From: Flavobacteriaceae bacterium UJ101
Lineage (GTDB): Bacteria > Bacteroidota > Bacteroidia > Flavobacteriales > UJ101
Length of the DNA stretch: 64,000 nucleotides
Reading direction: 5' to 3'
Assembly (NCBI GenBank): GCA_001880285.1
Contig: CP016269.1
Span: forward strand, 2,490,501-2,554,500
The stretch's first letter is position 1; the number at the start of each line of letters is the position of its first letter. The translations under genes were made by a program, and so were the position numbers. Under the pieces are notes generated by a model that was not told where the DNA came from, ran no database searches, and was given only the letters and a program-made list of their open reading frames with translations. This document shows, piece by piece, positions 1 through 64,000 of this stretch.

Positions 1-178
1 TCTTTACATAACGGCGGTATTCTAACACATTATTCCCTCTCAATTTAGGAAAACCACTAACAATAACACGAAGAGGTTCTCCTCCTGTATGCATATCAAT
101 GGTTTTAATTTCATGCCAATCTTGAGGAGGAATAAAGGTGGTGTTTTTTAAAATATTTTGATAAGTATTTTTCATCAT
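1..178 (-). CDS. Proline racemase / trans-3-hydroxyproline dehydratase family protein, N-terminal part only
   Basis: Only the first 59 codons are inside the window and the gene runs off the left edge. The reading frame starts MMKNTYQNIL and contains DMHTGGEPLR, the hallmark N-terminal motif of the proline racemase fold, followed by GFPKLRGNN. Family members racemise proline, epimerise 4-hydroxyproline or dehydrate trans-3-hydroxy-L-proline. The catalytic cysteines that separate these activities lie outside the window. The start overlaps the stop of the upstream cyclodeaminase-family gene as ATGA, so the two are translationally coupled. That partner favours the dehydratase, whose product (pyrroline-2-carboxylate) the partner could reduce. 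Family call is firm, substrate is inferred. Confidence 0.85.
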   Translation of the reverse strand, partial: MMKNTYQNILKNTTFIPPQDWHEIKTIDMHTGGEPLRVIVSGFPKLRGNNVLEYRRYVK

Positions 179-1131
179 GAGGTGTATTGGTTATAATAAT
201 ATGTGGCTGCGGTTAAATCTTCTAAAGCATGCCCTACAGATTTAAAAAGGGTAATTTCTGAATTTGATTTTCGTGCAAAAATATTTTGAGAACATAATTT
301 GAATAAATCAGCTGGAATTTCATCTACTTTTAAAAGGCCTTTTTCTAGTGGAATGACAATATCTCCGCTTTCTTTTAGAGCCCCTTCATAAGAATCTACA
401 TAAACCGTGGCTTGTACAATGGCTTTATCATCAGCTTCTCTCATATCTCTTTTGTAAGATCCAACTAAATCGAGGTGTTGTCCTTTTTGTAAATGCTTTC
501 CTAAAATTAAAGGATCATTAGATAATGTGGCACTGGAAATAATATCTACTGTAGAAATCTTTTCTTCAATAGTTTTTACAGGGATTACTTGATAAGTTTT
601 ATTTTTTAATAATGAAGAAATTTGTTGTGCTTTTTGATAATTTCTACCATATATATACACTTTTTTAATAGGACGAACACTTGCATGAGCTTCTATTAAA
701 TGAGTGGACAAAGCTCCTGTACCAATCATCAATAAAGAAGAAGCATCCTTTTTAGATAGATAAGAAGAAGCTAAAGCTGAAGCAGCAGCAGTTCTTTTTA
801 CAGTTAATGTTTTTGCATCTAAAATAGCTTTTACGGATCCATTTTGAGCATCTAAATAAACATATAATCCTTGAATTGAAGGAAGATTATATTGTGTGTT
901 TTGAGGATTTACTGTGACAATTTTTACTCCAGCTTCTTGATTAGGATTCCATGCTGGCATTAGTAAAAGTGTACTAGGAATTTGTTCTTTAGAATTTTGA
1001 AAATCATGATGATGTCTTAAAGGAACTTGAACTGTATTCGATGAAAAAGCATCGCGAAGTGTTTCTATAAGTTTATTGAAATGGGTGTTTTGTTCAATAA
1101 ATTGACAATCTAACATCAGAATATTCTTCAT
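175..1131 (-). CDS. Ornithine cyclodeaminase / mu-crystallin family protein, probable delta-1-pyrroline-2-carboxylate reductase
   Basis: 318 residues, the usual length of the family. Visible landmarks are the substrate lysine region GVKIVTVNP (about residue 69), the LTVKRTAAASALAS helix (about 109-122), the Rossmann glycine motif MIGTGALSTH (about 135) and KRDMREADD (about 228), which carries the conserved acidic residue. Members either deaminate ornithine to proline or reduce cyclic imines with NAD(P)H. The 4-bp overlap with a proline-racemase-family gene suggests the second role: reducing pyrroline-2-carboxylate made from trans-3-hydroxyproline to L-proline in the cytosol. Ornithine cyclodeaminase or a simple ketimine reductase remain possible. 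No signal peptide. Confidence 0.85.
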   Translation of the reverse strand: MKNILMLDCQFIEQNTHFNKLIETLRDAFSSNTVQVPLRHHHDFQNSKEQIPSTLLLMPAWNPNQEAGVKIVTVNPQNTQYNLPSIQGLYVYLDAQNGSVKAILDAKTLTVKRTAAASALASSYLSKKDASSLLMIGTGALSTHLIEAHASVRPIKKVYIYGRNYQKAQQISSLLKNKTYQVIPVKTIEEKISTVDIISSATLSNDPLILGKHLQKGQHLDLVGSYKRDMREADDKAIVQATVYVDSYEGALKESGDIVIPLEKGLLKVDEIPADLFKLCSQNIFARKSNSEITLFKSVGHALEDLTAATYYYNQYTS

Positions 1132-1283
1132 TATGATATATTTTTCTAAAAATAATGAAATATCTATACTAATAGATGATTAACTTATATTTTGCTAAAA
1201 TTGTATGATTGTATGTTAAAATCATATTCTTTTTTGAGTTTTCTTTTAGTACTTTTAGTTTACTTAATGGATAAATAAGGAAT

Positions 1284-2585
1284 ATGATTTTAAAAAATAA
1301 AAAGCTTTTAGTAGTACCTTTTGTGATATTATTTTTAAGTCTATGTATTGCTCAGGAAAATACAATTTATGAACAAGGAACACTCAATGAGAAATTGCAT
1401 CTGTTATTTCCTTCAGCTAATATAACACCTATTGAAGTATTAGGAGATTTTAAAGAAACCTATCAAATTATATTAGAGGAACCTTTAGATCATGAAAGAC
1501 CAGAAAAAGGAACATTTAAACATTATATGTATTTATCTCATAAGGGATATGATTTACCTACTGTAATAGAAACGGAAGGATATAGTGCTCAAAATAAAAT
1601 AACAGAATTGAGTACTCTTTTAAATGGTAACCAACTTATTGTAGAATATCGTTTTTACGGAAAATCGAGACCAGAAACTATTCCTTGGGAGTATTTAACG
1701 AATGATCAAGCTATTGAAGATTATCATACAATTGTAACAAAGTTGAAAAAGATTTATTCAGGAAAATGGATTTCTACTGGAATAAGTAAAGGAGGTGAAA
1801 CTACATTAATTTATAAATCAAAATATCCAAAAGATGTTGAAGTTGCTGTTCCTTATGTAGCTCCTATAATTAATACGACAGAAGATCCAAGAACGGATCA
1901 TCATATTAAAACAGTTGGTACCAAAGAATGCAGAGATAAAATAATAACATTTCAACGTACTGTACTAAAGAATAGACAAAAAGTTTTAAAAGAAGTAAAT
2001 CAGTATATAACGGCAAAAGACATGCACTTTACTGAAGTTCCAATTGAAGAGGCTTTAGAATATGCTATTTTAGAGTTTCCTTTTTCTTTTTGGCAATGGG
2101 GAGGTGATTGTGCTGAGATTCCTACCAGTAAAAGTAATCAAAAAGAACAATTTGATTATCTGAATAAAATTGTAGGGATTAGTTTTTATAATGATGCAAC
2201 TTATTATCGTTTGTTACCTTCTTATTATCAACACATGAAAGAATTAGGGTATTATGGTTTTGATACAACGCCTGTTAAAGATTTATTACAAATTGTGCAT
2301 CGACCTACTAACCGTCGTTTTGCACCTAAAGATGTAGATTTAACCTATAACCCAAATTATATGAAAGAAGTAAGAAACTTTTTAGAAAATAAAGGGGATC
2401 ATATTTTATATATTTATGGAGAGTATGATACATGGGGAGCTTGTGCACCTTCTCCAAAAAGGTATGTTAAAGCTTTAAAGATGATTAAAGAGAAAGGAAG
2501 TCATAAAACACGTATTAAGGATTTTTCAAAAAAAGATCAAAAGAAAATACTAGAAAAGTTAGATGAATGGCTTAATATAAAATAA
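1284..2585 (+). CDS. Secreted S37-family prolyl (tripeptidyl) aminopeptidase
   Basis: 433 residues with a Sec signal peptide (hydrophobic run at residues 8-22, cleavage near CIAQE). The nucleophile elbow is G166-I-S168-K-G170, in the stretch STGISKGGETT typical of peptidase family S37 (the PS-10 type of Streptomyces). D382 in YGEYDTWGA and H407 in GSHKTR fit the rest of the triad. S37 enzymes release short, often proline-containing peptides from protein N-termini, here probably in the periplasm or outside the cell. It is divergent from the hydroxyproline-type genes, which suggests use of proline-rich (collagen-like) peptides. No T9SS sorting domain is seen. Confidence 0.85.
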   Translation: MILKNKKLLVVPFVILFLSLCIAQENTIYEQGTLNEKLHLLFPSANITPIEVLGDFKETYQIILEEPLDHERPEKGTFKHYMYLSHKGYDLPTVIETEGYSAQNKITELSTLLNGNQLIVEYRFYGKSRPETIPWEYLTNDQAIEDYHTIVTKLKKIYSGKWISTGISKGGETTLIYKSKYPKDVEVAVPYVAPIINTTEDPRTDHHIKTVGTKECRDKIITFQRTVLKNRQKVLKEVNQYITAKDMHFTEVPIEEALEYAILEFPFSFWQWGGDCAEIPTSKSNQKEQFDYLNKIVGISFYNDATYYRLLPSYYQHMKELGYYGFDTTPVKDLLQIVHRPTNRRFAPKDVDLTYNPNYMKEVRNFLENKGDHILYIYGEYDTWGACAPSPKRYVKALKMIKEKGSHKTRIKDFSKKDQKKILEKLDEWLNIK

Positions 2586-2835
2586 TTCTTGTACTGTCAA
2601 ACAAGAACACTATATGGTTTATGGAATATATTTAAAGATGTATTTAAATGATAATTATATAGATAAGATGTGTTATATTGTCGATAGAAAGCCTTTATAA
2701 ATCGATAGAATAATTTTTCAATATATGAAATTAAAATTTATGCTTGATGAAATTGTTTCTATAATTGGTTTTCAATAGATTATAAATGTTTAAATTACAT
2801 TTAATTTTAAAAAAAAATGTATCATTTAGTAAGCT

Positions 2836-2863
2836 TTTGAGATGTCTTATTACGATAATTTTG
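2836..2863 (+). promoter_or_regulatory. Candidate promoter of the surface-protein operon
   Basis: A TAATTTTG box at 2856-2863 matches the Bacteroidota -7 consensus TAnnTTTG. TTTG at 2836-2839 lies 16 bases upstream, slightly closer than the usual 17-23. If used, transcription starts near 2870 and leaves a leader of about 420 bases before the ATG at 3289. I found no better box nearer the gene. Confidence 0.4.
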
Positions 2864-2971
2864 TATTTAATAACAAAATAAACACTAGAAAAATTTAATA
2901 TGGGGAAAAAATACTTCTATTATATAGAGTCGTTTTAAGACTTATTCTATATTATAAGATAAAGGGGAATT

Positions 2972-3001
2972 GTATAAAATGTACTAGTGTATAGTTTATA
3001 C
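2972..3001. repeat. Imperfect inverted repeat in the operon leader
   Basis: A 30-base dyad begins GTATAAA and ends TTTATAC, with further partial matches inside (about 11 of 15 positions pair). It lies about 290 bases before the first operon gene. It could be an operator or an RNA hairpin. In such AT-rich DNA chance is also plausible. Confidence 0.3.
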
Positions 3002-3288
3002 AAAATTTTTGTAAATGATTAGGAAAATAATATAAAAAATTATGGGGGAAATGTATATTATTACTATATGAGATTATAATCTACAAAGATATACTATAGA
3101 TATTATTGAAGGGGAACATAATATTTAGTCTTTTTTTTATGAGAAAATCATAAGAAACACTTACAGATTATTTATCAATCACAATATTGAGTTAAAGTAA
3201 AATTTAAAAGTACAATACTATATGTATACTTATATGTATTAGGTATTGGCATACGTCATATTATACAATAAAAACAAATTAAATATTT

Positions 3289-3786
3289 ATGGGGAAATTA
3301 GTTAGTGGACTACTACTATTATGTGGAATAATAGTGAATGCTCAAGTAGCAATAGAGAAGGCATCTGTAGATGGAGATGGACTTCTAGATTTTGCACCGA
3401 ATACAAAAAAGGGAATCATATTACCTTCAGTAACCAGTACACCAGGAGTGGTAGAAGGGACATTAGTGTTTGATGCAAATGATAAGAAAATAAAGTATTA
3501 CAATGGTTCTTGGGTAGAATTATCGGAAGAGACTGGAACAGCAAGAACCCAAACGAATACGGTTAGTGAATCAGTAACATCGGGACAAGGAGTAATCATT
3601 GGAGCAGAAACTTCAAGTGCACCAGGAGTATTAGTGTTAGAGTCAAGCGATAAAGCTTTAATCTTACCTAAGGTAGCATCACCACATTTAAATGTAGTGA
3701 ATCCATCACCAGGGATGATTTGCTATGATACAGAGAATCAAACATTATCTGTTTTTAATGGTTCAGTTTGGGAGTTTTGGGAATAA
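3289..3786 (+). CDS. Small secreted protein with two 'G-M-x-x-Y-D-T ... W' modules
   Basis: 165 residues with a signal peptide (MGKLVSGLLLLCGIIVNAQ, cleavage after NA or NAQ). The mature part has two copies of a module common in secreted Bacteroidota proteins. Copy one runs from KKGIILPSVTS to YYNGSWVEL (about residues 40-78) and copy two from KALILPKVASP to FNGSVWEFWE (about 121-165). Each reads roughly 'ILP.V.S ... G...YD ... NGSW'. The same module ends the last protein of the operon, so the operon is bracketed by it. Function unknown; probably a surface or filament component. First gene of the run, 18 bases before the next. Confidence 0.7.
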   Translation: MGKLVSGLLLLCGIIVNAQVAIEKASVDGDGLLDFAPNTKKGIILPSVTSTPGVVEGTLVFDANDKKIKYYNGSWVELSEETGTARTQTNTVSESVTSGQGVIIGAETSSAPGVLVLESSDKALILPKVASPHLNVVNPSPGMICYDTENQTLSVFNGSVWEFWE

Positions 3787-3804
3787 TTTATTAATGAAAA
3801 AGAT

Positions 3805-6800
3805 ATGAAAATAAAAAATATAAAATTAGTAAGTAGACTGTTTCTTATAGTTTATTTTAGTGTGATTGCGTTAATAAATGCACAGACTACTACACCACCA
3901 ATGAATGTTGAAAATCAAATCAATTATTGCCCTAACCCAGGCTATGCAGGTGGTACGGGATATACACCATATGTAAGTGCTATAGCAGTTAATAAGGATG
4001 GAGAAATAGGTACTATAGGGAATTATGAAACTTATGATGGAAATACTGCACCAAATGTTTATGTACATAATGCAGATTTTACTTCAAGTACATCAGCTCC
4101 AGTTTCTAACTCTACGATTGATTCAGGAGGAAATAATCAAATAGAAGCACTACAAAATGGTGATTTTATATATGTAAATCAAGGAGCAGGTAATTACTAT
4201 AATACTATATATAGAATTGCTAACGATGGAAGTAGGACACAATTTGCTTCACAATTAAGACCTACAAGAAATATCTTAGAAATTTATCCATCAGAATTAG
4301 GAGATTATATCTGGGCGGCTCATCAAGGCTTAAAAATGGTGAAGTTATCAAGTAATGATGGTTCTATATTACAAACAATTAATACTACAGGAGAAGTTTC
4401 AGATATTGAAGAACTTTCTAATGGGCAAATTTTAGTAGTAGAAAGTCGTAAAGTAAAAAAGTATAATGCTGATGGAAGTTTAGATACAAGTTTTAACCCT
4501 CCTAATTTTAGTACGTTTGCAATTGATTTAGATGTTCAAAGTGATGGTAAAATTATTGTGGTAGGACGTTTTACTGTAAATGGCTCTAAAGGTTTAGCTC
4601 GATTAAATTCAGATGGAAGTATTGATACTTCTTTTTCACCTATTAAAACTTTAACGGTAAAAAGTGGAGCAGGAGAGAAAGGTGCTTTGGGTTTATCAAA
4701 GGTTGAAATAGGTACTAATGATGAAATTTATGTAGGAGCTGGATTTAATACCATTAATGAACATTGGATTACTGATTTAGCTAAGTTTGATAAAGATGGT
4801 AATTTTGATAAAGAATTTAAATTAAATACAAAAGGTTCTAGAGGAGTTCGAGACTTTTTTATTCAAAAAGATGGAAAATTAGTATTAGGGACGAGTCATA
4901 TGGGGTACAGTAATTTACTTCATGACGGATTAGTAAGAATTCATTCTAATGGTATTCCTGATACGAAAGTAAATGCAGATTTAGGATCTAATTCAGGTTA
5001 TCCATATGAACTTCCTAATGGAGACGAATTATTAATTGCTGTTCATCCAGCTGAAGGTGGATATCCAATTTTAGGATATGAGTTTTCAGAATCGGCTAAT
5101 TTTAATGAAGAAGGATATTTTTCTACACCTTATGCTAATGTAGATGAACCATGGACAATAGGACAATTTGAGTATGATTTGGTTAATAATCAATATTATG
5201 TTTCATATTATGGTAATGAGATTAGAGCTTATGATATTAATGATACTGCAGATGAATCTACTGATTTAAAATGGAGAATAACTAATTTGCCTAATACAGT
5301 TCAAGTTCGTGAATTAGCAGTTAGTAAAGATGGTAAATATGTATGGTGTAATCAGGCTGATCGACATTCAGTTTATGATGCCGTTACAGGAAATAGATTA
5401 GCAACCAAATCAATCAGTGCATTATGTAGTTCTGATTATCAAATAGGTAATGATAATAAATTGGTCCATGTTAGAACTACTAATACACCTAGAAGATATT
5501 CATTAGTAAGAACCGATTATAAAGGAGACAACCTTGAAGCTATTACAATCCAAGATGGATTGACTTTAAATGGTGCAAGCAATATTGCAACATCAAAAAT
5601 TAAATTTTATACTTCAACCGATTTTTACATAGGAGATAGTAATAAATTGTGGAAGTTTAAATTAGTGACAAGCAAAACTGATTTAACTCCAAATCCGAAT
5701 GGAACTCACGCCATATTAGATACCGATTTTGCAGAAAATGGAATATTAAACTTTACTACTTCTACAGGTGAGCCAGGTATTAATAATACTAAACAAGGAG
5801 GAGTTTCAGCTTCTAATGTTGACAAATGGGCTGTTGATAGTTCAGGTAATGTTTATATTGATGGAGGAGGTAACGTAACGAATCAATGTTATGCAAAATA
5901 TAATATTATAAAAATATCAAATACAGGAGAAGTTAATGTGAACTTTATTAATGTCGTTTATAGAGATCATATAGGACAAGTTGGACCTCCAACATCTAAT
6001 GTACAACGGTTAGCATTAGATGTAGGTACTTTGGGTACTTCTCCAATTGATACCGATGGTGATGGAATTCCAGATGTAACGGATTTAGATGATGACAATG
6101 ACGGTATTCCTGATTCAGTAGAAGAAGCTACAGCATCTAATAATGGAGATACCGATGGAGACGGTATTCCGGATAGCTTAGATTTAGATTCAGATAACGA
6201 TGGATTACCAGACTTATTAGAAAGTGGAATTCCAGAAGATCAAATTACAGATTTAGATAAGAATAATGATGGAGTAATTGATTCAACTGTTCCAGTAGGA
6301 GAAAATGGAATTGCAGACTCATTAGAACCAGACAATACAGATGGAGGAACATCAAAAGATGATGTTGATTACGATAATGATGGGACCAAAGATTCACCAA
6401 AAGATACGGATGGTGATGGAACACCAGATTTCCAAGATATAGATAGCGATAATGATGGTATTTCTGATTTAGTAGAAGGTGGAACAAATTCAGCATTAGA
6501 TGCAAATAATGATGGTAAGGTTGATAATACAGCAGATACTGATGGAGATGGAATTGCAGATATTATAGATGATAATGATAATGGTTTTGGAGGTGATGAA
6601 TCACAAAATGCACCAGACACGGATAGTGATGGTATTCCGGACTATCAAGATTTAGATAGTGATGATGATGGAATTAACGATGTAGAAGAGGCTGGAGTTC
6701 CAGATACAAATGGAGACGGAATGGATGATACGCCGAATACCTCATTAGCAGATGGGGACAATTTACCTGAAACAGATGGTAAGCCAAACTATCAAGAACC

Positions 6801-7335
6801 AAACGGCCCTGTAATCACTGGTCCAGATACGGATCAAGATGGAATCAAAGATTCAGTTGATGGTTTACCAAATGAATTTGGAGATGCGCCAATAGCAACG
6901 ACACCAGATTATTTTCCAAGAATTTTCACAAGTAATACGATTATTACAGAAGATTCAGAATCAGTTGATTTTGTTGTGATGATAGGAGAGATAGAAGGTG
7001 GAGATTCCAATGGAACAGACCCTATTGAGTTTGTGATCGTAAAACAATCGGAGTTATCGATTGATTTTGATACAACGTTAACCACATTGAATGGAAGAAC
7101 GGTTAACAATAAGGACTGGAAACTGGAAGAAGATGACTTTACGTATAAGTTTATTTACACAGGAAATGGAGGGATCTTTGCTGGTGATAGCGCGAGTATG
7201 GTTGGTGTAAATGCAACGTTTACCCCGCAATCAGGAACGAAAGGGACGTATCCATTAAAAGTTACGATTCAAGCAGGTTCAGGAGGCGAGACGAACTCTA
7301 AGAATAATGTAGATATAGATTATATAGAATTTTAA
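3805..7335 (+). CDS. Large secreted protein: delta-60 repeat propeller, thrombospondin type-3 calcium repeats, C-terminal beta-sandwich
   Basis: 1176 residues with a signal peptide ending near LINAQT. Residues about 30-740 contain delta-60 type repeats ([36 protein letters not shown]), suggesting a beta-propeller. Residues about 750-1030 are a chain of DTDGDGIPD / DSDNDGLPD elements typical of thrombospondin type-3 repeats that bind calcium. The last 130 or so residues form a domain with NNKDW and a F-x-G-x-SAS motif, shared with the next protein. No T9SS type A or type B sorting domain is recognisable at the C-terminus, so the export route is unclear. Likely an adhesin or surface-layer component. 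Confidence 0.75.
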
Positions 7336-7351
7336 TAAGGGATAGAGAAAG

Positions 7352-8962
7352 ATGAATAGATATAAAAAAATAGCAGCAGCATTGTGTGTTTTCTTATTTG
7401 CGAGTGAGCAGGTAAGTGGACAGGCTGTACAAGCATCAAATGCGTTAATCTCACCTGTACCATTGAATACGGTAGAGAATAAAGGGACGGGATTGGCTAG
7501 TTTTACGTTTCATGAGACCTCAGGAGTAGCGGCACCGGCCTCTACGAATTTTGGGGCGAATATATTGATACAGATCGATATGGCGAATGTTGATCTACAG
7601 GATCAAGATACGAGTTTGATAACGGGAGATTTGTTGGAATATTTTACGGTAAGTTACGATAGTAATACGAATAATATATCGTTTATGCAGAAGGCGGAAT
7701 ATCCAGCCTCGAAGAATACGGTAGTACGTATTCCGATAGCGGTAACGGGCAATACGGTAGAGGCGGTATCACAGAATGGATTTAATGTAAATTTAACGGC
7801 ATTGGATCCTGATACGGATGCACAAGGAAATACATCCCGTTTCACGTATACAGAAGCAAATCCTGATACGGATGGAGATGGAATTCCAGACAGTGTTGAT
7901 TTAGATGACGATAACGACGGTATTCCAGATAGCGTAGAAGGGTATAATTCGGATAATCCGGACCAATCGACGGATACGGATGGAGATGGGACACCAGATT
8001 ACTTGGATATCGATACGGACAATGACGGAATTCCAGACTTAATGGAGAGTGGCTTACCACAGAGTCAGATTGATGCCTTAGATACGGATAACGACGGTGT
8101 AATCGACCCGAGTCAAGAAGTAGGAACAAACGGAATAGTAGACAGCATAGAACCGGATAATAAAGATCAAGGTTTAACAGATGATAAGGTTGATTACAAT
8201 GATGATGGAACCAACGACAGTCCAAGAGATACGGATGGAGACAATGTAGGAGACTGGCGTGATTTGGATAGTGATAATGATGGGTTAAATGATGTGGTAG
8301 AAGGCGGAAGTGCTGATACGAACGGAGATGGTGAAGTAGATACCTCAGGAACGATCATCAGTACCTTACCAGAGACAGATGGCGACATTGATGTATTAAC
8401 CCCGAACAATCCAAACTTAACGGACACGGAAGATCCAGATGGAGACGGCGTAGTAGAAGGAACGGATACAGACGGTGATGGAATTATAGATATAACAGAT
8501 GGAAATCCGGAAGAATTTGGAGATGCACCATTCCCTGATTTCACGGTACAAATCTCATCTAGACCAGCGGTGATTGAAAATGGAGGAGCATTATCAATCC
8601 GTGTAAATGTAGTAGAGATTACAGGGAATCCATCTTTAGACGGGAAACCGGTAGTCGTAAGAATTCCAGAAGAAACGTTCTTTGATTTTAATTTCAATTC
8701 TGATTTAACAGAAGTTAGTGGAGAAGTGGTTAATAATACTGATTGGGAGTATTTAGGTAAGCAATTTGGCTTGCATACATTTAGATATAAACCAAGTACT
8801 TTCGAAGGCTTAACTTCAAGTGCCATAGGCTTTGAAGGAACGGTAGATTTTGAAGGTGTTAGTGATACGAGTATATCGGCCTTTGTAGTAGATACAAGTG
8901 GAGGAGAAGTTAACTTTACGAACAATCGAGATACAGAGAAATTAAATTTAAAGGGGAATTAA
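7352..8962 (+). CDS. Secreted thrombospondin type-3 repeat protein with N- and C-terminal beta-sandwich domains
   Basis: 536 residues with a signal peptide ending near VSGQA. Residues about 25-165 form a domain that resembles the start of the following protein (both have a WSYDS/VSYDS-like strand, a GF.VNLT motif and YT near the end). Residues about 170-400 are calcium-type repeats ([20 protein letters not shown]). Residues about 400-530 match the C-terminal domain of the preceding protein ([19 protein letters not shown]). It is thus a bridge sharing one module with each neighbour. Base composition is clearly higher in GC than the upstream half of the operon (31 of 60 bases at 7501-7560 by hand count). 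Spacing 16 bases upstream and 12 downstream. Confidence 0.75.
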
Positions 8963-8974
8963 AAGAGAATAAAA

Positions 8975-10687
8975 ATGTTTAAGAAAATAATCATTATAAT
9001 AGGAATAGTACTACTTGGAAACTGGGCAAAAGCCCAGGATCCTGGAGTATCAGATGTAGTGATCACACCAGGAGTTGTTGAATCAGGAGGAAATGCTACA
9101 TTTTCATTTAATTTATACAATGCGAGTTCCACGGGATTAACAACTTGGAGTTCAGGCGATAGTTTTGCATTACAAGTGATTGTAAGTTTATCAGATGCGG
9201 TACCGAGTGATACTTCGACAATATCAAATTCGATAACAGGGACATGGTCAGGGAAGTTTGATTGGAGTTATGATAGTGGGTCGAATACGATTACAGGAAT
9301 TCAGAAGGAAGATATAGCAGGAGAGACATTGACTGTACCATCGGCAGGGAGTATAGAGATTGCAGTGGAGAATACAGCAGAGAGTGCACAGTCTGATCCG
9401 AATTGTGGATTTATAGTAAACTTAACACCACCAGCGACAGCAGTGTCAATGAATTTGGATGATGATTCAAAAAATATTTATGCGTATACAACAGCACTAT
9501 TAGATTCAGATGGAGATGGTATACCAGATGTTACAGATATTGATGATGATAATGATGGAATCTTAGATACAGAGGAGAGTGGATGTGCAAAAATATTTCC
9601 ATTAAACAATTTAGGGTTTGAAGAGACTACAGAGGCTCAGTGGCCAACAGGACAATCAACATTACCTCATTCTAGTGTTGTAGGTCAATATCAATGGCAT
9701 AAATTTCAAGGGAGTCAAGTAGGACCTGATTATACAGTAGATATAGATACACCAGGTTCAGCAGGGACAGGTCTTAGATTAATGGAAAATATAGCTGAAT
9801 CTCCATATGGAGGTCGAGCAGTATGGGCAAGTTCTTCAAATACTTTGACAGAAGGATTAAGACAACGAGTGGATGGTTTAACGATAGGAAATGAGTATGA
9901 ATTACCATTAGCATATACATCGGATGGATCTTATAGTCAATCGAATAATATGGGACTTACTTTCCGAGTATACGATACAAATGGAACTACTTTATTACAT
10001 CAAGAAACAGTAAGTTCATCTGTATCAAATGCAACAACAGCAGAAGAATGGGAAGAATATACATTTAAATGGACAGCAACACAATCTGATGTTGTGATAC
10101 GAGTTAGTGGGTTACAATCAAGTAATGCACAAGGAATTGTATTTGATGGACCTTCGAGTTGTTTAGATATAGATACAGATGGAGATGGTATACCGAATCG
10201 ATTAGATTTAGATAGTGATGGAGATGGTTGTTCAGATGCATTTGAAGCAGGAGTAACAACAGATACAACAACTGATTATAAATTCCCAACAACTAATATA
10301 GGCTCAAACGGATTTGTAGATTCATTAGAAACTTCAACTGATAGTGGAGTGTATGATGGAACATATACTTATGATAAAGTTATAGATGGTATTTCAGCAT
10401 GTGTATGTAGTAAGAGTCCTTTAACGACAGGGACACCAGAGGTTACAAAGGCGGGTATTTCGACATTAAATCAGACACCGACAGATAACTGGCCATTGGA
10501 TGTGAATAATGGATTTATAGTATTAGAATCGATCAATAAAGGATTTGTAGTGACACGTCATACAACAGCGGAATTATCTAATATAGAGAATCCGATAGAA
10601 GGGATGTTAATTTACGATACAACAGCTAAATGTTTAAAGCTTTATAAGAATGGAGCATGGACATGTGTTAAAAAGAGTTGTAATTAG
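8975..10687 (+). CDS. Secreted thrombospondin type-3 repeat protein with an inserted jelly-roll-like domain
   Basis: 570 residues with a signal peptide ending near NWAKAQDP. Domain order: beta-sandwich (about 22-165, related to the preceding protein), calcium repeat ([19 protein letters not shown]), then a domain of about 190 residues starting LNNLGFEETTEAQW and ending GIVFDGPSSC, which looks like a carbohydrate-binding jelly roll. After that come further calcium repeats ([19 protein letters not shown]). The last 80 residues hold the module GMLIYDTTAKCLKLYKNGAW seen twice in the first gene of the operon. It is the last gene before a strong terminator. Role in adhesion or matrix is inference. 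Confidence 0.75.
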   Translation: MFKKIIIIIGIVLLGNWAKAQDPGVSDVVITPGVVESGGNATFSFNLYNASSTGLTTWSSGDSFALQVIVSLSDAVPSDTSTISNSITGTWSGKFDWSYDSGSNTITGIQKEDIAGETLTVPSAGSIEIAVENTAESAQSDPNCGFIVNLTPPATAVSMNLDDDSKNIYAYTTALLDSDGDGIPDVTDIDDDNDGILDTEESGCAKIFPLNNLGFEETTEAQWPTGQSTLPHSSVVGQYQWHKFQGSQVGPDYTVDIDTPGSAGTGLRLMENIAESPYGGRAVWASSSNTLTEGLRQRVDGLTIGNEYELPLAYTSDGSYSQSNNMGLTFRVYDTNGTTLLHQETVSSSVSNATTAEEWEEYTFKWTATQSDVVIRVSGLQSSNAQGIVFDGPSSCLDIDTDGDGIPNRLDLDSDGDGCSDAFEAGVTTDTTTDYKFPTTNIGSNGFVDSLETSTDSGVYDGTYTYDKVIDGISACVCSKSPLTTGTPEVTKAGISTLNQTPTDNWPLDVNNGFIVLESINKGFVVTRHTTAELSNIENPIEGMLIYDTTAKCLKLYKNGAWTCVKKSCN

Positions 10688-10713
10688 AATTAACAAAACA
10701 TGAATAAGTAGGG

Positions 10714-10741
10714 AAAGAGGAGTCAAATGACTCCTCTTTTT
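10714..10741 (+). terminator. Rho-independent terminator of the surface operon
   Basis: Perfect 12-bp stem AAAGAGGAGTCA / TGACTCCTCTTT with a 2-base loop and a T-tract, 26 bases after the last operon gene. Confidence 0.9.
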
Positions 10742-10907
10742 ATTGTATAAATAAATCTAAAAAAGAATGTATTTTTTATCTTTTATAAGAAGTATTTAAT
10801 ACAGGATATTTATGATTGAATTTCATGCTTCATGTTTATATAATTATAGATTTTAACAAATAAAATTGGATGAATAATATCTTTTTAGTATTTTGAAAAG
10901 AAAAAAT

Positions 10908-12701
10908 ATGAGAACAAAACTACTAATTCCCATGGTGTTATTTGTTGTAATGCCATTATTTTCACAAACATTGAAGGAAGCACAACTTCCAAAACCCAAT
11001 CAACTTAGTTTGAATTATTTGAATTCGTTAGGACAACGAAATATTTTGTATGGACAAACACCCGCTAATTTTAACGGAGATCTTATTATTTTTAATCATG
11101 GTTATATAGGCTCAACTGAGAGTATGCTAATTGGAAATGAAATGTATGAATTAGCCTATAATGCCGGATATAAAACGGCCTTTGTAGCAACAACTCGCGG
11201 TGAAGGATTATGGGTAAATGGTGAGATTTTAGGAAGAGCGATTGATCAAATCACAGAACACTATAATGAGCAAGATGCTTTTTTGGTTGTTCATAGTAAT
11301 GGAGGAAAAGCATCAGAAGCAGCTTTGTTTCGAGAAAACAAGAGAAATAAAATTAAAAGAGTGATAACTTTAGGAACCCCTTTCCGAGGAACACAATTAG
11401 CTGATTTATCACAAAATTGGTGGTTCAAATGGTTGTGGAGCTTAACAGGGTTAAATGATGGTGCTGCACTTTCAACTACTTACTATTGTGAAAGTGTTGT
11501 ACGACCTTATTTTGATAATCATCCTTTAAATCAGCCTAATAAATATTATAATTTAGGAACATGGGGTTGGAATAAAGGACATACTCTATTTAAACCAGTA
11601 ATGATTACAGCTGGAGGTTATATTTTACTTGATGGAGGAGGAGATAATGATGGTGTAACACCATATTACAGTTCTATAAGACCTAATGGAAATGTGATTT
11701 TGACCAATGATGGCTCTAAAAAAGGAGATTATGATCATTTGGATATATTGTATGGACAATATTCTTGGAAGTATATTCAGCCTTTTTTGAAAAATACAAA
11801 CCAATCTAATAGAAAGAGTGTACAAGAGAAAGAAAAAGCCCCTACTCATTATGAAGTAACAAGTGATTATCAAATTGTGTATTCTCAAAATGAATATGAT
11901 GAGATTATTTTACAAGATGATGAAAATGTAGAGATAACGATTTTTCATGAAAACCCACAAGCTAATTTTTCAACAGGAGAAAATAGTAATAGAAGTGCTC
12001 GTGTAAATAATTATACGACTCAAATTTCTGTAGATAAGTTAAAAACATCAGATTTAAAAATTGAAAGTGATTCAAAATATGTAGCTGTTGTAAAAGAGCC
12101 ACATAAAGCTTCCATAAATTATAGTTTTGAAAGAGGGAAAAAGTATCCTGTTTTATCTTTAAATGTTTTGGATGATACACAAGAAGGGAAGGTAGAAGTT
12201 TCAGCCATCATTACTAAAACAGTTGATTTATATGGGAATCCTGTTACAAAACCACAAAGTGAAGTTGTTAATTTTAAATGGAATGAATCAAAAGGTGAGT
12301 TTCAATTAAAGACAAATCAGTTTTCAGATGGTGTATATTCTTTGTTTTTAACGGCCCAATCAGAAGATCATTTTAAAAGAAATATAGCTTCGGGTTTTGC
12401 AGTAGGAGAAATTCCTATAGATATTGAAAAGCCACAAGAAATTAGTTCTCCAGGAAAGTTAGCAATGTTAGCCCAAGATTCTTTTGATACTCAAATTATT
12501 GTAAAAAATAGTTTAGAAAATATAGAAATGAAGATTGCGGTATATGATTTAAACGGTCGTTTAATTTTAAATAAGACGGTTAAAGCTAATGGAACAAAAG
12601 TGTCGTTAGGTAAAGAGTTACAGAAATTTTCTAGAGGTATTTACTTAGTGAAAATAGGTACAAAAGAAGGAAGTCAAACATTAAAGTTTGTAAAAAAATA
12701 A
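10908..12701 (+). CDS. T9SS-exported alpha/beta hydrolase (lipase-like)
   Basis: 597 residues from the ATG at 10908. A TTG five codons earlier is possible, but the ATG gives a clean signal peptide (MRTKLLIPMVLFVVMPLFSQ). The hydrolase domain spans about 40-300. It has an oxyanion-type NHGYIGS (63-69) and a nucleophile elbow V-H-S130-N-G, where His replaces the usual first Gly. An acid in GGGDNDGVTP and a histidine in YDHLDIL are likely triad members. The C-terminal 80 residues (from about 517, with YDLNGRLI and SRGIYLVKI) are a T9SS type A sorting domain, so the enzyme is exported across the outer membrane. Substrate unknown; lipids or esters are likely. Confidence 0.85.
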   Translation: MRTKLLIPMVLFVVMPLFSQTLKEAQLPKPNQLSLNYLNSLGQRNILYGQTPANFNGDLIIFNHGYIGSTESMLIGNEMYELAYNAGYKTAFVATTRGEGLWVNGEILGRAIDQITEHYNEQDAFLVVHSNGGKASEAALFRENKRNKIKRVITLGTPFRGTQLADLSQNWWFKWLWSLTGLNDGAALSTTYYCESVVRPYFDNHPLNQPNKYYNLGTWGWNKGHTLFKPVMITAGGYILLDGGGDNDGVTPYYSSIRPNGNVILTNDGSKKGDYDHLDILYGQYSWKYIQPFLKNTNQSNRKSVQEKEKAPTHYEVTSDYQIVYSQNEYDEIILQDDENVEITIFHENPQANFSTGENSNRSARVNNYTTQISVDKLKTSDLKIESDSKYVAVVKEPHKASINYSFERGKKYPVLSLNVLDDTQEGKVEVSAIITKTVDLYGNPVTKPQSEVVNFKWNESKGEFQLKTNQFSDGVYSLFLTAQSEDHFKRNIASGFAVGEIPIDIEKPQEISSPGKLAMLAQDSFDTQIIVKNSLENIEMKIAVYDLNGRLILNKTVKANGTKVSLGKELQKFSRGIYLVKIGTKEGSQTLKFVKK

Positions 12702-12707
12702 AAGACC

Positions 12708-12737
12708 TTGTTTTTTTATAGAAAATGATTATATTTG
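12708..12737 (+). promoter_or_regulatory. Promoter of tRNA-Pro
   Basis: TTG at 12708-12710 and TATATTTG at 12730-12737 match the Bacteroidota -33 / TAnnTTTG -7 pattern with 19-base spacing. The mature tRNA begins 27 bases after the -7 box. Confidence 0.75.
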
Positions 12738-12764
12738 CAACCGCAATTGTGAAATACAATCATT

Positions 12765-12841
12765 CGGGGTGTAGCACAGTTGGCTAGCGCGCCACGTTTG
12801 GGACGTGGAGGTCCCAGGTTCGAGTCCTGGTACCCCGACCA
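12765..12841 (+). tRNA. tRNA-Pro (anticodon TGG)
   Basis: 77 bases with a complete cloverleaf. The acceptor arm CGGGGTG pairs with TACCCCG (one G-T pair). The anticodon stem CCACG/CGTGG encloses loop TTTGGGA with anticodon TGG. The T-arm reads CCAGG TTCGAGT CCTGG. The discriminator is A and CCA is encoded. It has its own promoter and terminator. Confidence 0.97.
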
Positions 12842-12854
12842 AGATTATGATAAT

Positions 12855-12895
12855 AAGAGTTTGATAATCATTCGATTATCAAACTCTTTTTTTTT
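12855..12895 (+). terminator. Terminator after tRNA-Pro
   Basis: A perfect 15-bp stem (AAGAGTTTGATAATC and its complement) with loop ATTC and a run of nine T. The T-run reaches the stop codon of the convergent hydrolase gene. Confidence 0.9.
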
Positions 12896-13910
12896 ATAAG
12901 TTTTTATGAAAAAAAGCACTGGTTTTTTCGATGGCCAAATTTACTTCTTTCTCTTGATCGTAAAAGTTAAATTGGTGCATAGGGCTAGCTAAATCAGTTT
13001 CGACCCAAATCAATTCTTTATTTGTTGAAGGAACAGCTTCAAAATACTTTTTTGTGTAATCAGGTAATACACAACCATCTGAATGAACCATAAATAAAGG
13101 TTTATTAAGTTTTGCAGCAGAAGGAAATGGATCTAATGTTAACCAATCTTCCCAAGTTGCAACAGCAAACTGATCCGCACTCCATTGAGGTATAGCTCCT
13201 CGTTTTGGATTTAAATAATAATCAAATTCTCCATACATAGCAGCGGTTGGATCAGTAGTTGATATGGTTTTGATATAGGTGAATTCACCTGTTTGAGCAT
13301 ATTTTTTCTTAGCGGCTTGAGCAGCTTCTATACGTTGTTTAACGCCTTCTTCACCACCATAAAATAATTTTACTGCTTCGGCGTCATGTAACCAAGATGC
13401 TGTGGTAGCAACAGCTTTAATATCATTATCTTCTGAAGCAGCCATTAGAGTGTACATAGAACCAGCACAAACTCCAAAAGCACCAATTCGATTTGAATCG
13501 ACTTCTGCTAATGTTTTTAAATAAGCTACAGCATTTTTAATATCTTGAATTTTCATAGATGGATTTTCCCAAGATCTAGGTTCACCTTCACTTTCTCCAT
13601 AATTTCTAAAATCGAAAGCAAGTGTAATAAATCCATTTTCAGCAAAACGTTTTGCGTATAAGCCAGCCATTTGTTCTTTCACAGTAGTCCAACTTCCTGA
13701 ACAAACTAAAGTTGGATATTGTTTTCCTTCTTCAAAATGAGGTGGATAAAATAAGTTTCCTACTAAGTTTAATCCTTCACTTTTAAAATTTACTTTTTTC
13801 ATTGTTACTGATGTGTTTTTAGTTGTTGTATTTTCTACTTTCTTTTTTTCTTGCCTTCCACAGGAAGTAAGTAATATTCCTAGTACAGATAATATAAATA
13901 GTTTTTTCAT
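12894..13910 (-). CDS. Alpha/beta hydrolase lipoprotein with cysteine at the nucleophile position
   Basis: 338 residues. The lipoprotein signal MKKLFILSVLGILLTSC has its lipidated Cys at 17. The alpha/beta fold is clear: an oxyanion strand PTLVCSGSW (66-74), AFDFRNYGESEGE (98-110), and the elbow G146-V-C148-A-G150. Cys replaces the usual catalytic Ser, as in dienelactone hydrolase and some YcjY-like hydrolases. VHSDGCVLP and SPMHQF probably supply acid and histidine. It heads no operon but follows two NTF2-like genes on the same strand (5-base gap), so it is likely co-transcribed with them. Substrate unknown. Confidence 0.75.
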   Translation of the reverse strand: MKKLFILSVLGILLTSCGRQEKKKVENTTTKNTSVTMKKVNFKSEGLNLVGNLFYPPHFEEGKQYPTLVCSGSWTTVKEQMAGLYAKRFAENGFITLAFDFRNYGESEGEPRSWENPSMKIQDIKNAVAYLKTLAEVDSNRIGAFGVCAGSMYTLMAASEDNDIKAVATTASWLHDAEAVKLFYGGEEGVKQRIEAAQAAKKKYAQTGEFTYIKTISTTDPTAAMYGEFDYYLNPKRGAIPQWSADQFAVATWEDWLTLDPFPSAAKLNKPLFMVHSDGCVLPDYTKKYFEAVPSTNKELIWVETDLASPMHQFNFYDQEKEVNLAIEKTSAFFHKNL

Positions 13911-13915
13911 TTTGA

Positions 13916-14347
13916 TTATTTAATTTTGTCTAACAATCCAAAGCCACGAGCAGCAACAATTGGATTGAAAATTTCTACATATTCTTTAATTTTGCCAGTA
14001 TTATCAAATTTAAAGGTAGAGTAGTAGTTGTTACTATATATCCCGGCGTTATTTTTTAGATTTATAGTTCCCGTATATTTTACAAAAATGATGTTAGGAT
14101 CTTCCATAGCATAAAGTTCTTCTATAGAAAAATGCATACCATCAAAATTTGGAAAAACTGGAGTCCAATAATTTCGTATACCTTCTTTCGTTGTCGCCCC
14201 TTCTGGGAAAATTCCAGAATGATAAGGGTTTATATGTTTAGCATCTTCTGCAAATAAATCAACAATAGTATCTATATTTTCATTTTCTAATGCTTTGAAG
14301 AATGCTTTAATAGATGTTTTATTTTTAATAGCTGTTTGAGTTGTCAT
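13916..14347 (-). CDS. NTF2-like (SnoaL-type) protein
   Basis: 143 residues with no signal peptide. The pattern KAFFKALENENIDTIVDLFAED near residue 15, then GIRNYWTPVFPNFD, FVKYTGTI and YSTFKFDNTGKIKEYVEIF, is the cone-shaped NTF2/SnoaL fold. Members are small-molecule isomerases, hydrolases or binding proteins, so no reaction can be assigned. It lies between a second NTF2-like gene (22 bases upstream) and a Cys-type hydrolase (5 bases downstream), as if all three act on one compound. Confidence 0.75.
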   Translation of the reverse strand: MTTQTAIKNKTSIKAFFKALENENIDTIVDLFAEDAKHINPYHSGIFPEGATTKEGIRNYWTPVFPNFDGMHFSIEELYAMEDPNIIFVKYTGTINLKNNAGIYSNNYYSTFKFDNTGKIKEYVEIFNPIVAARGFGLLDKIK

Positions 14348-14369
14348 TTTTACTTTTATTTTAAATTTT

Positions 14370-14882
14370 TTATTTCGATGTTACATTTTGAATGGCTTGT
14401 TCAATCAATTTTGTATTACCATCTTGATATTGGTAATTAAAGGTCATAGATGATATTTTCCAGAGGTTATTAACTTTTACTAAGTCAAAATCATAACTAC
14501 CTACAACGGTCCAAATATTTCCATTTTCATTCTTTAAGTAGTGTGTAGCAGTTCCATAGCAAAAAGAGTGTGCTTTATTACCTTTTATTTTTGTAATAAA
14601 ATTACCTATTTGATGATGTGTATGGGTAAAACCAGGCAATACCGTTTTCCAAGCTGAAGTAATATCAGTAGGAGAGAGTTCTGTAGCAGGATTATGATTC
14701 ATGGAAGAATAGTCTAAAGTCACTTTTGGAGTAAATAGGTTTTCAATATCATTCCAATTACGATTGTCTGTGCTCACAAATAATTTACTAATGGTTTGTT
14801 GAATATTAAATAGATCATTCATTTCTTGTGCATTTATATTGAGTGAGGTTATCATCAAAAAGGTTATAAATAAGGTTTTCAT
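14370..14882 (-). CDS. Exported NTF2-like protein
   Basis: 170 residues with a signal peptide (MKTLFITFLMITSLNINAQ). The mature part shows an NTF2-like fold: ISKLFVSTDNRNWNDIENLF, DITSAWKTVLPGF, then strands ending NNLWKISSMTFNYQYQDG. It is probably periplasmic. First gene of a three-gene minus-strand transcription unit whose promoter region carries tandem 21-bp repeats (14934-14969) related to those in front of the divergent SDR and hydrolase genes. Function unknown. Confidence 0.7.
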   Translation of the reverse strand: MKTLFITFLMITSLNINAQEMNDLFNIQQTISKLFVSTDNRNWNDIENLFTPKVTLDYSSMNHNPATELSPTDITSAWKTVLPGFTHTHHQIGNFITKIKGNKAHSFCYGTATHYLKNENGNIWTVVGSYDFDLVKVNNLWKISSMTFNYQYQDGNTKLIEQAIQNVTSK

Positions 14883-14933
14883 TGTTGAAAGATTTTAATA
14901 GTACAAATATGCTGTTGATTTTCTTTATAAATA

Positions 14934-14969
14934 GTATAGAATCAAATTGAAAAGTATAAAAATCAAAGA
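14934..14969 (-). promoter_or_regulatory. Tandem 21-bp direct repeats, candidate AraC-family operator
   Basis: Read on the minus strand, TTTGATTTTTATAC (from 14967) and TTTGATTCTATAC (from 14946) start exactly 21 bases apart, two helical turns. This is usual for tandem half-sites of AraC regulators. The first copy matches the 16-mer at 16029-16044 in 11 of 16 positions, and the two sites also share ATACTTTTCAATT. It begins just after the AraC stop codon and precedes the NTF2-like gene by about 50 bases. Confidence 0.5.
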
Positions 14970-15878
14970 TTAGCGATTTCTCCTAAAATTATTAGGGGTT
15001 TGTCCAGTTTGTTTTTTGAAAAAACTATTAAAATTATTTGGTGCATCAAAATGCAAAGTATAAGCAATTTCTTTAATACTCAATTGTGTTTGTATTAAAC
15101 GTGACTTAGCTAAGTGTAAAATATGTTGTTGAATATGATTTTTTGTTGTATAACCAGTAATTTGTTTAACAATAGCATTTAAATGATTGGGGTGTACAGC
15201 TAGTTGCTCAGCATAATAACTTGGGGAATGGGTCTTTTTTTCTCCTGAAAAAATTTCATAAAAACTTGTTTCAACTAAAGTTTGAAAACGAGATAATAAA
15301 TTAAGATCTGCTTTACGAAAAGCTGTTTCAGCTTCTTGCTGATTTACTTGTTGATTGAAAAACCGTTTAACAAAATGAAGTAATACTAAGGTTTGTGTTT
15401 CGATAATATGTAAAGAATCAGACTTTAAGTTTTGGTTTTCTTGGTGAATAGCTTCAAAAAGGGTAAGTAATGTTGAAACTTCATTGGGTTGAATTTCAAA
15501 AGGAGTAGAGTTATCAATTTTTAAAAAGGGGAATTGAACTAATAAGTTTTGTAAATATTGAGAGTGTGCTATAAATTCTTTTGAAAACATAATATAGTAT
15601 CCTTTCCAATCTGGTAGAATATCCCAAGAAATTAATTGAAAAGGTGAATTGAAGAATACGGTAGCTCCTTCAGGAAAATTAGAATGATGTCCAGAAATGG
15701 CTTTTCCAGATCCTTCGATTTTTATAGCAATAGCATAAAATTCATGCTTAAAAGGTTCCATTTTAGCTAAAACCGTAGGCATGTTTTCTTCAAAGTTTCT
15801 ACTGTCAAAATAAGGTTGATTTGGTAGAGAGATGTTAATTGCGGTACAATAATCTGCTATAGTTTTGAAGTGTTGCAT
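14970..15878 (-). CDS. AraC-family transcriptional regulator
   Basis: 302 residues. The C-terminal 100 hold two helix-turn-helix motifs: YYAEQLAVHPNHLNAIVKQITG (first, about 216-238) and the signature IKEIAYTLHFDAPNNFNSFFKKQTGQTPNNFR (second, about 268-299). The N-terminal 200 residues resemble a cupin-type sensor (EGATVFFNSPFQLISWD), so it probably binds a small effector. It sits between an NTF2/hydrolase unit and a divergent SDR gene, and repeated sites flank it on both sides. It is the prime candidate for controlling both. Confidence 0.85.
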   Translation of the reverse strand: MQHFKTIADYCTAINISLPNQPYFDSRNFEENMPTVLAKMEPFKHEFYAIAIKIEGSGKAISGHHSNFPEGATVFFNSPFQLISWDILPDWKGYYIMFSKEFIAHSQYLQNLLVQFPFLKIDNSTPFEIQPNEVSTLLTLFEAIHQENQNLKSDSLHIIETQTLVLLHFVKRFFNQQVNQQEAETAFRKADLNLLSRFQTLVETSFYEIFSGEKKTHSPSYYAEQLAVHPNHLNAIVKQITGYTTKNHIQQHILHLAKSRLIQTQLSIKEIAYTLHFDAPNNFNSFFKKQTGQTPNNFRRNR

Positions 15879-15918
15879 AATGCATAGTTTCTTTTACGTA
15901 AAGTAAATTTAAGTTATT

Positions 15919-15987
15919 AAATAAACTATTCAGTTTTTTGAATTACGAATAATTAAAGTTAAGAAATTACTATCAAATAAGCTATTC
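15919..15987. repeat. Direct repeat AAATAArCTATTC in the divergent AraC-SDR region
   Basis: AAATAAACTATTC at 15919-15931 and AAATAAGCTATTC at 15975-15987 differ in one base and are 56 bases apart. They lie closer to the AraC start than to the SDR. They may serve autoregulation; chance cannot be excluded in AT-rich DNA. Confidence 0.35.
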
Positions 15988-16007
15988 TAATAAATAGAAA
16001 AACATAA

Positions 16008-16073
16008 TCAGTGAAAAGTGTAAGCACTTCTGTAAAATATATACTTTTCAATTAAAAATGTGATTTAATTTTG
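16008..16073 (+). promoter_or_regulatory. SDR promoter with tandem AraC-type half-sites
   Basis: TCTGTAAAATATATAC at 16029-16044 recurs almost intact before the next transcription unit (16893). A weaker copy (10 of 16) starts exactly 21 bases upstream, at 16008. A -7 box TAATTTTG follows at 16066-16073. The ATG of the SDR is at 16104. Confidence 0.5.
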
Positions 16074-16103
16074 TTGTATAAAGTATTAAAAAAATCAAAT
16101 AAG

Positions 16104-16880
16104 ATGAAAAAAGTAGCATTAATAACAGGAGCGAGTAGTGGAATAGGTAAAGAATTAGCTAATATTCATGCTGAAAAAGGAGGAGATTTAATTATCGTAG
16201 CTAGAAGACAAAATAAATTAGATGAACTGAAAACTAAATTAGAGCAAAAATACGGTGTAGAGGTTATGACCATTATGAAAGACTTAAGTCAATCGGGTGC
16301 AGCTCAAGAATTGTATTCAGAAGTACAGCAAAAAAATATTCAAGTAGAATATTTAATAAACAATGCAGGGTTTGGTTTAAGAGGAAAGTTTCATGAATTA
16401 TCATGGGATCGTCAACAACAAATGATCAATTTAAATATGGTCGCATTAACAGAATTAATGTATTTATTTTTACCAGATATGGTCTCTCGAAATAGCGGAA
16501 AAATATTAAATACATCTTCCACTGCATCATTTTTACCAGGTCCGTTACAAGCAATTTATTATGCAAGCAAAGCTTATGTAACCTTTTTAGGTAATGCAGT
16601 AGCTGAAGAATTATATGATACTAATATTACGGTAACTACATTGATGCCAGGAGCTACTGAAACAGAATTTGCTTCAACCTCAGGAATGGATAAGACCAAT
16701 TTGTTTGAAAAAACAGTAAGTGCACGTTCAGTAGCTGAAGACGGTTATCACGCTATGATGGAAGGGGATTTAGATGTGGTTTCAGGGTTAACTTTTGCAC
16801 AAAATTTGATGATGAAAACAATTCCTTTTACACCCAAGAAAATGTTATTGAAACAAGTTCGAAAAATGCAAGAAGTATAA
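16104..16880 (+). CDS. Short-chain dehydrogenase/reductase
   Basis: 258 residues from the ATG at 16104. An upstream TTG at 16071 is rejected because it overlaps the -7 box and the ATG gives the canonical start MKKVALITGASSGIGKE. Landmarks are the cofactor motif TGASSGIG (residues 8-15), LINNAGFG, LNTSSTASF with the catalytic Ser, and YYASKAY with the Y-x3-K pair. RR in IVARRQNK suggests preference for NADP(H). The group resembles general ketone/aldehyde reductases of the YqjQ/DltE type. Cytosolic; substrate unknown. Belongs with the neighbouring hydrolase operon by shared repeats. Confidence 0.88.
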   Translation: MKKVALITGASSGIGKELANIHAEKGGDLIIVARRQNKLDELKTKLEQKYGVEVMTIMKDLSQSGAAQELYSEVQQKNIQVEYLINNAGFGLRGKFHELSWDRQQQMINLNMVALTELMYLFLPDMVSRNSGKILNTSSTASFLPGPLQAIYYASKAYVTFLGNAVAEELYDTNITVTTLMPGATETEFASTSGMDKTNLFEKTVSARSVAEDGYHAMMEGDLDVVSGLTFAQNLMMKTIPFTPKKMLLKQVRKMQEV

Positions 16881-16892
16881 AAACGATTAAAA

Positions 16893-16929
16893 TCTGTAAA
16901 ATATATAATAGTATCTTTAAAATGTATAC
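16893..16929 (+). promoter_or_regulatory. Tandem 21-bp direct repeats before the hydrolase operon
   Basis: TCTGTAAAATATATAA at 16893-16908 and TCTTTAAAATGTATAC at 16914-16929 start 21 bases apart. The first shares 15 straight bases with 16029-16043 in front of the SDR. A near -7 box CAATTTTG (one mismatch) follows at 16951-16958 and the ATG is at 16990. Confidence 0.55.
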
Positions 16930-16989
16930 GTTTTAGAGTAAATTTAATAGCAATTTTGTACTATAATATTAACTTAAAAATTAAAAAAA

Positions 16990-17868
16990 ATGTTTGGGAA
17001 AATGATATCAGATATGATGATTAAACCAGGAAAATCACCTGTGTTTGAAACACCTGATAAATATGGTCTAGAGTATGAAAATGTAACTTTTAAAACTGGT
17101 GATGGAGTAATGCTCTCTGGTTGGTTAGTGAAAGGAGGAACAGATAAAGTTATTATACAATCACATTTTGGAGTACAATGTTCTCGTTGTGGTTTTACAC
17201 AGGAAGGAAAAGGTATTTTTAAAAACACACTTTGGACTAGTGATATTCATTTTCTTGATCAAGCTAAATATTTGGTTGAAGCAGGTTATTCAGTTTTGAT
17301 GTATGATATGCGTAATCATGGAAACAGTGAACAAAAAGGTTGGGTTTCTTGGGGAAAAGATGAACGTAAAGATGTTGTAGCGGCTATTAAGTTTATTGCA
17401 GAGCATCCTAATTATCAAAATTCTAATATTGGTTTGTTATCAATTTGTATGGGGCAAGGAGCCAGTACTTTTGCTTTTGGGATGGAAAATGAAATGAAAA
17501 GTTTTAAAAATTTAAAAACGATGATTTCAGTTCAACCGCTTACTTATGATTATTTTGTAAAAGCAATGGGTTTACCTACATTTTTAATTAATGCAGGGAA
17601 TAAGTATAATAAAAGAGAGCGAAATATTGATTTAACAGGAGATTCTTTCTTACCTTATGTGAAAAATATAAATGTACCAACTCTTGTCATTCAAAATCAA
17701 AATGATCCTATGACTAATTTGGATATGGTAAAACGATATTATAATGATCTTATTGTTGAGAAAGAAATGTTATGGCTTGATTTGGATAAAAAGCGTGGGG
17801 CAGCTTATGTTTGGTTAGGTAAGAACCCAAAACCTATTGTGACTTGGTTTGATAAATATTTAAAATGA
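16990..17868 (+). CDS. Alpha/beta hydrolase with cysteine at the nucleophile position
   Basis: 292 residues, no signal peptide. The fold is shown by GVMLSGWLVKGG, MYDMRNHGNSE (104-114) and the elbow S151-I-C153-M-G155, where Cys replaces Ser and Ser replaces the leading Gly. VIQNQNDPMTN supplies a plausible acid. The catalytic His is not obvious near the C-terminus (no H after residue 200), which is odd for an active hydrolase. It could therefore be a modified or non-hydrolytic member. First gene of a four-gene operon, overlapping the next by ATGA. Confidence 0.7.
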   Translation: MFGKMISDMMIKPGKSPVFETPDKYGLEYENVTFKTGDGVMLSGWLVKGGTDKVIIQSHFGVQCSRCGFTQEGKGIFKNTLWTSDIHFLDQAKYLVEAGYSVLMYDMRNHGNSEQKGWVSWGKDERKDVVAAIKFIAEHPNYQNSNIGLLSICMGQGASTFAFGMENEMKSFKNLKTMISVQPLTYDYFVKAMGLPTFLINAGNKYNKRERNIDLTGDSFLPYVKNINVPTLVIQNQNDPMTNLDMVKRYYNDLIVEKEMLWLDLDKKRGAAYVWLGKNPKPIVTWFDKYLK

Positions 17869-18353
17869 GAAAATTGATATATATAGGTATTACTATAATT
17901 GTTTTATTGATGGTATTTGTTTTAATGGGTAAAAAATCAGTTCACCATGAAATTATTATTGATGCGACTTCTGACCAAGTTTGGGAAGTATTAATTAATA
18001 TGGAAAAATATCCAGAATGGAATCCTGTTATGCAATTGCTTGAGGGAGAAGTAAAAGAAGGAAATAAAGTGAAATATCAATTTACTCAAGATGAAAATAA
18101 TATAAGCGAAATAAGAGCTATAGTTAAACAAGTAATTCCGAACAAATTATTGAATCAAAAGGGAGGTGTTCCACTTGTTTTAACATTTAATCATAAATAT
18201 ATTTTGGAACCCAATGAAGGGCAAACAAAGCTAATGATACATGAAGATTATAGAGGGATTGGGGTTAATTTTTGGAATCCAAAGCCTGTAGAGCAAGCTT
18301 ATAAACGTTTGAATAAAGCTTTAAAATTAAGAACAGAGAAAATTTATAAATAA
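17865..18353 (+). CDS. SRPBCC (START-like) domain protein with N-terminal membrane segment
   Basis: 162 residues. An N-terminal hydrophobic helix (IYIGITIIVLLMVFVLM) anchors or exports it. The rest is a polyketide-cyclase/START-like domain: HHEIIIDATSDQVWEVLINMEKYPEWNPV (about 27-55) and later LILEP / IHEDYRGIG strands. Such domains bind hydrophobic ligands in a deep pocket. ATGA overlap with the upstream hydrolase and an immediate start of the next gene after its stop show an operon. Ligand unknown. Confidence 0.78.
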   Translation: MRKLIYIGITIIVLLMVFVLMGKKSVHHEIIIDATSDQVWEVLINMEKYPEWNPVMQLLEGEVKEGNKVKYQFTQDENNISEIRAIVKQVIPNKLLNQKGGVPLVLTFNHKYILEPNEGQTKLMIHEDYRGIGVNFWNPKPVEQAYKRLNKALKLRTEKIYK

Positions 18354-19016
18354 ATGAAAGTTATTATTACAGGATCCACAGGTATGATAGGTAAAGGTGT
18401 TTTATATGAATGTATGGAGCATGAAAAAATAACCAATATTTTGTTGATTACTCGCAATACATTGAATATAAATCATTCAAAAATAAAGGAAATTATTGTC
18501 AAAGATTTTTCAAATATAGAAGCTGTAGTTAAAGAGTTGGAAGGATATGATGCTTGTTTTCATTGTATGGGAACATCTGCTGTAGGTAAAAATGAAGCAA
18601 CTTATACTAAGATCACTTTTGAATATACAAAAACACTTGTGGATATATGTTACAAAGTAAATCCGAATATGGTTTTTAATTATGTATCGGGTACAGGTAC
18701 AGATAGTACAGAGAAAGGTAGATCAATGTGGGCAAGAGTAAAAGGTAAAACGGAAAACTATATTCTCGCTAAGGGTTTTAAAGATACTTATATGTTTAGG
18801 CCTGGAGCTATTATTCCTGAGAAGGGAATTAAATCGAGAACAGGATGGTACAATTTGTTTTATGTAATTTTAAGACCATTTTTTGGTATGATGAAAAAGT
18901 CTAAAAATATTACGACCACTACTAAAATTGGATTGGCTATGATTAATAGCGTATTAAATTCACAAGAATTGAAAATTTTAGAAAATCAAGAGATAAATAC
19001 CTTAGCAAACTCGTAG
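18354..19016 (+). CDS. NAD(P)-binding Rossmann (atypical SDR / epimerase-like) protein
   Basis: 220 residues. It begins MKVIITGSTGMIGKGVLYEC, the glycine-rich nucleotide site of extended/atypical SDRs (HTATIP2/YbjT-like). CFHCMGTSAVGK and FNYVSGTGTDS occupy the positions of the substrate region. Y-x3-K is not evident, which fits the atypical group whose members often bind NADP without a known reaction. The ATG directly follows the stop of the SRPBCC gene. Part of the hydrolase-AraC operon. Confidence 0.75.
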   Translation: MKVIITGSTGMIGKGVLYECMEHEKITNILLITRNTLNINHSKIKEIIVKDFSNIEAVVKELEGYDACFHCMGTSAVGKNEATYTKITFEYTKTLVDICYKVNPNMVFNYVSGTGTDSTEKGRSMWARVKGKTENYILAKGFKDTYMFRPGAIIPEKGIKSRTGWYNLFYVILRPFFGMMKKSKNITTTTKIGLAMINSVLNSQELKILENQEINTLANS

Positions 19017-19028
19017 AAATAATAAAAA

Positions 19029-19937
19029 ATGAATGAAATTATCCATATAAAATCAATTACAGAAGCGAATAAATTATTTGGAATACCATCACCTAAACAT
19101 CCTCTGGTTACGATTATGTGGGCTAAAGATATGCCTAATTTTAATCAATATTTAGGAGTTAAGTATAATACTGATTTGTTTTCGATCTCATTAAAAGATG
19201 GAATGGAAGGTTCATTAGGTTATGGTCGAAATAATTATGATTTTTCTAATGGTACGATGATATTTTCTAAACCTAATCAAGTACTTTCTATAGAAGAAAA
19301 AAATATTATGGATGATGCCAAAGGGTGGTCTTTGATTTTTCATACTGATTTAATTCGCAAATCAGAGTTAGGGAAAAATATAGGGAATTATACTTTCTTT
19401 GATTATGAAGTTCATGAAGCATTGCATTTGTCAGAAGAAGAAAAAGCAACATTAACAGATCTAGTAAGAAGAATTGAAATGGAAATTAATCAAAATATTG
19501 ATAAACATAGTCAAAAACTAATTATTTCCACAATCGAACTAATTTTAGATTATTGTAATCGCTATTATGATCGTCAATTTTATGTGCGAACCAATTTAAA
19601 TCAGGATTATGTTATTAATTTTGAAAATTTTTTAAATGATTATTTCAATTCAGATAAACTACTAACACATGGTTTACCATCTGTAAAATATTGTGGAGAA
19701 ATGTTAAATATGTCACCCAATTATTTAAGTGATTTATTAAAAAAAGAAACAGGGAAAAGCACAAAAGATCATATCTATGAGTGGGTGATTGATAAAGCAA
19801 AAAATAAATTGTTAGGAACCAATGCTGCTATTAGTGAGATTGCTTATGATTTAGGCTTTGAATACCCTCAACACTTTAGTAAATTATTTAAACAAAAAGT
19901 GGGAATGAGCCCTGCTAAATATAGATTACAGAATTGA
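19029..19937 (+). CDS. AraC-family transcriptional regulator
   Basis: 302 residues. The C-terminal double helix-turn-helix is clear: YCGEMLNMSPNYLSDLLKKETG (about 217-238) and ISEIAYDLGFEYPQHFSKLFKQKVGMSPAKYR (about 267-298). The N-terminal 200 residues are sensor-like and related in layout to the AraC protein at 14970-15878. Last gene of the operon that starts at 16990, 12 bases after the Rossmann gene, so it probably regulates its own operon through the 21-bp repeats at 16893. Confidence 0.85.
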   Translation: MNEIIHIKSITEANKLFGIPSPKHPLVTIMWAKDMPNFNQYLGVKYNTDLFSISLKDGMEGSLGYGRNNYDFSNGTMIFSKPNQVLSIEEKNIMDDAKGWSLIFHTDLIRKSELGKNIGNYTFFDYEVHEALHLSEEEKATLTDLVRRIEMEINQNIDKHSQKLIISTIELILDYCNRYYDRQFYVRTNLNQDYVINFENFLNDYFNSDKLLTHGLPSVKYCGEMLNMSPNYLSDLLKKETGKSTKDHIYEWVIDKAKNKLLGTNAAISEIAYDLGFEYPQHFSKLFKQKVGMSPAKYRLQN

Positions 19938-20023
19938 GAACTCAAGAAATGTAGCCTTAGGTCTAATATTCCTTTTATTAATTGGATCTTTATTGTATCT
20001 TCGAAATCTAAATAAATAGTAAA

Positions 20024-20680
20024 ATGAAGTTTTTTATAGACACGGCAAACTTAGAACAAATTAAAGAAGCTCAAGACTTAGGCGTTTTAGATGGAGTAAC
20101 AACCAACCCTTCATTAATGGCGAAAGAAGGAATTACGGGAGAAGAAAATATAAAAAAGCATTATGTTGATATTTGTAATATTGTAACAGGTGACGTTTCT
20201 GCAGAAGTAATTTCAACAGATTATGAAGGAATGATTAAAGAAGCCGAAGAATTGATTAAACTTCATAAGCAAATTGTGATTAAAATTCCTATGGTAAAAG
20301 ATGGAATTAAAGCTATTAAAACTTTATCGGATCGAGGTGTTAAAACTAATTGTACTTTAGTATTTTCTCCTGGTCAAGCTTTATTAGCAGCAAAAGCAGG
20401 AGCAACTTATGTATCACCTTTTGTAGGACGTTTGGATGATATTTCTTCTGATGGAATGCGTTTGATTGATGAAATTCGTCATATTTACGATAATTACGGA
20501 TATGATACAGAAATTTTAGCTGCTTCAGTTCGTCACACACATCATGTGATAGAATGTGCTAAAGTAGGAGCAGATGTTATAACAGCACCATTATCAGCTA
20601 TTTTAGGATTGTTAAAACATCCTTTAACAGATTCTGGTTTAGAAAAGTTTTTAGCAGACTATGCTAAAGGAAATCAATAG
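20024..20680 (+). CDS. tal: Transaldolase (TalC/FSA family)
   Basis: 218 residues, the length of the small transaldolase/fructose-6-phosphate aldolase family. It opens [16 protein letters not shown] and has the Schiff-base Lys87 in IVIKIPM and TTNPSL at 26-31. Residue 133 in SPFVGRLDD is Phe. Fructose-6-phosphate aldolases carry Tyr there and true transaldolases carry Phe, so I favour transaldolase in the pentose-phosphate pathway. Single gene with its own terminator. Cytosolic. Confidence 0.92.
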
Positions 20681-20701
20681 AATTGTTAAAAAAACATATA
20701 T

Positions 20702-20738
20702 AACCTTGTTAGGATATAAATCTTAGCAAGGTTTTTTT
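20702..20738 (+). terminator. Terminator after the transaldolase gene
   Basis: 14-bp stem AACCTTGTTAGGAT / ATCTTAGCAAGGTT with two G-T pairs, loop ATAA, then seven T. It reaches the end of the convergent transporter gene and may serve both. Confidence 0.85.
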
Positions 20739-20739
20739 A

Positions 20740-21606
20740 TTATTTAAATTTAGAAAGAAGAAATCCATTAATAACTTGTTGAGCAATTAAATAGAGTACA
20801 ATAACCATTAAAATAGAATCTGTAAAATATAAAGTTCCAACTCCAATTAAGAGTGAAATACTTTTATAACCAGAAGTGACCATCATAGTACGTTTGGTTT
20901 CTTTTTTAGAAAAAAGGAAGCCAAGTCCATAATTAAAAAGAGCTAAAGTAGAGGTTGCTAAAATAGTTAAAGCAATTTTTTCTATAGATTGATTAATGAT
21001 ATAATCACGTGCTGCAGCAATACCCAACGCAGTGATTAAAATAAAAAGGTATGGAGTAATACGGGTTGAGGTTAAAGCTATTTTATTTAAAGAAGTAGGA
21101 AAAAAATGTTTTAGAAAATTTACTAATAGAATAGGAATAAAAATAATGGTAAATAAAAGGGTTAGAATATTCAATATGGGTAACTGAAAGCTTGAATCGT
21201 GAAAATAAATGTTTAAAAGAAGACTAATACTTAATGGACAAATTAAGCTAAATATAATACTATTTATAAGTCCTAAGTTGGTATCTCCTTTGATTATTTG
21301 AATGATAACAGTAGATGAAATTGCAGGAGGTGCAATAACGGCTAAAAACAAGCCTAAATGTAAAGACACATCTAAAGAAATTGTAGCATGATAAACTAAG
21401 AAAGGAAGGACTAATAAAGAAATAATACCAAAATATAAAGCTTCTATCCGTAGAAAATCACGAAACTTTAACTGTATGGTACTAAAACTTAAAAACATTA
21501 AAGCAACCAATAAGTAAGGAATTAATATTTTGGTTTGCTGTCCAAAAGGAAAAAAAAGGGCAGTGACTATAGATATATATAATATGGTCGTAACTGAAAA
21601 TTTCAT
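20740..21606 (-). CDS. BASS-type (bile acid:sodium symporter family) membrane transporter
   Basis: 288 residues, strongly hydrophobic, with about nine predicted membrane helices starting at residue 6. The stretch GLFLAVIAPPAISSTVII resembles the discontinuous helix of the SBF/BASS fold, and the pseudo-symmetrical TSGYKSISLLIGVG region near the end fits the second repeat. Family members co-transport Na+ with organic anions such as bile acids, pyruvate or pantoate. The real substrate cannot be told. Convergent with transaldolase and single-gene. Confidence 0.7.
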   Translation of the reverse strand: MKFSVTTILYISIVTALFFPFGQQTKILIPYLLVALMFLSFSTIQLKFRDFLRIEALYFGIISLLVLPFLVYHATISLDVSLHLGLFLAVIAPPAISSTVIIQIIKGDTNLGLINSIIFSLICPLSISLLLNIYFHDSSFQLPILNILTLLFTIIFIPILLVNFLKHFFPTSLNKIALTSTRITPYLFILITALGIAAARDYIINQSIEKIALTILATSTLALFNYGLGFLFSKKETKRTMMVTSGYKSISLLIGVGTLYFTDSILMVIVLYLIAQQVINGFLLSKFK

Positions 21607-21677
21607 TTGACAACAAATATATTCTTTTTCAAGAATAAAGTTGAAAGAATAATTATTATAAATGATGACGCTTTGAT

Positions 21678-21685
21678 TATTTTTG
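21678..21685 (+). promoter_or_regulatory. Promoter -7 box of the first TlpA-like gene
   Basis: TATTTTTG fits TAnnTTTG, 21 bases before the ATG at 21706. TTG-type -33 sequence is not clear. Confidence 0.5.
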
Positions 21686-21705
21686 CTTTTCTAAAATGAT
21701 AAAAT

Positions 21706-22722
21706 ATGAAAAAAAAGAATGTATTATTAATTGGTTTGGGGATCATTTTTGCAATGTTTTCTTGTAAAAAAGATGTTGTTTCTTCAACTTCTGAAAAAGA
21801 TTTTGTAACCTTTTCAGGAAAAATAACAAAACCTAATTCAGATTCATTAGTTGTGTATAATTACGAAGGTTATAAAAAGAAATTAAAAGTAACTAATGGA
21901 GAATTTAAAGACACATTGCATATTAAAGACGGAAAATATAGTTTCTATGATGGAGTAGAAGCATCTACGATGTATTTAAAAAAAGGAATGGATATTCAAT
22001 TAACTTTAGATACCAATCAATTTGACGAAACTATAGTTTATGAGGGAAGTGGAGCAGATATTAGTAATTATTTAGCTAAGTTAGCTTTGAGAAAAGAAGA
22101 ACTTTTAAAAAATGTTACTTCTTCTGAAACTATGGAAGGAATTAGAAAACCCTTATATGAATTTATTGATCAAAATACAAATCTTGATAAAGAGTTTGTG
22201 AAATCAGAAAAAGAAGAGGTGGATCGTTATATTAAAAACTATCAAAAGCAAATTGAGCATCAAGAAGCAATCCAAAGGGAGTTAGCAGAAGGAACTGTTT
22301 CTCCAAGCTTTACCAATTATGAAAATATTGACGGATCAAAAACTTCTTTAGAAGATTTAAAAGGGAAATATGTTTATATTGATGTTTGGGCAACATGGTG
22401 TGCTCCTTGTAAAAAAGAAATTCCGTTTTTAAAAGAATTGGAAGAGAAATACCATGGGAAAAATATAGAATTTGTTAGTATTTCAGTAGATGAAGCTGGA
22501 AGTCATGATAAATGGGTTAAAATGGTAAAAGAGAAAGAATTAAATGGAATTCAATTATATGCAGATAATGCATTTGATTCGGAATTTATAAAAAGTTATA
22601 AAATTAATTCTATTCCTCGCTTTATTTTAATTGATCCAGAAGGAAAAATAGTAGAAGCAAATATGTACAGACCGTCAAACAAAAAAGAAATAGAAAAGTT
22701 TTTTGAAGAGTTAGGAATTTAA
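21706..22722 (+). CDS. TlpA-like thioredoxin-fold lipoprotein, copy 1
   Basis: 338 residues. Lipoprotein signal with Cys20 (AMFSCKKD). Residues about 30-115 form a small beta-domain of the DUF4369 type (SGKITKPNSDSLVVY), 120-195 are a charged helical linker, and 200-338 are a thioredoxin fold with active site W231-C232-A-P-C235 and the cis-Pro region SIPRFILID. Such proteins act as periplasmic thiol-disulfide reductases or cytochrome c maturation helpers. A close paralogue follows directly. Own terminator. Confidence 0.88.
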   Translation: MKKKNVLLIGLGIIFAMFSCKKDVVSSTSEKDFVTFSGKITKPNSDSLVVYNYEGYKKKLKVTNGEFKDTLHIKDGKYSFYDGVEASTMYLKKGMDIQLTLDTNQFDETIVYEGSGADISNYLAKLALRKEELLKNVTSSETMEGIRKPLYEFIDQNTNLDKEFVKSEKEEVDRYIKNYQKQIEHQEAIQRELAEGTVSPSFTNYENIDGSKTSLEDLKGKYVYIDVWATWCAPCKKEIPFLKELEEKYHGKNIEFVSISVDEAGSHDKWVKMVKEKELNGIQLYADNAFDSEFIKSYKINSIPRFILIDPEGKIVEANMYRPSNKKEIEKFFEELGI

Positions 22723-22743
22723 ACAATTTTATATAAAAAAATT

Positions 22744-22773
22744 AAAGTCTTACTTTTAGGTAAGACTTTTTTT
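22744..22773 (+). terminator. Terminator after TlpA-like copy 1
   Basis: Perfect 10-bp stem AAAGTCTTAC / GTAAGACTTT, loop TTTTAG, T-tract. It resembles the terminator after copy 2, as expected if the whole transcription unit was duplicated. Confidence 0.88.
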
Positions 22774-22878
22774 ATTTAGTAAAGGTAAGCTTTAGGCTTT
22801 ATAATTTATAGAACAAAAGAGATAATTTTATAGGTAAACAATATTTTGATTATCTTTAGTAATCTAAAAAGATAAAGT

Positions 22879-23916
22879 ATGAAAAATAAGAACGTATTTT
22901 TAATTGGTTTAGGGATTATTTTTACAATGTTTTCTTGTAAAAAAAATACTGTTTCTTCAACTTCTGATAAAGGTTTTGTAACCTTTTCTGGAAAAATAAC
23001 AAATCCAAATTCAGATTCTTTAATAGTGTTCAATGATAGCTATAAGAAGAAAATTGAGGTAACAAAAGGAGAGTTTAAAGATACATTACATGTTAAAGAA
23101 GGGAAATATACCATTTATGATGGAGGAGAATATTCTGTAGTTTATTTAAAGAATGGAGAGGATCTTCAGTTAACATTGGATACCAATCAATTTGATGAAA
23201 GTATTACATATAAAGGGGCAGGAGCTGATGTTAATAATTATTTAGCAAAAATAGCTTTAAAAGAAGAAGAAGTATTTGATATTTCAGAGTTGGGAGATTT
23301 AAATGAAGCTGATTTTTCTAAAAAATTAGATGATATTAAAAAAACGTTGTATGCTTTTGTTGATGAAAATAAAAACTTTGATCAAGAATTTATAAAATCA
23401 GAAAAAGAAGAAGTAGATGGTGTTATTGAAAGATATCGAGAGTATTTTGAAAATCAGGTAAAGATCCGAACAGAATTGGCAAAGGGAACGATTTCTCCTA
23501 GTTTTTCTAACTATGAAAATATTGACGGGTCGAAAACTTCTTTAGAAGATTTAAAAGGGAAATATGTTTATATTGATGTTTGGGCAACGTGGTGTGGTCC
23601 ATGTAAACAAGAAATTCCATTTTTAAAAGAATTAGAAGAAAAATACCATGGGAAAAATATAGAATTTGTTAGTATTTCAGTAGACCAAATTCAAAATCAT
23701 GATAAATGGATTAAAATGGTGAAAGACAAAGAATTAAAAGGGGTTCAATTGTATGCAGATAATGCTTTTGATTCAGAATTTATAAAAAGTTATAAGATAA
23801 ATTCTATTCCTCGTTTTATATTGATAGATCCAGAAGGAAAAATAGTTTCTGCATATACTTATAGACCTTCAGAAAAAGAAAAAATTGAAGGGCTTTTTAC
23901 TGAACTAGGAATATAA
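22879..23916 (+). CDS. TlpA-like thioredoxin-fold lipoprotein, copy 2
   Basis: 345 residues with the same layout as copy 1: lipobox Cys20 (TMFSCKKN), DUF4369-like domain, helical linker (7 residues longer), thioredoxin domain with C239-G-P-C242. The thioredoxin domains are nearly identical, while linkers and the active-site dipeptide (AP versus GP) have diverged. That change alters redox potential in known thioredoxins. It has its own promoter region (TATCTTTA near 22848 is one base off consensus) and terminator. Periplasm-facing thiol exchange is likely; partner unknown. Confidence 0.88.
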   Translation: MKNKNVFLIGLGIIFTMFSCKKNTVSSTSDKGFVTFSGKITNPNSDSLIVFNDSYKKKIEVTKGEFKDTLHVKEGKYTIYDGGEYSVVYLKNGEDLQLTLDTNQFDESITYKGAGADVNNYLAKIALKEEEVFDISELGDLNEADFSKKLDDIKKTLYAFVDENKNFDQEFIKSEKEEVDGVIERYREYFENQVKIRTELAKGTISPSFSNYENIDGSKTSLEDLKGKYVYIDVWATWCGPCKQEIPFLKELEEKYHGKNIEFVSISVDQIQNHDKWIKMVKDKELKGVQLYADNAFDSEFIKSYKINSIPRFILIDPEGKIVSAYTYRPSEKEKIEGLFTELGI

Positions 23917-23937
23917 AATAAATAGTATAAAAAGATT

Positions 23938-23970
23938 AAAGTCTTGCTAATTTTAGTAAGACTTTTTTTA
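23938..23970 (+). terminator. Terminator after TlpA-like copy 2
   Basis: 11-bp stem AAAGTCTTGCT / AGTAAGACTTT (one G-T pair) followed by seven T. It ends at the stop of the convergent permease gene. Confidence 0.85.
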
Positions 23971-23971
23971 T

Positions 23972-25075
23972 TTAGCGAACTCTAGGATCTAATAGTTTGT
24001 AGAGTAAATCGACTATTATATTGATGAAAATAAACATAAAAGAAATAATAAGAACTGAGCCCATAATAACAGGTAAATCTAAATTATTAAGAGCGTCAAC
24101 AATTTCTTTTCCTAATCCGTTCCATCCAAAAATATATTCTACAAAAACTGCTCCTGCTAACATGCCAGCAAACCAACCTGAAATAGCTGTTATTACAGGG
24201 TTTAAAGCATTTTTTAAAGCATGTTTCCTAATGATAGTAAAAGTTGAAAGCCCTTTTGCCTTAGCAGTTCTTATATAATCTTGGTTCAAAATTTCTAATA
24301 GCGAATTTCGCATTAATTGTGTGACAACTGCAAGAGGGCGTATACCTAAGGTTAAGGAAGGAAGAATTAAGTTTTTTAAAGCTAAATGTTTTCCTTCACC
24401 CATATCATCGATTTCATAAAGACTTCCTGTCATATTTAGTCCGGTATATTCTTTTAAAATAAAAGCAAAAATCCATGCCATTAAAATTGCAGAAAAGAAA
24501 GAAGGGATACTCATCCCAATTGAGGTGATAACAGCTATGATTCGGTCAAACCAACTATCTTTAGTCAAAGCTGAAAAAATACCTAATAAAATACCTAGTA
24601 TAAAGGCAATAGTGATTGAGCAGCAGGCTAATAAAATGGTGTTTGGTAAGACTTCTTCTAAAATGGAACTTACTTTTTTACCTTGATTTTGAAACGATTC
24701 TCTAAAATAAGGTATTTTAAGAACCATTTTATTTGTATCTGTTTCAAATAATGTTAAAGCATTATATTTTGTAGGAGAATAATAATCAATACTATTAGGA
24801 GTTGTTGTATTATGAAATGAAATAGGGGATAAATCATTTAAATAATAAACATATTGTGTGAATATGGGTAAATCTAACCCTAATTTTTGACGAACAATTT
24901 TTAGTTGTTCTTCATCTTCTCTCTGATCTAGCATCATCCTTGCAGGATCCCCAGGAAGAATAAAGAATAAACAAAAAATTACGGTAATAACACCCCATAG
25001 AGTTAATAGAGTATATCCTGATTTATATAAAAAGTTTTTGAACAATGATAATGTGTCTAAATAATGAATAATCAA
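23972..25075 (-). CDS. ABC transporter permease, DppB/OppB type
   Basis: 367 residues. Starts with a membrane helix (YTLLTLWGVITVIFCLFFILPGDPARMML) in the DppB style (PGDP motif), then a periplasmic insert of about 90 residues, longer than in the E. coli protein. Five more helices follow, and the EAA-type loop SLLEILNQDYIRTAKAKGLS contacts the ATPase. It would move oligopeptides or a related solute across the inner membrane. No DppC, ATPase or binding protein is adjacent, so its partners must be elsewhere. Confidence 0.88.
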   Translation of the reverse strand: MIIHYLDTLSLFKNFLYKSGYTLLTLWGVITVIFCLFFILPGDPARMMLDQREDEEQLKIVRQKLGLDLPIFTQYVYYLNDLSPISFHNTTTPNSIDYYSPTKYNALTLFETDTNKMVLKIPYFRESFQNQGKKVSSILEEVLPNTILLACCSITIAFILGILLGIFSALTKDSWFDRIIAVITSIGMSIPSFFSAILMAWIFAFILKEYTGLNMTGSLYEIDDMGEGKHLALKNLILPSLTLGIRPLAVVTQLMRNSLLEILNQDYIRTAKAKGLSTFTIIRKHALKNALNPVITAISGWFAGMLAGAVFVEYIFGWNGLGKEIVDALNNLDLPVIMGSVLIISFMFIFINIIVDLLYKLLDPRVR

Positions 25076-25082
25076 AAATAAG

Positions 25083-25109
25083 AAAACCCGACAAATAATG
25101 TCGGGTTTT
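25083..25109 (-). terminator. Terminator of the Ala-rich lipoprotein gene
   Basis: Perfect 11-bp stem AAAACCCGACA / TGTCGGGTTTT with loop AATAA. Read on the minus strand it is followed by a T-rich tract and sits 28 bases after the lipoprotein stop. Confidence 0.85.
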
Positions 25110-25136
25110 GTATGTAAATTAAATGAATTTTCTATT

Positions 25137-25622
25137 TTATTGAGCTTTCATAGCTTCCATTAATTCATTACTTTTAGCAGTAAAATACTCACCAATTTTA
25201 GTTTGAACATCAGCTGGTAAATTTTGGAATTCAGCAGCCATTTCTTGTTGCTTTTTATTAAATTCTTGCCCTATTTTCGAAATTTCAGCTAATTTTGTAG
25301 CATCTTTAGAAGCGTAAGCTTCTTTTGCAGCTTTGAAATAATCATCAGCTTCTTTTAAGAAAGTATCAATTTTTTCATTTCCAGTTGTTGGAATTCCTGA
25401 TACTAAATCTTTCACTCCTTTTGCAGCTCCTTCTACTGCATCTGCTGTTCCTTCAACAACACTAGCAGCAGCATCTCCTGTAGCCTCTACAGCATTTCCA
25501 GCAGCATCTGCAGTTGCTTCAACAGCGTTTGTTGTATCTTCAACAGCACCTTCTACTGTTTTTTTACAAGATGTTAATCCTACTAATCCGATTATCGACA
25601 ATGCTAATAATGTCTTTTTCAT
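25137..25622 (-). CDS. Ala-rich repetitive lipoprotein
   Basis: 161 residues from the ATG at 25622. A TTG 13 codons upstream is rejected because MKKTLLALSIIGLVGLTSC is a complete lipoprotein signal with Cys19. Residues about 22-60 are quasi-repeats of the type 'A-x-x-A-T-x-D-A-A-G-x-A-V-E', an 11-residue amphipathic helix pattern like that of LEA or apolipoprotein helices. The C-terminal 90 residues are a charged helical region (KEADDYFKAAKEAYASKD). Probably a periplasmic membrane-associated or stress protein. No family recognised. Confidence 0.75.
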   Translation of the reverse strand: MKKTLLALSIIGLVGLTSCKKTVEGAVEDTTNAVEATADAAGNAVEATGDAAASVVEGTADAVEGAAKGVKDLVSGIPTTGNEKIDTFLKEADDYFKAAKEAYASKDATKLAEISKIGQEFNKKQQEMAAEFQNLPADVQTKIGEYFTAKSNELMEAMKAQ

Positions 25623-25765
25623 ACTTTTAAGTTTTAATATGTATATTAAATATTGGAGCAAATATAGGCTAAAATTTGTAAATAAAAGGTAAAGTTTTTA
25701 TAAAATGTCTTCTATTTTAAAAATAAGAACATAATATTATGTTTTTTTAAGATAGATATAAAGTA

Positions 25766-27517
25766 TTAAGAATCAAGATTAGCAGAAAATTGTGCATCAT
25801 ATAATTTTTTATAATAGCCTTCAGGGTTTTGTAAAAGATCTTGATGTGTTCCGATTTCTTTTATAAGACCATTTTCTAAAGCAATTATTTTATCTGCATT
25901 TTGAATGGTTGCTAATCGGTGAGCAATTACAATAGAAGTACGGTTTTGAGTAAGTTTTTTAGTGGCTTCTTGAATGAGAGCTTCTGAATGATTATCAATA
26001 GAAGAAGTAGCTTCATCTAAAACTAAAATATCAGGGTTATAAACCATGGCTCTTAAAAAAGAGATCAATTGGCGCTGTCCGACAGAGAGCGTTGCACCAC
26101 GTTCTTTTACTTCGTAATCATATTCATTAGGTAAATTTTGGATGAATTGATGAAGTTTTATTTCTTTAGCAGCCTCAATTACTTGCTCTTTTGAAATGGT
26201 ATTATTTCCAAGAGTTATATTTTGGTAGATAGTATCATTAAAAAGAAATACATCTTGTAATACGACGGCTATTTTTTTTCTTAAGTTTTGTAAAGGAATG
26301 TCTTTAATATCAATATTGTCAATTTTGATTTTTCCAGAATCTATATCATAAAATCGAGTTAAAAGATTAATAATAGTAGATTTTCCAGCTCCTGTAGCTC
26401 CAACAATAGCAATGGTTTCTCCTGCTTTAACTTGAAAAGAGATTCCTTTTAAGACTTCTTCACCTTTTTTATATGAAAAATGTACATCTTCAAATTCAAT
26501 ATTTCCATCAATATGCTGTAATTCTGTGATTCCATTATCAGGTATAATTTCATCAACGTCCATTAATTTTAAAACTCGTTCAGCACCAACTAGTCCACGT
26601 TGCATATTATTAAAACGATCTGCAATTTGTCGCATAGGGCGAAATAGCATTTGAATATAAAGGATAAAAGCAATAATTTCTCCTGCATTTACAGGTATAC
26701 TATTCATAGTTGAATAGCCTCCGTAAAGAATTACTAAACCAATGGCAACAGATGAAATAATTTCTGTGATAGGGAAAAAAATGGCAAAATAGAAAACCGT
26801 ACGAATATGAGCTTCTTTTAATTGAGTGTTAATTTTTTGAAATTTTTCAAATTCTGCTTTTTCTCGATTGAAGATTTGTATGATTTTAATGCCTGTAACA
26901 CGTTCTTGAACAAAACTGTTAAGTTTCGCAGCTAGTGATCGTTCATCTTGAAACGTCCTTTTAATCGATTTTTGGAAATAACGTGTTAAAACAATCATAA
27001 TCGGTATAATGGCCAATACAATAGTCGCTATTTTCCAATTGATAGTATACATCATAAAGATGACGAAAGAAATTTTTAAGATATCACCAAAAATCATTAC
27101 AACACCGTCACTAAATACAGTAGAAATTGTTTCAATATCTGAAACGGCACGAGTAACTAACACCCCGTTAGGTGTATTATTAAAAAAACTTAATTTAAAA
27201 TATACCAACTTTTTAAAAAGATCATCTCGAATATCTTGAATAATATTTTGAGCAAAAGTATTAGCCAATATTATGAAAATAAACTGTAAAATAACTTCTA
27301 ATATGATAATACCAATAATAACGTAGAGACTTTGTAAAAGGAATTCTATATTTTTACTTGGAATGGCTACGTCAATTACTTCACTAATTAATTTAGGACG
27401 GTATGCTGAAGCAAATGAATTAGCTAATGCAATTATAATAGTAGCCAAGAATAATCCCTTATATCGTAAAGGATAATGTGCTAATTTTTGAATAATATTT
27501 CTATTTACAGAAGTCAT
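25766..27517 (-). CDS. ABC exporter half-transporter (MsbA/LmrA type)
   Basis: 583 residues with six membrane helices (about 20-310) fused to an ATPase domain (about 335-575). Walker A is GATGAGKST, the Q-loop is VLQDVFLF, the signature is degenerate as LSVGQRQ, Walker B is ILVLDEATSSID and the H-loop is IAHRLAT. Works as a dimer in the inner membrane; lipids, peptides or drugs are typical cargo and none can be chosen here. Overlaps truA by ATGA, an arrangement that implies one transcript. Confidence 0.92.
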   Translation of the reverse strand: MTSVNRNIIQKLAHYPLRYKGLFLATIIIALANSFASAYRPKLISEVIDVAIPSKNIEFLLQSLYVIIGIIILEVILQFIFIILANTFAQNIIQDIRDDLFKKLVYFKLSFFNNTPNGVLVTRAVSDIETISTVFSDGVVMIFGDILKISFVIFMMYTINWKIATIVLAIIPIMIVLTRYFQKSIKRTFQDERSLAAKLNSFVQERVTGIKIIQIFNREKAEFEKFQKINTQLKEAHIRTVFYFAIFFPITEIISSVAIGLVILYGGYSTMNSIPVNAGEIIAFILYIQMLFRPMRQIADRFNNMQRGLVGAERVLKLMDVDEIIPDNGITELQHIDGNIEFEDVHFSYKKGEEVLKGISFQVKAGETIAIVGATGAGKSTIINLLTRFYDIDSGKIKIDNIDIKDIPLQNLRKKIAVVLQDVFLFNDTIYQNITLGNNTISKEQVIEAAKEIKLHQFIQNLPNEYDYEVKERGATLSVGQRQLISFLRAMVYNPDILVLDEATSSIDNHSEALIQEATKKLTQNRTSIVIAHRLATIQNADKIIALENGLIKEIGTHQDLLQNPEGYYKKLYDAQFSANLDS

Positions 27518-28257
27518 TTAATAGTTGTGGGATATTTTATTTCTACTAGAAAAAGTCCTTTTGCAGGAGCAGAAGCGCCTGCCTTGCTTCGATTTTTATT
27601 TTCAATAATAGTTTTAAAATCATTTAAAGATAATTTCTTTTTTCCAACATCTGTTAAAGTGCCCACAATAGCACGTACCATATTTCGTAAAAATCGGTCT
27701 GCGGTAATTTCAAAACATAATAGATCTTTTTCAATATAACGCCATTCAGCTTTAAAAATTTTACAATTATTGGTTTTTACATCGGTATGTAGTTTAGAAA
27801 AACTAGTGAAATCAGTATAGTCAAATAATAATTGAGCAGCCTGATTCATTAAATTAATATCTAAATCCATTTTTGAAAATTGCCATGTTGAATGATGATT
27901 AAATGGATTTTTTCTTAAAGAAATATGATATTCGTAACGACGAGAAGTAGCATCAAATCGTGTATGAGCATCTTTTTTAACAGAAAAAAGATCTAAGATT
28001 ACGATATCTTTTGGTAAAAAGTTATTCATACGATGAATTAAGTTCTCATTTAATGGTGTTCCACTATCAAAATGTGCAAACATTTGTTTAGCATGAACTC
28101 CTGAATCAGTTCTGCCGGCTCCTGTGATTTTGATTTCAGTAGCAAGTAAAGTTGAAAGACATTTTTCGATGGTTTCTTGTATAGAAATAGCGTTAGGTTG
28201 TATTTGCCAACCATGATAGTGTGTACCGTCGTATGCTAATTCTATGAAATACCTCAA
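27514..28257 (-). CDS. truA: tRNA pseudouridine synthase A
   Basis: 247 residues, normal for TruA, which makes pseudouridine at positions 38-40 of the tRNA anticodon arm. It starts MRYFIELAYDGTHYHGWQIQPN. The catalytic Asp51 lies in AGRTDSGVHA, and FLRNMVRAIVGTL near residue 200 is the second conserved block. Cytosolic. Its stop overlaps the start of the ABC exporter gene. Divergent from the phosphoesterase gene. Confidence 0.96.
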   Translation of the reverse strand: MRYFIELAYDGTHYHGWQIQPNAISIQETIEKCLSTLLATEIKITGAGRTDSGVHAKQMFAHFDSGTPLNENLIHRMNNFLPKDIVILDLFSVKKDAHTRFDATSRRYEYHISLRKNPFNHHSTWQFSKMDLDINLMNQAAQLLFDYTDFTSFSKLHTDVKTNNCKIFKAEWRYIEKDLLCFEITADRFLRNMVRAIVGTLTDVGKKKLSLNDFKTIIENKNRSKAGASAPAKGLFLVEIKYPTTIK

Positions 28258-28347
28258 ATTTTGTAAATTTATCGGACAAAGGTAAGAAGAAAAATAAATT
28301 TAACGGATAAGTAATCGTTTTTTAAGTAATAAGTTTAAGAACCATTT

Positions 28348-28842
28348 TTGATGAAAAATATTTTATTAATATCGGATACGCATAGTTATTTAGGTGAAGA
28401 AATTATTAAGCATGCTAAAGAGGCTGATGAAATTTGGCATGCAGGTGATCTTGGATCAATTCATGTTTCAGATGAGTTGAAAAAATATGGGATATTTCGT
28501 GCTGTGTATGGAAATATTGATGGAGCTGAAATAAGGAGTGAATTCCCTTTGCATAATCGTTTTATGTGTGAAAAAGTTGATGTATGGATAACGCATATTG
28601 GAGGTTACCCTAATCGCTATAATCCTGAAATTCGGAATGAATTGAAAAAAAATCCTCCTAAACTATTTATTTGTGGGCATTCTCATATTTTAAAAGTGAT
28701 GCCTGATCCGAAAATAGGATTGTTACATATGAATCCGGGAGCTATTGGGAAGCACGGTTTTCAAAAAGTTCGTACAATGTTAAAATTTAAAATTGAAGAA
28801 GAACGTATTTTTGATTTACATGTGATCGAATATTCTAGATAA
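28348..28842 (+). CDS. YfcE/MJ0936-type metallophosphoesterase
   Basis: 164 residues. Metal-binding motifs in order: ISDTHSYL (8-15), WHAGDLGS (30-37), GNIDGAE, then ICGHSHI and the final N-P-G-A-I-G. This is the calcineurin-like fold of small phosphodiesterases (YfcE, MJ0936). They cleave phosphodiesters with Mn or Ni; the cellular substrate is unknown. Single gene with a hairpin terminator. Confidence 0.92.
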   Translation: MMKNILLISDTHSYLGEEIIKHAKEADEIWHAGDLGSIHVSDELKKYGIFRAVYGNIDGAEIRSEFPLHNRFMCEKVDVWITHIGGYPNRYNPEIRNELKKNPPKLFICGHSHILKVMPDPKIGLLHMNPGAIGKHGFQKVRTMLKFKIEEERIFDLHVIEYSR

Positions 28843-28844
28843 AA

Positions 28845-28873
28845 AAATATCCCGAATTTATTTCGGGATATTT
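28845..28873. terminator. Bidirectional terminator between converging genes
   Basis: Perfect 12-bp stem AAATATCCCGAA / TTCGGGATATTT with a 5-base loop. A-run on the left and T-run on the right let it serve both the phosphoesterase and the small minus-strand gene. Confidence 0.88.
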
Positions 28874-28882
28874 CTTAAGTTT

Positions 28883-29269
28883 TTATAAAACCATTTTAAC
28901 AAGACTCCATTTTGCTTTTCGCTTAGTTTTCTTTAATGTTTTATTTGCTTTCTTTTTATATTTTTCATAAGCGCTTTTAGAACCGAATAATGATTCTAAG
29001 TCATTATTTCTTTGCTTGAAAAGATCATTGAATTTTGATTTTTTCTCTTGTTTAGAATAAGAACTAGTAGCTAAACTTTTTAACTGTTGTACAAAAGAGC
29101 TATTTAAATCTTTAAATTCAGCTTGTTTAGATGCATCAACACCTAATTCATCTACATTATTTAAAGATTTTAAAAGTTCATTGGCTGTAATTCCTTTGCT
29201 CTCTTGTGCACTTAGACTAAATGCAAATAGAACTGTTGCGATAAAGAAAATTGATTTTAAGTGTTTCAT
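28883..29269 (-). CDS. Small exported Lys-rich helical protein
   Basis: 128 residues from the ATG at 29269 (an upstream start at 29290 would spoil the signal). Signal peptide MKHLKSIFFIATVLFAFSLSAQ. The mature part is nearly all helical and basic: FKDLNSSFVQQLKSLA, KKSKFNDLFKQRNNDLESLFG, then a Lys/Arg tail (KKANKTLKKTKRKAKW). The layout resembles small periplasmic Spy/CpxP-like helical proteins, but no signature is present. Not recognised. Single gene. Confidence 0.65.
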   Translation of the reverse strand: MKHLKSIFFIATVLFAFSLSAQESKGITANELLKSLNNVDELGVDASKQAEFKDLNSSFVQQLKSLATSSYSKQEKKSKFNDLFKQRNNDLESLFGSKSAYEKYKKKANKTLKKTKRKAKWSLVKMVL

Positions 29270-29321
29270 TGTTTTAATAATTTTGGACAAAGTTAAAACA
29301 ATAATCTATATCTAGTAATAA

Positions 29322-29876
29322 TTATAAAGATGTTTTTTGAAAAAAACTAAAACAAACACTCCCATATTTTTTTCTTTCAATAAAATTAGGGTGGTTTGAG
29401 AGATCATCAGTATGAGGTGAATGTTCTACAATTAATAAACCATCATCGTGTAATAATTCATTTTCAAAAATTAAGTGAGGAATAGTAAGAAATTGTTTTT
29501 CTGAAAAGTCATAAGGAGGGTCTGCAAAAATAAAATCGTATTGAGATTGATGTTTTTCTAAAAATTTAAAAACATCACTTTTGAAAGGTGTGATTTCTTT
29601 TTCAAATTGTAATTGAGCAATGGTTTTTTTTATAAATTGAATACAATGAAAATTTTGATCAACAGAAATGATGTGTTCTGTTCCTCTAGAGGCAAATTCA
29701 TAACTTATATTTCCAGTACCTGAAAATAAGTCTAAAACAGAAATATTTTGAAAATAATAACGATTGTTAAGAATATTGAATAAGGATTCTTTTGCCATAT
29801 CAGTAGTAGGACGTACAGGCAAATTTTTAGGTGCTATTAAGCGTTTTCCTTTATATTGTCCAGAGATAATTCGCAT
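29322..29876 (-). CDS. rsmD: 16S rRNA (guanine966-N2)-methyltransferase RsmD
   Basis: 184 residues, standard length. Starts MRIISGQYKGKRL with VRPTTDMAKESLFNIL (21-36), the RsmD signature. The S-adenosylmethionine motif is VLDLFSGTGN (47-56) and the catalytic D119-P-P-Y122 in FADPPYDF marks N2-guanine methylation. Overlaps the upstream DUF3822 gene by one base, the usual Bacteroidota arrangement. Confidence 0.95.
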   Translation of the reverse strand: MRIISGQYKGKRLIAPKNLPVRPTTDMAKESLFNILNNRYYFQNISVLDLFSGTGNISYEFASRGTEHIISVDQNFHCIQFIKKTIAQLQFEKEITPFKSDVFKFLEKHQSQYDFIFADPPYDFSEKQFLTIPHLIFENELLHDDGLLIVEHSPHTDDLSNHPNFIERKKYGSVCFSFFQKTSL

Positions 29877-30622
29877 TAGAGTATAAATTCTTTAAAAGTA
29901 ATGTTTTCGTTAATACCAATTTTAACATGGCGAATATATTTTTTCATCATGGCAATGGTTTCACTGTGTTTTTCTATATTTCCAAGTAAATGAATTGGTA
30001 TTTCATTCACATCAATTTCAAGTTGTTGAGCTACGAAAAGGATATAATATAAGATATCTTCTTTTGTTTCCGTTTCGAAATAGTTATAAAAAATCAGCTG
30101 CTCTTCATTAAAATAAAGAAGTTCAATACTTGAAAAATTAAACCAAACAAAATACTGAATCTCAGATGAGAAATTTGATAATTGATTAATGAGTGAATAA
30201 CCACTATGTAAAATCTTAACTTCTTTTTTGGGAAAAAGATCTTTAATTTGAACTTCTATAGATTCAACATAACTATGCAAAAATTGAATATCTAATGTTT
30301 CAATTAATTTTGATTCAATAGGATCATTAGGTAGTAAAAAACTATTGAATTCAATATAGTCTGAAACTCTATTTTCATTAAAAAGTTCATTAGGAACTAG
30401 AGTAAAGAGTTTGTTAGAAAAAATAAGACGAATTAAAGAAAAATGTTCTGTTTTTTCTTTTTTAAGAGCCTCAACTAAGTGCTTGATATAAATTTGAGGA
30501 GTTTGAGATTCAATAAAATAATTTCTTTTTGTAACAATAGTCTGATCTTTTTCAAAAAAATAAAAAGAAAATCCATCCACGTTGAGGTGGATGGATAATA
30601 TATTAGTTGAATTAGATATCAT
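29876..30622 (-). CDS. DUF3822 family protein
   Basis: 248 residues. Recognised by its place directly before rsmD and by the N-terminal ILSIHLNVDGFSFYFFEKD pattern, with two internally similar halves (about 9-110 and 120-245). Its layout recalls actin-like ATPase folds such as PilM, but no nucleotide motif is certain. No signal or membrane segment. Function unknown. The upstream gene (26 bases away) has a pseudopilin-like N-terminus, so a link with an envelope assembly is possible. Confidence 0.8.
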   Translation of the reverse strand: MISNSTNILSIHLNVDGFSFYFFEKDQTIVTKRNYFIESQTPQIYIKHLVEALKKEKTEHFSLIRLIFSNKLFTLVPNELFNENRVSDYIEFNSFLLPNDPIESKLIETLDIQFLHSYVESIEVQIKDLFPKKEVKILHSGYSLINQLSNFSSEIQYFVWFNFSSIELLYFNEEQLIFYNYFETETKEDILYYILFVAQQLEIDVNEIPIHLLGNIEKHSETIAMMKKYIRHVKIGINENITFKEFIL

Positions 30623-30648
30623 TTTATTGATATATTTAGAAATATAAT

Positions 30649-31362
30649 TTATTTCTTCTTTTTGTACTTGTCATCAACCATAAGGTCATAAGCTTTAGGC
30701 CAGTTACCGTCAGTTGAATTGATGTATAAAGAACCAATTTTTAAGATAGAATCTTTAATACCTTTTTCAGCATTGATTTCTCTTTCTACATAAAATTCAT
30801 CATAATCATTATCCAAAGAATTTAATAAAACTCTTTTTGGAGCACGAACTTCAAAACGAATTGTACGAATATTACGCTCATTTAAACTATCGTACTTTTC
30901 TTCTAAAGTAGATTCTATTTCAAATTCTTTTTTGTCTTTTAAACCTGGAATGTAGCGTAACTCATTAATTTGAGCTTTAGAAGCTGTTTTGTATTTTTTA
31001 AATAAAGAATCTTTTAAAGGAACTACATCTAAGGTGTCGATAACCGTTTCAGTACCTTCATAAGAAAGACCTCGTTGTGTTTTCATTACTTTAACATCTT
31101 TCTTTTCTAACACTACATATTTTCCTGTATCAATAAAAGAAATTAAATCATCCCATGTTGGTGCAAATTGATTATGATAATCACGATATGCTATTTGAGC
31201 ATCACGAATTTCTCTCATTTTATGGATTACTTCAACGTACTTTTCATCACGTTCTTTGTCAAATTGTACGGGTTCGTTTACGCTATTCCAACCAAAATAA
31301 GCAATTAATAATGCTCCCACTAATAATAATAATTGTAAACCAACTCTTAGACCTCTACTCAT
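30649..31362 (-). CDS. Membrane-anchored protein with pseudopilin-like N-terminal half
   Basis: 237 residues. N-terminal helix RVGLQLLLLVGALLIAYFGW (6-25) then a long helix with MREIRDAQIAYRDYHNQFAP (49-68) followed by WDDLISFIDTGKY, a pattern seen in type II secretion pseudopilins (alpha-helix, then 'AQ.AY...G.Y...'). The remainder is a charged beta-rich periplasmic part. There is no prepilin peptidase motif, so it may be an unprocessed relative. Common in Bacteroidota next to DUF3822. Function unknown. Confidence 0.65.
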   Translation of the reverse strand: MSRGLRVGLQLLLLVGALLIAYFGWNSVNEPVQFDKERDEKYVEVIHKMREIRDAQIAYRDYHNQFAPTWDDLISFIDTGKYVVLEKKDVKVMKTQRGLSYEGTETVIDTLDVVPLKDSLFKKYKTASKAQINELRYIPGLKDKKEFEIESTLEEKYDSLNERNIRTIRFEVRAPKRVLLNSLDNDYDEFYVEREINAEKGIKDSILKIGSLYINSTDGNWPKAYDLMVDDKYKKKK

Positions 31363-31451
31363 AATAAATACTTTATATTACTTTTTAGATTTAACATTTC
31401 ACAGAAAACAAAACTACAATTTTTTTTCAGTTATAAAAGAAATATTTTGGC

Positions 31452-31459
31452 TATTTTTG
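31452..31459 (+). promoter_or_regulatory. -7 box very close to the helicase start
   Basis: TATTTTTG fits TAnnTTTG but ends only 4 bases before the ATG at 31464. If used, the mRNA would be leaderless or nearly so. Confidence 0.35.
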
Positions 31460-31463
31460 AAAT

Positions 31464-32870
31464 ATGACTATAGATGCTATCAAATCAGAGCTGTTATCTC
31501 AGTTTAATTTTGATCCGACAAAGGAACAATATGATTTTTTTGAAAGATTTTCAAAATTTATGGTTCAATTGGAACAAGAAGTATTTATTTTAAAAGGATA
31601 TGCAGGAACAGGGAAAACAAGTTTAACAAAAGCTATTGTAAAGACATTACGAAATACAAAATATAATGTGATATTACTTGCTCCAACGGGTCGAGCAGCT
31701 AAAGTTTTAGGGAATTATTCTGGAAAGAAAGCGTTCACAATTCACAGCCATATTTATCATGTTAGAAATGGTAAAAATGGTACTGAGTTTATTTTGAAAA
31801 AAAATAAATTGAAAAATACTCTTTTTATTATAGATGAAGCCTCTATGATTACCAATCAAGCAATGAATTCAAAAGGAATGTCAGGAGGTGTTTTAATGGA
31901 TGATTTGTTTCAATATGTTTTTCAATTAAATTCAAAAAATAAAATTCTTTTTATAGGTGATGTAGCTCAGTTGCCTCCTGTTCATTTAGAAATTAGTCCT
32001 GCTTTAGATCAGAATTACCTAAACTTCAACTATTGTAAAGAAGTTCAGGAATTCAAATTAACAGAAGTCGTTCGACAAGAAGAAGATTCTACAATTGTAA
32101 AGAATGCAACCCGAATTCGAGAGTTTATATCAGAACGAATTTATGATTTACAATTGAATGTTTCAGATAATGATTTTGAACGCTTTACAGATCGTTATGA
32201 TGTCGAAGCTGCTTTAGCTGAAAATTTGACCCAAAATTTAGATGAAACACTCATTGTTGTAAGATCTAATAAAAGAGCAAACTTATATAATGAACAAATA
32301 CGTCAACGAATTTTGTTACGTGATGGAGTTTTAGAAAAAGGAGATAAACTGATGGTTTTGAAAAATAATTATTTCTGGTTGGATGAAACCTCTAAACCTG
32401 GGTTTATAGCAAATGGTGAAGTGATTGAAATTAAGAAGGTTAGAAAAATAATAGAATTATATGGTTTTCAATTTGCTGAAGTGAAAATTTCATTACCCGA
32501 TTATCCAGAAGAGCCTGATTTTAATACTGTGTTATTATTGGACACTATTCATGCGGAAACTTCTGGTTTAACATATGAACAAAGTAATCAATTATATGAA
32601 AAGGTGATAGAAGATTATGAAGATGAACCTACTAAATATAAAAGATTTAAAAAAGTAAAAGAGAACCCTTATTTTAATGCTTTACAAGTGAAATATGCTT
32701 ATGCAGTAACTTGTCATAAAGCCCAAGGAGGGCAATGGGATCATGTTTTTGTTGAACAGCCTTATACAGAACAAATAGATGAAAATTATTTAAGATGGAT
32801 TTACACAGCATTTACAAGAGCTAAAAAGAAAATTTACTTATTAGGTTTTAAAGAAGAATACTTTGTATAG
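31464..32870 (+). CDS. RecD-like superfamily 1B ATP-dependent DNA helicase
   Basis: 468 residues. Walker A is G45-YAGTGKT-S (45-53), Walker B is FIIDEASM, motif III is FIGDVAQLPPV. The C-terminal UvrD_C_2 block carries VTCHKAQGGQWDHVFVE and IYTAFTRAKKKIYLLG. Family members (RecD2, Dda-like) unwind DNA 5' to 3' and act in repair and replication-fork clearing. It is a stand-alone helicase, with no RecB or RecC nearby. Single gene. Confidence 0.92.
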   Translation: MTIDAIKSELLSQFNFDPTKEQYDFFERFSKFMVQLEQEVFILKGYAGTGKTSLTKAIVKTLRNTKYNVILLAPTGRAAKVLGNYSGKKAFTIHSHIYHVRNGKNGTEFILKKNKLKNTLFIIDEASMITNQAMNSKGMSGGVLMDDLFQYVFQLNSKNKILFIGDVAQLPPVHLEISPALDQNYLNFNYCKEVQEFKLTEVVRQEEDSTIVKNATRIREFISERIYDLQLNVSDNDFERFTDRYDVEAALAENLTQNLDETLIVVRSNKRANLYNEQIRQRILLRDGVLEKGDKLMVLKNNYFWLDETSKPGFIANGEVIEIKKVRKIIELYGFQFAEVKISLPDYPEEPDFNTVLLLDTIHAETSGLTYEQSNQLYEKVIEDYEDEPTKYKRFKKVKENPYFNALQVKYAYAVTCHKAQGGQWDHVFVEQPYTEQIDENYLRWIYTAFTRAKKKIYLLGFKEEYFV

Positions 32871-32890
32871 AAAAATTAAAAGTATAAAAA

Positions 32891-32915
32891 AACCAAGCTT
32901 ACAAAAAGCTTGGTT
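32891..32915 (-). terminator. Terminator of the Nudix regulator gene
   Basis: Perfect 10-bp stem AACCAAGCTT / AAGCTTGGTT with a 5-base loop. The A-run on its left means the T-tract lies on the minus strand. It is 120 bases beyond the regulator stop. A smaller perfect dyad ACCTTTAA-AA-TTAAAGGT follows at 32927-32944. Confidence 0.7.
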
Positions 32916-33037
32916 ACTTAACTAAAACCTTTAAAATTAAAGGTAACTAAAAGTTATGAGAACAAGAACGACAGTACAAAGATATGCATTCGTCTAGTAA
33001 TCTATATCAATTTAAATAATGATAAATATCATGTATT

Positions 33038-33751
33038 TTAAAAAGGAATGTTTTTGTTTAATTGCCTGAACATAAAAAGTTGAGCAGGCTTATGATCCAC
33101 ATTTTTTTGCTTTTCATCTAAAGGAACTAATTCTTCTATCTTTCTAATAGATTTTCTAAAATTTCGTTTATCCAATTCTTTATTTAAAATAACTTCATAC
33201 AATTTTTGTAATTGTCCTAAAGTGAATTTATTGGGAAGTAATTTAAAACTAATATTATAGTTTTGGGTATCTTTTCGTAATTTTCCAATAGCTCGGTCAA
33301 CAATTTCATTATGGTCAAATGCTAACTGAGGTATTTCATCAATATCAATCCATTCAGCATTTTCAGCAAAAGAAGATGGACTTAAATGATAATCTTCCAT
33401 TTTAACTAACGAATAATATGCTACAGAAATAACACGAGAATCAGGACGTTGTCTAAACTTTCGTAACCATTCTTGATCTTTTAAATCACGAACACGTTCA
33501 GGATTTCCAAAAGTATAAAATTGCCTTAAATAAACACCATTTAAACCAGTTAATTCTTTTAAAACGCGGCCTGCAGCATCATCTAAGCTTTCACTTTCAA
33601 AAACCAAATTTCCTGGTAAGGCCTTACGAGGAAGATTATTTTTTGCCGCTCGTTCTTGTTCGATTACTAATAATTTTAATTTATCATTATCGAAACCAAA
33701 AACAACACAATCTACGGAAAGGTCTAATAAACTTTCTGTGTTTTTACCCAT
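33038..33751 (-). CDS. NrtR/AraR-type regulator: degenerate Nudix domain plus winged helix
   Basis: 237 residues. The N-terminal 140 form a Nudix fold (LSVDCVVFGFDNDKLKLLVIEQ), but the Nudix box reads NLVFESESLDDAAGRVLKEL: the glycine at its start and two catalytic glutamates are replaced, so hydrolysis is unlikely. The C-terminal 80 residues (FTLGQLQKLYEVILNKELDKRNFRK) are the winged helix seen in NrtR and Bacteroides AraR. The Nudix part therefore probably senses a sugar or nucleotide effector. Divergent from pfkA-gapA across 140 bases, so those glycolysis genes are its most likely targets. Confidence 0.85.
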   Translation of the reverse strand: MGKNTESLLDLSVDCVVFGFDNDKLKLLVIEQERAAKNNLPRKALPGNLVFESESLDDAAGRVLKELTGLNGVYLRQFYTFGNPERVRDLKDQEWLRKFRQRPDSRVISVAYYSLVKMEDYHLSPSSFAENAEWIDIDEIPQLAFDHNEIVDRAIGKLRKDTQNYNISFKLLPNKFTLGQLQKLYEVILNKELDKRNFRKSIRKIEELVPLDEKQKNVDHKPAQLFMFRQLNKNIPF

Positions 33752-33768
33752 GTTAGTTTACTTTTCAA

Positions 33769-33851
33769 CAAATATAAGTAATTTTAATCATACTATGCGG
33801 TATTTTTTTCTAAGTGTTATTTTTACACTAAAATAAAAATTGCTATATTTG
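33769..33851. promoter_or_regulatory. Divergent promoters and dyad between Nudix regulator and pfkA
   Basis: TATATTTG on the minus strand at 33769-33776 serves the regulator. TATATTTG on the plus strand at 33844-33851 serves pfkA. Between them lies TAAGTGT (33811-33817) paired with ACACTAA (33825-33831), a dyad with AGTGT/ACACT cores ending 12 bases upstream of the pfkA -7 box. It is a plausible operator for the regulator. Confidence 0.55.
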
Positions 33852-33890
33852 TAAAGACATCAAAAAAGAGTATTTTTACATTTCAATTGT

Positions 33891-34886
33891 ATGAAAACTA
33901 TGGCAGAAAAGAAAATAAAAAGAATAGGAGTGATGACTTCGGGGGGAGATGCACCGGGTATGAATGCTGCAATTCGTGCGGTAGCAAGAGCATGTGCTTA
34001 TTATGGAATTGAATGTAAAGGAATTCGATTAGGTTATAGAGGATTAATAGAAAATGATATCATAGATTTAGGTCCTCGTGATGTTCGAAATATTATCAAT
34101 CGTGGGGGGACCATATTGAAAACAGCACGTTCAGAAGAGTTTAGAACTAAAGAAGGTCGTAAAAAAGCATACGATCATTTTGTGAAAAATGGTTTAGAAG
34201 CTTTAGTTGTGATTGGAGGAGATGGTTCTTTTACTGGAGCTAAAGTTTTTCATGAAGAATATGGCGTTCCTGTAGTAGGTGCACCTGGAACTATTGATAA
34301 TGATATTTTTGGTACTGATTTTACAATAGGTTATGATACTGCTTTAAATACAGTAGTTTCAGCTATTGATAAGATTCGTGATACTGCGCAATCTCATAAT
34401 CGAATGTTTTTTGTAGAAGTTATGGGACGTGATGCAGGGTTTATTGCATTAAATACTGGAATAGCTTCAGGAGCTTCTGATATTTTAATTCCTGAGCAGA
34501 AAGATAGTATAGATGATTTATTGAAGTCAGTTCGAAATGCTGAGAAAGTAGGGAAAAAATCCAATATTATTGTGGTTGCTGAAGGAGAAGAATTAGGCGG
34601 TGTTTATGATCTAGCCAAATTTGTTAAAATGAAGTACCCAGAGTATGATATTCGTGTAACCGTTTTAGGGCATATTCAAAGAGGAGGAGATCCTTCATGT
34701 GCAGATCGAGTATTAGCTTCTCGTTTAGGAGTAGCTGCTGTAGAAGCTTTAATGGATGGAAAAACCAATATTATGGCAGGTATTCGAAGTAATAAAGTTG
34801 TGTATACAGCTTTTGATGAGGCGATTAAAAAACATAATGAAATTAATAAAAATTTAATTGAAGTAGCTGAAATGTTAGCGATTTAA
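33891..34886 (+). CDS. pfkA: ATP-dependent 6-phosphofructokinase
   Basis: 331 residues (an ATG at 33900 would also serve). Phosphorylates fructose 6-phosphate in glycolysis. IGVMTSGGDAPGMNAAIR is the ATP-site start, IGGDGSFTGA carries the Gly that marks ATP rather than pyrophosphate use, GTIDNDIFGTDFTIG holds the catalytic Asp, and VLGHIQRGGDPSCADR binds substrate. First gene of a pfkA-gapA pair, 39 bases before gapA, under a Nudix-type regulator. Confidence 0.96.
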   Translation: MKTMAEKKIKRIGVMTSGGDAPGMNAAIRAVARACAYYGIECKGIRLGYRGLIENDIIDLGPRDVRNIINRGGTILKTARSEEFRTKEGRKKAYDHFVKNGLEALVVIGGDGSFTGAKVFHEEYGVPVVGAPGTIDNDIFGTDFTIGYDTALNTVVSAIDKIRDTAQSHNRMFFVEVMGRDAGFIALNTGIASGASDILIPEQKDSIDDLLKSVRNAEKVGKKSNIIVVAEGEELGGVYDLAKFVKMKYPEYDIRVTVLGHIQRGGDPSCADRVLASRLGVAAVEALMDGKTNIMAGIRSNKVVYTAFDEAIKKHNEINKNLIEVAEMLAI

Positions 34887-34925
34887 TTAAAAGTAAATTT
34901 ATAAACATAATTAAAAAATAATACA

Positions 34926-35942
34926 ATGAGTAAAGTAAGAGTTGCTATCAATGGATTCGGTAGAATTGGACGTTTGGCTTTCCGTTTAATCGAAGATAGC
35001 CCAGAGTTTGAAGTTGTTGCAATTAATGATTTAACGGATGCAAAAACATTAGGTCATTTATTAAAGTATGATACAACACAAGGTCGCTTTAAAACAGAAT
35101 CTTTAGAAATAAAAGATAATCAATTAGTAGTAGACGGTAATGCTGTTACTATTTATTCAGAAAGAGATCCTGAAAATTTACCTTGGGGAGATTTAAAAGT
35201 AGATGTTGTTCTAGAATGTACAGGATTCTTCCGTACAAAAGAATTAGCAGAAAAACATATCAAAGCAGGTGCTCGTAAAGTAATTATTTCAGCTCCAGCA
35301 AAAGGAGATATGAAAACCATTGTTTATAATGTAAACCATGATATTTTAGATGGATCTGAAACTGTTTTATCAGGCGCCTCTTGTACAACAAATTGTTTAG
35401 CTCCTGTAGCAAAAGTATTAAATGATACTTTTGGAATTAAAAAAGGATTAATGACGACTATTCATGGTTATACAAATGATCAAAATACATTAGATGGACC
35501 ACATTCTGATTTAAGAAGAGGACGTGCTGCTGCAGAAAATATTGTGCCAACATCAACAGGAGCTGCTGTAGCAGTAGGTTTAGTTTTACCTGAATTAAAA
35601 GGTAAATTAGATGGAGGAGCTATGCGTGTTCCAGTACCTACAGGATCTTTAGTGGATTTAGTAGTTGAATTAGATAAAAACGTAACGGTTGAAGAAATTA
35701 ATCAAGCAATAATTTCAGCTTCTAAAAATGAATTAAAAGATACATTAGGATATACAGAGGATCCAATTGTTTCTTCAGATATCGTTGGAATTACTTATGG
35801 TTCATTGTTTGATGGTTTATCAACAAAAGTTATGGAGCAAGAAGGAAAACAATTAGTAAAAATTGTAACATGGTATGATAATGAAATGTCTTATGTTGCT
35901 CAATTAATTCGATTGACAAAACATTTTGCAAGTTTGATCTAA
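34926..35942 (+). CDS. gapA: Glyceraldehyde-3-phosphate dehydrogenase, type I
   Basis: 338 residues. NAD site INGFGRIGR (8-16), D35 in INDL (an acidic residue that favours NAD over NADP), catalytic Cys153 in [12 protein letters not shown], catalytic His in [10 protein letters not shown], and WYDNEMSY near the end. Oxidises glyceraldehyde 3-phosphate in glycolysis. Follows pfkA and ends at a strong terminator. Confidence 0.97.
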
Positions 35943-35965
35943 TATTGATTAAATATAAATACAAA

Positions 35966-35998
35966 AAATCCTTCTTAGTTTTTAAGAAGGATTTTTTT
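35966..35998 (+). terminator. Terminator of the pfkA-gapA unit
   Basis: Perfect 12-bp stem AAATCCTTCTTA / TAAGAAGGATTT, loop GTTTT, then a T-tract. Confidence 0.92.
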
Positions 35999-36015
35999 AT
36001 ATTTAATTAAAAGAA

Positions 36016-36363
36016 TTAGGTTTCATCTACTAGGTCTAATTCTTTTTTAATTTTTAAGAGCTCAGCACGAATTTTTTCTAATCTAGAAATAACTTCAAAT
36101 TGAGTATGTGTTTTTTCAGGCTCTGTTTTTAAAGCTGTTTTAGCACCTTCAAGTGTGTATCCTTTCTCTTTAACTAGATGATAAATCAATTTAAGATTAG
36201 AGATGTCTTTAGGTGTAAAAAGGCGATTTCCTTTTTTATTTTTTTTGGGTTTTATAACTTCAAACTCTTTTTCCCAAAAACGAATAAGAGAAGTATTGAC
36301 ATTAAATGCCTTAGCTACTTCTCCTATTGTATAATATAATTTTTCTGGTAATTCTACATACAT
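36016..36363 (-). CDS. MerR-family transcriptional regulator
   Basis: 115 residues from the ATG at 36363. The longer frame to 36420 would overlap the M23 gene, and MYVELPEKLYYTIGEVAKAF is the natural start. The winged helix spans about 10-75 (YTIGEVAKAFNVNTSLIRFWEKEF, then KGNRLFTPKDI). A helical tail of 40 residues (EVISRLEKIRAELLKIKKEL) is the dimerisation coil. No effector-binding Cys is present. It lies one base after the M23 peptidase stop, a pairing common in Flavobacteriales. Confidence 0.88.
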   Translation of the reverse strand: MYVELPEKLYYTIGEVAKAFNVNTSLIRFWEKEFEVIKPKKNKKGNRLFTPKDISNLKLIYHLVKEKGYTLEGAKTALKTEPEKTHTQFEVISRLEKIRAELLKIKKELDLVDET

Positions 36364-36364
36364 A

Positions 36365-37357
36365 TTAATCCATTGATTGCCCAGCTTCTTGAGCTTGATC
36401 ATGTAATTTTTTGTATTCATCAGGACTTACACTCTTATAAAAGAATGAAATAGGGTCAATTTTTTCACCATTTTTATGTACCTCATAATGTAAGTGAGGA
36501 CCAGAAGATAATCCAGTACTTCCTACATATCCTATAATATCACCTCTTTTTACTTTTTGTCCTGCTCTATATTTTCCAAATTTACTCATGTGAGCATAAT
36601 AAGTTTCATAACCATAGCCATGATTTAAAACCACTACGTTACCATAACCTCCCATGCGGCCTGCACTTTTAACAGTAGCATCACCTGTAGCATAAATAGG
36701 TGTTCCAGTAGCAGCACTAAAATCAAGTCCCCAGTGCATTTTCCCTATTTTTAAAATAGGATGACGACGCATTCCATAACCTGAAGCTAACCTTTTTAAA
36801 TTGTTTTTAGCAATAGGTTGTATAGCAGGGATGCTGGCTAACATTTTTTCTTTTTCCTTCGCTCGTTTAGCAACCTCTTCAATTGATTGTGATTGAACTA
36901 ACAATTGTTTACTTAGCATATCCACTTTTTTACTTGTTTCAATGACTAATTCGGCTTGGGATAAGTTTTTTAAATCTTTATAACGGTCTGTACCTCCAAA
37001 TCCACCTTTTCTAACTTCATCAGAAATAGGATCTAATTCGAAATAAGTACGATATAAATGGTTATCTCGTTCTTGTAAATTTTCTAAAACAGTATTTGCT
37101 TTTTCTAATTTATCATTTAAAGCATTATATTGTTCTGCCATTTTATTTAATTCAGTTTCAGAATTGTTATTTGAAACTAAAGAGATGGTGTTAGTAGAGT
37201 TACTGTCGTTGTTAGAAAAAAGGTAAGCAGAAGTGACCCCCAAGACACCAACTGCAGATAGTGCGATAGCTATTTTTTTAAATCTTTTAGAAAAAGATTC
37301 GTCTATTTTTACATAAGTAGCTGTTTTACTATCGTAATAAAACTTTTCTTTAGACAT
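36365..37357 (-). CDS. M23 family metallopeptidase (LytM-type) with coiled coil
   Basis: 330 residues from the ATG at 37357, chosen because MSKEKFYYDSKTATYVKID is the usual N-terminus (an upstream start gives an unlikely MQCFKNIN prefix). One membrane helix (about 29-47), a coiled coil (about 65-175), then the peptidase domain. It has zinc ligands H208-x3-D212 in HWGLD and the pair H288-L-H290. Cuts peptidoglycan cross-links or activates amidases in the periplasm. Transcribed with merR and divergent from alaS. Confidence 0.9.
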   Translation of the reverse strand: MSKEKFYYDSKTATYVKIDESFSKRFKKIAIALSAVGVLGVTSAYLFSNNDSNSTNTISLVSNNNSETELNKMAEQYNALNDKLEKANTVLENLQERDNHLYRTYFELDPISDEVRKGGFGGTDRYKDLKNLSQAELVIETSKKVDMLSKQLLVQSQSIEEVAKRAKEKEKMLASIPAIQPIAKNNLKRLASGYGMRRHPILKIGKMHWGLDFSAATGTPIYATGDATVKSAGRMGGYGNVVVLNHGYGYETYYAHMSKFGKYRAGQKVKRGDIIGYVGSTGLSSGPHLHYEVHKNGEKIDPISFFYKSVSPDEYKKLHDQAQEAGQSMD

Positions 37358-37420
37358 ATTTATATTTTTAAAGCACTGCAAATTTATAAATAAATAACGT
37401 GGGATAAATATGATTATTGT

Positions 37421-37428
37421 TAACTTTG
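37421..37428 (+). promoter_or_regulatory. alaS promoter -7 box
   Basis: TAACTTTG fits TAnnTTTG exactly, 22 bases before the alaS ATG. Confidence 0.6.
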
Positions 37429-37450
37429 TGACAAATTTGGTGAAAATTAT

Positions 37451-40066
37451 ATGAAATCAAGAGCGATACGTCAAGCATTTTTTGACTTTTTTAAGAAGAA
37501 ACAACATGAAATTGTAGCGTCAGCACCTATTGTTTTAAAGGATGATCCAACCCTAATGTTTACCAATGCAGGGATGAATCAATTTAAAGATTATTTTTTA
37601 GGGTATAAAGAACCTAAATCTGTTCGTATAGCTGATACTCAGAAGTGTTTGCGTGTTTCAGGAAAGCATAATGATTTGGATGAAGTAGGGCATGATACCT
37701 ACCATCATACGATGTTTGAAATGCTAGGGAATTGGTCTTTTGGAGACTATTTTAAAGAAGAGGCTATTGCTTGGGCATGGGAACTTTTAACAAAAGTTTA
37801 TGAAATTCCAATAGATAATATCTATGTGTCAGTTTTTGAAGGAGATAAGACAGATAATTTACCAAAAGATATAGATGCTATTAATATTTGGAAAAAATAT
37901 ATTGCTGAAGATCGAATTTTAGAATTTGATAAAAAGGATAACTTTTGGGAGATGGGAGAAACAGGACCTTGTGGTCCTTGTTCTGAAATCCATGTTGATT
38001 TACGCTCTGAAGAGGAAAAAGCAAAGATTTCAGGTAAAGAATTAATAAATGCAGACCATCCACAAGTTGTAGAGGTATGGAATTTGGTTTTTATGGAGTT
38101 TATGCGTAAAGCAGACGGCTCTCTTGAGAAATTACCTCAAAAGCATATTGATACAGGAATGGGGTTTGAGCGTTTGTGCATGGCAATTCAAAAGAAAGCA
38201 TCAAATTATGATACAGATGTTTTCATGCCAATCATTAATCAAATAGAGACTATTTCTGGAAAAACATATGGTGAAAATGAAGAAGATGATATCGCAATTC
38301 GTGTGGTAGCCGATCATTTAAGAGCAGTTTCTTTTGCAATAGCAGATGGGCAATTACCTTCGAACAATGGTGCAGGTTATGTGATTCGCCGTATTTTACG
38401 CCGTGCAATTTCATATGGCTATCGTTTTTTAAATCAGAAAGAACCTTTTATTTATAGACTGGTTGATATTTTAGAAAAAGAAATGGGTGAGTTTTTCCCA
38501 GAGATTATCAAACAAAAAGAATTGATTGTGAATGTAATTAAAGAAGAAGAAGTTTCTTTTTTAAGAACATTAGAACAAGGTTTAAATCGTATTTCACAAA
38601 TTATTGAAAAAAATAAAAAAGAAGGAAAAACAATCATAGAAGGGAAAGTGGTTTTCGAATTGTATGATACATTTGGTTTTCCAACTGATTTATCAGCTTT
38701 AGTGGCAGAGAATTTTGGAATGACGATTGACGAAAAAGGATTTGAAAAACACATGCAAGATCAAAAAGATCGTGCTAGAAAAGCTTCTGAATCAGAAACA
38801 GGTGATTGGGTAGTGATACTTGAAGATGAAAAGGAAGAATTTATTGGATATGATTATTTAGAAGCGGATGTAAAAATTACGAAATACCGTAAAGTAACTA
38901 ATAAAAAAGGATCATTTTATCAAATTGCCTTTAATTTTACACCATTTTACGCAGAAAGTGGAGGTCAAGTAGGTGATACAGGTTATATTGAAGCTTTAGG
39001 AGAGAAAATAACTATATTAGATACAAAAAAAGAGAATAATTTAATTATTCATATTACCAAAACATTACCGAAAACTCCAGAAGCGACATTTAAAGCTTTT
39101 GTAGATAAGAAAAGAAGAGATGCTATTACAAAAAACCATACAGCAACGCATTTATTACACCAGGCTTTACGTGAGGTTTTAGGAGATCATGTAGAACAAA
39201 GAGGATCACATGTAAGTGAAGATCGATTACGCTTTGATTTTTCACATTTTTCAAAAATTACAGAAGAAGAAATGCAACAAATTGAAGAAATTGTTTTTAA
39301 AAATATTATTGCAGGTCATCCTTTAGAGGAGAATCGTTCTGTTCCGATTAATGTAGCGATTGAGAAAGGAGCTATGGCTTTATTTGGAGAAAAATATGAT
39401 GATGTTGTACGTACAATTGGTTTTGGAGATTCTTTTGAATTATGTGGAGGTTGTCATGTGAAATCAACTACCGATATTATGATGTTTCATATTGAATCAG
39501 AAAGCTCTATCGCATCTGGAATACGTAGAATAGAAGCGATTACGGGGCAAAAAGCAATTGATCATTTGAAAAAACATTTTACAGAATATTCGGATGTATT
39601 AAAAATCTTAAAAAATCCGAAAGAACCGGTTAAAGCGATAGAATCAATACAAAAAGAAAACAATGAGTTGCGTAAACAAGTAGAGCAATTTATTAAAGAA
39701 AAAGCTTTAGTTGCAAAAGATGAATGGATCAATAAAGCTGAAAAAATAGGGGATATCACTTTTATTTCAGAAAAAACAGATTTAGATGCAGGAGCTGTAA
39801 AAAGTATAGCTTTTCAATTGAAGGGTAAAATTGATAATTTATTTATGATTATAGGGTCAACAGCTAATCAGAAACCAGTATTAACAGTCTTTATTTCAGA
39901 AGATTTAGTATCTTCTAAATCATTAAATGCAGGAACGATTGTTCGTGAATTAGGTCAGTTTATTAAAGGTGGCGGTGGTGGTCAAGCTTTCTTTGCAACT
40001 GCAGGAGGTAAAGAAATTGGAGGTATTGATCAAGCATTACAGGAAGCAAAAAAATATTTGAATTAA
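37451..40066 (+). CDS. alaS: Alanine-tRNA ligase
   Basis: 871 residues, full length. The catalytic core opens with [16 protein letters not shown] and [15 protein letters not shown]. The editing domain has the zinc-type [12 protein letters not shown] (HxxxH) and [11 protein letters not shown] motifs, and the C-Ala tail ends with [19 protein letters not shown]. Charges tRNA-Ala and clears misacylated Ser or Gly. Single gene with promoter and strong terminator. Confidence 0.97.
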
Positions 40067-40090
40067 ATTATAGTTTTAATACATTTTGAA

Positions 40091-40126
40091 GATATGTTAA
40101 CGTAAATAGTTAACATATCTTTTTTT
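40091..40126 (+). terminator. Terminator of alaS
   Basis: Perfect 11-bp stem GATATGTTAAC / GTTAACATATC, loop GTAAATA, then seven T. Confidence 0.92.
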
Positions 40127-40128
40127 AT

Positions 40129-41127
40129 TTATAAAATAAGAAGATTAAATAAAAAGACTATAGTGATTGAAAGGGATATAATAAAAAAAGAAATCATTAA
40201 TAAAAATGTTGTTTTTATGATTGTTATACCCCAAGAATTTTGGTAAAATGTTTTTATAGATTGATAGCTATAACCTAATAATAAAATACTAAATAGAGAA
40301 GAGAGAATAATTCCGAATAAATTGCTTTCTATATTGAGTAGGAATTCTACAATAGCTACTATGAAAAAAAAGAAAATAAAAGCTAAAAACATAAAAGAAG
40401 CATTGTAGAGTAAAAAGGTAAGATGTTCAGCATAATTAAAGTGATGATTAAAATAGATAAGGCTGAATATCAAACTGATAATAGGAATGGTTATTAATAA
40501 TGTTATAGGTAATTGAGAAATAACGGATAATGCAATGTCAACTATGGTTTTATAGAGTAATTTTTTAGCTTTATTAAAAATCAGACGATTTAAAAAATGA
40601 TCTTCAATTTGAAGTTTTTCTTTAATTTCTTCAAAATTAGCTTTAGGATGTTCCTTTAAATAAGTTGATATTTTAGTCTTGGTTATAAAGAAATATTGTA
40701 TAAAAGAATAGGAATCTTGTTTATTATTTTCTTCTCCTTGAAAATCTAACTTTATAGATTCTATAATAGGTTCTTCTTGAGTAGTCTCTGGGTTTTTAAT
40801 TTCATCATAATGAATGGCATAAGTTACCATTAAAATAAGTATAACAGAGAAAGTGAAATACAAACGAAAAGGGTTTACATAACAAATACGTTTTCCTTCA
40901 ACAAATTCTTTTGGAACATTTCCAGGGTGTTTAATTAATCCTCGAATAGAAGTTCTCAACTTAGAATCGTATGAGACGAAATTATAGAAAAAATCATGAA
41001 TTAGATTATAGGTAGTGTAACGATTTAAATTATTTTTTTGACCACAATTAGAACAAAAATTATGATTTTTTGCAATAATATGATGACAATTCAGACATTG
41101 AGTCCCTTTTTTATAATTCTTTTTCAT
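40129..41127 (-). CDS. DUF3667 membrane protein with N-terminal zinc ribbon
   Basis: 332 residues. The N-terminus has a zinc-ribbon pattern: C-x2-C at CLNCHH and C-x2-C at CSNCGQ. After a conserved stretch (FVSYDSKLRTSIRGLIKHPGNVPKEFV) come about five membrane helices (from residue 85 on). This is the DUF3667 layout, widespread in Bacteroidota with no known function. Single gene, convergent with alaS. Confidence 0.8.
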   Translation of the reverse strand: MKKNYKKGTQCLNCHHIIAKNHNFCSNCGQKNNLNRYTTYNLIHDFFYNFVSYDSKLRTSIRGLIKHPGNVPKEFVEGKRICYVNPFRLYFTFSVILILMVTYAIHYDEIKNPETTQEEPIIESIKLDFQGEENNKQDSYSFIQYFFITKTKISTYLKEHPKANFEEIKEKLQIEDHFLNRLIFNKAKKLLYKTIVDIALSVISQLPITLLITIPIISLIFSLIYFNHHFNYAEHLTFLLYNASFMFLAFIFFFFIVAIVEFLLNIESNLFGIILSSLFSILLLGYSYQSIKTFYQNSWGITIIKTTFLLMISFFIISLSITIVFLFNLLIL

Positions 41128-41189
41128 GATAAATAAACCTATTATGATACCAAGATAAAGAAAAATAGTAATCTTTAAAAAATAGTAAG

Positions 41190-41870
41190 TTAATCTTTTA
41201 TTTCAATCTTTTCTCCATAAAATTTGGCATCTGTTTTTAAGATGTATAAATCTAAGACTGCTTTTACACGTGCTAAATATTCTCTCACTTGGGTTTTAAA
41301 ACCATAACGTTGTGTTACTTTTTGGGCATTAAAAGCAATAGCATGATGACCATGATAATTAGAAATAAATAAAGCCCTTTCATTATGAAAAGGTTGTGAA
41401 ATAATGGTATAATGATCTTGACCAAATATTTCTTTAGCACGTAGCATAGAATCTAAAGTTCGAAAACCAGCATAATCCTCTTGAATTTTATCAGAAGGAA
41501 CCCCTTTTTCAATAAGAGATTGTTTCATTTGTTCTGGTTCATTATAATTTTTCACAGAATTATCTCCACTGACAATAATGAAATCAATTTTTTTAGCATG
41601 AAATAGTGCTGCGGCTGCCTTAATTCGAAACTGATAATATAGGTTGATTCGTCCTCCAGCAACATATTTAGAAGTTCCCAATAAAACACCAACCTTATGA
41701 TGAGGTATAGTTTCTATATTAGAATAAATTTGGTTTTTAGTAGAATGTTCTACCCAGTAATTACAAAGGAATATAAGGAGAAAGATTCCAATAGTTCCAG
41801 CAATAAGAATTTTGAATAGAATTCTTAGTTTTAAATGTTTAAATAGATTAAGATTCCTCATCTTCTGCAC
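41190..41870 (-). CDS. SanA/ElyC-like DUF218 envelope protein
   Basis: 226 residues. One N-terminal membrane helix (about 17-36), then the periplasmic DUF218 domain: VGVLLGTSKYVAGGRINLYYQFRI (62-85), FIIVSGDN, EDYAGFRTLDSMLRAKEIFG and ISQPFHNERALFI. SanA and ElyC affect envelope permeability and peptidoglycan synthesis at low or high temperature; the chemistry is not settled. Overlaps rmuC by 23 bases. Confidence 0.85.
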   Translation of the reverse strand: MQKMRNLNLFKHLKLRILFKILIAGTIGIFLLIFLCNYWVEHSTKNQIYSNIETIPHHKVGVLLGTSKYVAGGRINLYYQFRIKAAAALFHAKKIDFIIVSGDNSVKNYNEPEQMKQSLIEKGVPSDKIQEDYAGFRTLDSMLRAKEIFGQDHYTIISQPFHNERALFISNYHGHHAIAFNAQKVTQRYGFKTQVREYLARVKAVLDLYILKTDAKFYGEKIEIKD

Positions 41871-43239
41871 GTTCTATAAAAGGTTGAGGTAGTGATTTTT
41901 TTGCTTTAGCACCTAATTTTTTAAGTTTTTCTACACTGGTAATGAGATTTCCACGTCCTTCAACCAATTTATTCATGGCAGCACTATAATCCTTCTTAGC
42001 ATCGTCCATTTTTTTGCCAACTTTAGTCAAATCGACTACTAAACCTTCAAATTTATCATATAAGGCACCTGCTTGGCGTGCAATTTCAATAGCATTACGT
42101 TGTTGCTTTTCATTGTTCCACATCGTATCGATTGTACGAAGCGTTGCAAGAAGTGTAGAAGGGGTGACAATGACAATGTTTTTTTCAAAAGCTTTGTTGT
42201 ACAATTGGTTATCGGTATTTAAAGCAATAGCAAAAGCAGGTTCGATAGGTACAAAAAGTAAAACAAAGTCAGGAGAATCAATTTGATACAAATCCTCATA
42301 TTTTTTTTCACTTAATTGTTCTACATGACGATTTAAAGAAAGAATATGATCCTTTAAAAACTGTTCTTTTAGTTCTTCATCTTCCTCATTACTATATTTC
42401 TCATAAGCTGTTAAAGAAACTTTAGAATCAACAATCATTTTTTTATGATCAGGAAGATTGATGACAACATCAGGCATGAAACGCTTTCCTTCTTCATTAG
42501 TAAAGCTTTGTTGAACTTCATATTCACGCCCCTTTTCTAATCCAGATTTTTCTAAAACACGCTCTAGAACTAATTCTCCCCAATTCCCTTGTGTTTTATT
42601 ATCTCCTTTCAAAGCTTTTGTTAAATTTAAGGCTTCTTTACTCATTTGCTCATTAAGTGATTTCAAATTAAAAATTTGTTCACGTAGTTGAGAATTTCGT
42701 TCAATACTTTCTTTATTGGTGTCTTCTACCTTTTTTTCAAAATGTTGAATCTTTTCTTGTAAAGGATCTAACAATGATTTTATATTTACTTTATTTTGTT
42801 CTGTAAATTTAGAAGATTTTTCTTCTAAGATTTTATTGGCTAAAATTTCAAAATCACGTTTGTTTTCATCTTGAAGTTTTTGATATTCTTTAACTTGACT
42901 TAGTAATTTATCTTCTAAATGATCAATTGTAGCTTCTTTTTGAGTAAGTTGAATGTTTAAAGTTTGCTCAACAGTATTCTTATCATGCTGTAGTTGTTTT
43001 TTTTCTGATTCAGCTTTTTCCAATAGAAGAGTAAACTCTTCCTTAGTTGTAAGAATTTGGTTTTGAAGGGTTTTGTTTTGTGTTTCTATTAGTTCGTTAG
43101 AATGGCTTAATTTTTGATTATCAGTATATAAAGCGTTAATTTTTTTATTGAACTGATTTTGAGAAAATAATTTTCCAATAATAAAACCCGCAAGAATACT
43201 AATTAAAATTGAAATGATAGCGATAATATATTGTTCCAT
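41848..43239 (-). CDS. rmuC: DNA recombination protein RmuC
   Basis: 463 residues. N-terminal membrane helix (5-25), long coiled coil (about 30-185), then the RmuC nuclease-like domain with GDNKTQGNWGELVLERVLEKSGL (about 212-234), FMPDVVINLPDHKKMIVDSKVSL and PSTLLATLRTI. RmuC limits inversions and restricts foreign DNA in some bacteria. The D-(15-20)-D-S-K arrangement of PD-(D/E)xK nucleases is visible. Followed by the overlapping DUF218 gene. Confidence 0.94.
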   Translation of the reverse strand: MEQYIIAIISILISILAGFIIGKLFSQNQFNKKINALYTDNQKLSHSNELIETQNKTLQNQILTTKEEFTLLLEKAESEKKQLQHDKNTVEQTLNIQLTQKEATIDHLEDKLLSQVKEYQKLQDENKRDFEILANKILEEKSSKFTEQNKVNIKSLLDPLQEKIQHFEKKVEDTNKESIERNSQLREQIFNLKSLNEQMSKEALNLTKALKGDNKTQGNWGELVLERVLEKSGLEKGREYEVQQSFTNEEGKRFMPDVVINLPDHKKMIVDSKVSLTAYEKYSNEEDEELKEQFLKDHILSLNRHVEQLSEKKYEDLYQIDSPDFVLLFVPIEPAFAIALNTDNQLYNKAFEKNIVIVTPSTLLATLRTIDTMWNNEKQQRNAIEIARQAGALYDKFEGLVVDLTKVGKKMDDAKKDYSAAMNKLVEGRGNLITSVEKLKKLGAKAKKSLPQPFIERAEDEES

Positions 43240-43311
43240 GAATTTTTTAATGATTTCAAAAATATAAATTTAAGAAGAAAGAATTAATTAAGAATTAAAA
43301 ATTGAAAAAGA

Positions 43312-43923
43312 ATGTTTCCAGAAATTATTATAGGGCTCTTAGTAGGAATAGGATTAGCTTCTGCAGTAGGCTTTCGCGTTTTTGTCCCATTATTTATGGT
43401 AAGTGGATTTGCTTACTTAGGATGGATCCCATTTGAATTAAGTGATAATTGGTCTTGGTTAGGAAGTTCAACAGCTGTAATAGCATTTGGAATAGCAACC
43501 ATAGTAGAAATTTTTGGTTATTATATTCCTTGGGTTGATAATATTTTAGATACAATTACAGCTCCTGCAGCTGCTATTGCAGGAACAATGATGATGGCTA
43601 TTCAATTGGATACATTGGATTCTGAGTTTTTAAAATGGTCTATGGCAATTATTGCAGGAGGAGGAACTGCAGCTATGGTAAGTGGAGCAACTTCTGGATC
43701 AAGGGCTGTCTCTACTTCTACGACAGGTGGAGTAGCAAATCCTATTATTGCTACAGCAGAAATTGGAACAGCAGGAGCATTAGGATTAACTTCTTTACTT
43801 TCTTTAAGTTATCCTGTATTAATCTTTTTATTAGTTTTCTTTTTAGTGGTAGTAGGCTTTGTTATTTATAAAGTTTACCAAGGTTTTGGTTGGATTAGGA
43901 AAAAGTTTTTAAGTGAATATTGA
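43312..43923 (+). CDS. DUF4126 membrane protein
   Basis: 203 residues with about five membrane helices, rich in Gly/Ala. Characteristic parts are GIGLASAVGFRVFVPLF (17-33) and YYIPWVDNILDTITAPAAAIAGT (71-93), as in DUF4126. A cytosolic C-terminal KVYQGFGWIRKKF tail closes it. The repeated G-x3-A patterns hint at a channel-like packing but no transport function is known. Followed 48 bases later by fabD under its own promoter. Confidence 0.8.
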   Translation: MFPEIIIGLLVGIGLASAVGFRVFVPLFMVSGFAYLGWIPFELSDNWSWLGSSTAVIAFGIATIVEIFGYYIPWVDNILDTITAPAAAIAGTMMMAIQLDTLDSEFLKWSMAIIAGGGTAAMVSGATSGSRAVSTSTTGGVANPIIATAEIGTAGALGLTSLLSLSYPVLIFLLVFFLVVVGFVIYKVYQGFGWIRKKFLSEY

Positions 43924-43941
43924 ATTTCGTATTGAGCTTGT

Positions 43942-43949
43942 TATATTTG
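43942..43949 (+). promoter_or_regulatory. fabD promoter -7 box
   Basis: TATATTTG fits TAnnTTTG exactly, 22 bases before the fabD ATG. Confidence 0.6.
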
Positions 43950-43971
43950 TAGAAATATAAAGTAAGTAAAT

Positions 43972-44841
43972 ATGAAAGCATATGTTTTTCCTGGACAAGG
44001 AGCTCAATTTTCAGGTATGGGTAAAGATTTGTATGATCAATATCCTCAAGCAAAAGAAATGTTTGAAAAGGCAAACGATATCTTAGGTTTTGATATTATG
44101 AAAATTATGTTTGAAGGTTCAGCAGAAGACTTAAAAAAAACAGAGGTGACACAACCTGCTATATACATTCATTCTGTTATTAAAGCTAAGGTTTTAGGAA
44201 TCCAGCCAGAGTTGGTAGCAGGTCACTCTTTAGGTGAATTTTCTGCATTAGCTGCTATTGGTGTTTTTTCTTTTGAAGATGGATTAAAATTGGTAGCTAA
44301 AAGAGCTACAGCTATGCAGGCTGCAACGGAACAAACTGAAGGAACAATGGCTGCTGTTTTAGGCTTAGAAGATACTATTGTAGAAGAAGTTTGTGAAGGA
44401 ATTGAAAATGTGGTACCTGCTAATTATAATTGCCCTGGACAATTGGTGATTTCAGGAGCGGTGAGAGGAATTCATGATGCATGTGAAATTTTAAAAGAGA
44501 AAGGAGCTAAACGAGCTTTAGTTTTACCTGTAGGAGGTGCTTTTCATTCTCCATTGATGCAACCTGCTCGTGAAGAATTGGCAAAAGCAATAGAAAATAC
44601 TGTATTTCATGATGCAGTATGTCCTGTATATCAAAATGTACCGACAACTGCTGTTACATCTTCTGAAGAAATAAAGAAAAATCTAATAGCCCAATTAACT
44701 GCTCCAGTAAAGTGGACACAATCTGTTCAAAATATGATTTTAGATGGTGCAAATACATTTTCAGAAGTCGGACCAGGAAAAGTATTACAAGGTTTGATAA
44801 AGAAAATTAATCGTGAAGTAGATGTAAATTCTGCAGAATAA
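43972..44841 (+). CDS. fabD: ACP S-malonyltransferase
   Basis: 289 residues. Transfers malonyl groups from CoA to acyl carrier protein at the start of fatty-acid synthesis. FPGQGAQFSGMGKDL (6-20), catalytic Ser86 in G-H-S-L-G, the arginine of AKRAT and GGAFHSPLM with the catalytic His are all present. Single gene here; other fab genes are not in the window. Confidence 0.95.
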   Translation: MKAYVFPGQGAQFSGMGKDLYDQYPQAKEMFEKANDILGFDIMKIMFEGSAEDLKKTEVTQPAIYIHSVIKAKVLGIQPELVAGHSLGEFSALAAIGVFSFEDGLKLVAKRATAMQAATEQTEGTMAAVLGLEDTIVEEVCEGIENVVPANYNCPGQLVISGAVRGIHDACEILKEKGAKRALVLPVGGAFHSPLMQPAREELAKAIENTVFHDAVCPVYQNVPTTAVTSSEEIKKNLIAQLTAPVKWTQSVQNMILDGANTFSEVGPGKVLQGLIKKINREVDVNSAE

Positions 44842-44866
44842 TATTGAGTATTATTCTTAATAAAAC

Positions 44867-44907
44867 AAAATACCTTGTCAAAGTTAAACCTTGACAAGGT
44901 ATTTTTT
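44867..44907 (+). terminator. Terminator of fabD
   Basis: 12-bp perfect core ATACCTTGTCAA / TTGACAAGGTAT flanked by A and T runs that extend the stem, 9-base loop, six T. It may also stop the convergent DUF349 gene. Confidence 0.9.
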
Positions 44908-44925
44908 AAGTGTTATTTATTTGTA

Positions 44926-46866
44926 TTATTCATGATCTAGTTTTTCAAAATGTACTTTAACTAGTTTTGAATAACGTTTTGACCACATTAAATGTTCTTC
45001 TTTATGTTTGGCAATATTGTCTTTTGCATTTTTTAATAGAGGATTGTCCTCTTTTGCATTTGAAAAGAAAGCCAAATTAGTTTCTAATTGAGCGATCTCA
45101 TGATCTAAATCTTGTACCTTTTTACGAGCATGATGTATCTCTTCGTTTAGACGATATTGGTCTTCATCTGCAATAATTTGACTAATTAAGTTATCAAGTT
45201 TCACGTCTTCTAACTCACTTTTAGAAATATTTAAATTAGCTAATAAACCATCTACAGTTTTGTCAAATTCTTTATTGATATTCATTTTGTTTTTAGGAAC
45301 TTTTCCTAAATTTTTCCATTCTTGAGAATATTGATTAATCTGTTGAATAGCTTCTTTTATATCAGAGGATAACGTATCTGCTTTTATTTTTTCTATAAAG
45401 GCTACTTTCTTTTCATAATTTTCAAGAAAAGCTTGCTCTTTTTCATTTTCTAGAGAATGATAACGATCAAAGAAATTATTACAAGCACTTTTAAACTCTT
45501 GCCAAATTTTATCAGAATACTTTCTAGGAACATGGCCAATTTTTTTCCATTTGGCTTGAATATCGATTAGTTTTTTTGTTGTAACCTCCCAATCGGTACT
45601 GTCTTGTAACTCCTTAGCTTGTTCTAATAAAGCATTTTTAAGCTCTAGGTTCTTCTGTTGATCATGTTTTAGGCTTTTGTAGTAATGATTTTTTTTATGA
45701 TTAAAACTTCTAGTTGCCTGTTTAAATTCATCCCAGATAGTATCATTAAATTCTCTAGGTACACGACCAATCTTCATAAAAGTACCACGTAATTCTTCTA
45801 ATAGCTTGATTTTTTGTTGCCATTTTTGGTGAGAAGTTATTTCTTCAGTAGTTAATTGATTGATCATTTCAATTACTTCTCGTTTCTTCTCTAAATTTTT
45901 AGTTTGCTCAACTTTGTATTGCTCATTCAACTCATGTTTACGATCATGAACAATTTTAGTAGCTTCTTTAAATTCTTGCCATTTTTGTTCACGAATTTCA
46001 CGATCTACAGGCCCTACTTCTTTCCATTTTTTATGGAGAAATTGTAATTCGTTAAATGCCTTTTGAAGATTATTTTCTTTTTGTAATTCTTTAGCACGTT
46101 GAATTAAATGATCTTTAAGCTCTAAATTATTTTTATGTTCTAATTCTTCTAAACCTTTATTAAGTTTTAAATACTCATAATAATTATCTAAATGATGATA
46201 ATAGGTTTTAAAGATATTAGTAACTTCGTTTTTAGGAACAAAACCCGCTTGATCCCAACGCTCTCTTAAAGCTCTAAATTGTTTGAAAGTGTGATGGTGA
46301 TCAGGATCTTGATTTAAATATAAAGCCTTAAGTTCATCAATAATAGTCAAACGTTCTTTTAAATTTTCTTTTTGTTGCTTTTCAATATTTTTATAAAAAG
46401 CTTGAAGTTTGGCTTTAAAATCTCCTGTTAAGGTAGAAAATTGATGGTAATAAGGGTTATTATACGAAAAGGCTTCTTTTTCACCTCCATGTGCTATAAA
46501 ATCAGCTTCTTTTTGGCGACGTTCTTCTTCTACTTTTAATTTAAATTGCTCACGAATATCATTTACTTGATTTTTTATGCGGTTAGGTTCAAAAGAACGA
46601 ATTAAAAATTGAAGTTCATCAACTAAAGCTGTAATAGATAAAGATTTATAATCTTTAGCAGGAACTTCTTTTTTTTCAATTTCTTTTGAAGGTGCAACTT
46701 CATCAAGATTTTGATCGTTTTCTAAAATAGATTCAGAAGCAGAGGATATCTTTTCTTCTTTTTGAGGAACCTCAGGCTGTTGTACATTTTCAACCTTTTC
46801 AGTGGTTTCATTTACTTTTTCTTGTGATCCATCTTCCATAGGAAGGTTTTCCTTTTCGTGAGACAT
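44926..46866 (-). CDS. DUF349 repeat coiled-coil protein
   Basis: 646 residues. An acidic low-complexity head (1-65) is followed by five copies of the DUF349 unit. Each has a 'W...G.VP...W..F' core: WDQAGFVPKNEV, WKEVGPVDREIR, FMKIGRVPREFN, WKKIGHVPRKYS and WKNLGKVPKNKM. A charged C-terminal coil (LDHEIAQLETNLAFF) closes it. No signal peptide. Role unknown; such proteins are conserved in Bacteroidota and may act as nucleic-acid or chaperone scaffolds. Last gene of the run that starts at 51185. Confidence 0.88.
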   Translation of the reverse strand: MSHEKENLPMEDGSQEKVNETTEKVENVQQPEVPQKEEKISSASESILENDQNLDEVAPSKEIEKKEVPAKDYKSLSITALVDELQFLIRSFEPNRIKNQVNDIREQFKLKVEEERRQKEADFIAHGGEKEAFSYNNPYYHQFSTLTGDFKAKLQAFYKNIEKQQKENLKERLTIIDELKALYLNQDPDHHHTFKQFRALRERWDQAGFVPKNEVTNIFKTYYHHLDNYYEYLKLNKGLEELEHKNNLELKDHLIQRAKELQKENNLQKAFNELQFLHKKWKEVGPVDREIREQKWQEFKEATKIVHDRKHELNEQYKVEQTKNLEKKREVIEMINQLTTEEITSHQKWQQKIKLLEELRGTFMKIGRVPREFNDTIWDEFKQATRSFNHKKNHYYKSLKHDQQKNLELKNALLEQAKELQDSTDWEVTTKKLIDIQAKWKKIGHVPRKYSDKIWQEFKSACNNFFDRYHSLENEKEQAFLENYEKKVAFIEKIKADTLSSDIKEAIQQINQYSQEWKNLGKVPKNKMNINKEFDKTVDGLLANLNISKSELEDVKLDNLISQIIADEDQYRLNEEIHHARKKVQDLDHEIAQLETNLAFFSNAKEDNPLLKNAKDNIAKHKEEHLMWSKRYSKLVKVHFEKLDHE

Positions 46867-46932
46867 ATTATACCAAATTGAGCAGTTCTTTACAAAACTA
46901 ATAAAAGTATTTAAAAAAACAAGTTTTTTCTG

Positions 46933-47664
46933 CTATTTTGAATGCCAAATTTCCCAAGCTTTTTCAGCCTGTAATTCTAACATTTTTAATCCATTTTTTA
47001 CGCTAGCATTTCTTTTTAATCCTTCTTTCATAAAAAGTGTTTCAGTAGGATTGTAAACCAAGTCGTATAAATAATGATGGTTCGTTAAGAATTGATATGG
47101 AATAGAAGGTTTTTGATCTATTTTGGGAAAAGTTCCAAGAGGTGTACAGTTAATAATTACTAGATATTCTGATAAAAGTTCTTGGGTTAGTTGATTGTAA
47201 GTGATTGTTTCAAGAGATGATTTTCTAGAAACAATTTGGAAAGCGATATTATTTTTTTGTAAAGCATATTGAATTGCTTTTGAAGCACCTCCAGTACCTA
47301 ATATTAACGCTTTTTGATGATGAGGTTTTAGCTTTTCTTTAAAAGATTGTTCAAATCCATAAATATCAGAATTATGACCAATTAATTTCCCATCATCAAA
47401 TTTAATCACATTAACTGCTTTAATTTTTTCAGCTTCGGGGCTCAGTTGATCTAAAAAGGGAATAATAAGTTCTTTATAAGGAATGGTAACATTTAAACCT
47501 TTTAAGGTTGTATTTTGAAGGAGTTGAGAGAATTCTGAAATATCTTGTAAATCAAAATTTTTATAAACCGTATTGGAAATAGATTCTCGCTTAAATTTTT
47601 CAGAAAAATAGTTTTCAGAAAAAGAATAAGAAATATTTTTCCCTATTAAACCGTATGTGTTCAT
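46933..47664 (-). CDS. aroE: Shikimate dehydrogenase
   Basis: 243 residues, slightly short for AroE as in other Bacteroidota. Substrate site SYSFSENYF (12-20), catalytic Lys in NVTIPYKELI, Asp in GHNSDIYG, NADP motif LILGTGGASKAI (117-128) and the closing GLKMLELQAEKAWEIW. Reduces 3-dehydroshikimate in aromatic amino-acid synthesis. Lies 15 bases after a DUF368 gene in the same transcript. Confidence 0.94.
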   Translation of the reverse strand: MNTYGLIGKNISYSFSENYFSEKFKRESISNTVYKNFDLQDISEFSQLLQNTTLKGLNVTIPYKELIIPFLDQLSPEAEKIKAVNVIKFDDGKLIGHNSDIYGFEQSFKEKLKPHHQKALILGTGGASKAIQYALQKNNIAFQIVSRKSSLETITYNQLTQELLSEYLVIINCTPLGTFPKIDQKPSIPYQFLTNHHYLYDLVYNPTETLFMKEGLKRNASVKNGLKMLELQAEKAWEIWHSK

Positions 47665-47678
47665 ACTAAAAGAGGTTA

Positions 47679-48680
47679 TTATATTAAGGTTCGTATACCT
47701 TTTCGTTTGCGATCATAATGATCAAAAATCAGAATAATAAAAATTCCTAAAATAATGAATCCAATAGAGAGCCAATTTTCTTCTTGCGATAAGTCAGGAA
47801 GAAAACGTTCATAAGATTCAATTACTTTAACTCCATCTTCACGAATATGTGATTTTTCTATTCTCCATGGCCAGGCGGCACCCAGTGATCCAATAATAAA
47901 CCCAATTAAAGTTGCGATAACACTGTCATGGAATTTTTTTAATAAGTATCCAATAATATTGGAGAAAATAATAAGTCCTATGGTTGCTCCTAGAGTAAAA
48001 ATTGCCACAACATATAAAAGATGCATATGATGAGGTACTTCAAAAAAGCTCCAGTTAAATGTAACAAGACTTACAATAGCTTTTAAAAGGTTATTTACAG
48101 CATCAACTAGTAAAAGGGTATAGTTTCCTATTAAAATTAATATAAAAGAACCAGAGAAGCCAGGTAGAGCCATTCCTGATACACTAATAATTCCACATAA
48201 AAAAACAAACCATAAAGCTTCATTTTGAGTCATGGGGTCCATAAAAGAAATGGCAAGACCAATAATAGCCCCTAAAAGGCAAAAAGTAATGGTTTTCAGA
48301 CTCCAGTTTTGTACATCTTTTCTGACATATATAATGGAGCCTATAATCATTCCAAAGAATGTAGACCAAACCATTAGTGGAAAATTTCGGATAAAATAGT
48401 CCAATAATAATGAGATGGTAAAATAAGCAGAGGCAGAACCTAAATTTACAGCTGCTAAGAATTTTAAATTGGTATATTGAGCAAAGGCTTTGAATCCACG
48501 TTTACGCCATAATCCAAAAGCTTTAGCATTAATTTTTTGAAAAGAATAAATTAATTCTTCATAAAAACCGGTTACTAGAGCAACCATCCCACCTGAAACA
48601 CCGGGTACTTTATTCGCAGTTCCCATTAAAATTCCTTTAAAATAAAGGATGAAATATTCTAAAAATGTACGGTTTTGCAT
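47679..48680 (-). CDS. DUF368 membrane protein, copy 2 (possible undecaprenyl-phosphate flippase)
   Basis: 333 residues with about eight membrane helices. It opens GTANKVPGVSGGMVALVTGFYE (20-41), the DUF368 signature, repeated in inverted-symmetry form as MALPGFSGSFILILIGNY (171-188). DUF368 members (PopT) have been reported to return undecaprenyl phosphate to the cytosolic face for cell-wall synthesis. Paralogue of the next gene upstream. Insert between helices 7 and 8 contains a charged stretch (EKSHIREDGVKVIE). Confidence 0.85.
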   Translation of the reverse strand: MQNRTFLEYFILYFKGILMGTANKVPGVSGGMVALVTGFYEELIYSFQKINAKAFGLWRKRGFKAFAQYTNLKFLAAVNLGSASAYFTISLLLDYFIRNFPLMVWSTFFGMIIGSIIYVRKDVQNWSLKTITFCLLGAIIGLAISFMDPMTQNEALWFVFLCGIISVSGMALPGFSGSFILILIGNYTLLLVDAVNNLLKAIVSLVTFNWSFFEVPHHMHLLYVVAIFTLGATIGLIIFSNIIGYLLKKFHDSVIATLIGFIIGSLGAAWPWRIEKSHIREDGVKVIESYERFLPDLSQEENWLSIGFIILGIFIILIFDHYDRKRKGIRTLI

Positions 48681-48743
48681 GAAAATTTAATTTCTTTTTG
48701 GTAAAGGTACTTATTTAGGATTTATTTTAAGGTTAAAGAAGCT

Positions 48744-49775
48744 TTAAAATGATTCATTTGAGCGAACTAATTTTTTAGCTATAAATTCAATTCCAAAAAT
48801 TAATCCAAAGCCTAAAATGGCAAAAACAATAGCCAAACCAATATTAGGGTCAATATGATTTACCGCCTCATAGGTATTGGGTAAAATATTATCTTCTTGA
48901 TAGGGTTTTATACCTTCAATGGTTGGATTTTGTTGTAAATATGCAGTTAAGCTTTGATAATCAGTAGTTAAATCGTTTAGAGCTAAAACTCCTTTTTCTT
49001 TTACAAAAACTTCTGAAGTGGTTTTCCACGGCCATATTTTCCACAGAGAGCCTAATAAGAAACCAGTTAAAACGGCAATGGTTGAGTTATGGAACTTTTC
49101 TAGTAAAAATTTTAATAATCGTGAAAAGCTGGCTAGTCCGATCAAAGCACCCATTCCTACTAAAGCTACTATTCTTATAGCTTCAGGATCTAAACTTGAA
49201 AGCTTACTAATAGCGCTAATAATGACAGAATAAGCTCCTAATAATAAAAGAATGAAACTACCGGATATACCAGGTAAAATCATAGCGCAACTAGCGATAA
49301 TACCACAAAGAAGTAAATACCACCATGAATCAGAACTTCCGAATGGAGGCATAATACTTAAATAAAAAACAAAAACAGCTCCTAAAATTAAACCTAAAAT
49401 TGAAGAAATATTCCATGATTGTATTTCTTTTCCTACATAAATAATACTGGCTACAATCAATCCAAAAAAGAAGGCCCATAAAGGGATTGGATGATGAATC
49501 ATTAAATAATGTAAAATTTTAGCTAAAGAAAGTATAGAAGTGGCAATTCCTGCAATAAGAGCTATTAAAAAATTACCATTTATTTTTTTCCATACGGCAG
49601 CAATTCCGTCTTTTTTAAAGAGAGTAAAAAGTGAAGGGTTTATATTGTTTATAGATTCTAATAAAGTATCGTAGATACCCGTAATAAATGCAATCGTTCC
49701 TCCTGAAACTCCAGGGACAACATCAGCTGCTCCCATTGCTAACCCTCTCAAATAAATTCCAATATGTTTTTTCAT
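48744..49775 (-). CDS. DUF368 membrane protein, copy 1 (possible undecaprenyl-phosphate flippase)
   Basis: 343 residues, same plan as the downstream copy: GAADVVPGVSGGTIAFITGIYD (16-37) and MILPGISGSFILLLLGAY (169-186). About eight membrane helices. The extracytoplasmic insert before the last helix is longer (about 255-310) than in copy 2. The two copies are clearly diverged, with few conserved stretches outside the signature, which argues for an old duplication and perhaps separate jobs. Co-transcribed with TPR, aroE and DUF349 genes. Confidence 0.85.
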   Translation of the reverse strand: MKKHIGIYLRGLAMGAADVVPGVSGGTIAFITGIYDTLLESINNINPSLFTLFKKDGIAAVWKKINGNFLIALIAGIATSILSLAKILHYLMIHHPIPLWAFFFGLIVASIIYVGKEIQSWNISSILGLILGAVFVFYLSIMPPFGSSDSWWYLLLCGIIASCAMILPGISGSFILLLLGAYSVIISAISKLSSLDPEAIRIVALVGMGALIGLASFSRLLKFLLEKFHNSTIAVLTGFLLGSLWKIWPWKTTSEVFVKEKGVLALNDLTTDYQSLTAYLQQNPTIEGIKPYQEDNILPNTYEAVNHIDPNIGLAIVFAILGFGLIFGIEFIAKKLVRSNESF

Positions 49776-49808
49776 TATCCTTTCTGTTTGAGGCGGTAAA
49801 GATATTGT

Positions 49809-51185
49809 TTATTTTTCGTTTAGAAAACTTTTAATAAGTGGGTTTTGAAAGACCTTTGGAAATCTTTTTGTGTAAACTTTGATTAATTCAGGAGCTAATG
49901 CATAAGCATATTTAAAAAGATCAAAACCTAAATAAGTTTGATGTGTTAAAAAATAGCTGAAAGAGAGGTAATATAGTGCTTCTGGATGGGTATGTTCTTT
50001 TCGATAATCTTCTAAAAAATCAATTACTTGAGTATAGTCTTTAGTAAAAAGAAGCAATTCAGCTTTTCCTAAAATATTATTATGATTGTCAGGCTCTAAT
50101 TGAATTAATCGATCATAATAATTTAAAGCTTCATCAATACTTTGATTTTCAATACTTAAAGTAATATATTTTTTAATGTAACGAATATGGTCTGGATTAA
50201 GTTCTAAGGCTCTTTTTAAGTAATAAATAGCCTCTCCTAGATTTTCCATTTCAGCATAAACATCAGCTGCTTCTGCCCAAGCTTTATCCATTTGAGGATC
50301 ATCGTATATGGCATTATAAAATGAAGCCAATGCTTTTAGTTCTAACTTTAATTTTTTATAACATTTTCCTATTTTAACATGTGTAAAGGAAGGAGTATCG
50401 TCGTATTGTAATGATTCCTCATAAACTTCAATTGCTTCTTCATAGCGAGAAATTTTTTCAAGAGCATTTGCTTTTTGCCAATAGGCAGACAAAAACTTTT
50501 GGTTAATGAGAATTGCATAATCAAAAGCGCGTAATGCTTCTGAAAAGTTATGTTGCTTTTTATATTCTAATCCCAGATTATACCAAGCATAATCAGAATA
50601 AGGACGTTGATCAATATAATCTAATAAAAATTCAATACAATTTACGGTATCTTTTAGTTGATTATAGCAATGAATGATAGAGTAGAAGGCATATTCATCA
50701 TCTAAATTAATTTTCAAGGCTTTTTTAAAGTATGATAAAGCTTTTTCATTTGCATTTAGATTTAAGAATTCATTTCCAATACTACTTAATAAAAATTCTG
50801 TTTCATCACTGTTTTCAAGTGCTAGCTCATAAAATTCAATGGCTTTTTGATAATTTTTCTTGATAGAAAATATTTTGGCTTGAGCAATTAAAAGATCAGT
50901 ATTAGAAGGAATCATAGAATTCAATTTAGTAATTAAATCCTGCGCTTGTGTAAATTTTCGTTTAGCAATTAATACTTCTACTTTTTTTACTTGGATGTCT
51001 AAATTCTCAGGATGAATGCTAAAAGCATAATCCAAAGCCTTTTGAGCGTTGTTTACATCGTTGATGTCAATATAGAAAGTAATGATATCTACAATCTCCT
51101 CAGCATCATAATACCAAGTTTCATTTTTAGATAACATTTCTTCAAAACGTTCTACATTTTCATTATATAAAAAATCATCATTCAT
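49809..51185 (-). CDS. TPR repeat protein
   Basis: 458 residues with at least ten tetratricopeptide repeats from about residue 30 to 430. Examples are AKIFSIKKNYQKAIEFYELAL, NANEKALSYFKKALKIN, HNFSEALRAFDYAIL, RYEEAIEVYEESL and NLGEAIYYLKRALELNPDH. No signal peptide, so a cytosolic scaffold is likely. First gene of the five-gene minus run; 33 bases before the first DUF368 gene. Partner unknown. Confidence 0.88.
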   Translation of the reverse strand: MNDDFLYNENVERFEEMLSKNETWYYDAEEIVDIITFYIDINDVNNAQKALDYAFSIHPENLDIQVKKVEVLIAKRKFTQAQDLITKLNSMIPSNTDLLIAQAKIFSIKKNYQKAIEFYELALENSDETEFLLSSIGNEFLNLNANEKALSYFKKALKINLDDEYAFYSIIHCYNQLKDTVNCIEFLLDYIDQRPYSDYAWYNLGLEYKKQHNFSEALRAFDYAILINQKFLSAYWQKANALEKISRYEEAIEVYEESLQYDDTPSFTHVKIGKCYKKLKLELKALASFYNAIYDDPQMDKAWAEAADVYAEMENLGEAIYYLKRALELNPDHIRYIKKYITLSIENQSIDEALNYYDRLIQLEPDNHNNILGKAELLLFTKDYTQVIDFLEDYRKEHTHPEALYYLSFSYFLTHQTYLGFDLFKYAYALAPELIKVYTKRFPKVFQNPLIKSFLNEK

Positions 51186-51303
51186 AAAGCTACATGATTT
51201 CTATCACAAAGGTAAAATAAAAAATGGTATTAAACTGTTGAAAACAAAAGGGTTTTCGACAAGTTTTTAACAATTCTCATATAAATAAGAGATAAAAAAG
51301 TAT

Positions 51304-51311
51304 TATATTTG
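51304..51311 (+). promoter_or_regulatory. -7 box in front of the copper-module genes
   Basis: TATATTTG fits TAnnTTTG exactly but ends only 5 bases before the ATG at 51317, so the mRNA may be leaderless. The -33 element is not clear. Confidence 0.45.
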
Positions 51312-51316
51312 TTTTC

Positions 51317-51712
51317 ATGAATAAAATTTCTCGATGTAAAGGGTTATTATTTATACTAATAAGTATTTTATTAGTGTTTACTTTTTACAAGCCTATGGTT
51401 TTGAGTAATTTTTTAATTCATAGAGAATATATCATTAAAAATTTATGTGTTCAAAAAGATAATCAAATCGATTGTTATGGTAAATGTCATTTGAAGAAAA
51501 TGTTAAAAACAACACCACAAAATGATGATAACGTATTAAATGATTTGAAAAATATAGAACGCCTTTTTGAAATTAATGTTTTGATAGAAGATTTAATTAA
51601 TTTTAAAGAATTTGAATTAGGTGATGTTAAAATTTATAATTTAAATTATAAAGAGTATACTACACACCCTTTTTTAGAGGTAAAAACACCACCTCCCCAA
51701 ACTATTATATAA
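51317..51712 (+). CDS. Small membrane/exported Cys protein of copper-type loci
   Basis: 131 residues. One hydrophobic helix (about 9-24), then the conserved stretch HREYIIKNLCVQKDNQIDCYGKC with C44, C53 and C57, followed by a helical acidic region and a PPPQ tail. Small proteins with this 'LC.....-C.GKC.L' pattern occur beside TonB-dependent receptors in Bacteroidota, often in copper settings. Three cysteines near a membrane anchor could bind Cu(I). Function is inferred from context only. Starts the run that continues into the lipoprotein and receptor genes. Confidence 0.6.
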   Translation: MNKISRCKGLLFILISILLVFTFYKPMVLSNFLIHREYIIKNLCVQKDNQIDCYGKCHLKKMLKTTPQNDDNVLNDLKNIERLFEINVLIEDLINFKEFELGDVKIYNLNYKEYTTHPFLEVKTPPPQTII

Positions 51713-51942
51713 CATATCATACAAATTCTTGTATTTGTTTTACAAGGAAAATTATAGTGTATTTTGATAAAATCTAATCGATTTAATTAGAATTTACAAT
51801 TATAAATCATTTTCATAGCCATATGACTATGAATGATGTTTGATGTAAGTTTAATCAGAATTACACAGCAATATATTTATAAATAAAACAATCAAAAACT
51901 TAATGCTATTTGATTTAAATAAAATAGCTAAAAAATAAAAAA
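51713..51942. promoter_or_regulatory. Hairpin-rich intergenic region before the Met-rich lipoprotein
   Basis: Four dyads lie in 230 bases: CTTGTA/TACAAG around 51729-51747, TCTAAT/ATTAGA at 51773-51791, a longer one pairing 51806-51818 with 51827-51837 around CCATATGA, and GCTATTTGAT/ATAAAATAGC at 51905-51928 just before the ATG (9 of 10 pairs). None has a T-tract. The last could be an operator or block translation. I see no TAnnTTTG box. Confidence 0.4.
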
Positions 51943-52839
51943 ATGAAATCATTTAAAATACTTAAAATGGCTCTATTGAGCTTTTTATCAGTGAGTTTAT
52001 TCGTTTCTTGTTCAGATGATGATAACAATTCTTCTCAAGTAACTGATGAATTTGAAGCACTTAATGTTACTACGTTTAAAACTATAACAGAAGGAAATTA
52101 TACGTTAGATTTTGCAACTAAATCAGGTGAATTAATTCAGGGATATAATGAAATTTATATTCGAGTGAAAGACAATAGAACATCTGAATATATTGATAAT
52201 GCTACAATTAATTGGGTTCCGACTATGCATATGACGATGATGGAACATCAAACTGCAAAGTCAGATGTCAAAAGAACAATCAATACAACAGCTGTATATA
52301 ATGGTTATATCATGTTTCAAATGGCAGAAACTACTGACCCAAAGCAAACATGGACCTTAAAAGTTGATTATACAATTGATGGAAATAATTATTCAGAAGA
52401 ATTTGATATTAGCGTTCCTGCTTCAGCAAGAAAAAGAGTTAATGTAATTACAGGTACAAATGATAAAAAATATTATGTAGCACTTGTAGAACCTAGTGAT
52501 CCTGTTGTGGGTGAAAATGAACTTACAGTGGCGGTTTTTATGCCAGAAAGTACAACAAGTTATCCTATTGTGGAGGATTATACACTATTAATAGACCCTA
52601 GAATGCCAGATCCAGGAATGGGGAATCATGGTTCTCCGAATAATATAGATCTAACTTATAATAGTACAACAGGTTTTTATCATGGAAAAGTAAATTTTAC
52701 TATGACAGGTTTATGGAATTTGAATTTTCAACTTGAAGATACTGATGGAAACATTGTGGCAGGAGAGGAGATTACTAATACAACGAATCCAGAAGGATCA
52801 GGTTATAGAAGTTCGCTTTATTTAGAAGTAGAGTTTTAA
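51943..52839 (+). CDS. Two-domain YtkA/FixH-like lipoprotein with Met/His clusters, putative periplasmic copper protein
   Basis: 298 residues. Lipoprotein signal with Cys23 (LFVSCSDDD). The mature part looks like two tandem beta-sandwich domains (about 40-160 and 165-298) of YtkA/FixH type. Each carries a Met/His cluster: M95-H-M-T-M-M-E-H102 in the first and M221-PDPG-M226-GN-H229 in the second. Such clusters bind Cu(I) or Cu(II) in periplasmic copper chaperones. It lies 110 bases before a copper-type TonB receptor, so passing copper on is a reasonable role. Metal binding is inferred, not shown. Confidence 0.7.
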   Translation: MKSFKILKMALLSFLSVSLFVSCSDDDNNSSQVTDEFEALNVTTFKTITEGNYTLDFATKSGELIQGYNEIYIRVKDNRTSEYIDNATINWVPTMHMTMMEHQTAKSDVKRTINTTAVYNGYIMFQMAETTDPKQTWTLKVDYTIDGNNYSEEFDISVPASARKRVNVITGTNDKKYYVALVEPSDPVVGENELTVAVFMPESTTSYPIVEDYTLLIDPRMPDPGMGNHGSPNNIDLTYNSTTGFYHGKVNFTMTGLWNLNFQLEDTDGNIVAGEEITNTTNPEGSGYRSSLYLEVEF

Positions 52840-52862
52840 CGTATTTGTAAATTTTAGAAATA

Positions 52863-52900
52863 CGATCACTTTGATTTGTAAAAAAGAGTCAGAGTGATCG
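52863..52900 (+). terminator. Hairpin between lipoprotein and receptor genes (weak terminator or attenuator)
   Basis: 12-bp stem CGATCACTTTGA / TCAGAGTGATCG (one G-T pair), 14-base loop. Followed by TTATATTAAT rather than a T-run, so termination would be partial. Confidence 0.5.
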
Positions 52901-52949
52901 TTATATTAATAAATTCAAACAACGGTAGGTGAATTTCACTTAGTTATCA

Positions 52950-54965
52950 ATGAACAAAAACCATAAACAGATGAAAAGACTGTTTTGTATAGTTTTTCTT
53001 TTAATAGGTATTGTGTTTACCTTCTCTCAAGAAAAAACAGATTCAATTACAGAGTTAGAGAGTGTTATGATTATAAGAGCTTTACCCAAAGAGCATCAAG
53101 CCTATAATAAATCATTAGCAACTTTAGATGAATATTTAAATGGGACACAAAATGTCTCTATGATAAAAAGAGGTGCTTATGCTTGGGAAGCATCAATGAA
53201 TGGGATGACTTCTGAACGAATCAATACAACGATAGATGGGATGCATATTTACGGAGCTTGTACTGATAAAATGGATCCGGTTACCTCTTATGTGGATATT
53301 TCAAATCTAGAGAAAATTGATTTGAATTCTGGACAAGGAGGTGCTCAATATGGGCATACTTTAGGTGGAGGAATAAATATGGGGCTGCGTAAAGGGAGTT
53401 TTAATGATATAGGATTACAATCTAAAATTGATTTAGGTTACGAAACGAATGGAGCAGGAAAAATAGGTGGTTTTGAAACCAATTATAGTACAAACAAATT
53501 TTATTTAAATATGGATGGAATTGTTCGTGATTATGAAGATTATAAAGCAGGAAATGGAGAAAAAGTAGAGTATACTCAATTCACAAAGTATAATGCTTCA
53601 ACAAATTTAGGTTATCTATTAAATGAAAAGCAAACTTTAGAAGGATTATTTATTTTAGATTATGCAAAAGATGTAGGATATCCTGCTTTACCTATGGATG
53701 TCTCAAAAGCAAGTGCCTTAATTGGTGGGATAACGTATACGTATAAAGATATTAGTGAAAGACTAAAAAAGTGGGAAACAAAAGTCTATTTAAATTCGAT
53801 TACACATGTTATGGATGATACAACTCGACCCATTGAAACATTGGCAATGCATATGGATATGCCCGGTTGGAGTGATACATATGGAATGTATTCTGAATTA
53901 CATGTTAAAGAAAACAAACATCATATTACAGCTAATTTTAATGCTTATTATAATAAATCATTAGCAGAAATGACTATGTATCCTGTTGATACAAATGAAG
54001 CTTTAATGTTTTTAGAAACATGGCCTGATGTACGAACGTTATATACAGGTTTCTTTGTAAAAGATGAATTTAATTTAAAGGATAATCAATCCAAGATCAT
54101 TTTAAATGCAAATATCGCGAATCAATCTAACCATATAAAAAGTAATGATGGACTGAATACGTTGAAAGTTTTTTATCCTACTATTTCAGATTCTCAAAAT
54201 CGATTTTTAATTAGTGGTTTTGCTCAATATAAAACATTGAATAGAAAAATAAATTGGAATACATCTATAGGTTATGGAGAAAGAGTACCTTCTGTAAGTG
54301 AAGGGTATGGGATTTACTTATTCAACAGTTTTGATGGTTATGAATATATTGGAAACCCCAATTTGAAAAAAGAAAAGTCATTAGAATATACGTTAGGGCT
54401 TAATTATTCAAAAAAGAAATATCAAATAGATTTTGAAACGAATGGTTTTTATATCAAAGATTATATTTTAGGTAGAACAGCTGATTTATTACCTATTATG
54501 GTGAATTCAAATGGAGTTAAAATGTATGAGAACTTAGATTATGCCTATATATTAAATACGAATGTGAAAATAAAGTATAAAATCACTTCTAAAATTGATT
54601 TTATTAATTCTTTTATGTACAGTTATGCCAATGACAATAATAAAAATCCATTACCATTAATCCGTCCTTTCACATGGCGATCTATTTTACAGTATAGCCA
54701 TAATCGATTTGAAGTTAGGAGTGATATGGAACTAGCCGCAAAACAATCACGGTATGATCGTGATTTTGGAGAAGATGAAACACCAGGATATGTAATTTTC
54801 AATCTTTCAGGTAAATATAGGTTTCATTTAGGTGAATATAGTTTGAAAACAAGCCTTGGAGTTGAAAATATTTTAGATAAAAATTATTCAACCTATTCAG
54901 ATTGGAATAATATTCCTCGAAAAGGGAGAAGCTTTTTTATCAATATAAGTTACATTATTAAGTAA
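52950..54965 (+). CDS. TonB-dependent receptor of the OprC/NosA copper type
   Basis: 671 residues (a start at 52971 is equally possible). Signal peptide (KRLFCIVFLLIGIVFTFSQ), plug domain from about 35, then a 22-strand-type barrel ending in an aromatic residue-rich last strand (SFFINISYIIK). The plug has IYGACTDKMDP with C104 and M108 (C-x3-M). In the barrel THVMDD gives H286-x-M288. OprC of Pseudomonas binds copper by C-x3-M and H-x-M about 180 residues apart, as I recall; here the gap is 182. NosA, the equivalent in Pseudomonas stutzeri, supplies copper for NosZ. Adjacent to the nos genes. Confidence 0.85.
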   Translation: MNKNHKQMKRLFCIVFLLIGIVFTFSQEKTDSITELESVMIIRALPKEHQAYNKSLATLDEYLNGTQNVSMIKRGAYAWEASMNGMTSERINTTIDGMHIYGACTDKMDPVTSYVDISNLEKIDLNSGQGGAQYGHTLGGGINMGLRKGSFNDIGLQSKIDLGYETNGAGKIGGFETNYSTNKFYLNMDGIVRDYEDYKAGNGEKVEYTQFTKYNASTNLGYLLNEKQTLEGLFILDYAKDVGYPALPMDVSKASALIGGITYTYKDISERLKKWETKVYLNSITHVMDDTTRPIETLAMHMDMPGWSDTYGMYSELHVKENKHHITANFNAYYNKSLAEMTMYPVDTNEALMFLETWPDVRTLYTGFFVKDEFNLKDNQSKIILNANIANQSNHIKSNDGLNTLKVFYPTISDSQNRFLISGFAQYKTLNRKINWNTSIGYGERVPSVSEGYGIYLFNSFDGYEYIGNPNLKKEKSLEYTLGLNYSKKKYQIDFETNGFYIKDYILGRTADLLPIMVNSNGVKMYENLDYAYILNTNVKIKYKITSKIDFINSFMYSYANDNNKNPLPLIRPFTWRSILQYSHNRFEVRSDMELAAKQSRYDRDFGEDETPGYVIFNLSGKYRFHLGEYSLKTSLGVENILDKNYSTYSDWNNIPRKGRSFFINISYIIK

Positions 54966-54969
54966 ATCC

Positions 54970-55392
54970 TTAAATTTTAATAATTCCATCAAGATTATCA
55001 ATTACATATTGAATGGTTTGTTCTTTGAACTTTTTTTCAAGCCCTCTTTTTAAGATAGAATATTTGTCATGTAAAGGACAAGGATTTCGATCAGAACAAT
55101 CATATAGATCAAGTACACATTTGTTGAAGATATCGTCACCTTCTAATACAATTACAATATCAAAAATTGTTTTTTGTAAATTTTCTTCATTCATATAAAA
55201 ACCACCTCCAGGTCCTTTAGAAGAAGAAACAATTTTTTTTTGAGATAGTTGTTGAAGTATTTTTTTTAAAAAAGGTTCAGGAATATCAAGAGCTTTAGCT
55301 ATGTCATTTGCTTTGAATCTCTTATGCCCGGTTCTTTCTTTTGCTATATAGAAAATGGCCCTTATACCATATTTAGTCATTCGTGTAAACAT
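54970..55392 (-). CDS. Rrf2-family regulator with three cysteines (NsrR/IscR-like)
   Basis: 140 residues. Winged helix at the N-terminus (MTKYGIRAIFYIAKE, then FKANDIAKALDIPEPFLKKILQQLS) and the Rrf2 motif SSSKGPGGGFYM (56-67). C92, C99 and C105 (C-x6-C-x5-C) sit where NsrR and IscR ligate an Fe-S cluster. An NO- or oxygen-sensitive repressor of the nos genes fits both sequence and place. Convergent with the receptor (4-base gap), divergent from the cytochrome gene, with a perfect inverted repeat between. Confidence 0.88.
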   Translation of the reverse strand: MFTRMTKYGIRAIFYIAKERTGHKRFKANDIAKALDIPEPFLKKILQQLSQKKIVSSSKGPGGGFYMNEENLQKTIFDIVIVLEGDDIFNKCVLDLYDCSDRNPCPLHDKYSILKRGLEKKFKEQTIQYVIDNLDGIIKI

Positions 55393-55396
55393 AATA

Positions 55397-55404
55397 CGAA
55401 TATA
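55397..55404 (-). promoter_or_regulatory. -7 box of the Rrf2 regulator gene
   Basis: Minus-strand TATATTCG, one base off TAnnTTTG. A TTG 17 bases upstream lies inside the left arm of the inverted repeat at 55421, so the regulator probably also controls itself. Confidence 0.4.
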
Positions 55405-55420
55405 AATAATTTAAAAATAA

Positions 55421-55464
55421 ACAAGAATAAAAGATAAAAATATCTTTTATTCTTGTTATATTTG
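55421..55464 (+). promoter_or_regulatory. nos operator and promoter: perfect 16-bp inverted repeat plus -7 box
   Basis: ACAAGAATAAAAGATA (55421-55436), spacer AAAA, and its exact complement (55441-55456) are followed at once by TATATTTG (55457-55464), a perfect TAnnTTTG box. The centre AAGAT...ATCTT recalls the NsrR site core. The repeat fills the place of the -33 element, so bound Rrf2 would block polymerase. ATG of the cytochrome gene is at 55508. Confidence 0.75.
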
Positions 55465-55507
55465 TATGGGTAAAAATCTATAAAAATAAAAAGATAAATA
55501 TTTTAGG

Positions 55508-55972
55508 ATGAAAAAAGTAATTTTAATACTTAGTGTATTAGCTTTCGTTGCCTGCGGAGGGGACAAAAAGGAAAGTAAAGAAAAAGAATCTTCTAAAACA
55601 GAAAAAGCAGAGAAGAAAACAGAAGGTGGAAGAAAAAAGAACAGTAAAGGAATAGGACCTGTTACTGAATTAAAACTTCCAGAAACAATTGATGAGAGTA
55701 TGGCTGCGGAAGGGAAAAAAGTTTTTGACGCAAAGTGTACAGCTTGTCATAAACCTGACAAAAAATATATTGGTCCAGCACCTAAGGGTGTTACAAAAAG
55801 AAGATCCCCAGAGTGGATAATGAATATGATTTTAAATCCAGAGGAAATGCTTGAAAAGGATCCTATTGCAAAACAACTTTATCGAGATAATAATGGAGCT
55901 GTAATGGCAAATCAAGATTTAACAAAAGAGGAAGCCAGACAAGTATTAGAGTATTTTAGAACACTTGAATAA
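55508..55972 (+). CDS. c-type cytochrome lipoprotein, probable electron donor to NosZ
   Basis: 154 residues. Lipoprotein signal with Cys16 (LAFVACGGD), a Lys/Glu-rich linker (18-48), then a class I cytochrome c domain with heme motif C77-T-A-C80-H81 and likely axial M134 in GAVMANQDL. Anchored on the periplasmic side of the inner or outer membrane. Clade II nos clusters usually carry one or two such cytochromes (NosC). First gene after the nos promoter, 109 bases before nosZ with no terminator between. Confidence 0.88.
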   Translation: MKKVILILSVLAFVACGGDKKESKEKESSKTEKAEKKTEGGRKKNSKGIGPVTELKLPETIDESMAAEGKKVFDAKCTACHKPDKKYIGPAPKGVTKRRSPEWIMNMILNPEEMLEKDPIAKQLYRDNNGAVMANQDLTKEEARQVLEYFRTLE

Positions 55973-56081
55973 ATAAAAAAACAATTTCCATAATAAGATC
56001 ATGTTAATAACCTTAATACAAAATAATATAAATATTGTGGGATTGTTTTAGTGGTAACAAATAGTACAAAAACTTTAAAAG

Positions 56082-58052
56082 ATGAAACAATTATTAGCTA
56101 AACTATTGGTACTTTCCACTACCGTCGCACTATTAGTAAGCTGTGGTAGTAAGGATAATGTTGCTCCTAGAGGGACAGATAATGTCGTCTCAGATGCAGC
56201 ATCAAAGACGTATGTAAAGCCTGGAGAATATGATGAGTTTTATGCATTTCTTTCAGGAGGATTTAGTGGGCAACTATCGGTATATGGATTACCTTCTGGT
56301 AGATTGCTAAAAGTGATACCAACATTTTCTGTTGATCCAGAAAAAGGATATGGATTTAACGAAGAGACCAAACCAATGCTAGAGACATCAGTAGGGTTTG
56401 TACCTTGGGATGATGCCCATCACCCTGAATTATCACAGACAAACGGTGAAACTGACGGACGATGGATTTTTATCAATGGAAATAATACACCTCGTATCGC
56501 TCGAATAGATTTAGGGACATTTGAAACAACAGAAATTATTGAAATTCCTAATAGTGGAGGTAATCATAGCTCGCCTTTTACAACAGAAAATACAGAGTAT
56601 GTTGTAGCAGGAACTCGTTTTTCTGTACCTATTCCTCAAGAAGATATTGCAATTTCTGAATACAAAGGGAAATTTAAAGGAGCTTTATCTTTTATTAGCG
56701 TAGATAAAGATTCTGGAGATATGGGACTAGCTTTTCAAGTTCTAATGCCTGGTTTTGATTATGACTTAGCCCATTCAGGAAAAGGGAAATCACATGGTTG
56801 GACTTTCTTTACCACTTATAATACTGAAGAAAGTAATACCTTGATGGAAGTAGGAGCTTCTCAAAATGATAAAGACTTTATAGCAGCCATTAATTGGAAA
56901 AAAGCAGAAGAATATATTGCGCAAGGAAAATTTAAAGAAGTTCCTGCAAATTATGTGAATAACGAATATAGTGATGAAACACATTCTGCTGTGACTAAAA
57001 GGTTAAATAAGGTAAAAGTGTTGGATCCGGTAGAGTGTCCAGGATTGGTTTATTTTTTACCAACTCCTAAATCACCTCATGGAGTTGATGTAGATCCATC
57101 GGGTGAATATATTGTTGGAAATGGTAAGTTATCAGCCGATTTAACAGTTCATTCTTTTACAAAAGTATTAGATGCCATTGAAAATAAGAAATTTGAAGGA
57201 GAAGCTTATGGAATTCCTGTTCTTAAAATGGAGGATATATTAGCAGGTATTGTAAAAGAACCAGGGTTAGGTCCTTTACACACTGAGTTTGATGGAAGAG
57301 GAAATGCTTATACGACTTTCTTTATTTCTTCTGAAGTAGTAAAATGGAAATTAGGAACTTGGGAAGTTATAGACAGACAACCAACCTATTATTCAGTAGG
57401 ACATTTAATGATTCCAGGAGGTGATAGTGCCAAACCAGATGGTAAATATTTAGTTGCGATGAATAAAATTACAAAAGATCGTTATTTACCAACAGGTCCT
57501 GAAATGAATCATTCAGCTCAATTATATGATATTTCGGGAGAGAAAATGAAGCTTTTATTAGATTTTCCAACAATTGGAGAACCTCATTATGCACAAGGGA
57601 TTGCAGCTAGTAAAATTAAATCAAAAAAGATTTATAAACTAGAGGAAAATAAACATCCTTATGTTGCGAAAACAGAAGCAGATGCGAAAGTAGTACGCGA
57701 AGGAAAAGATGTACATGTATATATGACTTCTATTCGTAGTCACTTTGCCCCGGATAATATTGAAGGGATAAAAGTAGGTGATAATGTCTATTTTCACGTA
57801 ACCAACTTAGAACAAGATTGGGATGTTCCTCATGGTTTTGCTGTTATGAAAGCAAGAAATGCTGAATTATTAATTATGCCTGGACAAACAGAAACACTCC
57901 TTTGGAGACCTCAAGAACCAGGTATTTATCCTATGTATTGTACGGATTTTTGTTCTGCATTACATCAAGAAATGCAAGGATATGTACGTGTTTCTCCTGC
58001 AGGGAGTAATACGGAATTGAAATGGTCAGTAGGAGAAGTAGACGAAGAATAA
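56082..58052 (+). CDS. nosZ: Nitrous-oxide reductase, clade II (Sec-type)
   Basis: 656 residues. Reduces N2O to N2. The signal has no twin arginine and ends in a lipobox L18-V-S-C21, so this is the Sec-dependent clade II form and probably lipid-anchored. CuZ ligands: H113, H114 (DDAHHPE), H162, H333 (SPHGVD), H400 (GPLHTEF), H441 and H502 (EPHYAQ). CuA ligands in the C-terminal cupredoxin domain: H584 (DVPHGF), C620, C624, H628 and M631. All are present. Spacing between successive His fits known NosZ except for a 20-odd residue insert typical of clade II. Confidence 0.97.
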   Translation: MKQLLAKLLVLSTTVALLVSCGSKDNVAPRGTDNVVSDAASKTYVKPGEYDEFYAFLSGGFSGQLSVYGLPSGRLLKVIPTFSVDPEKGYGFNEETKPMLETSVGFVPWDDAHHPELSQTNGETDGRWIFINGNNTPRIARIDLGTFETTEIIEIPNSGGNHSSPFTTENTEYVVAGTRFSVPIPQEDIAISEYKGKFKGALSFISVDKDSGDMGLAFQVLMPGFDYDLAHSGKGKSHGWTFFTTYNTEESNTLMEVGASQNDKDFIAAINWKKAEEYIAQGKFKEVPANYVNNEYSDETHSAVTKRLNKVKVLDPVECPGLVYFLPTPKSPHGVDVDPSGEYIVGNGKLSADLTVHSFTKVLDAIENKKFEGEAYGIPVLKMEDILAGIVKEPGLGPLHTEFDGRGNAYTTFFISSEVVKWKLGTWEVIDRQPTYYSVGHLMIPGGDSAKPDGKYLVAMNKITKDRYLPTGPEMNHSAQLYDISGEKMKLLLDFPTIGEPHYAQGIAASKIKSKKIYKLEENKHPYVAKTEADAKVVREGKDVHVYMTSIRSHFAPDNIEGIKVGDNVYFHVTNLEQDWDVPHGFAVMKARNAELLIMPGQTETLLWRPQEPGIYPMYCTDFCSALHQEMQGYVRVSPAGSNTELKWSVGEVDEE

Positions 58053-58074
58053 TTACTTTTAGGTTTATATATGG

Positions 58075-58118
58075 CTAAAGCTACTACTGATTTTTATTGG
58101 AAGTAGCTTTAGTTTTTT
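58075..58118 (+). terminator. Hairpin terminator within the nos cluster
   Basis: Perfect 11-bp stem CTAAAGCTACT / AGTAGCTTTAG, 16-base loop, six T, 23 bases after nosZ. It should cut transcription before the accessory genes, so nosZ would be expressed above them, or a second promoter serves 58160 onward. Confidence 0.8.
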
Positions 58119-58159
58119 AATTTAAAAAGATTGTCCCATACGATAAAATAAGTATACAG

Positions 58160-58735
58160 ATGAGAAAAGATAAAATAGTATTTATTGTAGGTGTTTTATT
58201 ATTATTAGGATTGTTTGTATTTCCTTTGTGGAATATAACATTAGAAGCACCACAATATCCCGATTCATTAGGAATGGATATTTGGATTACAAAAATTACC
58301 GATCATAATCCTAATGATATCAAAAATATCAATTTGATGAATCATTATGTAGGAATGGCTGATATACAATTGGATATGATTGAATTTACTATTTTTCCAA
58401 TCGTAATCAGTGCGATGATTGTTTTAGGTATAATCATAGGATTTACAGGAAACAAAAAACTTTATTTAACGTGGTTTATTGTCATGATTCTTTTAGGTAT
58501 TGCAGGAATGTATGATTTTTATTTATGGGAATATGAATATGGGCATAATTTAAATCCACATGCTGCTATAAAAATACCAGGACAAGCCTATCAACCTCCT
58601 TTGATTGGATCAAAAAGGATTCTTAATTTTAATGCTACGTCATTGCCTGCTATAGGAGCTTATTTGATGACTTTAGGATTGGTGTTAACTTGTATAGCTA
58701 CATTTTTACCCATTAAAAAGAAAATAGAAAAATGA
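58160..58735 (+). CDS. Four-helix membrane protein of Bacteroidota nos clusters, function unknown
   Basis: 191 residues with four membrane helices (about 7-25, 76-95, 103-121 and 164-184). Between helix 1 and 2 a periplasmic loop has MNHYVGMADI; between 3 and 4 lies HNLNPHAAIKIPGQAYQPPLIG. Two His and several Met residues face the periplasm. Its place between nosZ and nosL matches the membrane gene called nosB in some clade II clusters, but I cannot show homology. It could help copper insertion or electron transfer. Overlaps nosL by ATGA. Confidence 0.75.
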   Translation: MRKDKIVFIVGVLLLLGLFVFPLWNITLEAPQYPDSLGMDIWITKITDHNPNDIKNINLMNHYVGMADIQLDMIEFTIFPIVISAMIVLGIIIGFTGNKKLYLTWFIVMILLGIAGMYDFYLWEYEYGHNLNPHAAIKIPGQAYQPPLIGSKRILNFNATSLPAIGAYLMTLGLVLTCIATFLPIKKKIEK

Positions 58736-59157
58736 AAAGGATAATTTGGATCTTGATAATAAGTTGCGTGATATTATCATGCAATAAAAAGCCAAGAGAT
58801 ATAGAATATGGAAGTGATGAATGTTATTATTGTTCCATGAAAATTGTTGAAAAAAAATTTGGAGCTCAAATGGTGACAGAAAAAGGGAAGATACAAATGT
58901 ATGATTCTGCTGAATGTTTAATTAAAGATGTATTAAACCATCCGGATAAAAAATATTCATTTTTAAAAGCTACGAACTATTTAACCGATGAATGGATCGA
59001 TGCAGAGCATGCATACTTTTTAATTAGTAAAAATATTCCGAGTCCCATGGGGGCTAATTTATCAGCATATGATTCTAAAAAAGAAGTAGAGGATATGCAG
59101 AAAAAAAATGAAGGAGAAGTCTTTAACTGGAGTGAAATCAAAGTGTATTTTGAATAG
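58732..59157 (+). CDS. nosL: Copper chaperone NosL
   Basis: 141 residues. Lipoprotein signal with Cys17 (VILSCNKK). The NosL domain has C31-YY-C34-S-M36 (the C-x2-C-x-M metal motif), FGAQMVTEKGKIQMYDSAEC, DAEHAYFL and SPMGANLSAYDS. NosL delivers Cu(I) to apo-NosZ in the periplasm together with NosDFY. Start overlaps the previous gene as ATGA and its end overlaps nosD. Confidence 0.95.
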   Translation: MKRIIWILIISCVILSCNKKPRDIEYGSDECYYCSMKIVEKKFGAQMVTEKGKIQMYDSAECLIKDVLNHPDKKYSFLKATNYLTDEWIDAEHAYFLISKNIPSPMGANLSAYDSKKEVEDMQKKNEGEVFNWSEIKVYFE

Positions 59158-60397
59158 TCATAAGTTAATACTAATGGTAGGATATTTCTTTTTTTGTCTT
59201 TTTATTGAGGCAAAAACAATAGAGATTTGTCCTAACTGCAAAAATAAAGATGTTAAAAAGATTATTGAAAATGCCAATAGTTTTGACACTATTTTTATAA
59301 AAGTAGGAATTTACCCAACTGAAAATATAAAAATTAATAAACCAATTACTATTATAGGTGAACGAGGAGCTACTTTAGATGGAAAAGTGGAAAATGAAAT
59401 TTTTACCATTAAAGCCGATAGTGTATCGATTATAAATATGACGTTACAAAATGCTGGAAGAAGTAATTTAAAAGATTTAGCTGCAATTCACATTGAAAAA
59501 GGGAAGCATTTCCTAATCAAAGATAATTTTATTTATGATAACTATTTTGGAATTATAGTAAATAAAGGGAAAAAAGGTTTTATAGAAAATAATGTAGTAC
59601 GAGGATATGGAGGAGAACATGAGTTTAGTATTGGAAATGCTATTCATTTATGGTATTGTAAAGATATAGTCATAAGAAATAATGAAGTGAGTTTTCATCG
59701 TGATGGTATTTATTTTGAATTTGTAGATCATGCGATTATAGAAGAAAATAACAGTCATGATAACATTCGTTATGGTTTACATTTTATGTTTTCGAACCAT
59801 GATACTTATTCTCATAATAGATTTACAAAAAATGGAGCAGGAGTAGCAGTCATGTTTTCAAAATTTATCAAAATGTACTACAATACATTTGAACATAATT
59901 GGGGCTCGAGTTCGTACGGTTTACTGCTAAAAGAAATCAATGATAGTGAAATTAAAAACAATATTTTCTTTGAAAATACAACAGGAATTCAAACAGAAGG
60001 AGCTAATCGGATTAGTTATATAGAAAATACATTTGAAAAAAATGGGTTTGCTATGCGAGTGCGAGGAGCTAGTATAGATAACAAAATCATTCGAAATAAT
60101 TTTATATCCAATACATTTGATATGGCTTTTAATGGACGATTTGAAAGCAATAGTATTAACGGTAATTATTGGAGTGACTATACAGGTTATGATTTAAATC
60201 GTGATGGAATAGGCGATATCCCTTTTCATCCTGTTAAGTTATTTAGTTTTGTAACAGGAGAAGTACCCGAATCCATTATATTGATACGAAGTTTATTTGT
60301 TGATATTTTAAATTATTCTGAAAAAGTAGCACCGGTTATTACACCTAAAGAAGTAGCCGATCATAACCCTTCAATGATGAAGATTCTATGGAAATAA
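59108..60397 (+). CDS. nosD: NosD, right-handed beta-helix maturation protein
   Basis: 429 residues if the ATG at 59108 is used, which overlaps nosL by 50 bases. A TTG at 59150 or ATG at 59174 would give tighter signal peptides (hydrophobic part LILMVGYFFFCLF). The body is a CASH/NosD beta-helix: repeated short strands such as FIYDNYFGIIVNKGKKGFIENN, GIYFEFVDHAIIEENN and GLHFMFSNHDTYSHNRF. The C-terminal NGNYWSDYTGYDLNRDGIGD is the NosD signature. With NosF and NosY it drives copper-cluster assembly in NosZ. ATG overlap with nosF of 10 bases. Confidence 0.93.
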   Translation: MKEKSLTGVKSKCILNSHKLILMVGYFFFCLFIEAKTIEICPNCKNKDVKKIIENANSFDTIFIKVGIYPTENIKINKPITIIGERGATLDGKVENEIFTIKADSVSIINMTLQNAGRSNLKDLAAIHIEKGKHFLIKDNFIYDNYFGIIVNKGKKGFIENNVVRGYGGEHEFSIGNAIHLWYCKDIVIRNNEVSFHRDGIYFEFVDHAIIEENNSHDNIRYGLHFMFSNHDTYSHNRFTKNGAGVAVMFSKFIKMYYNTFEHNWGSSSYGLLLKEINDSEIKNNIFFENTTGIQTEGANRISYIENTFEKNGFAMRVRGASIDNKIIRNNFISNTFDMAFNGRFESNSINGNYWSDYTGYDLNRDGIGDIPFHPVKLFSFVTGEVPESIILIRSLFVDILNYSEKVAPVITPKEVADHNPSMMKILWK

Positions 60398-61098
60398 TAA
60401 TTGAAAAATTACAAAAAAAATACGCTAAGAAAGAAGTCTTAAAAGATATTAATATTACGATTGATAATAAAGGTGTCTACGCTATATTAGGACCTAATGG
60501 GTCGGGGAAAACAACATTATTGAAGAGTATTTTAGGTTTAGTAACGCCACAAAAAGGAAATATTACCTTAAATCAAAAGACCATTTTAAATGATTGGAAA
60601 TATCGTAAACACGTAGCGTATTTGCCACAAATAGCCCACTTTCCTGAGCAGTTGAAAGTAAGTGAATTATTTAAATTGATAGAATCACTTCGTAAAGAAA
60701 AAGGCATTCATTTAGATACATTAATTGAGAAGTTTGAAATGCAATCTTTTTTAAATCAAAGAGTGAATACACTTTCAGGAGGGATGAAACAAAAAGTGAA
60801 TATTGTTTCAGGTTTAATGTTTGAGACCCCTATTATCATTTTAGATGAACCAACAACAGGTTTAGATCCTTTAACTGTTTCTACTTTGAAAGAAATCATT
60901 TTTGAAGAGAAGAAAAAAGGGAAGACCATTCTTTTAACCTCTCATATCATGAGTTTTGTGGAAGAAGTTTCAGATGAATTAATTTTTTTGTTAGAAGGGA
61001 AAGTTCATGTATATTCTAATATTAGTCAGTTGATTAAACAATATCAAAAAGAAAATTTAGAACAAACCTTAGCTCAAATACTAAAAGATTATGAATAA
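60388..61098 (+). CDS. nosF: NosF, ABC transporter ATPase
   Basis: 236 residues. Walker A GPNGSGKTT (35-43), signature LSGGMKQ, Walker B IIILDEPTTGLD, H-loop LLTSHIMS. It powers NosY in the NosDFY complex, which hands copper or sulfur to NosZ assembly in the periplasm. Overlaps nosD by 10 and nosY by 8 bases, so expression is coupled. Confidence 0.94.
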   Translation: MEIIIEKLQKKYAKKEVLKDINITIDNKGVYAILGPNGSGKTTLLKSILGLVTPQKGNITLNQKTILNDWKYRKHVAYLPQIAHFPEQLKVSELFKLIESLRKEKGIHLDTLIEKFEMQSFLNQRVNTLSGGMKQKVNIVSGLMFETPIIILDEPTTGLDPLTVSTLKEIIFEEKKKGKTILLTSHIMSFVEEVSDELIFLLEGKVHVYSNISQLIKQYQKENLEQTLAQILKDYE

Positions 61099-61870
61099 AA
61101 TAATACAATATAGCCTTAGCGACTTACTAAAAAGTAAATGGATTATTCTGTATACACTGTTTTATTTTTTATTCAGTTATACTGTTTTAAGTTTTGGGAG
61201 TACACCTTCAAAAGGCTTATTAAGTATGATGAATGTGGTAGTTGTTTTAACACCTTTGATTAGTATTTTATTAAGTGCTATTTATATTACAAATTCTCGT
61301 GAATTTATTACACTATTGCTTTCACAGCCCTTGAAAAGAATCCATATATTTTTAGGGCTGTATATAAGTCTTTGTTTGTCACAATGTCTATCTTTAACGA
61401 TTGGCTTGGGAGTACCTGTTCTACTTACACAATTAACAGATGATTATGGAAGTGATTTTGTGTGGTTATTATTGAATAGCTTTTTTCTAACAATTATTTT
61501 TACAGGAATTGGTTATTATAGCGTATTGGCAACAAAGAATAAAGTAACAGCTTTAGGAATATGTATTTTTGTATGGTTGTTTTTCGCCATAGTTTATGAT
61601 GGTATTTTTATGTTTTTATTATATGAATTTCGTGATTACCCATTAGAATATCCCGCCTTGACTGCCTTGATTTTTAATCCAATTGATTTATCCAGAACCT
61701 CTATTTTATTACAATTAGAGATCTCAGCATTACTAGGTTATACAGGAGCTGTTTTCAAAAAATTCTTTGATTCCAACTTAGGGAATTTAATAAGTATATT
61801 GGTAATGATGCTTTGGTCGGTTCTCCCTTTGATTTTAATTTTGTTAAAAATCCGAAAAAAAGATTTTTAG
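61091..61870 (+). CDS. nosY: NosY, ABC transporter permease
   Basis: 259 residues with six membrane helices (first at about 15-33, last at about 233-253). SNSREFITLLLSQPLKRIHIF-like region (about 66-85) is the typical NosY coupling segment with ATPase contact. Partner of NosF. Last gene of the nos run; no clear terminator hairpin before the convergent gene 60 bases on. Confidence 0.92.
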   Translation: MNKIIQYSLSDLLKSKWIILYTLFYFLFSYTVLSFGSTPSKGLLSMMNVVVVLTPLISILLSAIYITNSREFITLLLSQPLKRIHIFLGLYISLCLSQCLSLTIGLGVPVLLTQLTDDYGSDFVWLLLNSFFLTIIFTGIGYYSVLATKNKVTALGICIFVWLFFAIVYDGIFMFLLYEFRDYPLEYPALTALIFNPIDLSRTSILLQLEISALLGYTGAVFKKFFDSNLGNLISILVMMLWSVLPLILILLKIRKKDF

Positions 61871-61930
61871 TTATTGATCCATACCCACTTTTACGTTTTC
61901 ACTATTCTCTTTTTATTATTTTTTATAAAA

Positions 61931-62593
61931 TTATCCTTCAAACTTTAATTTTTTAATAATGCTAAATGCTTTATCAATAACTTCATTGTGTAAAATTAAA
62001 GTAATTTCATTAGTGGTAGAAACCACTTCATAAATACTGATACCTTCCCAGGCAATACGTTTAAACAATTGGTAATATAAACCTTTGATTAAACTACTTT
62101 CTTTTGGAAGTTCAATGGTAATGGCAGATAAGTCATCTTGAGATGAAAGTAAGGTTTCATTTTTAAAAATAGTAGAAACTTTCTTTTTAAGATTACTATT
62201 AACCAATAAATTCGTTTCGTGGATTCCTCTAGTAAATGTTAAGATTTCTTCCCGAGTACTTTCAGAAGATTGTAAAAACTTCAATTGATTTTGAATAATA
62301 GAAGGTGAATTTTTAAATGTATAATCTATAATGTTCATTCGTAAGGTAATATTACCTAGTTGATGCAATCTTGAGTCTGCATCATTTTTAATCCCCAACC
62401 CTGTAGGGAGATGTAAACGACGTAATGCCATCATAATAGCCCCAGATTTTACAGGTTTTCCCATTCTTTTTTCAACCTCAGGAAGCATATGCTCTGCTAA
62501 AGCACTATAATTGATGATTTTTAGTTTTAAAGACTCTTCTAAGTACAAACTTTCCTGTATAATTTCTTCTACGTAATCAGCAATGGTCTTCAT
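61931..62593 (-). CDS. ACT-like regulatory protein paired with aspartate kinase
   Basis: 220 residues. First half helical (YVEEIIQESLYLEESLKLKIINYSALAEHMLPEVEKRMG, then GAIMMALRRL), resembling an HTH-like domain. Second half has two beta-alpha-beta units ending YEVVSTTNEITLILHNEVIDKAFSIIKKL, the shape of an ACT domain such as occurs at the C-terminus of aspartate kinases. No signal. Divergent from lysC, 98 bases apart. It may sense Lys or Thr and regulate that gene or enzyme. Not a named family that I can be sure of. Confidence 0.65.
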   Translation of the reverse strand: MKTIADYVEEIIQESLYLEESLKLKIINYSALAEHMLPEVEKRMGKPVKSGAIMMALRRLHLPTGLGIKNDADSRLHQLGNITLRMNIIDYTFKNSPSIIQNQLKFLQSSESTREEILTFTRGIHETNLLVNSNLKKKVSTIFKNETLLSSQDDLSAITIELPKESSLIKGLYYQLFKRIAWEGISIYEVVSTTNEITLILHNEVIDKAFSIIKKLKFEG

Positions 62594-62666
62594 GTTAAAT
62601 ATTTAACTATTTGTAATAAATTGGTCTAAAAATAATCAAAATTTATCTATAAATTAGCATAAAAAA

Positions 62667-62674
62667 TATATTTG
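62667..62674 (+). promoter_or_regulatory. lysC promoter -7 box
   Basis: TATATTTG fits TAnnTTTG exactly, 17 bases before the lysC ATG. Confidence 0.6.
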
Positions 62675-62691
62675 ACCAAAATAATAAAAAC

Positions 62692-63993
62692 ATGAAAGTT
62701 TTAAAGTTCGGAGGGACTTCAGTTGGAAATGTTGAGAATATGCGTCAGGTGATGAAAATTGTCAACGATGGTGAACAAAAAATAGTGGTTTTATCGGCCA
62801 TGGCAGGAACAACTAATTTTTTAGTTGAACTGTATGAGTTAACCAAAAAACGTAACGAAGGGTTTTCAGTTAAACATAAAATTGATGTCTTAAAAGAACA
62901 ATATATTGATGTTGTAGAGAATTTGTATAAAACAGATGTAAAGAAAGAAGCCATGCGTTTTGTGCGCAATCGGTTTGGAAAAATTTACCAAGCTATTGAT
63001 GAGAACCCACGTGATTTAGAAGGGTATATTTTAGCACAAGGAGAAATTCTTTCGACACGCCTTTTTACTTATTTATTAAAAGAGAATAATATTGATGCAG
63101 AATGCATTCCTGCGTTAGAATTTATGCGTATTGACATGAATGGGGAACCTGATCGTTTTTTTATTAAAAAGACATTAGGTTATTATATGGAACGCTATCC
63201 TGCTACTATTTATGTAACTCAAGGGTATATTTGTCGTGATTTTTATGGTCGAATTACCAATTTAAAACGTGGAGGGTCAGATTATACGGCTTCGATTATA
63301 GGTTCTCGTTTACGAGCAGACAATATTCAAATTTGGACGGATGTTGATGGTTTTCAAAATAATGATCCTCGTTATGTTAAGAAAACACAGCCTATTTCAG
63401 AACTTTCTTTTGAGGAAGCAGCAGAATTAGCTTACTTTGGAGCAAAAATATTGCATCCACAAACGGTTTTCCCTGCACAAAGAAGAAACATTCCCGTTTA
63501 TTTAAAAAATACCTTAGATCCGAAAGCAAAAGGAACAAGAATTTCTTCGGACGTTAAGGCAAATGGTGTGAAAGCTATTGCAGCAAAAGATGGTATTACA
63601 GCCATTAAAATTAAATCAGAAAGGATGTTACATTCACATGGGTATTTACATAAAATATTTGAAGTATTTTCACGTCATGAAACTCCAATTGATATGATTA
63701 CCACTTCAGAAGTAGCCGTTTCATTGACCATTGATAATGCAAAAAATCTAGATAAGATTGTACCAGAACTGGAAAATTTTGCTAAAATAGAAGTAGATCA
63801 AGAACAATCTATTGTATGTTTAGTAGGACATGAGATTACAAAAAGTAACGCAACATATAAACTTTTTGGCGTGTTAAAAGATCATACCGTACGTATGATA
63901 TCATATGGAGGTAGTTCAAATAATATTTCGATATTAGTAGATACAGATAAAAAAGTGGAAGTCTTAAATAAATTACATAAGTTGGTTTTTTAA
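62692..63993 (+). CDS. lysC: Aspartate kinase (monofunctional)
   Basis: 433 residues, ending at a TAA inside the window. Opens MKVLKFGGTSVGNVENM, has SRLRADNIQIWTDVDGF and ELSYFGAKILHP-like blocks (AELAYFGAKILHP) of the kinase fold. Two ACT domains follow (about 300-433), which bind lysine or threonine for feedback control. Catalyses the first step from aspartate to Lys, Thr and Met. The last 7 bases of the window after it show nothing. Confidence 0.96.
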   Translation: MKVLKFGGTSVGNVENMRQVMKIVNDGEQKIVVLSAMAGTTNFLVELYELTKKRNEGFSVKHKIDVLKEQYIDVVENLYKTDVKKEAMRFVRNRFGKIYQAIDENPRDLEGYILAQGEILSTRLFTYLLKENNIDAECIPALEFMRIDMNGEPDRFFIKKTLGYYMERYPATIYVTQGYICRDFYGRITNLKRGGSDYTASIIGSRLRADNIQIWTDVDGFQNNDPRYVKKTQPISELSFEEAAELAYFGAKILHPQTVFPAQRRNIPVYLKNTLDPKAKGTRISSDVKANGVKAIAAKDGITAIKIKSERMLHSHGYLHKIFEVFSRHETPIDMITTSEVAVSLTIDNAKNLDKIVPELENFAKIEVDQEQSIVCLVGHEITKSNATYKLFGVLKDHTVRMISYGGSSNNISILVDTDKKVEVLNKLHKLVF

Positions 63994-64000
63994 GAAAATA

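Follow-up and report, generated by a model that had tools for sequence, protein, structure and literature searches.

A conserved 26-bp core within an inverted repeat between divergent rrf2 and nos genes is a predicted operator for a clade of Rrf2 regulators in Bacteroidota

We analysed a 64-kb window (the whole stretch of 64,000 nucleotides) of the Flavobacteriaceae bacterium UJ101 genome, in which a perfect inverted repeat is flanked by rrf2 (54970–55392, reverse strand) and the divergent nosC-nosZ-nosL-nosD-nosF-nosY genes (Table 1). The inner 26 bp of this repeat are a conserved operator for the clade of Rrf2 regulators encoded next to it, with binding by the regulator predicted, and this operator very likely switches the nos genes on and off. 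Reading binding, repression, Fe-S content and signal from sequence, we consider it probable that an autoregulating Rrf2 repressor acts on the 26-bp core of nos/rrf2 and would be relieved by nitric oxide (NO). Bacteria with clade II NosZ, among which Bacteroidota are numerous, form an important biological sink for N2O; to our knowledge the control of their nos genes is largely unknown. A defined operator, together with its regulator and a predicted regulon, allows the trigger of N2O consumption to be tested directly.

Table 1. Features of the window discussed in the text, in order of position.
Feature	Coordinates	Strand	Basis or detail
Second candidate operator	51284..51309		AATAAGAGATAAAAAAGTATTATATT; 3 mismatches, PWM 14.1; overlaps -7 box TATATTTG at 51304-51311
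Small Cys-containing membrane-anchored protein	51317..51712	+	No family match; first gene of predicted co-regulated operon
Lipoprotein with YtkA-like domain	51943..52839	+	PF13115
TonB-dependent receptor	52950..54965	+	PF00593, PF07715; convergent with rrf2
Rrf2-family regulator, 140 aa	54970..55392	-	C92-X6-C99-X5-C105-P-L-H108; Lys7 at NsrR Asp8 position
Perfect inverted repeat (full candidate operator)	55420..55457		Arms 55420-55436 and 55441-55457, 17 nt each, spacer AAAA
Conserved candidate Rrf2 operator core, 26 bp	55426..55451		AATAAAAGATAAAAATATCTTTTATT; PWM 32.6 of 37.1
Candidate nos -7 box	55457..55464	+	TATATTTG (TAnnTTTG); 1-nt overlap with repeat; TAnnTTTG enriched beside relatives' sites
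nosC, lipoprotein-like c-type cytochrome	55508..55972	+	First nos operon gene
nosZ, Sec-dependent (clade II) nitrous-oxide reductase	56082..58052	+	TIGR04246, 960.9 bits (cut-off 625)
Conserved gene between nosZ and nosL	58160..58735	+	No Pfam or NCBIfam match
nosL	58732..59157	+	PF05573
nosD	59108..60397	+	TIGR04247
nosF (ABC ATPase)	60388..61098	+	Profile match and context
nosY (permease)	61091..61870	+	Position and homologues in nos clusters

A repeat search recovered the sequence AACAAGAATAAAAGATA-AAAA-TATCTTTTATTCTTGTT, whose arms are 100% complementary and stand 4 nt apart; of all perfect inverted repeats with a spacer of 0–10 in the window, this one is the longest. The initial annotation had described 16-bp arms starting at 55421, which is right as to the perfect pairing and the 4-nt spacer and one pair short as to the arms, which are 17 nt long and start at 55420. 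It had also called such a repeat unlikely by chance at this spot, and we agree: base composition predicts 4.7e-4 such repeats per window and 8.5e-7 in this 115-bp intergenic region, under a null that is crude since terminators form hairpins too. This repeat is set apart from terminator hairpins by its location between divergent genes and by having no T-run. Its outer AACAAG/CTTGTT (55420–55425 and 55452–55457) adds 6 bp of symmetry per side beyond the conserved core; these outer 6 bp are not conserved, and outward extensions of the symmetry by at least 6 occur at only 2 of 108 sites.

The repeat is placed where a regulator could act on transcription. Its right arm ends at 55457, the base with which TATATTTG starts. 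Since that octamer conforms to TAnnTTTG, the -7 box of Bacteroidota, the repeat does touch the nos -7 box as had been claimed; measured from the end of the 26-bp core, the box begins 5 nt further on. The accompanying claim that the repeat covers position -33 in each of the two divergent promoters is fair by position for nos, while its rrf2 half depends on weaker boxes, the only ones seen at the rrf2 promoter, where no strict TAnnTTTG was found. Because the operator overlaps the -33 region, repression is the predicted effect, and because it lies between divergent genes, autoregulation is predicted as well.

Other families of the order have the same inner sequence in front of homologous rrf2 genes, just 5' of a -7 box. 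Its consensus is AATAAAAGAY-N6-RTCTTTTATT, in which each half-site (AATAAAAGAY) presents AAGAY toward the dyad and 6 nt separate AAGAY from RTCTT. With at most 1 mismatch, this core is present in 50 of 398 Flavobacteriales genomes, and a homologue of the window Rrf2 (P0001) is encoded in 46 of those 50, compared by hand with 147 of the 398 overall, in order-wide counts that ignore shared ancestry. When 29 of the sites were inspected, 26 lay at promoters of rrf2, qNor, NorC, NirK, Ric, nosC or azurin genes (in the example loci NorC was identified as a cytochrome c with adjoining COX1-family NorB and NirK), one further site preceded a small Cys protein related to window ORF 51317, and two (L096 and L120) fitted neither description. 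The suggestion in the initial annotation of an NO regulon is supported in relatives, where genes for NO reductase, NirK, Ric and azurin, as well as nos and rrf2, have the operator 5' of them, and its assignment of the repeat to the adjacent, autoregulating Rrf2 gains support from the presence of the same operator at relatives' rrf2 promoters, as a prediction from sites. A loose search for AAGATA-N4-TATCTT with 2 mismatches returned background (618 matches vs 926 in the control), and a negative control with 4-nt inner spacing returned only 3-mismatch background matches and did not recover the window site.

With NosZ as query we collected 80 named nos loci, nearly all from Bacteroidota, of which 75 could be judged; a divergent Rrf2 gene lies within 800 bp in 33 of these, and a recognisable divergent rrf2 is missing from the other 42. 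The core ARGAY-N6-RTCYT occurs in 23 of the 33 rrf2/nos intergenic regions, where shuffles give an expectation of 0.10, and in the upstream regions of 11 of the remaining 42 loci, where they give 0.15. TAnnTTTG boxes follow the sites (3', within 70 nt) in 63 cases compared with 11.3 in shuffles, mostly 11–14 nt past the site end, and because this is far above shuffles we place the operator sites on promoters. The product of the gene between nosZ and nosL is 46–72% identical across nos clusters.

Within the 3.07-Mb UJ101 genome, the window core is the only exact match to AATAAAAGAY-N6-RTCTTTTATT, and at a weight-matrix (PWM) score of 32.6 out of 37.1 it stands beside 3 Mb of random sequence with no site of 20 or more. 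When sites with up to 3 mismatches are ranked by weight matrix, it is followed by the second candidate operator of Table 1 and by a site at 2379527–2379552 (PWM 13.7), about 27 nt upstream of norC, which is followed by norB and nirK. Random sequence of 3 Mb yields about 4 sites at a PWM of at least 14, so that UJ101 sites scoring 13–14 fall within background, and three sites at unrelated places in the genome score 13.0–13.6; because score alone is within random expectation, the case for these two next-best sites is one of position and conservation. The same operator stands 5' of ORF 51317 homologues at five loci (L079, L122, L163, L190 and L200). On these grounds we predict a regulon of nos/rrf2, norC-norB-nirK and the operon of the Cys protein, YtkA-like lipoprotein and TonB receptor. 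A search of the genome for the same repeat, with norB among the hoped-for targets, had been proposed, and the site 5' of norC-norB-nirK is the match.

Other searches of the UJ101 genome returned background, both for 3-mismatch sites as a class (15 vs 22 in the control) and for 1-mismatch short cores (74 vs 83); we retained none of these sites except where position and conservation spoke for it. Sites near a peroxiredoxin gene (1084124), near fdhD (2638379) and inside coding sequence (1155245 and 1097969) were judged to be chance matches. The genome's own qNor and ric genes have no Rrf2 site, and hmp is not among the targets, Hmp-like matches in the genome being weak only. The qNor/cupin operon (L124:4383; G000:C1 near 243000) is preceded by a Crp/Fnr-type palindrome, TATGACATATGTCATA, and lacks an Rrf2 site. 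Homologues of ORF 51317 are conserved near nos and, in several relatives, are preceded by the Rrf2-type operator. By analogy with NosA/OprC, we would guess that the TonB receptor takes up copper.

We propose that an Rrf2 dimer carrying an Fe-S cluster would bind AATAAAAGAY-N6-RTCTTTTATT and, once bound, would block RNA polymerase at nos, where it would cover the -33 region and abut the -7 box, and would also limit expression of its own gene. Damage to the cluster by NO, or its oxidative loss, would release the protein and allow transcription of nosC-nosZ-nosLDFY and rrf2, and norC-norB-nirK and the Cys-protein/YtkA/TonB operon are probably under the same regulator. NO or a related signal is favoured because the predicted regulon consists of NO, nitrite and N2O genes; a regulon of this kind suggests NO, yet nitrite, redox state or oxygen would fit too. 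The proposal also has against it that qNor and ric of this genome have no site and that 42 of the 75 nos loci show no recognisable divergent rrf2.

The regulator itself belongs to the Rrf2 superfamily (PF02082, 83.1 bits, cut-off 30; TIGR00738, 86.9 bits, cut-off 73.3), and its AlphaFold model (pLDDT 92.6) has the winged-helix fold with a dimerisation helix; the top PDB matches are RsrR, NsrR, CymR and IscR, all of them remote at about 17–23% identity. As noted at the outset, the gene is divergent to the nos genes and encodes exactly three cysteines (92, 99 and 105). Of 79 homologues, at least 78 retain each of these residues and H108 (78 for the His), and an Fe-S cluster is probably held by Cys92, Cys99 and Cys105, with His108 a probable further ligand. 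The protein falls far below the equivalog cut-offs for NsrR (NF008240, 32.4 bits, cut-off 182), IscR (TIGR02010, 43 bits, cut-off 207.55) and RirA (NF008886, 54.5 bits, cut-off 193). In ScNsrR the fourth cluster ligand is Asp8 from the other subunit (PMC5411485), and at the aligned position, taken from the offset of the 5n07 match, the window protein has Lys7.

These ligands bear on the reading that the operator does belong to Rrf2 and the regulator responds to general Fe-S or iron/redox status, in the manner of IscR or RsrR, with the conditions for nos and nor expression coinciding with those of cluster loss. The three cysteines followed by an invariant His three residues past the third match the ligand pattern of E. 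coli IscR, which includes C104 and H107 (PMC5411485), H108 corresponding to IscR His107; Lys in place of Asp8 points the same way, as do the RsrR chains, which are the best PDB sequence and fold matches. Against this, those matches are remote, and the targets inspected are N-oxide genes with no isc or suf gene among them, and we regard general Fe-S or redox sensing as unlikely beside relief by NO.

Residue 7 divides the clade. It is Lys in 27, Gln in 3, Arg in 3 and Glu in 1 of the nos-divergent Rrf2 proteins (33 of 34 basic or Gln), and Glu in 34 of 43 others, Glu being the residue of most Rrf2 proteins linked to nor, nirK or ric; some of the others with Lys7 are nos-linked too (L095, L161), and the window Rrf2 carries Lys7 even though a tree, itself poorly resolved, puts it outside the main nos clade. 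This split may reflect ancestry or function. A more speculative possibility, which we hold with little confidence, is that a distinct Bacteroidota Rrf2 clade with its own operator is a denitrification master regulator whose nos-dedicated members have changed sensor chemistry: with a basic residue or Gln replacing an acidic one at the ligand that NO displaces in NsrR, the signal or threshold that governs N2O reduction would differ from that for NO reduction.

Many nos promoters (29 of the 75) contain the palindrome TATGAY-N4-RTCATA, of Crp/Fnr type, and Crp-type proteins are encoded in the UJ101 genome, so the repeat could in principle be bound by a Crp/Fnr activator or some other regulator, with Rrf2 a bystander. 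We find this very improbable, as the Crp/Fnr-type site is a separate adjoining motif at a fixed position of its own, and the Rrf2-type core tracks Rrf2 genes. Both motifs occur together at 23 nos loci, and at 21 of these the centre of the Crp/Fnr-type site follows that of the Rrf2 core by about 19 bp; in all 21, the distance from the Crp/Fnr centre to the start of the -7 box is exactly 29 bp, placing that site near -41. The window nos promoter has no Crp/Fnr-type site (the best match has 3 mismatches, the same as in shuffles), so its core promoter carries the Rrf2 operator alone. The rigid composite of Rrf2 core, Crp/Fnr-type site and TAnnTTTG is seen in the nos promoters of L134, L166, L169, L173, L186, L190, L203 and others; across 398 genomes the composite Rrf2 and Crp/Fnr element with at most 1 mismatch was no more frequent than in the control, and the 6 exact matches are the informative ones. 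Both this rigid Rrf2–Crp/Fnr–promoter spacing and the split between basic residues and Glu permit specific and cheap experiments.

That the repeat acts instead as an RNA hairpin in a leader transcript (a terminator, attenuator or stability element) is scarcely credible: the predicted fold of the strand has an energy of -20.3 kcal/mol (z -7.3), but folding is expected of any long perfect repeat, there is no T-run, the nos transcript would not include the repeat, which precedes the nos -7 box, and we rejected a hairpin or terminator since relatives conserve the 26-bp sequence (108 distinct sites) and not its pairing, most having 8–11 pairs out of 13 and lacking any outward extension.

Returning to an Rrf2 repressor relieved by NO, related cases appear in the accessible parts of two papers, where Rrf2 control of clade II nos is suggested for Melioribacter roseus (Mros1101; PMC3534657) and Rrf2 genes are recorded in clade II nos scaffolds from sediment (PMC6264515); in these, as in the window, rrf2 adjoins nos genes of clade II, and those parts give no operator, regulon or promoter architecture. 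The association of Rrf2 and nos genes was known before, and our search of literature open without subscription found no operator, regulon or promoter grammar for this Rrf2 clade. RsrR of Streptomyces venezuelae, a redox-sensing [2Fe-2S] Rrf2 regulator, is the best PDB sequence match and the best fold match by E-value, but shares about 17% identity, aligns poorly in the Cys region and has other targets. IscR resembles the window protein in its Rrf2 fold, three Cys and His three residues past the last, and differs in equivalog score (43 vs a cut-off of 207.6) and in that no isc or suf gene is among the targets inspected. NsrR shares the Rrf2 fold, three Cys, a palindromic promoter operator and a regulon made up of NO and nitrite genes, at times with nos genes as well, published regulons including norB, nirK, dnrN/ric and once nos (PMC1274295); for the window protein, a regulon of NO detoxification and denitrification is predicted from sites only. 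The resemblance of its AAGAT/ATCTT centre to NsrR sites, claimed in the initial annotation, does not hold, as AATAAAAGAY-N6-RTCTTTTATT differs in sequence and spacing from the published gATGyAT-N5-ATrCATc (PMC1274295). The cysteines are likewise spaced C-X5-C-X5-C in ScNsrR and C-X6-C-X5-C, with His108, in the window, where Lys7 replaces the ligand Asp8 and the NsrR score is 32.4 against a cut-off of 182. Because equivalog score, operator motif and fourth ligand all differ, the window regulator is not NsrR by motif, score or ligand, and by its targets it is a predicted NsrR-type repressor of an NO regulon.
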